From Ileibacterium valens (lineage in GTDB: Bacteria; Bacillota_I; Bacilli_A; Erysipelotrichales; Erysipelotrichaceae), in NCBI RefSeq assembly GCF_001945525.1, contig NZ_MPJW01000115.1, positions 1-40,752 on the forward strand: a stretch of DNA of 40,752 nucleotides, read 5' to 3'. Shown here in pieces: positions 1 to 40,752 of the stretch (positions within the stretch are counted from its first letter, which is position 1; each line of letters opens with the position of its first letter). The translations under genes were made by a program, and so were the position numbers. Under the pieces are notes generated by a model that saw only the letters and a list, made by a program, of their open reading frames with translations, had not been told where the DNA came from and made no database searches.

Positions 1-102
<102 letters not shown>

Positions 103-184
103 ATTTGACTCAACGCTTTTGCGTTTTTTTACTTTGTGATTGTTCAGGTTGAATTGACTTGTACTTGGTTTGTTTGTTTAACCT

Positions 185-198
185 GTACCAATTGGTAC
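185..198. repeat. 14-bp perfect palindrome in the rRNA leader
   Basis: GTACCAATTGGTAC is a perfect palindrome between boxA and the 16S gene. In RNA it may contribute to the precursor processing stem, but the partner strand downstream of 16S is outside the window. Confidence 0.5.
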
Positions 199-217
199 TT
201 GTACATACTGTCTGTAA

Positions 218-231
218 AGTTTTCAAAGAAC
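218..231 (-). promoter_or_regulatory. boxA antitermination element of the rRNA leader
   Basis: On the minus strand this reads GTTCTTTGAAAACT. It matches the boxA element found in Firmicute rRNA leaders, where NusB/NusE load the antitermination complex. It lies about 115 bases before the mature 16S start and downstream of all three promoters, as expected. Confidence 0.8.
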
Positions 232-238
232 GAGTTAT

Positions 239-265
239 TTGTGAAGATTCATTTATCTTTCACAA
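239..265. repeat. TTGTGA-N15-TCACAA palindrome at the start site of promoter P3
   Basis: The left arm TTGTGA is at 239-244 and the right arm TCACAA at 260-265, separated by exactly 15 bases. The site starts just downstream of the P3 -10 box, so it covers the expected +1 region. Its centre is 71 bases from the palindrome upstream of the same promoter. Confidence 0.75.
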
Positions 266-273
266 GCTTGTTT

Positions 274-302
274 ATCTTACTCCCTGTCCTGATCAAAGTC
301 AA
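274..302 (-). promoter_or_regulatory. rRNA promoter P3 (closest to 16S)
   Basis: Minus-strand -35 TTGACT (297-302) and -10 TAAGAT (274-279) are separated by 17 bases. The expected start is near 267, about 165 bases before 16S. The promoter is bracketed by two TTGTGA/TCACAA palindromes. Confidence 0.75.
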
Positions 303-309
303 GACTTTT

Positions 310-336
310 TTGTGAATTTCTTTTTGAATTTCACAA
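310..336. repeat. TTGTGA-N15-TCACAA palindrome upstream of P3
   Basis: The arms are at 310-315 and 331-336, with a 15-base AT-rich interior. The site ends 7 bases upstream of the P3 -35 box, where an UP element or an activator would sit. Confidence 0.75.
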
Positions 337-353
337 TCAGAAGAAGGCTTCAC

Positions 354-380
354 TTGTGAGAAACAAGCCGTCTCTCACAA
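354..380. repeat. TTGTGA-N15-TCACAA palindrome at the start site of promoter P2
   Basis: The arms are at 354-359 and 375-380. This copy has the longest perfect arms (9 bp, CTTGTGAGA with TCTCACAAG at 353-361 and 373-381). It lies immediately downstream of the P2 -10 box, so it could also form a hairpin at the 5' end of the P2 transcript. Confidence 0.75.
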
Positions 381-389
381 GGCTCATTA

Positions 390-418
390 AGAATACCACT
401 CCAGCAATCATCGGTCAA
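390..418 (-). promoter_or_regulatory. rRNA promoter P2 (middle)
   Basis: Minus-strand -35 TTGACC (413-418) and -10 TATTCT (390-395) are separated by 17 bases. This promoter and its two flanking palindromes form a module repeated about 116 bases downstream as P3. Confidence 0.75.
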
Positions 419-424
419 CCCTTT

Positions 425-451
425 TTGTGAATTATTTTTAATTTTTCACAA
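425..451. repeat. TTGTGA-N15-TCACAA palindrome upstream of P2
   Basis: The arms are at 425-430 and 446-451. The interior is almost pure A/T. The site ends 7 bases before the P2 -35 box, in the same position as the site upstream of P3. Confidence 0.75.
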
Positions 452-532
452 ATAAAGATTTCTGCCCTTAGATAAAGGAGATTAGATACCTAAAGCTGCT
501 GATCAATTCTGTTTTCATCAAACAGCTTTGTT

Positions 533-561
533 ACCTTACTCTCTATTTGCCGGCAAATCAA
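533..561 (-). promoter_or_regulatory. rRNA promoter P1 (distal)
   Basis: Minus-strand -35 TTGATT (556-561) and -10 TAAGGT (533-538) have a 17-base spacer. Unlike P2 and P3, it has no TTGTGA/TCACAA palindromes around it. Confidence 0.6.
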
Positions 562-653
562 CCTGTTTTCTCAATTTTTCTTTGAACTGAAAATTTCGCT
601 ATGCGGATTCATCATACGAATAGTTTGGTTAGATAGTCAATACACCATAAAAA

Positions 654-689
654 CGCTACCGGAATAGTTTAAGGAGATAAACGGCAGCG
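654..689 (-). terminator. Rho-independent terminator after the VWA gene
   Basis: On the minus strand the 8-bp stem CGCTGCCG / CGGTAGCG (one G-T pair) is followed by TTTTTATGG. It separates the VWA gene transcript from the rRNA promoters downstream. Confidence 0.75.
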
Positions 690-798
690 CATATTTGATG
701 GTTGGTTCGTGATCTTCAGATTTTTGAGGTAATTCAATACATTCCTTCGATTTAAGATAGAAAGTTATTTTGGTCTTTCCACTTATAGACGGAATATA

Positions 799-1443
799 TC
801 AGTGATTTCTTCTTTTGGAATAATCCCGCACGGCATCGAGTGACTCTTTGGTCTGTGTATTTCCTAGCCGCATACCAGCAGCAGCCATAGAAACGGATTC
901 AAAGTTGAGCATTGTACCTTGTTCGTCTGCTGAATAATCTGCAGCATGATCCGCCTGAATTCCGATATCAGCCGCTGCCTGAATGGCATCAATATTGGCA
1001 CCCAAAAAGATAAATTCCCAGCCGTATTTCTTTTGCAGCTTTGTAATTTTCTTTTTAATTTTTTCCAAAGTATAGAGTTTGCTTGCGTTTTCCATTCCAT
1101 CGGTAATTATGACGAAAAGTACATTCCTTGAATCCAGAGTTTGAAATCCGCTTTCGATTCGTTTTTCGATTTTATCAATCGTCAGACCCACGGCATCAAG
1201 AAGAGCTGTCGTTCCACCGACACGAAAGTCTCCTTTTCTCATTGGGAAAACCTCGAACAGCTTTTCACCATCATGTAAAAACTTCAATTTATCATTAAAA
1301 AGAACGGTTGTGACATAGGTCGCAGCATGAATTTCCTTCTGATTTGATAGCATGGTATTAAATCCTTTGATCGTCTCTGATTCAAGACCATGCATGGATC
1401 CGCTGCAGTCAAGCACAAATACAAGTTCTGTTAGTTTCTTCAT
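799..1443 (-). CDS. TerY-like von Willebrand factor A domain protein
   Basis: This 214-residue protein is a single VWA domain. The metal-ion-dependent adhesion site (MIDAS) is intact: DCSGS gives D12, S14 and S16, the GGTTALLDA segment supplies the threonine (about residue 78), and ITDGMENAS supplies D115. There is no signal peptide or membrane segment, so it is probably cytoplasmic. TerY-type VWA proteins bind Mg2+ and act as assembly factors in stress or chaperone-linked systems, but no ter genes are adjacent here, so the partner is unknown. The start is supported by a GGAGAGGAG ribosome site. The gene is monocistronic, with its own terminator, and is transcribed towards the rRNA promoters. 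Confidence 0.85.
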   Translation of the reverse strand: MKKLTELVFVLDCSGSMHGLESETIKGFNTMLSNQKEIHAATYVTTVLFNDKLKFLHDGEKLFEVFPMRKGDFRVGGTTALLDAVGLTIDKIEKRIESGFQTLDSRNVLFVIITDGMENASKLYTLEKIKKKITKLQKKYGWEFIFLGANIDAIQAAADIGIQADHAADYSADEQGTMLNFESVSMAAAGMRLGNTQTKESLDAVRDYSKRRNH

Positions 1444-1777
1444 AGTTCAGATCTCCTCTCCAGCTGATTTCAGTCTAAAGAAAAGTCGATATGAAAAGGT
1501 CACTTTAAAAGCGACAACAATACTTAATTCGAATAATCTAACGCCACCGTATTGAGGAGAATAAATCGTCCTGGCTTAACCAGTAACCAAAGAAAGACAA
1601 TTGCTTCTTTCCAACCCATTAAGGATGATTCTTAAATAATCAGCTGAATTTCCAGTCTGCAGTTTCGATCGCCTACCAGAAAAGTCAACAGAGTCCTCTA
1701 ATTATCTATCGGCTTAAAAAAATTGCAGACTTTGATTTTGTTCAATATTCAGAAAAGCAATCAAGGCTGATCGATAG
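1444..1777. other. Intergenic, no gene seen
   Basis: These 334 bases separate the macro-domain gene from the VWA gene. No coding region or strong hairpin with a T-run was seen. On the minus strand there is a weak promoter-like pair (TTGTCG, 17 bases, TCATAT) before the VWA gene. Confidence 0.4.
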
Positions 1778-2794
1778 TTAACTCCCAAGTCCAGGAAGTC
1801 CATACTTAAACAGAACATCGTTTACTTCAAAAATGTTAAAGCGACTTGATTGAATGAAAAACTCAATAATCACATCGAATTTTTTAGCATGACTTAGTGC
1901 ATATCCAGCGCGTTCAAGCAACTCCTGTGTTTCTTCAAGTGTCAGTTCAAGGGCGAAAGCCAATGCAAGAATGGTTCTTTTCCTCGGTGTATAGTCTGGA
2001 TTACTTCGAATTTTTGAAAACAATTTTCGGTCAATATTAGCTTTCTTATATACATCCGAATCCGTTTTTCCCTTCGAATCGATTAGCTTCAGCAAGTATT
2101 CATTAAAAGGTATTTCAAGATCATCAAGCAGATGATCCAATGGAAGTGAATTTAAATCATCGAAAAAAACATCCGATTTAGCGGCTGACTCAACAAACGA
2201 AGGTGACATCATTCCTGTAAAAGATCGATAACGAATATCTTCCTTCTCACTTTGATCAACGTAGTTTTGATCGATATAGGATTCAACCTGATCAAGAAGA
2301 TTGGTTGAAATCTCAAAGGACTTCTGATCAAAAACTGCCAGTAAGACTTCCATATCAGAGTCAGAATTTTGTAAAAAATCGTTGATAGCTTCCTGAGCCA
2401 CTTCGAGTGCTTCAGCTTTTGGATAACCATAGATCCCTGATGAAATCAGTGGAAAAGCAATACTCGTCAGTCCCATAGAATCAGCAAGTTTCAGTGAATT
2501 CAGATAACAGTCTTTAAGTTGCTGGCGGCATTTTTTAGCTTTAGAAGCTGAGTAAATTGGTCCAGCAGTATGAATAATGTATTTTGCGGGCAGCTTAAAA
2601 CCAGAGGTAGCTACAGCTTGTCCAGTATTTATGGGAGCTAATTTCTTGCATGCAGAATAAAGACTTCTTTCTCCAGCTGCTTTGAAAATTGCTCCACAAA
2701 CTCCCCCACCAGCAAGCAGTGAAGTATTAGCGGCATTGACGATAGCATCAGTATCAATCTTGGTAATATCCTGACGGATTATATGAAAAGGCAT
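1778..2794 (-). CDS. Macro-domain protein with C-terminal helical/HTH-like extension
   Basis: The product has 338 residues. The N-terminal ~170 residues form a macro (ADP-ribose-binding) domain, with VNAANTSLLAGGG at about residues 19-31 and the phosphate-loop text ISSGIYGYP. The usual GVDGAIH segment of hydrolytic members reads GVCGAIF here, so the catalytic-class Asp is replaced by Cys. The C-terminal ~150 residues are helical and contain a stretch (DVYKKANIDRKLFSKI, then TILALAFALELT) resembling the DNA-binding helices of XRE-type regulators. I chose the ATG at 2794 because a GGAGGT site lies 6 bases before it. An in-frame ATG at 2869 would add 25 hydrophobic residues with no ribosome site. 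Known roles of the family are ADP-ribose removal or binding; which applies here is not clear. Confidence 0.8.
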   Translation of the reverse strand: MPFHIIRQDITKIDTDAIVNAANTSLLAGGGVCGAIFKAAGERSLYSACKKLAPINTGQAVATSGFKLPAKYIIHTAGPIYSASKAKKCRQQLKDCYLNSLKLADSMGLTSIAFPLISSGIYGYPKAEALEVAQEAINDFLQNSDSDMEVLLAVFDQKSFEISTNLLDQVESYIDQNYVDQSEKEDIRYRSFTGMMSPSFVESAAKSDVFFDDLNSLPLDHLLDDLEIPFNEYLLKLIDSKGKTDSDVYKKANIDRKLFSKIRSNPDYTPRKRTILALAFALELTLEETQELLERAGYALSHAKKFDVIIEFFIQSSRFNIFEVNDVLFKYGLPGLGS

Positions 2795-3003
2795 TAAAAA
2801 ACCTCCGTTCTGCTCTGATTGTATCAACCAGATTACCAGTAGGTCAGCAATCAGACAAAACAGTTCCATTTAATTATTGACCGCAAGAAAAGTTCCGAGT
2901 CGCAATCCCACTAAAGGCTTAGGAAATGCCAAAATATCTTGATAAGTAGTGATTACAAAATTTTAAACAACATTACTACACAACCTTATTTACATAGGTG
3001 TCT

Positions 3004-3030
3004 ATTAAGGATGTTTCATTCATCCTTAAT
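3004..3030. repeat. 10-bp inverted repeat over the stop codon of the silent hsdS half
   Basis: ATTAAGGATG (3004-3013) and CATCCTTAAT (3021-3030) form a perfect stem with a 7-base loop. The stem includes the stop codon of the upstream-lying hsdS half gene. There is no T-run on the minus strand, so it is a weak terminator at best, or a recombination or cassette boundary. Confidence 0.5.
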
Positions 3031-3628
3031 ATTTTGATTTGTCGATTAATTCGTAAAAATGACTGAACTCTTCTTGTAACTTCACTGGAGGGATTATAAT
3101 TTTTCGTTTTTGGAATTCTTTAAAATCAATATTGTCTGCTGTAACACCTCTAACTCCAGATAAAACATCCTTTTCAATCATCTTAAAGTAATTACATAGA
3201 AACAGTGGAAGGATTTTTTCTGAAGGTATAAAAGCTTTCATATCTTGGTTAATAGTTACTTCTACATCATTTACTGCGACAGGTAAAGTATGTTTCAAAA
3301 TTCCGCTTCGAATAACCATCAAAACTGAATTACGAGGAACATTTTTTGCAGAAGAATTATTGACTGCATCCACTGATATATGGTCGATGCTATCCATTAT
3401 TTTTTTCGACTTCATATCTTTTGGAGTGACCCAGGGGATAGTACCGTCATAGTATTCTGGATGATGCTTCGAAGGCGTTCCCCCACCAATTATCTTTCTA
3501 CAAGCTTCTCTGATTTCTGCTATCTCAAAGTTATTTGGATTAGTTAGAGGATCTCCAAACATCTCAATAAATCGGGATTTGAAACTTTTAGACTGATTGA
3601 GAAGAGAAGTTGAAATCCGATATTTCAT
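3026..3628 (-). CDS. hsdS: Half HsdS specificity cassette, probably silent
   Basis: These 200 residues correspond to the second half of a type I specificity subunit. They start with the central-helix text SLLNQSKSFK, then SRFIEMFG, then one target-recognition domain (IIGGGTPS, GTIPWVTPKDM). They end early at IDKSKY, where the complete copy continues with DKSKLAIQQS and about 25 further residues. No ribosome site precedes the ATG, and an inverted repeat (3615-3624 with 3650-3659) would fold over the first codons. The gene follows the recombinase directly. I infer a donor cassette that gains expression only after recombination at the SRFIEMFG joint. Confidence 0.75.
   Translation of the reverse strand: MKYRISTSLLNQSKSFKSRFIEMFGDPLTNPNNFEIAEIREACRKIIGGGTPSKHHPEYYDGTIPWVTPKDMKSKKIMDSIDHISVDAVNNSSAKNVPRNSVLMVIRSGILKHTLPVAVNDVEVTINQDMKAFIPSEKILPLFLCNYFKMIEKDVLSGVRGVTADNIDFKEFQKRKIIIPPVKLQEEFSHFYELIDKSKY
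3558..3577. repeat. 20-bp direct repeat at the hsdS central joint (copy A)
   Basis: Identical to 6390-6409. It is the likely crossover point that would join the silent second TRD to a different first TRD. Confidence 0.75.
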
Positions 3629-3659
3629 TATTGCTAGACTATATTCTTATCGGATTTAA
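3615..3659. repeat. Inverted repeat between recombinase end and hsdS half start
   Basis: AAATCCGATA (3615-3624) and TATCGGATTT (3650-3659) are perfect 10-bp arms with a 25-base loop. One arm overlaps the recombinase stop codon and the other overlaps codons 2-6 of the hsdS half. It could be a recombinase binding site or an RNA fold that blocks translation. Confidence 0.55.
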
Positions 3660-4651
3660 GCTATCAATTTTTGGTAACTGATCTTCACATTATTCTGACT
3701 GACCATTGCATATTGCATTGTTGTGTCTATCTTTGCATGACCAAGTAATGTCTGAACTTGTTCAACCGGAACTCCTTTATCAATCGCTTTAGTAGCCAAG
3801 GTTCTTCTGAACTTATGAGGATGTACTTTATCAATACCCAGCTTTTTACCAAGCTGTCTGAGTCTGATTTCAACTCCACTGATTTCTAAACGATTATGAG
3901 GTTCCATCAGCGAAACAAATAATGCTGGATTAGAGTCATTTCTGCTTTCAATATAGTTTTTGAGATGAATCTTTGTTCTGGCATCAAAATAGACTGGTCT
4001 TTCTTTGCTTCCTTTACCAAAAACGATACATTCTCTATTTTCAAAATCGATATCTTCGATATTAAGTTGGACCAGCTCTCCAACTCGCATTCCAGTGGAG
4101 GCTAAAATATCGATTAATGCCAGATCTCTAAGGTTATCTGCATTATCTCTGAGTGTTTCCAAAGCTTCGTCTGAATAAGTTTCCTTGACTGTTTTTGCGG
4201 TACGGATTTTATGGATTCGGCGAACTGGACTTTTTAGGATGTAGTTCTCATCTTCCAACCATGCAAAAAAGGTTGAAAGAATTCGACGGATATTATCAAT
4301 ATTAGCTTTAGAGCAGTTATTGATCTTCTGATAATTTGATAGATAATCGCGTAGATGTTCTGTAGTCATATGAGTAATATGTTCATCACGCAATTCAAAA
4401 AGCTTTTTTAAAGTCGCCCGATAATAGCGTAAAGTCTTCTGGCTGCATCCTTCAATAGACTTTGCAGTTATGAACAGATCAAGAAATTCTTCATTCGTTC
4501 GCACGTTTTCATCCGTTTCAACAGAATCATCTTTTTCAACTTTCACCTTCCAGAAACAGTGCTCTAATACTTCCTGTAGTTTTAATAACTGCGCATTATT
4601 CAAAACAGGAATCATTTCCCGAGTTATATCTGCAATTAACTGTTCTTTCAT
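3656..4651 (-). CDS. Tyrosine recombinase (phage-integrase family) linked to hsdS
   Basis: The protein has 331 residues, with a SAM-like core-binding N-terminal part (about 51-150) and a catalytic domain (about 155-331). All catalytic positions are visible: R189 in STGMRVGE, a lysine in GKGSKER (213 or 216), H279-x-x-R282 in HPHKFRR, H305 in LLGHA, and the nucleophile Y314 in TTMQYAMVS. An AAGGAG ribosome site precedes the ATG. Recombinases of this type, encoded among hsdS genes, are known to shuffle or invert specificity domains (for example the pneumococcal and Mycoplasma systems). Here it lies between a Fic gene and a silent hsdS half, so the same role is inferred. It does not look like an integrase of a complete prophage, because no phage genes are nearby. 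Confidence 0.88.
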   Translation of the reverse strand: MKEQLIADITREMIPVLNNAQLLKLQEVLEHCFWKVKVEKDDSVETDENVRTNEEFLDLFITAKSIEGCSQKTLRYYRATLKKLFELRDEHITHMTTEHLRDYLSNYQKINNCSKANIDNIRRILSTFFAWLEDENYILKSPVRRIHKIRTAKTVKETYSDEALETLRDNADNLRDLALIDILASTGMRVGELVQLNIEDIDFENRECIVFGKGSKERPVYFDARTKIHLKNYIESRNDSNPALFVSLMEPHNRLEISGVEIRLRQLGKKLGIDKVHPHKFRRTLATKAIDKGVPVEQVQTLLGHAKIDTTMQYAMVSQNNVKISYQKLIA

Positions 4652-4687
4652 GGTGAATTATCTCCTTCTAAGTTGCTTATACAGTAT

Positions 4688-4720
4688 AAAAGCCGCTCAG
4701 CTAACAACTGATACGGCTTT
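4688..4720 (-). terminator. Hairpin between fic and the recombinase gene
   Basis: On the minus strand AAAGCCG / CGGCTTT, with an inner TCAG / CTGA pairing, forms a stable stem. It is followed by TTTATACTG, a poor U-tract. It probably attenuates read-through from fic into the recombinase rather than acting as a full terminator. Confidence 0.5.
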
Positions 4721-4774
4721 ATTGAAAATAATTTTTGAATCCACTTTATTTAAATCATAGTTGTTGATATAGGT

Positions 4775-5788
4775 TTATTTTTGACTCGTATGCTTAATGA
4801 CTATCCATTCCCCGGATCGCTTATTTCCTTTACGAATCAAAATCCCTGCTTTTTTAAGTTCAGCTATTCTGCGGTCGACTGTACTTGCAGAAATGCCCAA
4901 TTGCTTGTGAATGTCTTTTATTCGGATTTTTGGGCTTTGTTCAATCAGATTAAGTATTCTTTCCGCTAAGTCCTGTTTATTAACATCAGGATTAACATCA
5001 ATATTAACATCATTGAAGTTTTTAACTGATGCTTCTTTTAAAGCTTTTGAAATCATATTAAGCATGAACTCGATAAAAGCGGTTGAATTTCCTTCATGAT
5101 CGCTAATCTGAATCGCTTTGTAATAGTCTTCCTGATTTTCATAAACCAGCGTTTCTACAGGAAGGAATTCAAATACCGGATTCCATAATCGAAGAATATT
5201 CGACTGCCATAATCTGGCAATTCTTCCGTTTCCATCTTCAAACGGATGGATAAAAACCATTTCATAGTGGAAAACACACGATTTGATCAACGGATGAGCT
5301 CTTGAGGTTTTAAGCCATGTAAATAGCTGATTCATTAAGTGTGGAACAAGATCAGCTGGAGATCCCATATGAATAACTGCATCTCCTTGAAAGACTCCAA
5401 CTTCTCCTTTTCTGTAATTTCCAGCCTGAAATACCAGATTTTCAGTCAACACTTCATGAGCTTTTAAAAAATCTTGTTCTGAATAAGGATCAAGATCAGA
5501 AAGCATATCGTAAACTCTGAACGCATTCTGAACCTCTAATATATCCTTCTGTTTTCCTAATACCCGCTTGCCTTCCAGTAAGGCAGAAACCTGTTCTTCG
5601 GAAAGTTGATTGTTCTCAATGGCTAAAGATGAAAATACAGTTTGTATCTTATTGTCTTTTCTGAGATGTGGAATTGACGCAGATTTTAGTCCACCATGGT
5701 AGATTCCGACTAATTCCCCTATCTCAACCAATTGATTAGAAATGATATCAGTTATTTCATATGGTGGAGTATATTTATCGGTATACAT
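4775..5788 (-). CDS. Fic-domain AMPylase-type enzyme with winged-helix C-terminus
   Basis: The product has 337 residues. The FIC catalytic motif is complete, HPFEDGNGRIAR at 181-192, with H181 as general base. An N-terminal inhibitory-helix motif of the (S/T)xxxE(G/N) type is visible as SLAIEN at 54-59, which in class II Fic proteins blocks ATP placement and keeps the enzyme off. Residues about 270-330 form a winged helix (IRIKDIHKQLGISASTVDRR), so it may bind DNA. The gene starts 3 bases after the stop of the complete hsdS and is probably co-transcribed. Family members transfer AMP to target proteins. The target here is unknown. Its place inside a type I restriction operon suggests regulation of, or a back-up for, the restriction system. 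Confidence 0.88.
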   Translation of the reverse strand: MYTDKYTPPYEITDIISNQLVEIGELVGIYHGGLKSASIPHLRKDNKIQTVFSSLAIENNQLSEEQVSALLEGKRVLGKQKDILEVQNAFRVYDMLSDLDPYSEQDFLKAHEVLTENLVFQAGNYRKGEVGVFQGDAVIHMGSPADLVPHLMNQLFTWLKTSRAHPLIKSCVFHYEMVFIHPFEDGNGRIARLWQSNILRLWNPVFEFLPVETLVYENQEDYYKAIQISDHEGNSTAFIEFMLNMISKALKEASVKNFNDVNIDVNPDVNKQDLAERILNLIEQSPKIRIKDIHKQLGISASTVDRRIAELKKAGILIRKGNKRSGEWIVIKHTSQK

Positions 5789-5791
5789 TTG

Positions 5792-6883
5792 CTAACCAAA
5801 GTACTCCTGCATCAATTTTTTCTTTAGAGTTTCAAGCTGATCAATGCTTTGTTGGATAGCCAATTTTGATTTGTCTAGTTTCCTAGAAAATTCGGCAAAT
5901 TCTCTTTGTAATTTTAGAGGAGGTATCATCAGAGGATAATTCTCTAAAATCCGTTTATTCAGCCCTCCTCTGCCTCCATCTCCATTCGATATTTTTCGTA
6001 AATTATCATACTCTAGCGTCAGATATTGTAATAAGAATTCAGGATCGATTTTTTTATTAGCCTTTATAGCAATTATTGATTGATTAGCACAGAGAGGGAT
6101 TTCAGTAATAGCCGCTTTCCCTCTAGTCTTACCTTGTCCAGCTAAAGCTATTAATACAGTTTGAGCAGGAATCCACTTTGTACTACAATTATCAAAACCA
6201 ATTTGTGTAATCTTTTTTTCGGTTGATGAAATTCGGAATTTATTTATCTCACCGCTACTCATCCAAGGAATTACACCATCAACCCAATATTCTGGCTTTG
6301 TAGTTGACGGAGTTCCACCCGCAATACACTCAGAAATTTCTTTAATAAGCTTTATTGGCCAATCTTTTTCATTTGTTTTTAGATTACCGAACATCTCAAT
6401 AAATCGGGAACTTACAAGCTGATCTAATAATAGTTTTAATTTCTCATTAGCTTCAATAATGGATTCTACAGATTTTATAATACGAGCAATTTGAACCTGC
6501 TTTTCATACTCTGGGATTGGAATCACTATTTTTGATAAATTACCAATAGTTATTTGAGGTTGAGCTGAACCAGAAATTATTTGGTTAAAATCATAATTTC
6601 GAAGAAACAATTCCAAATATTCTAGAAAAACATCAGATGATAAATCATCTAAGCACATTGCATTTCCATTGATATATGAAAAAGGTTGACTGACATTAAT
6701 CCGTCCACATGTTGCTCCTCGGCAGGTTATCAATATTGTTCTATCTTCATGGTTATAGATATTTGAATAACCAATTATTCCATTAGCACCATAAATCGGG
6801 TAACCTTCTTTTATAAATTTTTCTTTGGCTATTGTTTTCCATTGCTTTGGATGGCATATATCAGTTAGCTTCACTTTTCTCAT
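5792..6883 (-). CDS. hsdS: Type I restriction specificity subunit HsdS (complete, two TRDs)
   Basis: The product has 363 residues and two target-recognition domains. The first (about 1-150) starts MRKVKLTDICHPKQW. The central conserved helix contains LLLDQLVSSRFIEMFG, and the second domain (CIAGGTPS, GVIPWMSSGEI) is followed by a C-terminal helix ending QLETLKKKLMQEYFG. This is the only hsdS in the window with both domains and both helices, so it is the one most able to form a standard M2S methyltransferase. I chose ATG 6883, with AGAGG 7 bases before it. An ORF extension to 6991 has no conserved residues. It overlaps the end of the preceding frameshifted hsdS by 23 bases, which suggests translational coupling. 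Confidence 0.9.
   Translation of the reverse strand: MRKVKLTDICHPKQWKTIAKEKFIKEGYPIYGANGIIGYSNIYNHEDRTILITCRGATCGRINVSQPFSYINGNAMCLDDLSSDVFLEYLELFLRNYDFNQIISGSAQPQITIGNLSKIVIPIPEYEKQVQIARIIKSVESIIEANEKLKLLLDQLVSSRFIEMFGNLKTNEKDWPIKLIKEISECIAGGTPSTTKPEYWVDGVIPWMSSGEINKFRISSTEKKITQIGFDNCSTKWIPAQTVLIALAGQGKTRGKAAITEIPLCANQSIIAIKANKKIDPEFLLQYLTLEYDNLRKISNGDGGRGGLNKRILENYPLMIPPLKLQREFAEFSRKLDKSKLAIQQSIDQLETLKKKLMQEYFG
6390..6409. repeat. 20-bp direct repeat at the hsdS central joint (copy B)
   Basis: The 20 bases here are identical to 3558-3577 and encode the SRFIEMF part of both hsdS copies. A shorter 11-bp version (TCGGGATTTGA) occurs at 3572-3582 and at 7540-7550. All copies have the same orientation, so recombination between them would delete or transfer DNA rather than invert it. 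Confidence 0.75.
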
Positions 6884-7461
6884 TGAATACCTCTGTTTGT
6901 TGGAATCGTTCCAATACTGATAGTTGATCAAGTATTTTTGGCTTTTTTTGAATAAGACTTTTAACTTTATTGATTTTATCGACAATTTCATCTTGTTTCT
7001 TTATATCAGGAAGAGGGATCGTTATTTCATCAATATCACTATTTCTGATATTTTTATTATTCACTCCTACTGAACTCTCCGAAATAACTTGTCGGTATTT
7101 TTCACTATTAAAAAAACATCCAATATAATTCGGGTTTACCGTATTGTCTTTCACTCTAACAATTTTACAAAATGCTCCAAGCTATAATCCAGATTGTTTT
7201 CTGTTTGAGCCGACTTACCAACTAAGTTCTGACTTCCACTAGATCCACAAATCAGTATGTCTAGCTTTTTTAGTAATTGCCGTTCAGAAACTAAATTTTC
7301 GAGACGTAAATTAAATCATCAAAAGTAAGTATGTTATTTTTGATATTATTAGCTCTCAACAACCCGATAGCATTTGGATCACCTTTTTGTCTAATAAATG
7401 AAGGCTTATATGAAATCCCTCGAATCTGTTCTATTAAGTCGCCTAATCTTACCAATTTCAT
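6861..7461 (-). pseudogene. hsdS: Frameshifted one-TRD hsdS
   Basis: Reading the minus strand from ATG 7461 gives MKLVRLGDLIEQIRG and a normal TRD start. After DDLIYVS one base is missing (near 7303). The next frame continues ENLVSERQLLKKLDILICGS and SSGSQNLVGKSAQTENNLDY. A second single-base loss near 7160 is needed to reach GAFCKIVRVKDNT and the rest, ending NEKSEAN at 6861. Joined, these give a canonical HsdS N-terminal half with its coiled helix but no second TRD. Two independent frame losses indicate a decayed copy, unless they are sequencing errors. An AGAGG site lies 9 bases before the ATG, so expression was once normal. Confidence 0.75.
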
Positions 7462-7500
7462 TTCCATCAACCTCTTTCGTTATCCCAAACACGTAGAAAT

Positions 7501-8088
7501 TTAACCGATTAGAAAAAGCATATGTATCCAACCGCAAAGTCGGGATTTGACAAGTTCATCCAATTTGTTTTTATATTCGAGTAGTTCTCTAACTAAATTA
7601 TCCAGGAGAATTAATATATAAATTTCTGCTTTTTGAATTTCTATTTCTGGAACTTGAATTTCTAGATCAAGCATCTGTTCGGTTGGCACAACTCTTCTTC
7701 TTGCTGTCGTTCCTCTTAGTTTCTGCTTAAAATATTCCAATGCTTTTGGGCCATGAAGATATTGTTCAAGATACTTTGGTAGAACTACTTTTTGATCGAT
7801 ATCCCAAACTCCATACGCTGGACTCATGATTCCGCGATCAACAGTATTCTGAATGTAGTAAACTCCTTCATCCATTGGAAAGCCGATCACTAACTGATTT
7901 CGTTCAACAACTTTGTAATTGCTCTTGTCAACAGAAGCGATAGACTTTTTAAATCTTTCACTTTGTTTGATTATCCCAGACCGAGAGGTCATAGAAAGAA
8001 CTGGATAATCGTTAGAACCAGCTCTTTTAGTTTTTGAAGGCCTAATTAGCTTTCCTAATTTGAGCTTTTTATATTCAATAGGCCTCAT
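7501..8088 (-). CDS. hsdS: Half-length HsdS (one TRD), directly after hsdM
   Basis: The product has 195 residues: a single TRD ([17 protein letters not shown] onward, with RGTTARRRVVPTEQM) and the conserved helix ending NKLDELVKSR. The next codons should encode FIEMFG and a second TRD, but the sequence diverges into LCGWIHMLFLIG and stops. The break lies exactly at the repeat shared with the other hsdS copies. The ATG overlaps the hsdM stop (ATGA), so this is the copy best placed for expression. Half-size HsdS proteins can dimerise into a working specificity unit with a palindromic target (known for some type I enzymes), so it may be functional or may be a recombination remnant. Confidence 0.8.
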   Translation of the reverse strand: MRPIEYKKLKLGKLIRPSKTKRAGSNDYPVLSMTSRSGIIKQSERFKKSIASVDKSNYKVVERNQLVIGFPMDEGVYYIQNTVDRGIMSPAYGVWDIDQKVVLPKYLEQYLHGPKALEYFKQKLRGTTARRRVVPTEQMLDLEIQVPEIEIQKAEIYILILLDNLVRELLEYKNKLDELVKSRLCGWIHMLFLIG

Positions 8089-9626
8089 TTCTCCATATTC
8101 CCCTTCTTTTCAGTAAATTCTGCATCTAAAACATCAGTTCCAAGCATCTGTTCCAATTCTTTAAGATCTTGCTGAATTTTCATTTGCAGAATGTTAATTT
8201 GAGTCAGGATTTCTGATGTTGGTGGATATTCAACTTTTTCGTAGACAACTTCTTTGTATTTGTTGATGGAGAGGTCATAATCGTTCTTAACAATTTCTTC
8301 TTTAGGAACTAAGAAGCTTTGTTCAGTTCTCTTTCGTTCTTTTTCCTGATCAATATTTTTAAACCGTTCAATGATATCTGGAATATCGTTTTCTGTGATT
8401 GGTGATCTTTTATCATCCAGGCTGAATCCATCGTTTTTCATATCATAGAACCAGACATCGTCTGTTCCACCATAACCAGTTTTCTCAAAAATCAGAATTG
8501 CAGTGGAAACTCCGGCATAAGGTTTGAATACCCCAGAAGGCATGGAAATCACTGCTTTCAGTTTATTGTTTTCAATAATTTCCTTTCGAATGGCTTTATG
8601 AGCTTTTGATGAACCAAAAAGCACTCCATCTGGAACGATGCAGGTTGTTCTCCCACCCCTTTTAAGCATCTTTAAAAACAGTTCGAGAAACAGCAATTCT
8701 GTTTTCTTAGTTTTTGCGGTTTCTAAAAGATCATTGGATACACTGTCATAGTCAAGGCTTCCCTTAAACGGAGGATTAGCCAGAATCAAAGAATATTTTT
8801 CACGGTCAGGATTTTGATCTGTCAGAGAATCCCGATATTCAATATTTGGATGTTCAATACCATGAGTCATCATGTTCATGGCACCAATTCGAAGCATGGT
8901 TCGGTCCATATCAAAACCGGTAAACATCTCGTTCATATAATGCTTTCGATTTTCCGGGTTGAGTAATACTTCCTTTTTCTTGTTTTCTTTTAAATATTCA
9001 GCTGCTGCAACTAAGAAACCAGAGGTACCAGCAGCTGGATCGCAGATCATGTCATCAGGTTTGGGATCCATTAGATCAACCATCATTCGAATAATGTGTC
9101 TTGGAGTTCTGAACTGACCGTTTACTCCAGCTGTCGAGATTTTTGATAACAGATATTCATAGATATCTCCACGTGCATCCGGAGCATCCATCTTTTCATA
9201 AATTCCATCCATTGCGGTTACGATCTTCTGAAGCATCAATGGCGTAGGAACCTTGAAAATCGCATCCTGCATGTAGGTGGAATAGGCACTGTCTTTATTG
9301 CCATCCAGGTTCTTGATGAATGGAAATACTGATTCAGACATGTTCTGATACATCTGTTCAGCGCCCATGTCATGAAAGGTACTCCATTTCAGTTTTTCTT
9401 TATCAATTTCCCTGCCGTTGATTTCTTCTTTTCCTTCAAAAATGCTTTGATAGTCGATTCCCAGCATGTTTGCTGCTTTTTTATGTTCATTATCTGAGTC
9501 GTCAAGATCATGAATGAACATCAGATAGGTCATCTGTTCTATTACGTCAAGTGGATTGGTCAGACCTCCAGTCCAGAATATTTCCCACAGACTGTCAATT
9601 TTATTTTTCAGTTCGCCAGTAATCAT
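8085..9626 (-). CDS. hsdM: Type I restriction system adenine methyltransferase HsdM
   Basis: The product has 513 residues. An HsdM N-terminal helical domain is followed by an N6-adenine methyltransferase domain, with the SAM-binding motif DPAAGTSG at 196-203 and the catalytic motif NPPF at 284-287 (ILANPPFKG). It pairs with HsdS to modify host DNA and with HsdR to restrict foreign DNA. I chose ATG 9626: an AAGGAA site lies 9 bases before it, and the N-terminus aligns with the family. A longer ORF to 9704 would have to be read through a strong hairpin (9661-9689). It overlaps the following hsdS by 4 bases. Confidence 0.93.
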
Positions 9627-9660
9627 TTCATTCAATTCCTTTCCATTTGGCTGGAAGAAA

Positions 9661-9689
9661 AACAGGAAAGGTATTGCTCCTTTCCTGTT
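9661..9689 (-). terminator. Strong hairpin between hsdR and hsdM
   Basis: AACAGGAAAGG (9661-9671) and CCTTTCCTGTT (9679-9689) form a perfect 11-bp stem with a 7-base loop. On the minus strand a TTTTTCTT tract follows; on the plus strand TTTTTG follows. It looks like a functional terminator in both directions and lies only 35 bases before the hsdM start, so it may attenuate hsdM relative to hsdR. Confidence 0.75.
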
Positions 9690-9787
9690 TTTGATTGTAT
9701 TCATGCTTGATTATTTCACAAATTAACGAATATCAAAATAATCTATATCAAAGTAAGCATGGTATAACTTCGCTGCTCCGAATTAAA

Positions 9788-12700
9788 TCAGTTGAATAAG
9801 GCTTTTCGGTTAATATCCTCAATTCCTTTAGTAATAGATTCCAATTTCTTTTGGTCATTGGAAAATAACATGACTCCCCCGAAATCACTAAATGGAGACT
9901 GCATTAGAACCTGCTTTTTTAGCGTGCCATTGTAAGTGATATAGTCAATGACCTGATTCAGGAAATTGATCTGATCTTCATCAAGGCTGGCTTCATCAAT
10001 ATATTTTGCAAAAGCTTCTTTTGCTGCAACAGGATTTAAACCTGTAATACTTCGAACAAATTCACCTAACGGTCTGCTTGCAAATTCAGCTTCATAATCC
10101 GCTTTGGTTCCTAGTTCATCCCACATGATTCCTTCAAGCTGTTTAATATCCTTTTCGGTCAGTTCTTCATTATTTTTCAATTTGCGAATTGCTTCTGCAT
10201 CCTGATGTTCACGGATATAAGTTTCAGCTCTTTGTTTATAGCTCTTTAGTTCAATACTCTGAATATCACGCTGGGTAATCTTTGGATCAAGAAGCAGATC
10301 TTTATAGTCTGTTTCATATAAAGTAATCTTTTCCGGATTGATATACTTCATCAAGCTTCGCAATGAATTTCGAATGTTTTCCAGATCATCGATTTCATAC
10401 TGATCAAAGTTTTCAGTTTCAACTAAATGGTTGATCAGTTTTTCCTGTGCTTTAACTTCTGGAATATCCATCAAAGAACTCTGAAGTTGACTGGCTTTAT
10501 ACTGTAGATCTTGAAAAGCCGCTTTAGATTTCTTTCCATATAATCCAGCCAATTCAATTCCATATAACAAGGAATCAAAGCGGGTAGCAGTTATGTGATC
10601 ACTTGATGACTGTATAAGCTGAATTAGTTCTTTTGTAATCTTATTAATATCCGCTTTTTTCAGATTCTTATACCCTTCTGGATTCGAATAGCGGTCTACT
10701 AATTCAAGATGCTGAACAACATTAAAAGCCGATCGGTTCAGATTCTTTATCTGCCTCGACATAATATCAACAAGATGCTCTCGATATTTCTGAAGTTCAG
10801 GAGTCTGATATTCTGGTTCCTGAAGCTTGTAAACCATCTCAAACATGGTTTTAAAGATGGCTCCCTGAATTGGAATGGCCCCTCTAGCTTCAATTGGATT
10901 CTTGTTTTCTCTGAAAAATTCAAAGTTGCCCATGAAATCAAAAATTCGGAAAACCTTTTTATCTTTACCATCAATCAGTCCTGGACAGGTTCTGGTTCCC
11001 CGTCCGATCATCTGCCAGAATTTTGCTTTCGACATCACTTTTTTAAAGAAAACCAGATTCAGGATGCTTGGAACATCGACTCCTGTATCCATCATATCGA
11101 CCGATATGGCAATCTGTGGAAGCTTATTCGGATTTTCAAACTGTTCTTTTAAATGCATCACATCATAACAATAGTTATCGATGATCTGAGCAAAATCATC
11201 TCCAAGCTCAGGATATTCACTCTTGAATACATCAAGAATCATCTGAGCATGCTTATGGTTACGGGCAAAGATGATAGTTTTTCCAATTTTGTTGCCGTAA
11301 TCAACTTTCAAACCTTCCTGCATCAGAATACCAAGAACCTTACGGATCGTATCCTTATTGAAAAGAGTCTTGTTCATTTCAGAAGCTGAAATGTGATAAG
11401 GCAGTTTTCCTTCCTCATCTTCAAACTGGTCTTCGTAATCTTCTTTTTCCTCTTCCGTCAGATCATCGTAGGTAATTCCTTCATTGATGAATTTTGTTCC
11501 CGTTTCCACGGTTTCATAATCCACCAGATAGTGATCCTTTACGCCCTGTTCAAGCGTATAGGCATAGGTTGGATCTCCTTGCTCGACATCAAACAATTCA
11601 AAGGTATTGTGATCAATATCTTCTTTTGGCGTTGCGGTCAGCCCAATAATTGGAGTATCAAAATAGGTGAATATGTCTTTGAATTTGTTATAGATTGAGC
11701 GGTGAACTTCATCACAGATAATCAGATCGAAATGGCCCGGCGTAAAGACTCGTCCATTTTCGTCGCTGTAAGTATCGATTAATCCGATCATGGTCTGATA
11801 AGTTGAGCAGACGACTCTTGCATCGGGCTCTTTCTTATTGTCACATAAGTTGGTTACTGATACATTTGGCAGATTGTCGGTAATCGCCTTTTTGGCCTGT
11901 TTGACTAACATGGTTCGATCAGCAAGAAACAGGACATTTGTTACCCATCCCTTTTTGATCAGGTAATCAATCAATGCTGCAGCAGTTCTTGTTTTTCCTG
12001 AACCAGTCGCCATAACAAGAAGAGCTTTCCTCTTTTTCTTATCAAGTACAGAGCAAATTGCCTGAATGGCAGCCTTCTGATAATAACGTCCAGCAATCTT
12101 ATCGTCGCTGTGAACCGGAAAAAGAGGTTGTTTGAGTTTGCGAAGGTTAAAATACTTTTCAAGATCCGTTTTCGAATAAAAATCAGCAATTCTTCGTTCT
12201 GGATAATCATTGTCAATGATAGATGATCGGATTCCATTGCTTAAAAAGATAACCGGACGCCGTTTGTACTTTTTCGCGAGCTGATCAGCATACAATTTAG
12301 CCTGCTGACTTCCTTCATAAAGATCAACTGTTGTTTTCTTGGCTTCAATGATGGCAAGTGGAATTCCATCATCTCCATAAAGGACATAGTCGATTTTTCC
12401 TTTGCCAGATTTTGTTGGCATACCATAAACTTCAACTTCTTCAAGCCAGTTTTTTCCCTTAACCCATCCAGCATTTTCAAGCATCAGGTCAATATAGAGT
12501 TTTCTGGTTTCTGCTTCCGGAATAGGTTCTACGTAAGGCGGCTTCTTGAGATTATTCAATTGCTGATTTGCTGCTGAAAGCTGTTCCTTAAGCTGTTTAA
12601 TCAATTCAAGCTGTTTAGCATTTTCTTCTTTTGTTATTGGTTTATCTGCAGGGAGTTCAATCTTTTGTAGTTTCTCTTTTGGATTCAGCAATTCTGGATT

Positions 12701-13114
12701 GTATTGACGGCCTTCCTGATAAATGTTTGATCCTGGAGGTTCATAATTGTAGGCCATCCAGTCAAGCAGCTCGAAAAGAGTCCGCAGACTGATTTTCACT
12801 GCTGTTTCAGAAGGTTCCTTATTTTCATGAACTATCGCATTTCCCGCTTTTCTAATTAGATCCAGGCTCTTGAGCAGCTGAAATGGCATCAAATCACGAA
12901 TCTGATAATGCTTTAACAAGTCGATAAGTTTGGGATTGTCGCCTGCAGAAATATTCTCCATTGCGCAAAGGGATTTGAGTGTCAGTTCAATCGATTTTCG
13001 AATATTGAACATGGAGCTGACTTTACTGTATGGATAAACCAGCTCAGCTTCTCTTGCCGGTTTAACAAAGGGAGCGAATTCTTTAATCGGCAAAAGGTAG
13101 TCAAAATTTGTCAT
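9788..13114 (-). CDS. hsdR: Type I restriction endonuclease/translocase subunit HsdR
   Basis: The product has 1108 residues. The N-terminal ~125 residues resemble a DUF4145 domain. They are followed by a coiled segment (about 160-190) and a PD-(D/E)xK nuclease core with D242 in KIDYVLY and E257-x-K259 in IIEAKK. The SF2 helicase has Walker A ATGSGKT at 369-375, DEVH at 468-471 and TATP at 493-496. Later motifs include DMMDTGVDVPS and MIGRGTRTCP. HsdR translocates DNA and cleaves it when the M2S complex meets an unmodified site. The length is in the family range and no frame breaks are seen. It is the first gene of the minus-strand restriction cluster. Confidence 0.95.
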   Translation of the reverse strand: MTNFDYLLPIKEFAPFVKPAREAELVYPYSKVSSMFNIRKSIELTLKSLCAMENISAGDNPKLIDLLKHYQIRDLMPFQLLKSLDLIRKAGNAIVHENKEPSETAVKISLRTLFELLDWMAYNYEPPGSNIYQEGRQYNPELLNPKEKLQKIELPADKPITKEENAKQLELIKQLKEQLSAANQQLNNLKKPPYVEPIPEAETRKLYIDLMLENAGWVKGKNWLEEVEVYGMPTKSGKGKIDYVLYGDDGIPLAIIEAKKTTVDLYEGSQQAKLYADQLAKKYKRRPVIFLSNGIRSSIIDNDYPERRIADFYSKTDLEKYFNLRKLKQPLFPVHSDDKIAGRYYQKAAIQAICSVLDKKKRKALLVMATGSGKTRTAAALIDYLIKKGWVTNVLFLADRTMLVKQAKKAITDNLPNVSVTNLCDNKKEPDARVVCSTYQTMIGLIDTYSDENGRVFTPGHFDLIICDEVHRSIYNKFKDIFTYFDTPIIGLTATPKEDIDHNTFELFDVEQGDPTYAYTLEQGVKDHYLVDYETVETGTKFINEGITYDDLTEEEKEDYEDQFEDEEGKLPYHISASEMNKTLFNKDTIRKVLGILMQEGLKVDYGNKIGKTIIFARNHKHAQMILDVFKSEYPELGDDFAQIIDNYCYDVMHLKEQFENPNKLPQIAISVDMMDTGVDVPSILNLVFFKKVMSKAKFWQMIGRGTRTCPGLIDGKDKKVFRIFDFMGNFEFFRENKNPIEARGAIPIQGAIFKTMFEMVYKLQEPEYQTPELQKYREHLVDIMSRQIKNLNRSAFNVVQHLELVDRYSNPEGYKNLKKADINKITKELIQLIQSSSDHITATRFDSLLYGIELAGLYGKKSKAAFQDLQYKASQLQSSLMDIPEVKAQEKLINHLVETENFDQYEIDDLENIRNSLRSLMKYINPEKITLYETDYKDLLLDPKITQRDIQSIELKSYKQRAETYIREHQDAEAIRKLKNNEELTEKDIKQLEGIMWDELGTKADYEAEFASRPLGEFVRSITGLNPVAAKEAFAKYIDEASLDEDQINFLNQVIDYITYNGTLKKQVLMQSPFSDFGGVMLFSNDQKKLESITKGIEDINRKALFN

Positions 13115-13190
13115 ATCATCCCTGCCTTCCTTAAGTATGATCAGTTGAATCTTCAGCTGTCTGTAAATTTCAATCCGTAGTCAGGTTTAT

Positions 13191-13220
13191 TGTATCCTAA
13201 ATTTTTTAAAAGGATGAACA
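13191..13220 (-). promoter_or_regulatory. Candidate promoter of the restriction operon
   Basis: On the minus strand TTCATC (13215-13220) and TACAAT (13191-13196) are 18 bases apart, about 80 bases before hsdR. The -35 match is moderate. Confidence 0.35.
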
Positions 13221-13344
13221 TCACTGTGTTTGGATGTCATTTATTACTACAAAGATTTGTTGGCCATAGGTTCCACATCTGTTCGCCTCGCTTCGATTTT
13301 TCATTTTCAGGCATTTTCATTATGCTTTTCCCCAAAAAAATAAA

Positions 13345-13368
13345 GACCTCAGAACATATCCCGAGGTC
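13345..13368 (-). terminator. Terminator after the GNAT gene
   Basis: On the minus strand GACCTC / GAGGTC forms a stem followed by TTTATTTTTTT. It ends the acetyltransferase transcript before the hsdR promoter region. Confidence 0.75.
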
Positions 13369-13472
13369 ATTGTTTCATTGAGTATATTTTAGTGATCGAA
13401 ATATTAACTATATGTTGTTGCAAATCCCGTCTCTTTTTGAATTTATAATCAAGCAATATAATCAAGGAGGGA

Positions 13473-14120
13473 TTAGATTGCAACTCCCTCTTTAGCAAGC
13501 ACTTGTCTTCTTGCGTTTTCCCATCGCTTAACATTTTCTTCTTTCGATGTGGTTAAGCAATCTTCTTCATAGGAACCAAAACCCATTTTTTTATACATCC
13601 GAATCGCTGGCCATGATTGAGCCTGAGTCGACAGATAAAGACTCTTGTTTGGAAATTCCTGATGGAATTGGTGTATTGCCTGCTGCAGTACCATTCTTCC
13701 GTATCCTTTGGACTGATAATCAGGAGAGCTCATCATCCAGTGAACACGCATTCCATCTTCAAAATGCCTTCCAGGCCATATTCCTACAACAGACACCAGA
13801 TCATCATCTTCTGAAAGTAAAGCGAACAGGTGTGAGTCAAAAAACTCAGGATCCTGGTTTCTCATTCGATCAAATATTTCTTCTTCTGGAATATCATTAG
13901 GAAACTTTAACCGTCTCATCAAATCTGCCCATTTGTTTTTGAGATCTTTTACTTCGGATATTTTGGCAAACCGCACTGAATCAGGAAGATCTGGTTTAGT
14001 GATTTCGTCCATCTTTTCAGAAGGAATGATCATCAATAATTCTTCATAGGGGTAGCTATCATCCAGGACGACTGGCTTTCTGTTTTGCTCAAGAGTTTTA
14101 TTATGGTTCATTTTGTTCAT
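13473..14120 (-). CDS. GNAT-family N-acetyltransferase
   Basis: The product has 215 residues, with a GNAT fold in the C-terminal two-thirds. The acetyl-CoA pyrophosphate loop is visible as QSKGYGRMVL, the preceding strand is HWMMSSPDY, and the late helix region is WPAIRMYKKMGF. The N-terminal ~45 residues are polar and not part of the core. A GAGGC site precedes the ATG at 14120. It presumably acetylates an amine on a small molecule or protein, but the substrate cannot be read from the sequence. It is a single gene with its own terminator. Confidence 0.85.
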   Translation of the reverse strand: MNKMNHNKTLEQNRKPVVLDDSYPYEELLMIIPSEKMDEITKPDLPDSVRFAKISEVKDLKNKWADLMRRLKFPNDIPEEEIFDRMRNQDPEFFDSHLFALLSEDDDLVSVVGIWPGRHFEDGMRVHWMMSSPDYQSKGYGRMVLQQAIHQFHQEFPNKSLYLSTQAQSWPAIRMYKKMGFGSYEEDCLTTSKEENVKRWENARRQVLAKEGVAI

Positions 14121-14327
14121 TAAAATTTGCCTCTTTTCCTGTTTCTTTCATAAACTTAAAATTAATCTTAACCGACATTTCATCATTTACTGCATAATCT
14201 CTATTCGTTAGAAGTCCTTTTGAATCACTCAACTCATCTAATAGTCGCTCAGTGAGAAATCAGCCATTCTTTCACTCAGATTTCTTTAACAAATTAAGCA
14301 AGAAGTCATTCTTTTATATGATTTTAT

Positions 14328-14479
14328 TTTGGGTTTTCCTGATGTCGGCGTAATCAAAGAAAAAGACTCAGGAATTATCGAAGACTGTGTCGGGGTCCCG
14401 GTGTCCGACTCTGAATCAGATCATTGTTAATGCCGATACAAATTGGCTGGATGAAGAATCTGAGGGCATTGACTAATAA
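14328..14479 (+). pseudogene. Possible gene-tail remnant
   Basis: On the plus strand one frame reads GFPDVGVIKEKDSGIIEDC and VGVPVSDSESDHC, then stops. Another frame continues IVNADTNWLDEESEGID and a stop. The composition looks coding, and the two parts could be joined by one frameshift. No start or family was recognised. It may be chance. Confidence 0.25.
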
Positions 14480-14484
14480 GAAAA

Positions 14485-14525
14485 AAATGCGATCGAAGGT
14501 CTGCAAACAGTCTTCTTTCGCATTT
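14485..14525 (-). terminator. Terminator after the lipoprotein gene
   Basis: On the minus strand AAATGCGA / TCGCATTT, with an inner GAAG / CTTC pairing, is followed by TTTTTTTCTTATT. It lies directly after the lipoprotein stop codon. Confidence 0.85.
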
Positions 14526-14548
14526 GTATTTAGTAGACAATCTAAGAT

Positions 14549-15706
14549 TTATTTGGAATTATCTGCTTTCTGGTTATTCTGTTCTTTATTATTTGCTTCA
14601 GAATTTTCGGATTTTTCTTGATTGGTATTCTCAGTTTCGTTAGCCTCAGTTTTTTTGGCTGAATCTGCAGACTCCTTTTCTGCACTATCTTCAAAGGAGA
14701 CTGTAAATGTATCTCCCTTTTTAATTTTCTTATCACTTAATTCATTAAAGAAATTTTTGATTGAATCTTTCAGCTGACCAGGCGCTTTGAAAACCCGTAT
14801 ATCCTCATCATAGTAAACATCATCGGTCTGATCTTCAGAGCTCTTGACTTTCGAATAGTTGGAGTTGGTAATCTTGGAGATCACTCCTTCTTCATTCATT
14901 GTCATAGAGATTTCTACTCGCTCAGTCGTATATTCATCTGCCATTATGCTGCCATCACGAAGCAGATCTGTACGCTCTGTATTGTAAGTGTCTTTTGAAT
15001 AGTTATCTAAATATTCATTGAACTTATCCACATCTGCAATCTTGAAGGTAAAAGTGTAGTTCGCTCCTTCCTGAACCAGTGAATAATCATAAAAGTCAGG
15101 ATTTGAAGTTGGCGAGATAATCAAATCCGCTCCAAGATAAGAGAACATTGGAATCATAGCCGTATTTTTAACGACATCTGCGATTTCATCCGCTGAATAT
15201 TCAGTCACCTGGTCTTCAGTTTCAAAATCTTCCAGTTTAAATGTCATGGAAGGATCCGATGGAGTTCCATCTTCGACACTGGTATAGGCTGTTGTGATCG
15301 CCTTATTATCCGCCTTCATAAAGCCAACGTTATGGTTGTCCTGAACGGTCTGATCAAGGAATTCATAAACAGTCGAATTATCATCAGTTACTCTGTAATC
15401 ATAACTTTTTGAATGCATCGGGACTGTTTTAATGGATCCATCCTCTAAATCAAGCGTATTTCCTTCACCCGTATCGGAATACCCAATCTGATAATCGTAC
15501 GCTTCAGCTGTTTTGGTGATGACTTTTGCTAAAGCTGAAGTTACATCTTCGGCACTTGATTCAGAAGTAATTTTGGCTAAGCCTTTCATGATGTCATTGG
15601 GTGCGTTTTCGCTGGTAATTGTTTTCTTAGCTGCACACCCGCCTAGCGCAAACGAGCTGACCATAGCTGCAGCAGCCAGGATTGAACAAGTTTTCGCAAA
15701 ATGCAT
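14549..15706 (-). CDS. Predicted lipoprotein of unknown function
   Basis: The product has 385 residues. The N-terminus is a lipoprotein signal peptide with lipobox LGGC, placing the modified cysteine at residue 24. The mature part (about 30-330) is a mixed alpha/beta domain rich in acidic residues and resembles the large extracytoplasmic lipoproteins of Firmicutes with DUF6612-like folds; this assignment is uncertain. The last ~50 residues are a low-complexity tail rich in E, N, K, Q and S. It should be anchored to the outer face of the membrane. A GGAGG site lies before the ATG. It has its own strong terminator and sits behind the rpsO terminator, so it is a separate transcription unit. Confidence 0.8.
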   Translation of the reverse strand: MHFAKTCSILAAAAMVSSFALGGCAAKKTITSENAPNDIMKGLAKITSESSAEDVTSALAKVITKTAEAYDYQIGYSDTGEGNTLDLEDGSIKTVPMHSKSYDYRVTDDNSTVYEFLDQTVQDNHNVGFMKADNKAITTAYTSVEDGTPSDPSMTFKLEDFETEDQVTEYSADEIADVVKNTAMIPMFSYLGADLIISPTSNPDFYDYSLVQEGANYTFTFKIADVDKFNEYLDNYSKDTYNTERTDLLRDGSIMADEYTTERVEISMTMNEEGVISKITNSNYSKVKSSEDQTDDVYYDEDIRVFKAPGQLKDSIKNFFNELSDKKIKKGDTFTVSFEDSAEKESADSAKKTEANETENTNQEKSENSEANNKEQNNQKADNSK

Positions 15707-15779
15707 AAAAGCACCTCCTTATATTTTGTAATACCATAAAATCTTCACTTATTGGGATGATATGCCAAAAAGAAGAAAA

Positions 15780-15801
15780 CCCGACTGCAATGGCAATCGG
15801 G
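15780..15801 (-). terminator. Terminator after rpsO
   Basis: On the minus strand CCCGATTGC / GCAGTCGGG (one G-T pair) has a 4-base loop and is followed by TTTTCTTCTTTTT. Confidence 0.85.
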
Positions 15802-15823
15802 CTGATTTCTTAACTTTTCAGTA

Positions 15824-16087
15824 CTACTTACGCAGACCAAGACGACCGATAAGGGTTTTATAACGGTTGTAGTCTTCCTTCTGCAGGTAAGAGAGAAGGT
15901 TTTTACGGCGTCCAACCATTTTCATCAAACCTCTGTAGGAATGATAGTCATGTTTGTGAACTTTGAAATGTTCAGTAAGTTCATTGATTCTCTTAGTCAG
16001 GATTGCAACCTGTACTTCAGGAGAACCGCAGTCCCCTTCGTGAGTGGCATATTCTTTGATAATTGCCTGTTTTTCTTCTTTTGTCAT
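15824..16087 (-). CDS. rpsO: 30S ribosomal protein S15
   Basis: The product has 87 residues and is clearly S15 ([39 protein letters not shown]). It binds the 16S rRNA central-domain three-way junction. I chose ATG 16087, with GGAGG 6 bases before it; the ORF can be extended 12 residues, but this adds nothing conserved. It has a dedicated promoter, a folded leader and a terminator, so it can be transcribed independently of the upstream hemW. Confidence 0.97.
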
Positions 16088-16160
16088 TTTTAACCTCCAA
16101 AATCTTGACTGTCCTTTGGACAAAGATCCGGGGTGGAGACTCCCGTTCCTTGAACAAAGC
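16088..16160 (-). promoter_or_regulatory. Candidate S15-binding autoregulatory leader
   Basis: The 5' leader of about 73 bases can form several short helices: GTTC-AAG-GAAC, CGGG/CCCG, and either a closing CTTTG/CAAAG or an alternative GTCC-AAA-GGAC hairpin near the ribosome site. Alternative folds around a junction are what S15-regulated leaders use in other bacteria. There is no exact match to a known class that I can recall. Confidence 0.35.
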
Positions 16161-16166
16161 TTTCAT

Positions 16167-16195
16167 AGTTTATCAAATATCAATCGTTCGATCAA
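16167..16195 (-). promoter_or_regulatory. rpsO promoter
   Basis: Minus-strand TTGATC (16190-16195) and TAAACT (16167-16172) have a 17-base spacer and lie just after the hemW stop. Confidence 0.65.
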
Positions 16196-16269
16196 TTGAA
16201 TCGAGCAATCCGATCAAAAGATATAAAAACTTACGGTTACCAGACAGAAAAAGGAATCGGATCCAGATC

Positions 16270-17652
16270 TCATTTTGATCCATTTTCAGAGCGATTGGCA
16301 TCAAGACTTGATTCCATCACTTCAAGCAGATCAAAGAGAATCGTATTGAGAATCTCTCTTCCCTTTTCATTCAGACAAAGCCTCTCTTTTTTATCGATGA
16401 TTACAATCTCAAAGAAACTTCGATTTTCTTCATTCATTCTGAAGATCAGATCAGGCAGCAGACATCCAAATAAGGAAGAATAGTTCTGATTCCATTGTTG
16501 AATATCTACGCCAAACTGAGTTCTTAAGCCTAACATCAGATCAGTAAAGTAGAAATCCGATCCATCATATTCAATCTTTGGTCCTTCCTTCAGATAAGTA
16601 AAGAGCGAATTATCATGGTGGTAATATCCATTTGAATTTCTGCCGCAGGCTCCAAAACCAATTCCTGCATAGTTCTGAGCCATCCATACAGATAGATTAT
16701 GTCTTGAGTACTTCCTGTTTTTTACAAAGGAAGAAATCTCATAATGCTCATATCCTGCTTCTTTCAATGCAGCAATGATCCATTCAAATTCGTCCGCTTC
16801 CAAATCTGAATCAACAGGTTTTAAATTCTGCTTTCCAAACACAGAGTTTTCTTCAATCTGCAGTGAATAAATCGAAATATGTTCAATTCCCAGATCGATA
16901 AATGTTTTCACATCGTGCTTTACCGACTCAAAATCCTGCCCGGGTAAGGCGAAGATCAGATCACAGCTGATATTTTCAAATCCCGCTTTTCGAGCCTGTT
17001 CAATCACCTTTAAAGCCTGATCAGAGCTGTGCTTTCGATTGATTCTTTTGAGCACATCATCATCAAAGCTTTGAATCCCGATACTCAGACGATTGATCCC
17101 TGACTGCCTGTAAAAATTCAGATCTGCCTGATCGACCGTTTCCGGATTGACTTCGATGGTCCATTCGTAAGTTGCTGATCCTGATGGATTTTGCTTCTGT
17201 TCCTTATTTGAAGGTTCATTCCTGGCCTCATAGTCTTCCCGAAAAGAAAGAACCTTTAAAAATGGTTTAGAAAGTCTTCTTAACTGTTCCTGATTTAAAA
17301 CTGAAGGGGTTCCTCCTCCAAAGTAGAGCGTTTCGATTTTCCAGTCTGGGTTTTCTTCCAGCTTCTTTTCAATAAAATCATTGGCTTCTTTAACGATCTG
17401 ATCCAGCCAGGGATCAATCTGAGATAGATTCAGACTCTTTTCAAAAGCACAATAGTGACATAGATGAGCACAGAATGGGACATGAACATAAATATTTTCA
17501 TGAGCGATCGGAATGATCTTCAATTCGTCAGCGGCCGCATATCGAATAGAAGAGACTGAGTTTTCTGGCATACCTAAATCATCTGTAGAAAATCCTTCCT
17601 GATTCTGATTGATTTCAGAATCGAGGAAGGATTGAACATTCTTATTCATCAT
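16270..17652 (-). CDS. hemW: Radical SAM heme chaperone HemW
   Basis: The product has 460 residues. The radical SAM cluster motif CAHLCHYC (C61, C65, C68) is followed by FGGGTPS and a HemN-like C-terminal domain. The CxxxCxxC form without a further cysteine is typical of HemW, a heme carrier related to coproporphyrinogen dehydrogenase, rather than of true HemN. The N-terminus carries ~50 extra residues before YVHVPFC, longer than usual, so a later start (M28) is possible. The ATG overlaps the lepA stop by 11 bases, so the two genes are translationally linked, as is common in Firmicutes. Confidence 0.92.
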
Positions 17653-19456
17653 CCATGGAAAGAACTGCCATAAAGGCTTCCTGAGGAATTTCGACAGAAC
17701 CGACCATCTTCATCCGCTTCTTTCCTTCTTTTTGCTTTTCGAGCAGTTTTTTCTTTCGGGAAATGTCTCCGCCATAACATTTGGCCAATACGTTTTTACG
17801 CAATGCTTTAATGTTGGTACGGGCAATGATCTTCGAGCCGATTGCAGCCTGAATTGGAATTTCAAATTGCTGCTTGGGGAGCAGTTCCTTAAGTTTAATC
17901 GTCATTGCATTGCCTCGGTTATAGGCAAAATCCTTATGAACGATAATGCTCAGCGCATCAACGAGCTGGCCATTAATTAGAATATCGAGCTTCTGCAGTG
18001 AGGATTGTCTGTAACCCGTGAAGCTGTAGTCAAAGGAAGCGTATCCTTTGGTCGATGATTTTAAACGATCGAAGAAATCAAAAATGATTTCTGATAATGG
18101 CATCTCATAGATGATTTCCATACGGGTTTCATCAAGAACCTGCATATCCCGATATTCACCGCGTTTTTTCTGACACAGATCCATAATGGCTCCGACGTAT
18201 TCCTTTGGAACCATGATTTCAGCCCGAACATAGGGCTCTTCGATATGATCAATCTGCGTAGTCGGTGGTAAAGCCGCCGGGTTATCCACTTCAACAACTT
18301 CGCCATCTGTTTTATAGACCTTGTAAATAACTGATGGTGAAGTTGCGATCAGATTTAAACCATATTCTCTTTCAAGCCGCTCTTCGACCACGTCCATATG
18401 AAGAAGGCCTAAAAATCCACATCGAAATCCAAAACCTAAAGCCTGCGAAGTCTCCGGTTCAAACTGCAAAGAGGCATCATTGAGCTGAAGCTTAATCAAT
18501 GCTTCCTTCAGATCATCGTATCTTGCATTATCGACCGGGTATAATCCGGCATAAACCATCGGCTGCATTTCCTTATATCCATGCAGAGGTTTATCGGCTG
18601 GCTCATCGGCCAGAGTGATCGTATCCCCGACACGGACATCATGAATGTCCTTGATCGCAGCGGCAATCCAGCCGACATCTCCCGTTTCGAGCTTGTCCTT
18701 GTTCATTGATTTTGGAGTTCGAACTCCAGTTTCAATGACTTCGTATTCTGCACCGGTAGCCATGAAGCGAATTTTATCCTTTGGCCGAATGGTTCCATTT
18801 TTAATCGAGATAAATGCGATGACTCCCTTATAAGGATCATAAAGAGAGTCAAATACCAGCGCCTGAAGCGGAGCCTTCGGATCGCCTTTTGGAGCGGGAA
18901 GCTTCTCTACAATCGCTTCAAGGACTTGGTCGACATTCAATCCGGATTTGGCCGAAATCTCAACAGCTTCTGAACAATCAAGACCAATCAGGTTTTCAAT
19001 TTCTTCTTTGACCACTTCAGGCTGAGCACTTGGCAGATCCACCTTATTAATCACAGGCAAAATTTCAAGATCATTATCCAGAGCCAGATAGACATTGGCC
19101 AACGTCTGTGCCTGAACCCCCTGAGCAGCATCTACCACCAGGATTGCCCCTTCACAGGCGGCTAAGGAACGGGAGACTTCATAGGTAAAATCGACATGGC
19201 CCGGCGTGTCGATCAGATGAAACAGATATTCTTCCCCGTTTTTTGCCTTGTAGGCTAACTCAACGGCATTGAGTTTAATGGTAATTCCGCGCTCTCTTTC
19301 AAGGTCCATGGAATCCAGGATCTGATCCTTCATTTCCCGTTTTTCAACGGAATCGGTCAGTTCAAGAATACGGTCGGCTAAAGTCGACTTTCCATGATCA
19401 ATATGAGCGATAATCGAAAAATTTCTCTTATGCGACTGATCCATATCTATAGTCAT
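17642..19456 (-). CDS. lepA: Elongation factor 4 (LepA), ribosome-associated GTPase
   Basis: The product has 604 residues, the normal LepA size. The G1 motif AHIDHGKST lies at about 17-25. Switch text [16 protein letters not shown] and NKVDLP follow, and the C-terminus carries the LepA-specific domain ([11 protein letters not shown] region, ending [18 protein letters not shown]). LepA binds ribosomes and affects translocation and initiation under stress. The start at 19456 has a weak GAAAGTGAG site; M5 is an alternative. It is followed by hemW in an overlapping arrangement. Confidence 0.97.
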
Positions 19457-19496
19457 TGACTCACTTTCTTTTTGATTTGAATTCTTATTTATATTT

Positions 19497-19545
19497 GATA
19501 CCTATTTCAGGATTTCAGGCCTGAATCGCCTGAATTTCAGGTATC
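19497..19545. repeat. Long stem-loop between fmt and lepA
   Basis: GATACCT (19497-19503) pairs with AGGTATC (19539-19545), and TTCAGG pairs with CCTGAA inside it. The apical part holds the palindrome TTCAGGCCTGAA (19514-19525). There is no T-run, so it is not a standard terminator. In RNA it would sit about 40 bases before the lepA start. Confidence 0.5.
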
Positions 19546-19586
19546 CGTATATTTCTTAAAATCTGTAATATCTCACAAATTGCAGA

Positions 19587-20525
19587 CTAAATCCTGCAGC
19601 CATCCAGGGCTCTTCCAGCTCCGTTGACAAAAGAGACGATATCCATAATCGGTTTTCCTTCAAGCTGAACCCGCTTTAAATCCAGCTTTCCATCTTTTAA
19701 GGTGATCACCATTTTCTTTTTGCCTTCCTTAAGTATTTTCATCGGTTCCAATGATTCTCCATCTTTATAAGGAATATAACGGCATTCGATGATTTTCAGC
19801 TTCTTGCCATTGGCAATCAGCCAGGCACCTGGAGCAGCGGATAAAGCCCGGATCTGATTGTAAATTTCATGGTCCGATTGTCCAAAGTCGATTCTTTCTT
19901 CCTGAGAATCGATTTTGGGGGCATAGGTCCATACCGAATCATCCTGAGGAATAAATTCGGCTTTTCCCTGAAGAAGGGTTTCGAGATTTTTGACGATCAG
20001 CTCTCCAGCGGCTTTTCCCATGCGCCCAAACAGTTCATCACAGGTTTCATCCGGCCCGATTTCAAGCCTTGCGATATCCATTACTCCACCGGTATCCATA
20101 CCCTTTTCCATTTTCATTAAAGCCATTCCTGTCGTTGTTTTTCCATCCATTATGGCTCTTTGAATCGGTGCGCATCCTCTGTATTCAGGAAGTAAGGATC
20201 CATGTAAATTGACTGCCCCATTGATTGTACTGTTTAAATTCTCTTCGCTGAGAATTTGACCAAATGCGCAGGTTACAATCAGATTGGCTTTTTCATTAAG
20301 GAGGACTTCATTTTCCTTTTTAATCGAAACAGGCTGAAAGACTGGGATATCGTGTTTTAAAGCCAGCTTTTTTACCTCTGAAAATTCAAGCTTCTGTTTG
20401 CGTCCAACTTTTCGATCCGGCTGAGTGACAACCAGTGAAACATTGGCTTTGGCATCAAGCAAAGCCTGCAAAACATCCGCTGCAATAGCCGGAGTTCCCA
20501 TAAATATGATTTTGTCATTTTCCAT
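19587..20525 (-). CDS. fmt: Methionyl-tRNA formyltransferase
   Basis: The product has 312 residues. It formylates initiator Met-tRNA using 10-formyl-tetrahydrofolate. The catalytic segment is clear: N106 and H108 in VNLHGSLLPEYRG, and D144 in EKGMDTGG. A C-terminal OB-like domain follows. A GGAGG site precedes the ATG. fmt is upstream of lepA on the same strand, with 130 bases between them. Confidence 0.97.
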   Translation of the reverse strand: MENDKIIFMGTPAIAADVLQALLDAKANVSLVVTQPDRKVGRKQKLEFSEVKKLALKHDIPVFQPVSIKKENEVLLNEKANLIVTCAFGQILSEENLNSTINGAVNLHGSLLPEYRGCAPIQRAIMDGKTTTGMALMKMEKGMDTGGVMDIARLEIGPDETCDELFGRMGKAAGELIVKNLETLLQGKAEFIPQDDSVWTYAPKIDSQEERIDFGQSDHEIYNQIRALSAAPGAWLIANGKKLKIIECRYIPYKDGESLEPMKILKEGKKKMVITLKDGKLDLKRVQLEGKPIMDIVSFVNGAGRALDGCRI

Positions 20526-20550
20526 AACTCTGCCTCCTTACAGATTGATT

Positions 20551-20556
20551 ATTATA
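20551..20556 (-). promoter_or_regulatory. Candidate fmt -10 box
   Basis: A TATAAT hexamer on the minus strand lies about 26 bases before the fmt ATG. The -35 region is poor (no good TTGACA at 16-18 bases). Confidence 0.4.
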
Positions 20557-20853
20557 CCGTACGATCGCTTCAATTTCGCTTATGCTCAAAAGCTTCGATC
20601 GAATTCTTATAAAAAAAGCGATTTTAGATCGGCTGATTTTTCAAATTCTTCATATTGACAACCGGTTGCTCGATTATTATTACTTCATAACCATTTTCTC
20701 AATACCATTTTCTTTTCAATTGCCGATCTCATGATTTTCCTGTTTTTTGTGACTGGTATTCATTCAAATTCTGCTGACTGATGTGAAGATTCAACCTGAA
20801 ATTTTTTTAACCTGGCTGTGAGCTTATCTTTTTAAGGAAAAATTGACCTTTCG

Positions 20854-20859
20854 TATAAT
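20854..20859 (+). promoter_or_regulatory. Candidate -10 box for the TPM/PspA operon
   Basis: A TATAAT hexamer lies 32 bases before the ATG at 20891. The -35 position reads TTTAAG, and a TTGACC lies too close (5 bases), so promoter strength or sigma type is unclear. The rest of the 365-base divergent region holds nothing else recognisable. Confidence 0.4.
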
Positions 20860-20890
20860 ATAGCCATCTTAAAGAAAGGACTAGAAAAAT

Positions 20891-22033
20891 ATGCCACGCC
20901 CTGGTCAGGGGACCGGCGGTTCGTCAAGAGCCTCTTCCGGTCATTCCCCTAGCGCCCGCCAAAGCAGCGGGCACCGCATCTCGACTTCTTCGGCAAATCG
21001 AAGACCGCAAAGTGGGATGCAGGGCCGATCTGCTGGAAACTTCAGCAGTTCTTCCCGAAACTTCAGACCATCATCTCCGGGCTTTGGTAATCGTTCTCCA
21101 CTTGGAGGATTTGGTGGATATCGCTCTACGCCTCGCCGGCCAATTTTTATTCCCGGCGTCCCATTATTTGGCTCAAGAAACAGACGATATACCAATCAAC
21201 CCCCAATGCAGGATGATTATTACGATTATGGAAGGCCCAGACGAAGCTCTGGAATGTCCATTGCGGTGACTTTAGTCATTGTCGTGATCCTGATGCTCGT
21301 ATTCTTCAGTATGTTTGGATGCTCTTCATCAGGAAATACCTATGATGATTCAAAGGTGACCGAGTCGGCTTACAACCGGCAAAAGCTCGAAACCAGCATT
21401 CCATATAACGAAGACTGCATCGTTGATGAACTTGGATGGTTTGAAAATATCCCCCAAACCGAACAGAGATTAAAATATTTCTATGACAAGACCGGCGTTC
21501 AGCCCATGATCGTGATCAAGGAATACGATCCATCATTGAAAACCGATCAGCAGAAGTCCGACTATGCCAAAACCTACTATGACACCTATATTCCAGAGGA
21601 GAATGTTTTCCTCTATATGTATTTTGGTGAACCGGGCGATCAGGATGTCGGATACATGGAAGCAGTCAACGGCAAAGAGATTTCAGCAGTTATGGATCAG
21701 AATGCTGTGAATATCTTCTGGAACTATCTCGATCAGGCCTGGACCTCAGACATGAATTCGGATGATCTGTTTGTTTCAGTTTTTGATAAGACCGCTGATC
21801 GAATCATGACCAAGACCGCAACAAAAAACGATGTTCTGATCAAAGGTCTTGGCGTTGCGGCCATCATCCTTGTCATCGGTGGAATTGCGGCTATTTTGAT
21901 CATTCGCAGAAAACATGAACGTGAACGCGCCGAAGAAACACAAAGAATTTTAAGTACTCCTCTTGATTCTCAGTTCAACTCTGATCAAGAGAGCAATGAA
22001 GATGATTTACTAAAACGATATGGAGGACATTAA
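20891..22033 (+). CDS. Two-pass membrane protein with TPM-like extracytoplasmic domain
   Basis: The product has 380 residues. Residues 1-118 are a disordered tail rich in S, G, R and P. The first membrane segment is at about 121-142 (SIAVTLVIVVILMLVFF), followed by an extracytoplasmic domain of ~170 residues, a second membrane segment at about 319-338, and an acidic cytoplasmic tail. The central domain (MIVIKEYDPS, then YIPEENVFLYMYF) resembles the TPM domain (YgcG/Psb32 family); this is recognition by pattern, not by search. It is followed 2 bases later by a pspA-like gene whose ribosome site lies inside its end, so the two are co-translated. I infer a membrane partner for the PspA-like protein. 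Confidence 0.75.
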   Translation: MPRPGQGTGGSSRASSGHSPSARQSSGHRISTSSANRRPQSGMQGRSAGNFSSSSRNFRPSSPGFGNRSPLGGFGGYRSTPRRPIFIPGVPLFGSRNRRYTNQPPMQDDYYDYGRPRRSSGMSIAVTLVIVVILMLVFFSMFGCSSSGNTYDDSKVTESAYNRQKLETSIPYNEDCIVDELGWFENIPQTEQRLKYFYDKTGVQPMIVIKEYDPSLKTDQQKSDYAKTYYDTYIPEENVFLYMYFGEPGDQDVGYMEAVNGKEISAVMDQNAVNIFWNYLDQAWTSDMNSDDLFVSVFDKTADRIMTKTATKNDVLIKGLGVAAIILVIGGIAAILIIRRKHERERAEETQRILSTPLDSQFNSDQESNEDDLLKRYGGH

Positions 22034-22035
22034 GG

Positions 22036-22710
22036 ATGGGTATCCTGAACCGATTTACAGAAATTATGAAAAGCAACATAAACGCGTTGCTTGATCGTGC
22101 CGAAGATCCAGAAAAAATGGCCGATCAGATGCTCAGAAACACCCGTGAGCAGTTTGCAGAAGTAAAGGCGCAGACCGCTTCTGTCATGGCTGATGCCGCC
22201 AAAGCCAATCGTGAATATTCCGATTGCGCAGCCGAAATTAACCGTTATCAGAAAGCCGCAGAGAATGCTCTTGTCAGCGGCAATGAAGGCGATGCTAAAA
22301 AACTGATTGCCAGCAAACAGAAACTCGAAGAAAAACTTTCCGCATTAAAGCAGGCTTCTGATTTTGCGCAGGAAAATGCCGATAAAATGCGTGCGATGTA
22401 TGACAAGCTCGCTTCGGATATTGAAACGCTTGAAGCCCGCAAGGACGCCATTAAAGCCAAAGCGGCAGCCGCTAAAGCTCAGCAGTCCATCAATCGGATG
22501 GTCAGCTCCCTTCCAGATTCCAATGCTTCCTTAGAAGCCTTTGACCGTATGGAAGCCAAAGCCGAAAAAGCTCTGGACGCTGCCCGAGCCGAAGCCGAAC
22601 TGAATAATTCTTCAACTTCTTCTTCCCTTGCAGATAAATATTCAGATAACGGCGGTGATGTTTCTGTTGATAATGAACTCGCCGAAATGAAACGAAAACT
22701 CGGTCTTTAG
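22036..22710 (+). CDS. PspA/IM30-family membrane-remodelling protein
   Basis: The product has 224 residues, almost entirely helical coiled coil. It starts MGILNRFTEIMKSNINALLD, the typical amphipathic PspA/Vipp1 helix 0, followed by DPEKMADQMLRN. Alanine-rich helices form the long hairpin, and the C-terminus holds a short acidic linker and a final helix (ELAEMKRKLGL). Family members form ESCRT-III-like rods on the inner membrane face and protect or repair membranes under stress. It overlaps functionally with the TPM-like gene just upstream. No pspF-type regulator is visible, so regulation probably acts through the shared promoter. Confidence 0.9.
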   Translation: MGILNRFTEIMKSNINALLDRAEDPEKMADQMLRNTREQFAEVKAQTASVMADAAKANREYSDCAAEINRYQKAAENALVSGNEGDAKKLIASKQKLEEKLSALKQASDFAQENADKMRAMYDKLASDIETLEARKDAIKAKAAAAKAQQSINRMVSSLPDSNASLEAFDRMEAKAEKALDAARAEAELNNSSTSSSLADKYSDNGGDVSVDNELAEMKRKLGL

Positions 22711-22790
22711 AAAATATTGTTTTCAGAAGGCCTACTGTCTATTCACCTGACAGAATGCTTAACAATGAATTTTAGATCAAAAATAACGAA

Positions 22791-22824
22791 AGGCTAAAAC
22801 CAATTTCTGGTTTTGGCTTTTTTT
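22791..22824 (+). terminator. Terminator after the PspA gene
   Basis: GCTAAAACCA / TGGTTTTGGC (one T-G pair) with a 5-base loop is followed by a TTTTTTT tract on the plus strand. Confidence 0.85.
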
Positions 22825-22972
22825 ATACACAAAACCGCGATTTACCACTCGGTATTGATTTTTTCTTCATAAACTTTTTCCACAATAACCGCGGTCAAAT
22901 CAGAATGGATTTTCGATCATCAGAGAATACAATTTTTTCTGAAAATTCAGGAAAGAAAGTGAGAAACAAACG

Positions 22973-24439
22973 ATGAAACAGACATTCATGCAATTTTTCG
23001 AATGGTATCTTCCAAGTGACCATTCTCTATGGAAAAAAGTTTCAGATGAAGCTGAAAAATTGGCACTCAATGGTTTTACTTCTCTGTGGCTGCCGCCTGC
23101 CTATAAAGGTCAGGCTGGAAAAGAAGACGTCGGCTATGGCGTATACGATATGTATGATTTGGGCGAATTCCTTTCAAAAGGAAGTGTCGAAACCAAATAT
23201 GGAACCATCGATGAATACAGACAGTGTGTAAAGGATCTTCAAAGTCAGAAAATTGGAGTTCTTGGTGACATCGTCTTCAATCACCGCATGGGAGCCGATG
23301 AAGCCGAAAATATAAAAGCCACAAACGTCAATCCGTCAAATCGTCTGGAAAATACTGGAGAGCTCTATGATGTTAAAGTCTGGACGAAATATACTTTTCC
23401 AGAACGTCATCAGAAATATTCCGATTTTGTCTGGACCTGGCATCATTTTACCGGGACAGATTATAACGAAAACAACCAGCAGAACGATCTGATGATCTTT
23501 GAAGGTAAAGAATGGTCTGAGCACGTCAGCAAGGAACAGGGCAACTTTGACTTCATCATGGGGGATGATGTCGATTTTTCAATCCCAGAAGTCGTCGATG
23601 AACTGTACCGCTGGGGGATCTGGTATACAGAAATCAGCGGAGTGAATGGTTTTCGTTTAGACGCGATCAAAAGCATTGATGCCAGATTCTTTACTGGCTG
23701 GTTAAAAAAGATGGCTGAATATGGAAATCATCCTGATTTTGCGGTTGGCGAGTACTGGACTTCAGATACTCAGGAACTGATTCAATATTTGCGTGATTCA
23801 GGTCATTGTATGAAACTTTTCGATGTACCTCTTCATTATAGGCTTTGCAAGATCTCTGAAGATCCTCGAAACGCTGATATCCGTAATGTCTTTGAAGGAA
23901 CATTAAGTGACATTGAACCAGAATTTTCAGCGCCGTTTTCTGATAACCATGATACTCAGCCCTCACAGGCTCTCGAATCCTGGGTGCAGGAATGGTTTAA
24001 ACCGCTCTCGTATGCGCTTCTTCTTTTGCGGGATTGCCATTACCCATTTGTTTTTTATGGAGATTATTACGGAATTGAACGAGATCAGATTGCACCGGTT
24101 CCATTACTCAAAGAGATGGTATGGATTCGGAAAAACGTGCTTGGAGATGGAATCGTCGACTTTAATGATGATGATCCAAAAAAAGCCTGCTGGCTGGTTT
24201 GTTCAGATAACCCCGTGATCGTCATCATGTCAATTGACGATGAATGGAAACAAAGTGAAGTCTGTGATTTATCCCTTGCAAATCGGACCTTTGTCGATCT
24301 GAATACTCCAGATCATACCGTGATAGCCGATGAAACTGGAAAAGCTCAATTCAACTGCCTTTCTAAAAGCTGCACAGTCTACATTACTCAGGAAGACTAT
24401 CAGACTTTACAAAACGAAATGTCAAGACTTAATGGTTAA
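22973..24439 (+). CDS. Cytoplasmic alpha-amylase (GH13)
   Basis: The product has 488 residues with no signal peptide, so it is intracellular, like E. coli AmyA and related GH13_5 enzymes. It hydrolyses alpha-1,4-glucans, probably maltodextrins or glycogen. GH13 signatures are complete: DIVFNHR (99-105), nucleophile D230 in GFRLDAIKSI, acid/base E260 in FAVGEYW, and D327 in FSDNHDT. A C-terminal beta domain follows. A weak ribosome site (AAGAAAGTGAG) precedes the ATG. It stands alone with a terminator on each side. An ACCGCGGT palindrome near 22892 could be an operator, but no known carbon-catabolite site was recognised. Confidence 0.93.
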   Translation: MKQTFMQFFEWYLPSDHSLWKKVSDEAEKLALNGFTSLWLPPAYKGQAGKEDVGYGVYDMYDLGEFLSKGSVETKYGTIDEYRQCVKDLQSQKIGVLGDIVFNHRMGADEAENIKATNVNPSNRLENTGELYDVKVWTKYTFPERHQKYSDFVWTWHHFTGTDYNENNQQNDLMIFEGKEWSEHVSKEQGNFDFIMGDDVDFSIPEVVDELYRWGIWYTEISGVNGFRLDAIKSIDARFFTGWLKKMAEYGNHPDFAVGEYWTSDTQELIQYLRDSGHCMKLFDVPLHYRLCKISEDPRNADIRNVFEGTLSDIEPEFSAPFSDNHDTQPSQALESWVQEWFKPLSYALLLLRDCHYPFVFYGDYYGIERDQIAPVPLLKEMVWIRKNVLGDGIVDFNDDDPKKACWLVCSDNPVIVIMSIDDEWKQSEVCDLSLANRTFVDLNTPDHTVIADETGKAQFNCLSKSCTVYITQEDYQTLQNEMSRLNG

Positions 24440-24469
24440 TCGAAGCTGGATCTGAGCTTTCAAACCATA

Positions 24470-24525
24470 CACAATCTAATATACAATTCAACATGGAATT
24501 CAATACGCAATTCAATACGCAATTT
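24470..24525. repeat. Short AT-rich tandem repeats after the amylase gene
   Basis: AATTCAATACGC occurs twice in tandem (24497-24508 and 24509-24520), with related partial copies before and after it. Confidence 0.6.
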
Positions 24526-24535
24526 TTGACACGAT

Positions 24536-24572
24536 GCAGGACTTATCGGTGCATAAGTTTCTGCGTTTTTTT
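24536..24572 (+). terminator. Terminator after the amylase gene
   Basis: GCAG-ACTTAT pairs with ATAAGT-CTGC (one-base and two-base bulges) and is followed by TTTTTTT on the plus strand. Confidence 0.8.
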
Positions 24573-25470
24573 ATTCAGTGAATGTTTCTGAAGCAATCAG
24601 GATTTGTAAATGCTCCAATCAGAACAGAAACATTTTAAATGAGAAAACCATGATTGATTACTACTCATGGTATTTTTAACATGATTTAACCTGTTCCATA
24701 GCATTTATGTTTATCGATAAAAAAATCATTCTATTTGCCGATGTCTAACGGATGATTGCTTATTTTAAAGCCAACATAACCAGAGTAAAATTTATTTGTT
24801 TTTTCAGGTGCTTCTCATTGGAATGAACGCGGTAAACGTTGTATTTTATCCGTGGTAAACATGTTCACCCATTATTAAAAAAAGAGATAGAAAAAAGTTT
24901 TTGATTGATTTTCGATCCGGATCAGCGACATGAATCACCCATTTTATCCGATGATTATCATCGATTGATTTACATTAGTTCCGAAGCAGTAAAATCTGTT
25001 CTGTCAAAAAAAGCAGGTTAAAATGCGTTTTAAGTATATTTTCTTACCGGAATACTGCTTGTCTGATCAAAATTTTGAGACCTTCCTATGATGGATTTTC
25101 TTGAATCGATCTTTCTGAAAGGTCTACCAGAACAACTTCACCAGACAAGATTCAGGCAAGCCCAACTGCTTCTAAACGAAGCTTTAAAGCAGAACAGATA
25201 TGTAGAACGAAACTGGCTGAAGCTTCAAAATCAGCCAGTAAAAAGTATGAACAGTTATGACAGATTGATTTGAAACAGACTCTTCGGAGAATTACGACTG
25301 ACCAGACAGCACCGCAGACTCTCTGCTACAGTCCTAGGTACTTTGTGCTGAGTAGATACAACAACGATTTCTGAGTGAATCATTTTAAACATTCAATCAG
25401 GATTCAAACGTCCTGAGCCGATGAATAGTAGGCTTTCAGGACTCTCTCAAATAAAGAGAAGGTAAAAACG
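24573..25470. other. Gene-poor region, probably decayed sequence
   Basis: There is no convincing gene. A 61-codon plus-strand ORF (25088-25273) contains RFRQAQLLLNEALKQNRYVE and is preceded in related frames by ISSEAVKSVLSKKAG, but stops and frame changes interrupt it. This could be a remnant of a gene. No ribosome site or family match was seen. Confidence 0.45.
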
Positions 25471-25578
25471 ATGAACACAGATACCCAGTCCATTTGAGGA
25501 CAACAAATTTTAACTGCCCTGATCACAATTTTTGAAAAACACAACAACCAGGCAACTCTTGAACAGATTTATGAAGAA

Positions 25579-26376
25579 GTGCCTGAATTTATGATGGAAG
25601 AAGTTGAGCAAAGCGATATCATTCAGGTTCTTCGCTCCTATACATCCAATACAATTGCCTGCGAGCCTGAACCAGGAAAGATCGCCTGCATTTTCGTTGA
25701 TTTAGGTGATGGAAATTATGAACTGATCGCTGATGATGAGTCCCTTCGTGCCTATAAAGGCCAAAAAGGAAGCTATGTAGACCCTGCTTTAGTCAGCGCT
25801 AATGGTTTGGCAGAAATCAGTGCTGAAAGCGATCCATACATTGCTGATGCAGTCATTGATTCAGACAATGCAGCCAAAGAAAATAAAAAAGCAGCCCGCG
25901 CTGCAGCAAGAGCTGATATGATTCTTGATTCCGATCGTGCAGACTGCAGCCAGGAAAAACCGGACAATACCAGCTGGACTTATCCGGAAGGAACCGATTA
26001 CGTCAAGCCAAATCCAGAAAACAAGCTCTCGGATGAAACTTATGTGATCGAAAATCCGGATCGTGACCAGGTGACTGTTGAAGATTCTGACTCTTCCATG
26101 TTTCAGAATGCAGCCGATCCAAAAACTGGGATGAATCAGGATATTCCTAGAGAACCCAATGAAAGAATTCGCTCGGATGTTCAGGAACTCATTGAACACA
26201 ATGAAGAAGTCATTCGCGATAAGAAAGCCCGCATCGAAGAACACGAAGAGCAGATCCAACGAGATTCCATGGATTTCATGAAAACCATTCATCAAATGGA
26301 AATTGATCATGATGAACGGGTCATCGATGGAAAGCAAAAAGAAAACGATGAACTGAAACTGAGCCAGGATCGTTAG
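25579..26376 (+). CDS. Acidic coiled-coil protein, unknown; probably 5'-interrupted
   Basis: The ORF has 265 residues from ATG 25579. The first ~70 residues, read together with upstream in-frame codons (ILTALITIFEKHNNQATLEQ and IYEEVPEF), look like a winged-helix module. The middle is low-complexity and acidic. The last ~70 residues are a charged coiled coil (ELIEHNEEVIRDKKARIEEH). A better start is ATG 25471, with an AGAAGG site, but codon 9 of that frame is UGA (25495-25497). I infer a nonsense mutation, or reinitiation at 25579. No function is recognised. The flanking DNA is non-coding, so the gene may be decaying. Confidence 0.55.
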   Translation: MPEFMMEEVEQSDIIQVLRSYTSNTIACEPEPGKIACIFVDLGDGNYELIADDESLRAYKGQKGSYVDPALVSANGLAEISAESDPYIADAVIDSDNAAKENKKAARAAARADMILDSDRADCSQEKPDNTSWTYPEGTDYVKPNPENKLSDETYVIENPDRDQVTVEDSDSSMFQNAADPKTGMNQDIPREPNERIRSDVQELIEHNEEVIRDKKARIEEHEEQIQRDSMDFMKTIHQMEIDHDERVIDGKQKENDELKLSQDR

Positions 26377-26608
26377 CTAGCTCTTCTTTCAATGAAGCTT
26401 TCTGATTTAACTGGACAATTTTTTATAAAGAGAATCCATTTGAATCCGGAAATCAGCTGCTGGACTTTATTGAGTGATTCACAAAGAGCCGATTAAATAT
26501 CCTCATCATGGATCACAATTATATGAGTAACCTTTAATGACACAAGCTAATTTGAATGCTGCATTCGATCGTTTTGAAAGTACCATTTAAACATCACAAA
26601 TGGCAGCT

Positions 26609-26653
26609 AATGATCATAGAAGAAATGATTATAAAAGAAATGATCATAGAAGA
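26609..26653. repeat. 15-bp unit repeated three times
   Basis: AATGATCATAGAAGA at 26609-26623 and 26639-26653 flanks a two-base variant at 26624-26638. In frame it would encode MIIEE-type repeats within a short ORF, but no real gene is evident. Confidence 0.7.
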
Positions 26654-27157
26654 AAAAGAAAACATGGATAATTATTAAATCGAATTTCCCAGATTTTCCT
26701 ACGCTTTACCCTTTGGCAGACCTGTTTTCAACTGGCGTATGATTGAAATCCAATGATCATTTACCGGACAACAGACAATCATTCGCAGCCTGCCAACTGT
26801 TTTAAGCATATTGATGTATTCATTCAATATTAAAAGGAAGTCCTGATGATTTCTGTTTGAGAATGACATATTCATCCTTTCGAAGCTAAAACGGCATCAC
26901 TCAGAAACATCATTCTCAAAAACAGTATGGGACAAAAGACAGATGACTGATTCACCTGAAATTTCTGAAAGGATCATTCTTTCCCCATTGGATCAGTAAT
27001 AACGGCGTAACCATCTGATCCAATCAATTAAAAGGGAAAATTCAGAAACCGAAGGCAAACCCATAGAATTCTGTTTTTGAGCTGCAAGTCAAAGACTTCC
27101 AGCAAAACCAGGAAACAACATTCACAATGGCTTACAACCAAGGATTGTCTGATCGGC

Positions 27158-27183
27158 TGATTGATTGATTTTGATTGATTGAT
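27158..27183. repeat. GATT microsatellite
   Basis: Two blocks of TGATTGATTGATT-like tetranucleotide repeats are adjacent. The site could vary by slippage, but it is not inside a gene. Confidence 0.7.
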
Positions 27184-27538
27184 ATCTGATTAATTTATGG
27201 CCGCTGCGCACAGCAATAAGAAACCCTTCGATCTTAACTTCTGCCAAATTTTGCAAAGACAATCCAATTCAGATCAACAGCAACACGAAGACAAGATCCT
27301 TGATTTGCAGAAATGACAGAGCCATTGCAAAGCAAACCATTAGAAATCCGAATTCTGAAACAAGAATTCAGAAATCAACATTAAAAATGATGATCAACCT
27401 ACGAATCAGGCAGAATCAAAACAGATGATTCCCTTTGACGTTTCAGAAATCGTGCCCAACCTGAAAAGTTAAAGCAAAAGAAATAGAAAAGCACCAAGCA
27501 AGAAAAGTGCAGACAGAAATGAATGATAAAAGACGAAA

Positions 27539-27571
27539 AAAAGACCAATGTCTGCTACACATTGATCTTTT
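27539..27571 (-). terminator. Orphan terminator in the gene-poor region
   Basis: On the minus strand AAAAGATCAATGT pairs with ACATTGGTCTTTT (one mismatch) and is followed by a TTTTTTTCG tract. The only upstream minus-strand ORF is the weak one at 27697-27975. Confidence 0.6.
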
Positions 27572-28803
27572 CGAGATTATCGCTGCTTAGATTTGTTTCT
27601 TCTGCCCGGTTCAGTTAAAAAGATGGTTTTTGATCACAGGATTCATCAATAAACTTTGAATGTCAGAACAGAAACAGCAGATAAAATAAACCAGATTCAA
27701 TTTCCCAGATTTGAACTGGTTCGTTTTTCAAGTATAACAGATTGCTCATTGTTCTTATATAAATGAACTCTGCTCTCCTCTATCTTACAAGAACTCCAAC
27801 CTTTGTCTATGTCCATACAGGCAGGGTTCAAAACAAAAGGAATATTTATGAGCATTCTGTATGTTTTTTTAGTCATTCTGAATATTTTCCAGGATATTTT
27901 AAAAAACTCCTGTTCTAAACTCTTCCTGGATATTCTGAAATCATTTTGCAGCCCAACAAATTCTTGATGATACATAGAATGAATTTGATTGCTATTTCAC
28001 TTAAATCTGTTTTCTCAGACTGGTCCCCATTGATTTGACCATGGATTTTAGTCTCCAGGCGAATCGAACTCAGGAAGTTCGATCAAAAAGGCAAAATGAT
28101 AAGTATCGTCCTGCAGCAGATGGATCTGGCCAGACTGACATGAAAATCGAAGCAGTCTGCAGAATTGACGCTTTAATGATTAACTAATTCACAACCTTTA
28201 TACAGACTGTTCTGAAACAAAGAAATAAATTGAGTTGTTAGGCTCAATGAACTGTAACATAGCTTCATATTGTTTTATGTGATGGATCATCAAAATCCAT
28301 CTCAAAATTACCTGCCCTCCTGATGATTCGTTTGTGTGTATTCTTTTATATGTATCAGCGTTTTGTACCGGTATTATGGATAGATTAAAAACGAATGATC
28401 AGCTGTTAAAAGTCATCCTGAAAATGTGCAAATCCAGCCAGGGATTCATGCTGCATGGCGCTGAATATTCTTTATCCTGCACAATAGGATTCTATATCCT
28501 GTTAGAATCATTCACCGCATCCTTAAATTATAATGACAATCCCTGTCCGCGGATGGCTTTTTAAAAACCATTTATTCTGTATTGACTGCCAGGATCATTC
28601 GATCACCTTTACCTGACAATCTTTTTTGATCGAATGATCTGCTGGCATTAGCATTATGACAAAACCTCAACAAGGATTAAAACCGCACTGCCGAGTTCCA
28701 GACAAAACAAAAAATAAATAATTACATTCTCAACAAACATTGACCATGGATTAATTCATTTCCCATTAATCCTCACCTTTTAAACCTCTAACCTGACCTG
28801 TTT

Positions 28804-28845
28804 AAAGCCGGAATGAGTCGTCCAGATCATACCGGCTTTTTCTTT
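28804..28845 (+). terminator. Orphan plus-strand terminator before rpsT
   Basis: AAAGCCGG / CCGGCTTT, extended by ATG / CAT after one mismatch, is followed by TTCTTT. No plus-strand gene ends nearby, so it may end a small RNA or block read-through into rpsT. Confidence 0.6.
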
Positions 28846-28944
28846 CATCTTAGATTTTTGTTCATTTTCCAGAATCATCTTTCAAAAATAGGCTGAAAAT
28901 CAAAAAAAGCTCTAAAAATGCTCTGCAGAGGCCATGGGCTATCA

Positions 28945-28973
28945 TTGCATTGAAAAATGTGTTTTGTTATAAT
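28945..28973 (+). promoter_or_regulatory. rpsT promoter
   Basis: TTGCAT (28945-28950) and TATAAT (28968-28973) have a 17-base spacer, 30 bases before the rpsT ATG. Confidence 0.75.
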
Positions 28974-29002
28974 GCATAAGCATTACGACAGGAGGTGTAC
29001 GC

Positions 29003-29266
29003 ATGCCGCAGATTAAACAGCAGAAGAAACGTGTTCTTACAAACAATAAAGCTCATAAGCGCAACGTTTCCGCGAAGTCCGCAATGAAGACTTCTATTAA
29101 AAAGGTCCTGGTCGCTGTAGAAGCGAATGATAAAGAAGCAGCTCTTGCCGCTTACAAAGCCGCTTGCAGCAAACTGGATTCCGCAGTTGCTAAAGGTTTA
29201 AAGCATAAAAACTATGCCGCTAACCAGAAGTCCAGACTTGCTAAAGCGATTAACGCTATTCAGTAA
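29003..29266 (+). CDS. rpsT: 30S ribosomal protein S20
   Basis: The product has 87 residues, lysine- and alanine-rich and helical. It begins MPQIKQQKKRVLTNNKAHKR, the family-typical start, and ends AANQKSRLAKAINAIQ. It binds 16S rRNA during early 30S assembly. A strong AGGAGGTG site precedes the ATG. It is a single gene with its own promoter and hairpin, convergent with holA, as is the usual rpsT/holA pairing in Firmicutes. Confidence 0.97.
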   Translation: MPQIKQQKKRVLTNNKAHKRNVSAKSAMKTSIKKVLVAVEANDKEAALAAYKAACSKLDSAVAKGLKHKNYAANQKSRLAKAINAIQ

Positions 29267-29288
29267 TTCAAATTGAATAGATTATTAA

Positions 29289-29339
29289 ACCGATAATAAA
29301 AATCACGATATCTTTCGATATCGTTTTTTTATTATCGGT
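29289..29339 (+). terminator. Nested hairpin terminator shared by rpsT and holA
   Basis: The inner stem ACGATATC / GATATCGT is followed by TTTTTTT. An outer perfect 14-bp stem (29289-29302 with 29326-29339) encloses it. The outer arms reuse the T-run, so the structure can stop transcripts from both convergent genes. Confidence 0.8.
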
Positions 29340-29441
29340 CTTTTATTATCAGCTTTTTGTTCAAACTTTCGTATTGGTCCATGGCAGACAAGGTAATCCA
29401 TCACATTACCAGATACAACTGGGCAAACTTCCAGAATCAGC

Positions 29442-30449
29442 CTAATGAGTGTCATTTAGTGATGCCGAATTTGATTTTATGATTTCAAAAATGAAGTTTT
29501 CAAATCCTTCATCCTTATCCACCATTCCGCCTTTAATCGCCTGATCGAGCGAGGACAGATCATTCAGGGTACTGAGCAGTTCATTGGCAGAAAAGCGCGA
29601 GGCATTTTTTTTCGTGTTATATACTCTTCCGGAACTTGCATTCAGTTCTTTTGCAATCTGGTTTTGATCCATTCCCAAGTCCATCAATACCCGAACCTGA
29701 TAAACAAACCGGACCTGACTTGCCAGCAAAGCACAGATGGCTACTGGCTCCATTCCAGTAAATCGAAAGTTCCGGTATAAGGCCAGCAGCTTTAATCCCT
29801 GTCTGTTAAATAATGCATCCGTCATCTTGAAGACATTTTCAAGAGGCTCTAAAGTTGTCATCGCCATGACATCTTCAAGACTTAATTCCTTTCCATCCAG
29901 GGCAAAGATTGAAAATTTATCAAGCTCCATAGAGATCTTCGCCGTTTTCATTCCTGCATGAGCGATATACCAGCGAATGGCTTCTTCAGACATCTTCAGA
30001 TTTTTTTCCTTAATCATGGATCGAACCAAAGCAGGCATGTTCTTTTCCTCCGGAAGCTTGCACTCAATCATCCGGGCTTTTTTGGATAGTTCCTTGACCT
30101 TTTTCTTTCGGCCATCCAGCTTTGGCTTTTCGAGCATATAGACAATCCATCCATCATCAAGATCCAGATCGGCAATTTTATCCAGATCATAACCATGACT
30201 CTGTTCATTCGCGCTTAAAAAGTCCGCATTCGCCAATACAATCATTTTCCGTTCCGGAAACAACGAAACAGATACGGTTTCTGCATAGAAATCCCTGGGT
30301 TCATCTTTTGTAGCATCCAGACGCAGGTAAACATCCGGTTTAAATTCATTTCTGAGATGATCCAGTTTATATTGCATTCTTGAAGGATCATCTCCATATA
30401 TAATCGCAATCATCCCTTCCATATTCTCATGTTTTGAGAGTGAAGTCAT
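29442..30449 (-). CDS. holA: DNA polymerase III delta subunit
   Basis: The product has about 335 residues. The N-terminal part reads MIAIIYGDDPSRMQYKLDHL (family-typical GDDxxR region). The middle has the AAA+-like collar text (YMLEKPKLDGRKKKVKELSK), and the C-terminus is all-helical (AICALLASQVRFVYQVRVL). The delta subunit opens the beta clamp in the clamp loader. Its start is uncertain: the ATG at 30449, a TTG at 30452 and the better-conserved internal ATGs at 30422 or 30413 are all possible, and none has a strong ribosome site. It is convergent with rpsT. Confidence 0.92.
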   Translation of the reverse strand: MTSLSKHENMEGMIAIIYGDDPSRMQYKLDHLRNEFKPDVYLRLDATKDEPRDFYAETVSVSLFPERKMIVLANADFLSANEQSHGYDLDKIADLDLDDGWIVYMLEKPKLDGRKKKVKELSKKARMIECKLPEEKNMPALVRSMIKEKNLKMSEEAIRWYIAHAGMKTAKISMELDKFSIFALDGKELSLEDVMAMTTLEPLENVFKMTDALFNRQGLKLLALYRNFRFTGMEPVAICALLASQVRFVYQVRVLMDLGMDQNQIAKELNASSGRVYNTKKNASRFSANELLSTLNDLSSLDQAIKGGMVDKDEGFENFIFEIIKSNSASLNDTH

Positions 30450-30608
30450 CAAACATTCACATCTCGTCTTCTTTTGGCTGCCCTCATTCAGGCAAAGAAA
30501 TTCCCCATAATGCCCAGAAAAAAACAGTTTAGAAAGTTGTTTCTGATTGGCTTGAATCTTTTTCGTCCGATACGATGAAAAGCATAGAAGAAAGAGTGAG
30601 GTGATGGT

Positions 30609-32252
30609 TTGGTATTTATTCTTTGTGCGGCCATTCTGCTTTTATGTGTTTTGTCAGAGAAGATCTCTGCTCGTATTGGAACTCCGGCGCTTATTTTCTT
30701 TATGCTTGTCGGAATGCTTTTTGGAAGCGATGGCCTGCTTCAGATTCCCTTTTCTGATTACCAGCTTGCAGAACAGATCTGCTCTGCGGCTTTAATATTC
30801 ATCATGTTTTATGGCGGATTCAACCTGAAATGGAAAGCCGCCAGAACGATTGCAGTCAAAGCGACCTGCCTATCCACTTTAGGCGTATTGCTTACGGTCA
30901 TCTTTTCAATGGTCTGCATGCATTTGTTTATGGGCCTTGATTGGATTACCGGTTTTTTGATCAGTGCGGTTTTAGGCTCTACCGATGCAGCGAGCGTGTT
31001 CTCGATCCTTCGTCAGAAAAAGCTCAACTTAAAGGATCGAACTGCCCCGCTGCTGGAAATGGAATCCGGATCCAATGATCCGATTGCCTATATGCTGACT
31101 CTGGTTGGTATTATGCTTTTTTTAAAGCAGCCAGCTGATGGAATATTGATACTGATTGGCTTGCAGATCGCAGTTGGGCTTTTTGCCGGCTGGATTTCAT
31201 CTGTGATTACCACACGAATCATGAAAATGAATGATCTGATCTGTTCAGAACTTTCTGTATTGTTTTTAACCGGAATGGTTCTTCTATGTTATGGGGTAAG
31301 CCAGGTCCTTGGAGGAAATGCTTATTTATCCGTCTACCTGATGGGAATTCTTGTAGGAAATTCATCGATTCCTCATAAGACTTCCCTGATTGGATTCTTT
31401 GATGGCCTGACTTCCATGGCCCAGATCTTGATATTCTTCCTGCTTGGATTATTGTCATTTCCTTCAAGAATGCCTCAGGCCATTCCATTAGCAAGCATGA
31501 TCTTTTTGATTCTGTTATTTATCGCAAGACCGTTGGCCACATTTTTGATTCTGCTGCCTTTTGGCTGCTCAATTCGCCAGTGCCTTCTTGTCAGTTTTGC
31601 AGGCCTTAGGGGAGCGGCCAGCTGCGTATTTGCGATCATGGCCATCAGTGCCGGAGTCATCATCAGGAATAATCTGTTTTTAATCGTATTTGTCGTTACA
31701 TTGTTATCTGTCGGAATTCAGGGATCGCTTCTTCCCTGGGCGGCCAGAAAGCTCGACATGATTGATGACAAGGAAAACGTATTAATGACCTTTAATGACT
31801 ATGCGGAAAATCCAGACATCTCTTTGCTTCGGCTGTATATTGCGAAAGATTCTGAGTTTGTAAACCAGAAGATTTCACAGCTGGCTTTGCCAAAAGGTAT
31901 GCTTGCTCTTATGATTCAAAGAGATGGAGAACGTTTTGTCTGTAAAGGGGATACGCTGCTTCAGCAGGGCGATTCGCTCATTCTTTCAGCAGCCAGTTAT
32001 CAAAGTGATGATCAGCTGTTAGAAGAGATCACAATCCATCCAGGTCATGAATGGATTAACCACAGAATTTCAGAGCTGAATCTGCCAGAAAACATGTTAA
32101 TCACTCTGATCAGCCGAAACGGACAATCGATCATTCCTTCCGGAAAGAGCAGGATTCTGGAAAATGACGTCCTGACGCTGTTTTCTTCAAAACGTAAAAA
32201 AGAATCTGACCATCCTAAAAGATCTACGAACTTAAAAACTCCAAACAAATGA
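30609..32252 (+). CDS. CPA1-type cation/proton antiporter with RCK-C domains
   Basis: The product has 547 residues. About 12 membrane segments (1-385) form an NhaP/CvrA-like antiporter, with the ion-site region GSTDAASVFSIL and the ESGSNDPIAY motif that carries the conserved acidic residues. Two C-terminal RCK_C (TrkA-C) cytoplasmic domains follow (about 395-460 and 465-535), which sense nucleotides or ions. This layout is typical of K+/H+ antiporters related to NhaP2. The start is a TTG with an AGGTGAT ribosome site 7 bases away. It is divergent from holA and is followed by a terminator. Confidence 0.88.
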   Translation: MVFILCAAILLLCVLSEKISARIGTPALIFFMLVGMLFGSDGLLQIPFSDYQLAEQICSAALIFIMFYGGFNLKWKAARTIAVKATCLSTLGVLLTVIFSMVCMHLFMGLDWITGFLISAVLGSTDAASVFSILRQKKLNLKDRTAPLLEMESGSNDPIAYMLTLVGIMLFLKQPADGILILIGLQIAVGLFAGWISSVITTRIMKMNDLICSELSVLFLTGMVLLCYGVSQVLGGNAYLSVYLMGILVGNSSIPHKTSLIGFFDGLTSMAQILIFFLLGLLSFPSRMPQAIPLASMIFLILLFIARPLATFLILLPFGCSIRQCLLVSFAGLRGAASCVFAIMAISAGVIIRNNLFLIVFVVTLLSVGIQGSLLPWAARKLDMIDDKENVLMTFNDYAENPDISLLRLYIAKDSEFVNQKISQLALPKGMLALMIQRDGERFVCKGDTLLQQGDSLILSAASYQSDDQLLEEITIHPGHEWINHRISELNLPENMLITLISRNGQSIIPSGKSRILENDVLTLFSSKRKKESDHPKRSTNLKTPNK

Positions 32253-32462
32253 ATATGGATCTCCTGTTTTCGAAAATGATGAACACGAACATGATAAATC
32301 GCTCGATTACATGGTCCTGCAGAAAACAGAAGCTGGAACAATTGTTTTTTGATTCAATTGGACATTCGTTTCAATAAGAAATTAAGCAAATTGGCATCAT
32401 TAAGGCAAATCAGCCGGAAGAAAGATAAGATGATTTCAACCAAAGCCATTTGCCGCAAGTCT

Positions 32463-32489
32463 AAGCCGCCATATGGAATGGCGGCTTTT
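32463..32489 (+). terminator. Terminator after the antiporter gene
   Basis: AAGCCGCCAT / ATGGCGGCTT is a perfect 10-bp stem with a 5-base loop, then TTA. It is about 210 bases after the stop; a shadow ORF that crosses it is not real. Confidence 0.7.
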
Positions 32490-32594
32490 ATGTTAATGAT
32501 TAACTTGGAATTCAAAATCAAATTTGGCTTTTGAGTCTGTAAGCTGTTTTAGAAAATCACTATTATTTTCTGAAGCCTAAAAGGAGAAAGTATT

Positions 32595-34061
32595 ATGTCT
32601 TGTACAACAATCCTGGTTGGTTCCCAGGCCAGCTATGATGGATCCTGCATGATCGCACGAAACGATGATACTGGAGCTGGATCCTATTCCCCCAAAAAAT
32701 TCATCGTCGTTTTGCCAGATCAGCAGCCTCGACACTATGTTTCTAAAATCAGTCATGTTGAAATTGAACTGCCAGATGATCCAATGCGTTATACCTCAAT
32801 GCCAAGCGTTGATTCAAGCAAGGGAATCTGGGCTGCAGCTGGAATTAACAGCGCTGGAGTATCGATGACTGCTACTGAAACCATTACTTCCAATCCAAGA
32901 GTTTTAGGAGCTGACCCACTCGTTGTCTATGATCCAAAAACCAAGACTCTAGGTGGTATTGGTGAAGAAGATTTAGTTGTCATTACCCTGCCCTATATTC
33001 ATTCAGCAAGAGAAGGCGTGATCCGTTTAGGTGAACTATCCATGAAATATGGAACCTATGAAATGAATGGAATCGCTTTTGCCGATGAAAATGAAATCTG
33101 GTGGTTTGAAAGTATCGGTGGTCACAACTGGATGGCTAAAAGAGTCAATCCAAATGAATACGTCGTCATGCCAAACCAGCTGGGTATCGATTCATTTGAT
33201 TTTGAAGACGCTACGGGCGATCAGATCAACTATATTTGCTCGGCCACTTTACCAGAACTGGTTAAAAAAGCTCATCTGGACCTGTCGATGAATGGGATCT
33301 TCAATCCAAGAGATGCATTTGGATCCGCAGATGATTCTGACCATGTCTACAATACGCCTCGTGCCTGGTATATGCTGCGCCGCTTAAATCCACATGCAGC
33401 AAACTGGGATGTCAATGAAACTGACTTTGGCCCTCAATCCGATACCCTGCCATGGAGCATGGTTCCTGAAAAGAAGATTACCGTTGAAGAAGTCAAATAT
33501 CTGTTGTCTTCTCATTATCAGGGAACTCCTTATGATCCATATCTGAATTATGGAGACCGCTCGAATTGTGGAAAGTATCGCCCCATTGGAATTAACCGAA
33601 CTGCTTTTCTTTCTGTTTCTCAGCTTAGAAAAGATATGGAGCCTATTGAATGGGTTGCTTTTGCATCCAATGCTTTTAATGTACTGATTCCGTTCTATAC
33701 CAATGTCAATGAAATGCCAGAATATCTCAGCAACACAACCATAGAAGTTTCAACAGACAACTTCTACTGGGTCAGCCGTTTAATTGGAGCTATGGCAGAT
33801 GCTTCCTATTCTCATTCATTGATTTTCATTGAACGATATCAGGAAAATGTCGCTGCAAAGAGTCATCAGATCCTGGATAAATATGATGTCCTGCTTGCCA
33901 AAAACAAGAATGAAAGTGAGCAGACTCTGATCGAAATTAGACAGGCTGCCAATCAGGAAGTGGCAGATATGGCAAAAGCCGAAAGCGCCAAAGTTCTTGA
34001 TCAGGTTCTCTATGAACTCAGCAATCAGATGAAAAACAGCTACGCACGCTCTGACGCTTAG
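32595..34061 (+). CDS. pepD: C69-family dipeptidase
   Basis: The product has 488 residues with an N-terminal nucleophile: the processed cysteine is C3 in MSCTTILVG. This is the peptidase C69 (PepD/dipeptidase A) pattern, with RNDD following at about 23-26 and the WWFESIGGHNWMA segment typical of the family. It hydrolyses dipeptides in the cytoplasm. No signal peptide is present. The AGGAG site lies 9 bases before the ATG. The last ~70 residues form a coiled helix. It stands alone, with a terminator downstream. Confidence 0.92.
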   Translation: MSCTTILVGSQASYDGSCMIARNDDTGAGSYSPKKFIVVLPDQQPRHYVSKISHVEIELPDDPMRYTSMPSVDSSKGIWAAAGINSAGVSMTATETITSNPRVLGADPLVVYDPKTKTLGGIGEEDLVVITLPYIHSAREGVIRLGELSMKYGTYEMNGIAFADENEIWWFESIGGHNWMAKRVNPNEYVVMPNQLGIDSFDFEDATGDQINYICSATLPELVKKAHLDLSMNGIFNPRDAFGSADDSDHVYNTPRAWYMLRRLNPHAANWDVNETDFGPQSDTLPWSMVPEKKITVEEVKYLLSSHYQGTPYDPYLNYGDRSNCGKYRPIGINRTAFLSVSQLRKDMEPIEWVAFASNAFNVLIPFYTNVNEMPEYLSNTTIEVSTDNFYWVSRLIGAMADASYSHSLIFIERYQENVAAKSHQILDKYDVLLAKNKNESEQTLIEIRQAANQEVADMAKAESAKVLDQVLYELSNQMKNSYARSDA

Positions 34062-34122
34062 CTTCATATTCATAAACAAAATTTGCAAACAATGACATCC
34101 TTTTTGGATAAAAAAATAAATC

Positions 34123-34164
34123 AAACGGAAGTCTTTTCAATTCAACCGGAAAAGCTTCCGTTTT
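34123..34164 (+). terminator. Terminator after pepD
   Basis: AAACGGAA / TTCCGTTT with inner CTTTTC / GAAAAG forms a long stem followed by a short T-run. The remaining bases to 34423 hold no gene. Confidence 0.7.
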
Positions 34165-34426
34165 GTAATTGATATTCAGTTTTATCTTCGGAAAGGTCAC
34201 ATAGCTTTTGATGAATACATTCACTTTCATATAGGCCAGATCATTCATCATGATTATCATATTTTCATTCAAAACTGACATTCAGTTTTGATTGTTTCCA
34301 ATTTCAAACGCATAATTTCCATACAGTTTTCGATAAAGCTGACAGAAATTACTTGATTTTGGAATCAATCAGTTTTTTTCATCGTTTTTTTTCTGTATGA
34401 TGTAGGCCGGCGAAAGGAGGCGTATG

Positions 34427-35035
34427 ATGAAGTTTATAGTAAAGGGCAAGTATTCAGGCAACGAAAGTGATCTTCCCACCAGACATGTCCCAGGAAGTAC
34501 ACAATTCAAAGAAGTTGAATCAGTTTCACAGCTTTCAAAGCTCGCATCAGTGATCAGCCTCCTGATACTGGCAGTCCTATTCTTAATTATCGGATATGTC
34601 AGCGCTAAAGCTGATTATCCATTCATGGATCATCCCATACAGCTGATCTTTGGAGCTCTTCTCAGCTGTCTGGTTTTTATTCCTCATGAATTTCTGCATG
34701 CGATCTGCTTTAAGCAGGATGTCGAATTTTATGAAAATCTCTCACAGGGAATGCTATTTGTCGTTGGGACTGAGGATATGTCCAAAGCCCGTTTTATATT
34801 CATGAGCTTATTACCAACAATTGTTTTTGGATTCATTCCATATATATCTTATCTCTTTGATCCAACACTGCTTTTTTGTGGTGTTTTTGGGGCAATGAAT
34901 ATCGCTTCAGGAGCTGGAGATTTTTATAACGTTTATAATGCGATCACTCATGTTCCGGCTCATGCATTGATCTATATGTCTGGTCTGCATTCATTCTGGT
35001 ATTTGCCAGAAACAAGTAACTCTCACCAGAACTGA
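34427..35035 (+). CDS. DUF3267-type putative zincin membrane protein
   Basis: The product has about 202 residues. The first membrane segment is at about 41-60, a second at about 71-87 is followed immediately by HEFLH (H88, E89, H92 in the longer reading), and further membrane segments come later. HExxH inside a membrane protein of this size matches DUF3267, a family proposed to be membrane zinc peptidases related to site-2 proteases; activity is not proven. The second of two adjacent ATGs (34427) has better spacing from GGAGG than the first (34424). Confidence 0.75.
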   Translation: MKFIVKGKYSGNESDLPTRHVPGSTQFKEVESVSQLSKLASVISLLILAVLFLIIGYVSAKADYPFMDHPIQLIFGALLSCLVFIPHEFLHAICFKQDVEFYENLSQGMLFVVGTEDMSKARFIFMSLLPTIVFGFIPYISYLFDPTLLFCGVFGAMNIASGAGDFYNVYNAITHVPAHALIYMSGLHSFWYLPETSNSHQN

Positions 35036-35113
35036 GTTTGCGAATTCAGACAGATCCTGATCGTCAAATCCAAAGTATTCATTTGATCTAAACCATAATC
35101 ACCACTCACCAGC

Positions 35114-35156
35114 AAAGGCAGCCGCAGATCATCAAACTGCAGCTGCCTTTTTTCTC
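35114..35156 (+). terminator. Terminator after the DUF3267 gene
   Basis: AAAGGCAGC / GCTGCCTTT with an inner GCAG / CTGC pairing is followed by TTTCTCTTT on the plus strand. It separates this gene from the convergent comEC. Confidence 0.8.
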
Positions 35157-35161
35157 TTTAG

Positions 35162-37255
35162 TTACTTCCAAATATAACCGATCAATCCTGAATCCGTTTC
35201 AATGATCATAAGGTTTCTAAACGTTTTTAAATGAATGGCTCCATCGTTTGCGGTTGATAAAACATCACACCCTGACTCTTTAAGGTTTTCTAAGGTTTGT
35301 ATGTGTGGATGGCCATATCGATTGTTCTTGCCAGCTGAAATCAAAGCCAGTTCCGGTTTTACTTCTGATAAGAATTCTGGATCACTCGATGTATTTGAGC
35401 CATGGTGTCCGGCCTTCAAAACATCTGCATCAACCGTATATTCATGGATCAGTTCCCTTTCAATGGCTGAAGAGGCATCTCCTGTCCACAAAAACCGAAA
35501 GTTGTCATAAGCAAAGTAACTGATCAATGAAAGATCATTAATGTCTATATCCAGTTCTGTTATCTGTCCGTTTACTTTGTCATTTCCTTCGTCTATTTCT
35601 GTTTCTGAAAAACTGCTTTGCATAGCATTTGAATGAACTCCTGACTGTGAAGTAGTCCTTAAGGAATGAAAAGGATAATCAACAGGGATTTTCTGATCTG
35701 ACGAAGTGATTACTTCTTTAATTTCAATGTCCTGGTGATTAAGTAAATCCTCGACGCTTCCCGAATGATCAAAGTCATCATGAGAGATAACCAGAGCATC
35801 GATCGTATCAATGTGATGGCTTTTCAAAAACGGAACAATGATTTTTTCACTGTTATTTCGAAACCGATTGCCCGCCGCATCAATCATAACTACGCTCTTT
35901 TGAAAGGGTTCAATGATGACTGCACAATCTCCCTGGCCAATATCCAACTGATAAACATGAAAAAATGGATCCAGCCGAAACGAGAATAGATATAACAGGA
36001 ATGCCGAAGCAAACATCACTGGAGTTTTCTTGTCTGGTTTAAATACTCCATAGATCCAGGTCAGAATAAAAATCGCCATGATCAATGGATTGACCATTCC
36101 ATGAAAAGTCATCGAATTCAGGAAGTTCCATTCTCCAGACAAAACTTCAAACAGTAAGTTGGTTAAACATTCTGATTCAACAAATAAAAGACAAATCGTC
36201 AGTAAAAAGAAGAATCCAAACAAAGATCTCAGCTTACGATAACCAACAATCATCCATAGATTCAGGTTTGAAAAATAAATCGCCTGCATCATAAGCAAGC
36301 TGATTCTTTCCTGAATTTTTGCACATATCGAGTTATTTTGAAATTTTCGATTCAGCCATAAAATGAGCGGAAGGCATAGAGAAAATTCTGAATAATCGTT
36401 TGGAGATAACAGTAAAAACACGATTAAGGAACAGGGTACTCTCCAGTCTTTATGTTTATTCAAAAGAACTCGAAACAAAGTGAAGATAAAAAGGCGAAGC
36501 AATACCGTATTCCAAAAAAAGCATTCACCATAGATGACGATCAAAACCAGAACGATCCAGTCCATACAAACAAAACTAATATCCAGAAATCTTTTAAGGC
36601 CTTTACGAATCAGATCAAATAACCCTAAAAGCGGTAAGCCCATTCGGCTGATCCATTCTGAAACCTCTTTAAAGGAAATACCATAGAAAAACAATCGAAT
36701 CAGTTTTCCCTGCTTGCTTTCGGGATCAAAACGATTTGTTAGAGCACGATAGATTCTCGCTCGAAGAGAACCAGAGTCTGCAAATCTTTTCTGATTTTTC
36801 ATTGAAGATGAATATGCAATTCCTTTTTGCTTCATCCTCTTTTCAAAGGAAAATACACCGGGATTATTCAAGGATTCGATGCGATCAAATTGATTCAGTT
36901 CGATAACATCCTGAAAGACCAGATCTGAACTCTCATAGACGACAACTTCATGCTTAAGCTCACCAGAAGGATTCATACTTCTTGCGATCGCATAATTTGA
37001 ATGAATTGAAGTCACCAGATATTCTCCTGGTTCAGGTTCATTCATCTCAAGAGATCTGTTGATCTCAAGAGTGATGATTGAAAAGAGACTTAATATAGTC
37101 CAGACAACAACCGCAATGATCACCAAACGCTCATGACGAAATCTCAGAACCAGAAAAATCAGAATGACGACAGCACAAAACAGACGAATCAGAGGATCGC
37201 TAATCCATAAGAGCCCCCAGAAGAAAAACGCAAAAAGGAAAATCAGCGAATTCAC
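35162..37255 (-). CDS. comEC: Competence membrane channel protein ComEC
   Basis: The product has 697 residues. The N-terminal membrane segments and OB-like loop (about 1-130) are followed by a membrane competence domain (about 180-425) and a C-terminal metallo-beta-lactamase-like domain. The latter shows QLDIGQGDCAVI, HxDxDH at 492-497 (SHDDFDHSGS) and LKAGHHGS. ComEC passes single-stranded DNA into the cytoplasm in natural transformation. It overlaps comEA by 4 bases (ATGA). No comEB lies between the two, unlike in B. subtilis. Confidence 0.93.
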   Translation of the reverse strand: MNSLIFLFAFFFWGLLWISDPLIRLFCAVVILIFLVLRFRHERLVIIAVVVWTILSLFSIITLEINRSLEMNEPEPGEYLVTSIHSNYAIARSMNPSGELKHEVVVYESSDLVFQDVIELNQFDRIESLNNPGVFSFEKRMKQKGIAYSSSMKNQKRFADSGSLRARIYRALTNRFDPESKQGKLIRLFFYGISFKEVSEWISRMGLPLLGLFDLIRKGLKRFLDISFVCMDWIVLVLIVIYGECFFWNTVLLRLFIFTLFRVLLNKHKDWRVPCSLIVFLLLSPNDYSEFSLCLPLILWLNRKFQNNSICAKIQERISLLMMQAIYFSNLNLWMIVGYRKLRSLFGFFFLLTICLLFVESECLTNLLFEVLSGEWNFLNSMTFHGMVNPLIMAIFILTWIYGVFKPDKKTPVMFASAFLLYLFSFRLDPFFHVYQLDIGQGDCAVIIEPFQKSVVMIDAAGNRFRNNSEKIIVPFLKSHHIDTIDALVISHDDFDHSGSVEDLLNHQDIEIKEVITSSDQKIPVDYPFHSLRTTSQSGVHSNAMQSSFSETEIDEGNDKVNGQITELDIDINDLSLISYFAYDNFRFLWTGDASSAIERELIHEYTVDADVLKAGHHGSNTSSDPEFLSEVKPELALISAGKNNRYGHPHIQTLENLKESGCDVLSTANDGAIHLKTFRNLMIIETDSGLIGYIWK

Positions 37256-37746
37256 AGACAGATTTCCTCTTTAATTCGCTCAAACATTTTTTCTCCGATA
37301 CCCTTCACATTCATAATGTCTTCCAGCGTTTGAAATCCCTGACTCTCACGATACTCAATAATTCGTCCAGCGATCTTTTCACCAATCCCGCTAAGAGTCA
37401 TCAATTCTTCCAACGAGGCTGAGTTGATCGAAATCTTTGCTTTCTGCACTTTCGTTTGTGATTTGGGAATTACGATGACATCTTCATCCTTCACCTTTTT
37501 CATCAATGCGATGGAAGAAAGGTCAGCCTGTTCTGTCGTTCCTCCAGCGACCTGAATCAGTTTTTCGATGTCTGCATCTGTCTTTAGCTCATAAACTCCA
37601 GGTTGATTGACCTCTCCTTTAATTTCAGCCTGCAAAGACAGCGGACTAGCGCGATCAAGCGAAACCGGCTGATACCTTCCCCACCAGGAGTATCCAAAAA
37701 CAAGAACCAAAGTCAGACTGCCAAACAGTTTCTGAATGTTGTTCAT
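37252..37746 (-). CDS. comEA: Competence DNA receptor ComEA
   Basis: The product has 164 residues. One N-terminal membrane segment (about 5-20) is followed by a SLBB-like domain (EIKGEVNQPGVYEL) and a C-terminal helix-hairpin-helix pair (INSASLEELMTLSGIGEK, then IMNVKGIGEKMFERI) that binds double-stranded DNA at the cell surface. The start has an AGAAGG site and it is coupled to comEC. Upstream (37747-38083) there is no gene, apart from the promoter of the divergent flavoprotein gene. Confidence 0.93.
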   Translation of the reverse strand: MNNIQKLFGSLTLVLVFGYSWWGRYQPVSLDRASPLSLQAEIKGEVNQPGVYELKTDADIEKLIQVAGGTTEQADLSSIALMKKVKDEDVIVIPKSQTKVQKAKISINSASLEELMTLSGIGEKIAGRIIEYRESQGFQTLEDIMNVKGIGEKMFERIKEEICL

Positions 37747-37984
37747 GCCTTCTTATACACCGGATTTTGATCACTGAAAAAAAAATAATTACGAATAAAA
37801 AAGTTATGAACAGGAAAGTTAGCAGCAAGAAGAGAATTATGAATAAGGTACAGACAAGGCATTTACCTGTAAACCAAGAAGGAAAAATTATCATCTGTAT
37901 GAATGAATCTTGAAATGAGATTTACTACAGGAAGTCTGTTTCTTATCCGATCAGAAAATTTGACTTCAAGAAACAGAATTTGTT

Positions 37985-38012
37985 TTGAAGACATTGCTCA
38001 ACACGGTATATT
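37985..38012 (+). promoter_or_regulatory. Promoter of the PPOX-fold gene
   Basis: TTGAAG (37985-37990) and TATATT (38007-38012) have a 16-base spacer, about 70 bases before the ATG. Confidence 0.6.
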
Positions 38013-38083
38013 GTAATTGTCCATAGAAATGACCAAGAATCTTTGCAAAGAGAGAAAAAGAAATTAATCTGGAGGAAGGAAAA

Positions 38084-38677
38084 ATGATTCATTTTGAAAG
38101 AGAAGTCTGCGAACCCGATCTGATTGAAGCGATGCTTGATATGTTCGAAGTGGTTGTCCTGTCGCTTAATGACGATGATGGATATCCATACAGCGTTCCA
38201 GTGAACTTTGGTTATGAATGTTCTGATGATGGAATTACTTTCTATATTCACTTTATGAAGCGTGGACATAAAGTCGAACTGATGCGTAAGGATCCAAGAG
38301 TGACCTTACAGCTGTACGCTTGGAATGACTTCTTTGATCATCCATATAAAGGCCATAAACATGACTACCGAAGTGTCAGCGCCAAAGGAAATATCAGAAT
38401 TATCGATCTCAAGGAAAATCCTGAACTGTTTGAACATAGCTATCGTTTGCTCATGAGCTGCAATGGGCGAACTCCTAAGCCACTTTCCGAACACAAAGGC
38501 ATTAACGCAATGAATATTGGTGAGATTTTCTGTCCATGGGATAAAATCAGTGCAAAATCCGAATTCCCACTTCGAACGGTTGAAGATGTTCCGTTCATTA
38601 ACGTTTATGAAAGGCCTGAAGACAACACACCATTCGATATCAGCGATATTATCGCTAAAAGAAAAAAGCAGTCCTGA
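38084..38677 (+). CDS. Pyridoxamine-5'-phosphate oxidase-like flavoprotein
   Basis: The product has 197 residues with a split-barrel FMN-binding fold of the PPOX/NimA type: LSLNDDDGYPYSVPVNF at the start, ITFYIHFMKRGHKVELM in the middle, and SVSAKGNIRI. Such small flavoproteins reduce or bind flavins and nitro compounds, but the substrate is unknown. A GGAGGAAGG site precedes the ATG. It is monocistronic, with a terminator at its end. Confidence 0.8.
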   Translation: MIHFEREVCEPDLIEAMLDMFEVVVLSLNDDDGYPYSVPVNFGYECSDDGITFYIHFMKRGHKVELMRKDPRVTLQLYAWNDFFDHPYKGHKHDYRSVSAKGNIRIIDLKENPELFEHSYRLLMSCNGRTPKPLSEHKGINAMNIGEIFCPWDKISAKSEFPLRTVEDVPFINVYERPEDNTPFDISDIIAKRKKQS

Positions 38678-38723
38678 TATTCAACGTATTTTGAATCATA
38701 AAAAAGTATTCTGAAAAAAAATG

Positions 38724-38754
38724 AAGCCAGCGATCACCATTCGATCTCTGGCTT
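38724..38754. terminator. Bidirectional terminator between convergent genes
   Basis: AAGCCAG / CTGGCTT with inner GATC pairs forms a hairpin. On the minus strand TTCATTTTTTTT follows; on the plus strand only TTTAA. It probably serves the split kinase operon more than the flavoprotein gene. Confidence 0.7.
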
Positions 38755-38855
38755 TAATCCTATCCGTGTTTTGAAATGAATTTATATCCATTTCTCATTG
38801 CAAAGCTATCCGCCAAATAACAGCTGTTCCCGAATGGACACCTAACATGTGAACC

Positions 38856-39860
38856 TTATGAGGAGCTGACCTGGTCGCGTTTAAACAGCCGGCCAGTCAA
38901 AGAAAGCTTCGTTGAAATTGACGAATTTTCGATCTCAAGCAGCTGTGCCTGGATCTGCTCAAGCTTTTGCAGTGATTCATCTTCAAGAGGAGCATCCAGT
39001 TCTTTTTGAAGTGAATGTAAAATTTCAAGAGCCTGATGTGCCTTATCCTGTTTTAACAAGGCGCTTACTGTCAGCAGAACATTCTTATAATCATGACGGA
39101 TTTTCTGAATTTTCAGGTCATTTTCCCGAAGACTTTCGAAATACTGATCCTGAAAGCTCATTATTTCCTTTACATGACGAAGTTTGTCCAGTGTCGCTTT
39201 TCTGGCCATGATGCTTGCGATTAAAATGATGACAAACACAACCAGGAACAACGCGATGGAAATCTGGATAGACCGAACAACCATTTTATCGCCAGTTCGC
39301 AGTACTCGTACCAACAGAATCGAAGCCGGACCTAAAACCATAATAGCTAACAGAAGCGGTTTTGCGATTTTATCCCAGTTGATAAACGGCTGCCTTAGTA
39401 AAATGACAATTCCTGGTCTTAATAAAGCAAGCAGCAGGGTTCCAATCAGATAAATCTGCAAATGGATTTCCTGAGAATAATCAATTGAAACAACAGTTTT
39501 CGCTGGAATACAGCTTAAGACGATTACTTCTGCCAGAACGTTGCTGATCTGACAAACAAAAACCCAGAATATAAGATCTTTCCACTTCGCTTTGTAAAAC
39601 ACTTTAATTAAACAGGACACTCCAACCAGATTCAGGATCAGGCTTGCAACCGGTTGAAGTCTGACACGGTTTGGATATCCTGGCATGACTAATAAAAGAC
39701 TTAAAACCCAGAAACAAAAGACACGTCCTGCAGCTTTCAGCCAGTATCTCTTCTGGTCTGTCTGACTTTTTCCAAAAGCCATTTCCATCATAATTCCAAC
39801 AAATAAGCCATCCAGACTGACTAGAAAATATTGCAGGAAAAATTCTAAATCTATACTCAT
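38856..39860 (-). CDS. Membrane sensor with histidine-containing DHp helix, no ATPase domain
   Basis: The product has 334 residues. About six to seven membrane segments span 1-218, in the style of AgrC/peptide-sensing kinases. A cytoplasmic helix follows, with the phosphoacceptor motif RHDYKN (H256 to N260), and then a second DHp helix (HQALEILHSLQKELDA). The protein ends at RDQVSSS without any N-box or G-box, so it lacks the catalytic ATPase domain of a normal histidine kinase. Its ATG overlaps the stop of the preceding ATPase gene by 4 bases. I infer that the two products form one kinase in two chains. No response regulator is in the window. Confidence 0.8.
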   Translation of the reverse strand: MSIDLEFFLQYFLVSLDGLFVGIMMEMAFGKSQTDQKRYWLKAAGRVFCFWVLSLLLVMPGYPNRVRLQPVASLILNLVGVSCLIKVFYKAKWKDLIFWVFVCQISNVLAEVIVLSCIPAKTVVSIDYSQEIHLQIYLIGTLLLALLRPGIVILLRQPFINWDKIAKPLLLAIMVLGPASILLVRVLRTGDKMVVRSIQISIALFLVVFVIILIASIMARKATLDKLRHVKEIMSFQDQYFESLRENDLKIQKIRHDYKNVLLTVSALLKQDKAHQALEILHSLQKELDAPLEDESLQKLEQIQAQLLEIENSSISTKLSLTGRLFKRDQVSSS

Positions 39861-40492
39861 ACGCTGCTGTTATTCACCAACCCTTTCGAAAATTCAAGTT
39901 TTGAAGCGGACTTCTGATTCGTCAAGTGAATTAAGGCTTCATATCGATTGCTGCCAACATATTCACCACTGAAATTTCCATCGTATTTTCTGGCAACCGA
40001 TCGTAAGATCTGCTGACCATATCCCTGTCCATAAATCTTCTTCTCCTTATTCTGAAGAGCCGTATTGCTGCAGGTAATCACCAACAGATCCCGAAGCAAT
40101 CGACCTTCCAGTTCGATCATGGGCGTATGTTTCTTTATATCTGTTTGTATATCTGTTTTCCGTTGATCTAAATTGATACGATCCAGATACTTGCTATCAC
40201 CAGCTTCTGCTTCTTTTTGAAATTGAATGCAGGAACGAATGGCATTATCGAGAAGATTTCCGAGAATTCTGCATAAATCGAGTGGATCAATCTCAAGTTC
40301 AGCCGGAATTTTTAATTCAGTTTTCAAAGCAATTCCATTCTTATTTGCTTCATGCGCTTTTGCAAAAACAATCGCATTCACGACCCGATTGACTGAGTAA
40401 CTTTTCTTTTTGCCGCTGGTCTGATCCTTGATCTCCTGATTTGCCATTTCAATTGCTTTTTTTGGTTGACCGCTTTGAACCTGATTAATCAA
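39857..40492 (-). CDS. Standalone GHKL ATPase (kinase catalytic) domain
   Basis: The product has 211 residues. An HATPase_c_5-type domain has the N-box ILGNLLDNAIRSC (about 76-88) and the glycine-rich lid GQGYGQQIL (about 150-158). The N-terminal ~40 residues resemble the end of a DHp helix (GQPKKAIEMANQEI). No phosphoacceptor histidine is present. The best start is TTG 40492; upstream in-frame codons run only back to a stop, with no ATG and a weak ribosome site. It lies before, and overlaps by 4 bases, the membrane sensor gene. Alternatively it is a 5'-truncated remnant of a former full kinase. Confidence 0.75.
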   Translation of the reverse strand: MINQVQSGQPKKAIEMANQEIKDQTSGKKKSYSVNRVVNAIVFAKAHEANKNGIALKTELKIPAELEIDPLDLCRILGNLLDNAIRSCIQFQKEAEAGDSKYLDRINLDQRKTDIQTDIKKHTPMIELEGRLLRDLLVITCSNTALQNKEKKIYGQGYGQQILRSVARKYDGNFSGEYVGSNRYEALIHLTNQKSASKLEFSKGLVNNSSV

Positions 40493-40629
40493 ACTTTCTA
40501 TAGATGAAGAATAGCAATGTCGTTAAGTTAAGGAGTGTCTTCCATGCGGAATTCGCTCCTCGTTTTTTTGATTTTTAACACAAGCAGTGGAGTTGCTCCA
40601 AAAGTTTATAAATTATCCGAATATGGCAC

Positions 40630-40657
40630 TTGACAGACCGAAGCTCGGAACTAATCC
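40630..40657 (+). promoter_or_regulatory. Candidate promoter at the right edge
   Basis: TTGACA (40630-40635) and TAATCC (40652-40657) have a 16-base spacer. The -10 match is weak. Confidence 0.35.
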
Positions 40658-40687
40658 ATAATCCGAAGGATTTCGGAGGTGGTTATT

Positions 40688-40752
40688 TTGACCCATTCGA
40701 AATCCCCTAAACAGTATCGCCAAATCTTCTATTCTTACCTGGACGGTCTGGC
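40688..40752 (+). CDS. 5' end of a gene running off the right edge (TTG start)
   Basis: GGAGG lies 8 bases before a TTG, and the frame then stays open to the edge (MTHSKSPKQYRQIFYSYL). Only about 21 residues are visible, with no family recognised. Confidence 0.4.
   Translation, partial: MTHSKSPKQYRQIFYSYLDGL

Follow-up and report, generated by a model that had tools for sequence, protein, structure and literature searches.

A receptor chain with the histidine and an ATPase chain without it: a probable split AgrC-type histidine kinase in Ileibacterium valens

In AgrC/LytTR two-component systems, a multi-pass sensor, a SPOB_a-like DHp region, and a HATPase_c_5 domain are found together with a LytTR regulator, and the phosphorylated histidine and the ATPase lie on one polypeptide. 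Histidine kinases form dimers in which the histidine of one protomer can be phosphorylated by the ATPase of its partner. At the end of the window analyzed here (the whole stretch of 40,752 nucleotides, on contig C11 of the I. valens genome, G000), the sensor, DHp, and ATPase parts are of this type, but the histidine and the ATPase are on separate chains, encoded by two overlapping genes with the ATPase gene first, the reverse of the domain order within an ordinary kinase. Does this locus belong to a kinase made of two chains, or is it what remains of two ordinary kinases? A preliminary description had offered both answers. Our reading, to which we give a probability of about 0.7, is that the membrane protein (ORF B) is the receptor and histidine subunit of a split AgrC-type histidine kinase, and that its neighbor (ORF A) is the remnant of the catalytic subunit.

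Two overlapping genes and an insertion sequence

Both genes are on the minus strand. In the window's ORF listing, ORF A (39857-40492, 211 aa, TTG start) and ORF B (38856-39860, 334 aa, ATG start) share four bases, ATGA (39857-39860, minus strand), in which the stop of ORF A meets the start of ORF B; judging from this arrangement, the two are likely translationally coupled. ORF A matches HATPase_c_5/GHKL above the cut-off (E = 2e-8; 39965-40288, minus strand, N box NLLDNAIRS), as an AgrC-type kinase should, and has neither a membrane part nor a histidine part. From the sequence, the domain match, and a comparison with the paralogues described below, the kinase gene's 3′ part, comprising DHp helix 2 and the GHKL ATPase, occupies 39857-40514 (minus strand). 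ORF B is an AgrC-like multi-pass membrane sensor without an ATPase domain. Its residues 76-274 match the NCBIfam AgrC model (E = 1.8e-10; 40.6 bits, against an equivalog cut-off of 500 bits), and its match to SPOB_a is weak and below the cut-off (E = 0.0014). As in AgrC-type kinases, it carries an RHDxxN phospho-histidine box, RHDYKN (HDxxN), with the histidine at residue 256, and the H256 codon (39093-39095, minus strand) is the predicted phosphorylation site, since the same motif occupies the phospho-histidine column of 55 full kinases. A domain search found no ATPase in ORF B, and a profile search in all frames of 38600-38990 found no ATPase remnant 3′ of it, including in the gap to the convergent gene (38678-38855, minus strand). 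The tail of ORF B (GRLFKRD) seemed by eye to resemble GRLFRDL of a paralogue's ATPase, and this candidate was dropped when the profile search came back empty. The preliminary description was therefore right that the ATPase and the H256 membrane sensor are separate, overlapping frames, and that neither holds the other's missing part. No RNA element was found at the gathering threshold in 37500-40752. Adjoining the kinase region, overlapping ComEA-like (SLBB, HHH_3) and ComEC-like (Lactamase_B domain) genes occupy 35162-37746, and a DNA polymerase III delta gene lies at 29442-30452.

The lone ATPase gene is explained by an insertion sequence, and is ordinary in that respect. Bases 40515-40752 (plus strand, beginning CAATGTCGTTAAGTTAAGG...) have 22 matches in the same genome, the window itself included, two of them diverged. 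Across 20 retrieved copies, one of which is the window's, the repeat always starts at the position that corresponds to 40515, whereas the bases preceding it differ. A mobile element therefore has its end at 40515, where it cuts the kinase frame; the initial bases of the repeat are identical across the 20 copies, bar one single-base variant. At least 20 copies are thus present in the genome, and a number of its 291 contigs (for example, C236, C29, and C260) begin or end within the element. The window stops at 40752 because contig C11, too, breaks inside this repeat. A 134-aa fragment of the element had no Pfam match by which to name its family.

Given that the frame is cut at 40515, ORF A is the 3′ piece, beginning near DHp helix 2, of what was a longer kinase gene, and its truncation by the insertion sequence is certain. 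Its TTG is merely the first start codon past the junction. The insertion point falls at the histidine box of the gene, and a search of the assembly did not recover the lost 5′ part. The alternative that the preliminary description had set against a two-chain kinase, a deletion between two tandem kinases, did not produce this locus: ORF A lost its 5′ part to the insertion sequence, and ORF B is separately without an ATPase end. Because the catalytic gene is cut inside the DHp region, leaving a fragment without DHp helix 1 and without a convincing start, the local ORF A/ORF B pair cannot be the full system, and the window's copy is at least locally broken. Since ORF B is likely coupled through ATGA to the cut gene, its translation may also be reduced.

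Intact paralogues without the histidine

Searches of the I. valens genome with ORF B and with one kinase of contig C28 returned only ORF A, ORF B, and two C28 genes arranged in tandem (L008:4062-5432, 456 aa as listed, and L008:5635-6996, 453 aa as listed). Both C28 kinases keep the membrane part, the DHp, and the ATPase, and at the phospho-histidine position they read RDNYSN and LNDCRE, with D or N instead of the histidine of RHDYKN in ORF B. ORF A is about 70% identical to the ATPase end of the first (66% over the aligned length in a separate comparison) and about 61% identical to that of the second, and ORF B aligns with the first 280 residues (membrane part and DHp) of these kinases at 23-27% identity. 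ORF B carries the histidine that the C28 chains lost, but is without their ATPase, and a histidine box and a GHKL ATPase occur on a single chain in none of ORF A, ORF B, and the C28 chains. Between ORF B and the C28 chains, acceptor histidine and ATPase are on separate proteins, each without the other part; ORF A's own histidine position was lost to the insertion. Because the histidine-less ATPase chains and the ATPase-less histidine chain are complementary, they suggest an AgrC/GHKL kinase that was ancestrally split. The dN/dS between the two C28 chains is 0.17, that is, they are under purifying selection.

These alignments also bear on whether a sequencing or assembly artefact has split one full kinase into two frames. 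The contig does end just upstream, in a repeat, yet the ATPase portion comes ahead of the sensor portion, an order that no frameshift can join into one kinase, and each of the two ORFs aligns with its own region of the C28 chains, all of which makes an artefact very hard to credit.

The genome has nine HATPase_c_5 places, three of which are the ORF A/C28 family; one of the other six, the C40 kinase, is by eye of the ordinary HisKA type. Contig C28 (7.8 kb) has no histidine chain beside its kinase genes and no regulator next to them. On another contig, C243 (L113:720-2716), a LytTR regulator gene is followed by the gene for a 429-aa membrane protein that has no Pfam match and neither a recognizable histidine box nor an ATPase motif, possibly a fully degenerate sensor.

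Split loci in related genomes

Among the hits of the ORF B and C28 queries in 272 family genomes were several loci that combine a regulator, an ATPase ORF without a histidine box, and a membrane ORF with such a box near its C-terminus. ORF B itself had only weak matches in these genomes outside its own (best, 3.8e-9), and wider genomic and viral contig collections yielded nothing closely related to either ORF B or the ATPase chains. A profile built from six split ATPase chains was run on the 272 family genomes, and then on all 315 genomes of an order search. In the 315 genomes, 17 places scored at E = 1.6e-49 or better and were set off by a gap from the ordinary full kinases, which start at 1.4e-34. 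The 17 places span 11 genera and two families. One or more adjacent membrane histidine chains were found in 16 of them (G142 is without any), and, if the six seeds of the profile are set aside, in 10 of the remaining 11. In an evenly drawn sample of the class, the clade occurred in 4 of 395 genomes, all of the same order as the window's genome, with one more place at 6e-36 that has a 472-aa frame. The C28 chains score like ordinary kinases against this profile (9.8e-28 and 9.6e-25) and fall outside the main split clade.

The ATPase gene stands before the histidine chain in seven clade genomes (G086, G082, G157, G162, G003, G141, and G262, the last with a frameshifted ATPase gene), after it in G202, G274, G276, G287, G288, G311, and G199, and between histidine chains in G156 and G203. 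The inverted order stressed in the preliminary description, and which it had suggested seeking in relatives, is thus present in the window and recurs elsewhere, but is not special: it is the division of parts, and not gene order, that is diagnostic of split kinases. Two full-length kinases at the locus in relatives had been named there as the mark of a deletion product; none were found, but neither was an orthologous locus, the split loci of relatives not being orthologous to that of the window. Seven loci (G086, G156, G162, G141, G199, G203, and G262) have two to four histidine chains beside one ATPase gene, with up to three per intact ATPase gene and four in G262, where the ATPase gene is broken. 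Three to four sensor genes accompany one ATPase gene at L155:7688-10912 (G086), L167:6943-10071 (G262), and L158:4731-7857 (G156). The split ATPase chain of G311 (L149/L162) keeps KHD at the phospho-histidine column with a normal histidine chain next door, and is maybe an intermediate stage; that of G003 aligns ambiguously there (QHLL).

As a control, 79 distinct ATPase-bearing ORFs, from full kinases as well as split chains, were put into one alignment of the DHp and ATPase. A residue could be read at the histidine column in 76; it was absent in ORF A, L098 (contig edge), and L122 (frameshifted). Of these 76, 19 had no histidine and 57 had one, and L044 and L149, the G003 and G311 chains with a histidine letter at the column of a split locus, were placed in neither group, leaving 55. 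An adjacent membrane ORF with only the histidine part was found beside 16 of the 19 histidine-less ATPase ORFs vs. 0 of the 55 histidine-bearing ones (Fisher p = 1.4e-13, descriptive only). The same motif rule was applied to both groups, and the fractions are no estimate of prevalence, as rows are related and loci entered the set through their resemblance to ORF B, to one of the C28 kinases, or to split chains. The three exceptions among the 19 are the two C28 genes and G142. A stricter histidine-box profile, which misses chains that end right after the histidine, gave 8/19 vs. 0/55.

We compiled 32 histidine chains in 20 genomes, ORF B included. All have HDxxN except one, which reads HDLIH. 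The chain ends 9-39 aa past the histidine in 31 of the 32, and in ORF B the tail is 78 aa, longer than in any of the others; the histidine chains thus retain DHp helix 1 and for the most part lack what comes after it. The split chains of relatives are under purifying selection: dN/dS is 0.08 for the ATPase chain and 0.21 for the histidine chain (partial) between G274 and G276, and 0.15 for the ATPase chain between G287 and G288, where dS of the histidine chain is saturated. When six histidine chains (ORF B and five others) were scanned with Pfam, only the 129-aa chain of G238 passed the family cut-off (SPOB_a), so receptors of the split type are likely filed as hypothetical membrane proteins.

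These comparisons weigh on the alternative of simple decay, in which two tandem ordinary kinases were damaged, one through the insertion and the other through loss of its 3′ end, leaving products that are now idle. The certain insertion in ORF A's gene, in a genome with no fewer than 20 copies of the element, fits such a history, as do the missing ATPase and odd tail of ORF B. However, ORF B is open across 334 codons with its histidine box intact, the C28 paralogues are likewise histidine-less while intact and under selection, and none of the 55 ordinary kinases has a neighbor with only the histidine part. We consider decay unlikely. As for the two-chain kinase of the preliminary description, the histidine-less C28 paralogues and the recurrent split pairs of relatives speak for it as the ancestral design, though not as an intact pair in the window, where the ATPase gene is cut.

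A quick maximum-likelihood tree was built from 76 ATPase domains, leaving out two fragments and one row that was too short. It joins 16 split chains in a single group (SH-aLRT 96) and places ORF A with the C28 chains in another (100), which lies outside the first and has as its sister the histidine-less chain of G238 (SH-aLRT 80); two further split chains are placed apart. The tree needs at least four changes (shuffled mean 19.2), of which well-supported branches force only one. The G238 locus consists of a regulator, a 129-aa membrane ORF with only the histidine part, and a 427-aa histidine-less kinase. Among the loci compared, its regulator and that of contig C265 in the window's genome each have the other as best match (36%, 7e-47; next, 2e-25), and the next three matches of the C265 regulator are also from contigs with split loci (G202, G003, and G281). 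Since ATPase and regulator point to the same relative, the C265 regulator is the likely target of the ORF B/C28 system, as far as sequence comparison can indicate. The ends of C265 (L111:1-220) and C28 (L008:2-778) resemble pieces of an IS110-type transposase, and one such copy could separate the regulator from the C28 kinases, both running in the same direction.

Known systems and a proposed mechanism

By analogy, the closest tested precedent is FasB/FasC of Streptococcus pyogenes. As given in the portions of PMC12675982 drawn on here, these are two kinase-like chains with six transmembrane segments each, encoded in one operon with the ATPase partner first and the histidine partner second; they form a heterodimer in a two-hybrid assay, and their output passes through the response regulator FasA. 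H246 of FasC is needed while the FasC ATPase domain is dispensable, the DHp and ATPase of FasB are enough, and FasC1-286, which ends 40 residues past H246, gives full complementation when plasmid-borne and also functions at its native locus (PMC12675982). The likeness lies in the labor of histidine and ATPase being divided between two chains with adjacent genes. In the window, ORF A and ORF B overlap, and an adjoining regulator gene would lie past the contig end. By the same portions of that source, however, FasC retains an ATPase-like domain and FasB retains histidine residues, whereas here the histidine chain has no ATPase domain, the intact ATPase chains have no histidine, and relatives have several histidine chains per ATPase chain.

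Two other systems are more distant. CheA3/CheA4 of Rhodobacter sphaeroides, as described in the parts of PMC3591291 consulted, also form one kinase from two proteins that hold the phospho-acceptor and the catalytic parts, but they belong to the CheA class with a P1 domain, and are neither membrane receptors nor of the GHKL/LytTR type. Hik36/Hik43 of Synechocystis are termed a split histidine kinase in the excerpts of PMC7656254 used here, with genes apart in the genome, but are of the CheA/PilL type and HPt-based. In the literature searched, a scope that left out most subscription journals and all preprints, we found no description of a natural AgrC/LytTR-type kinase divided into a histidine-only and an ATPase-only chain.

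The split-kinase reading is supported by domain content, by the insertion point, by the loss of the histidine in the C28 chains, by the recurrence and co-occurrence of complementary chains, and by purifying selection in relatives. For its working, we infer that an ATPase chain and a histidine chain, both membrane proteins, would pair via their DHp helices as a heterodimer. The signal would be read by the membrane part of the histidine chain, or in the C28 type perhaps by both chains, and the ATPase of the histidine-less chain would phosphorylate, in trans, the histidine of the ATPase-less chain, from which the phosphate would pass to a LytTR response regulator. If the system functions in this strain at present, the intact C28 catalytic paralogues, having no histidine of their own, could still use H256, and ORF B could still be serving them, with the C265 regulator as a putative partner.

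The histidine chain may also have a phosphatase role, which its HDxxN motif (named in the parts of PMC3591291 consulted) predicts. A stronger form of this idea would make ORF B a phosphatase or decoy, a negative regulator that drains phosphate from the regulator or blocks another kinase rather than donating phosphate. This is quite improbable, because the intact AgrC-type ATPase chains of the genome are histidine-less and would have no acceptor without ORF B, and, in the FasBC results reported in PMC12675982 and drawn on here, the histidine chain is required for output.

Receptors of different kinds would compete for the engine wherever one ATPase chain is shared among several histidine chains. 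This leads to a broader model, for which we see slightly better than even odds, of modular receptor kinases in which one histidine-less ATPase subunit is common to several interchangeable histidine-bearing receptors, whose signals would compete for a common engine and a single LytTR regulator. In the window's genome, the arrangement would be the converse, with one histidine chain, ORF B, serving two intact ATPase chains. A catalytic subunit common to several receptors, in place of a closed homodimer, would change how signaling specificity is counted. Modeling has suggested that split bifunctional kinases can yield ultrasensitive or bistable switches (PMC3591291, in the parts consulted), and split loci with HDxxN histidine chains would offer natural membrane receptors on which to test this. 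Large secreted repeat proteins or lipoproteins were seen by eye to flank split loci (L155:3247-6708 and 11197-15646; L166:1219-3078 and 7323-12075), and are possible targets of the regulators.
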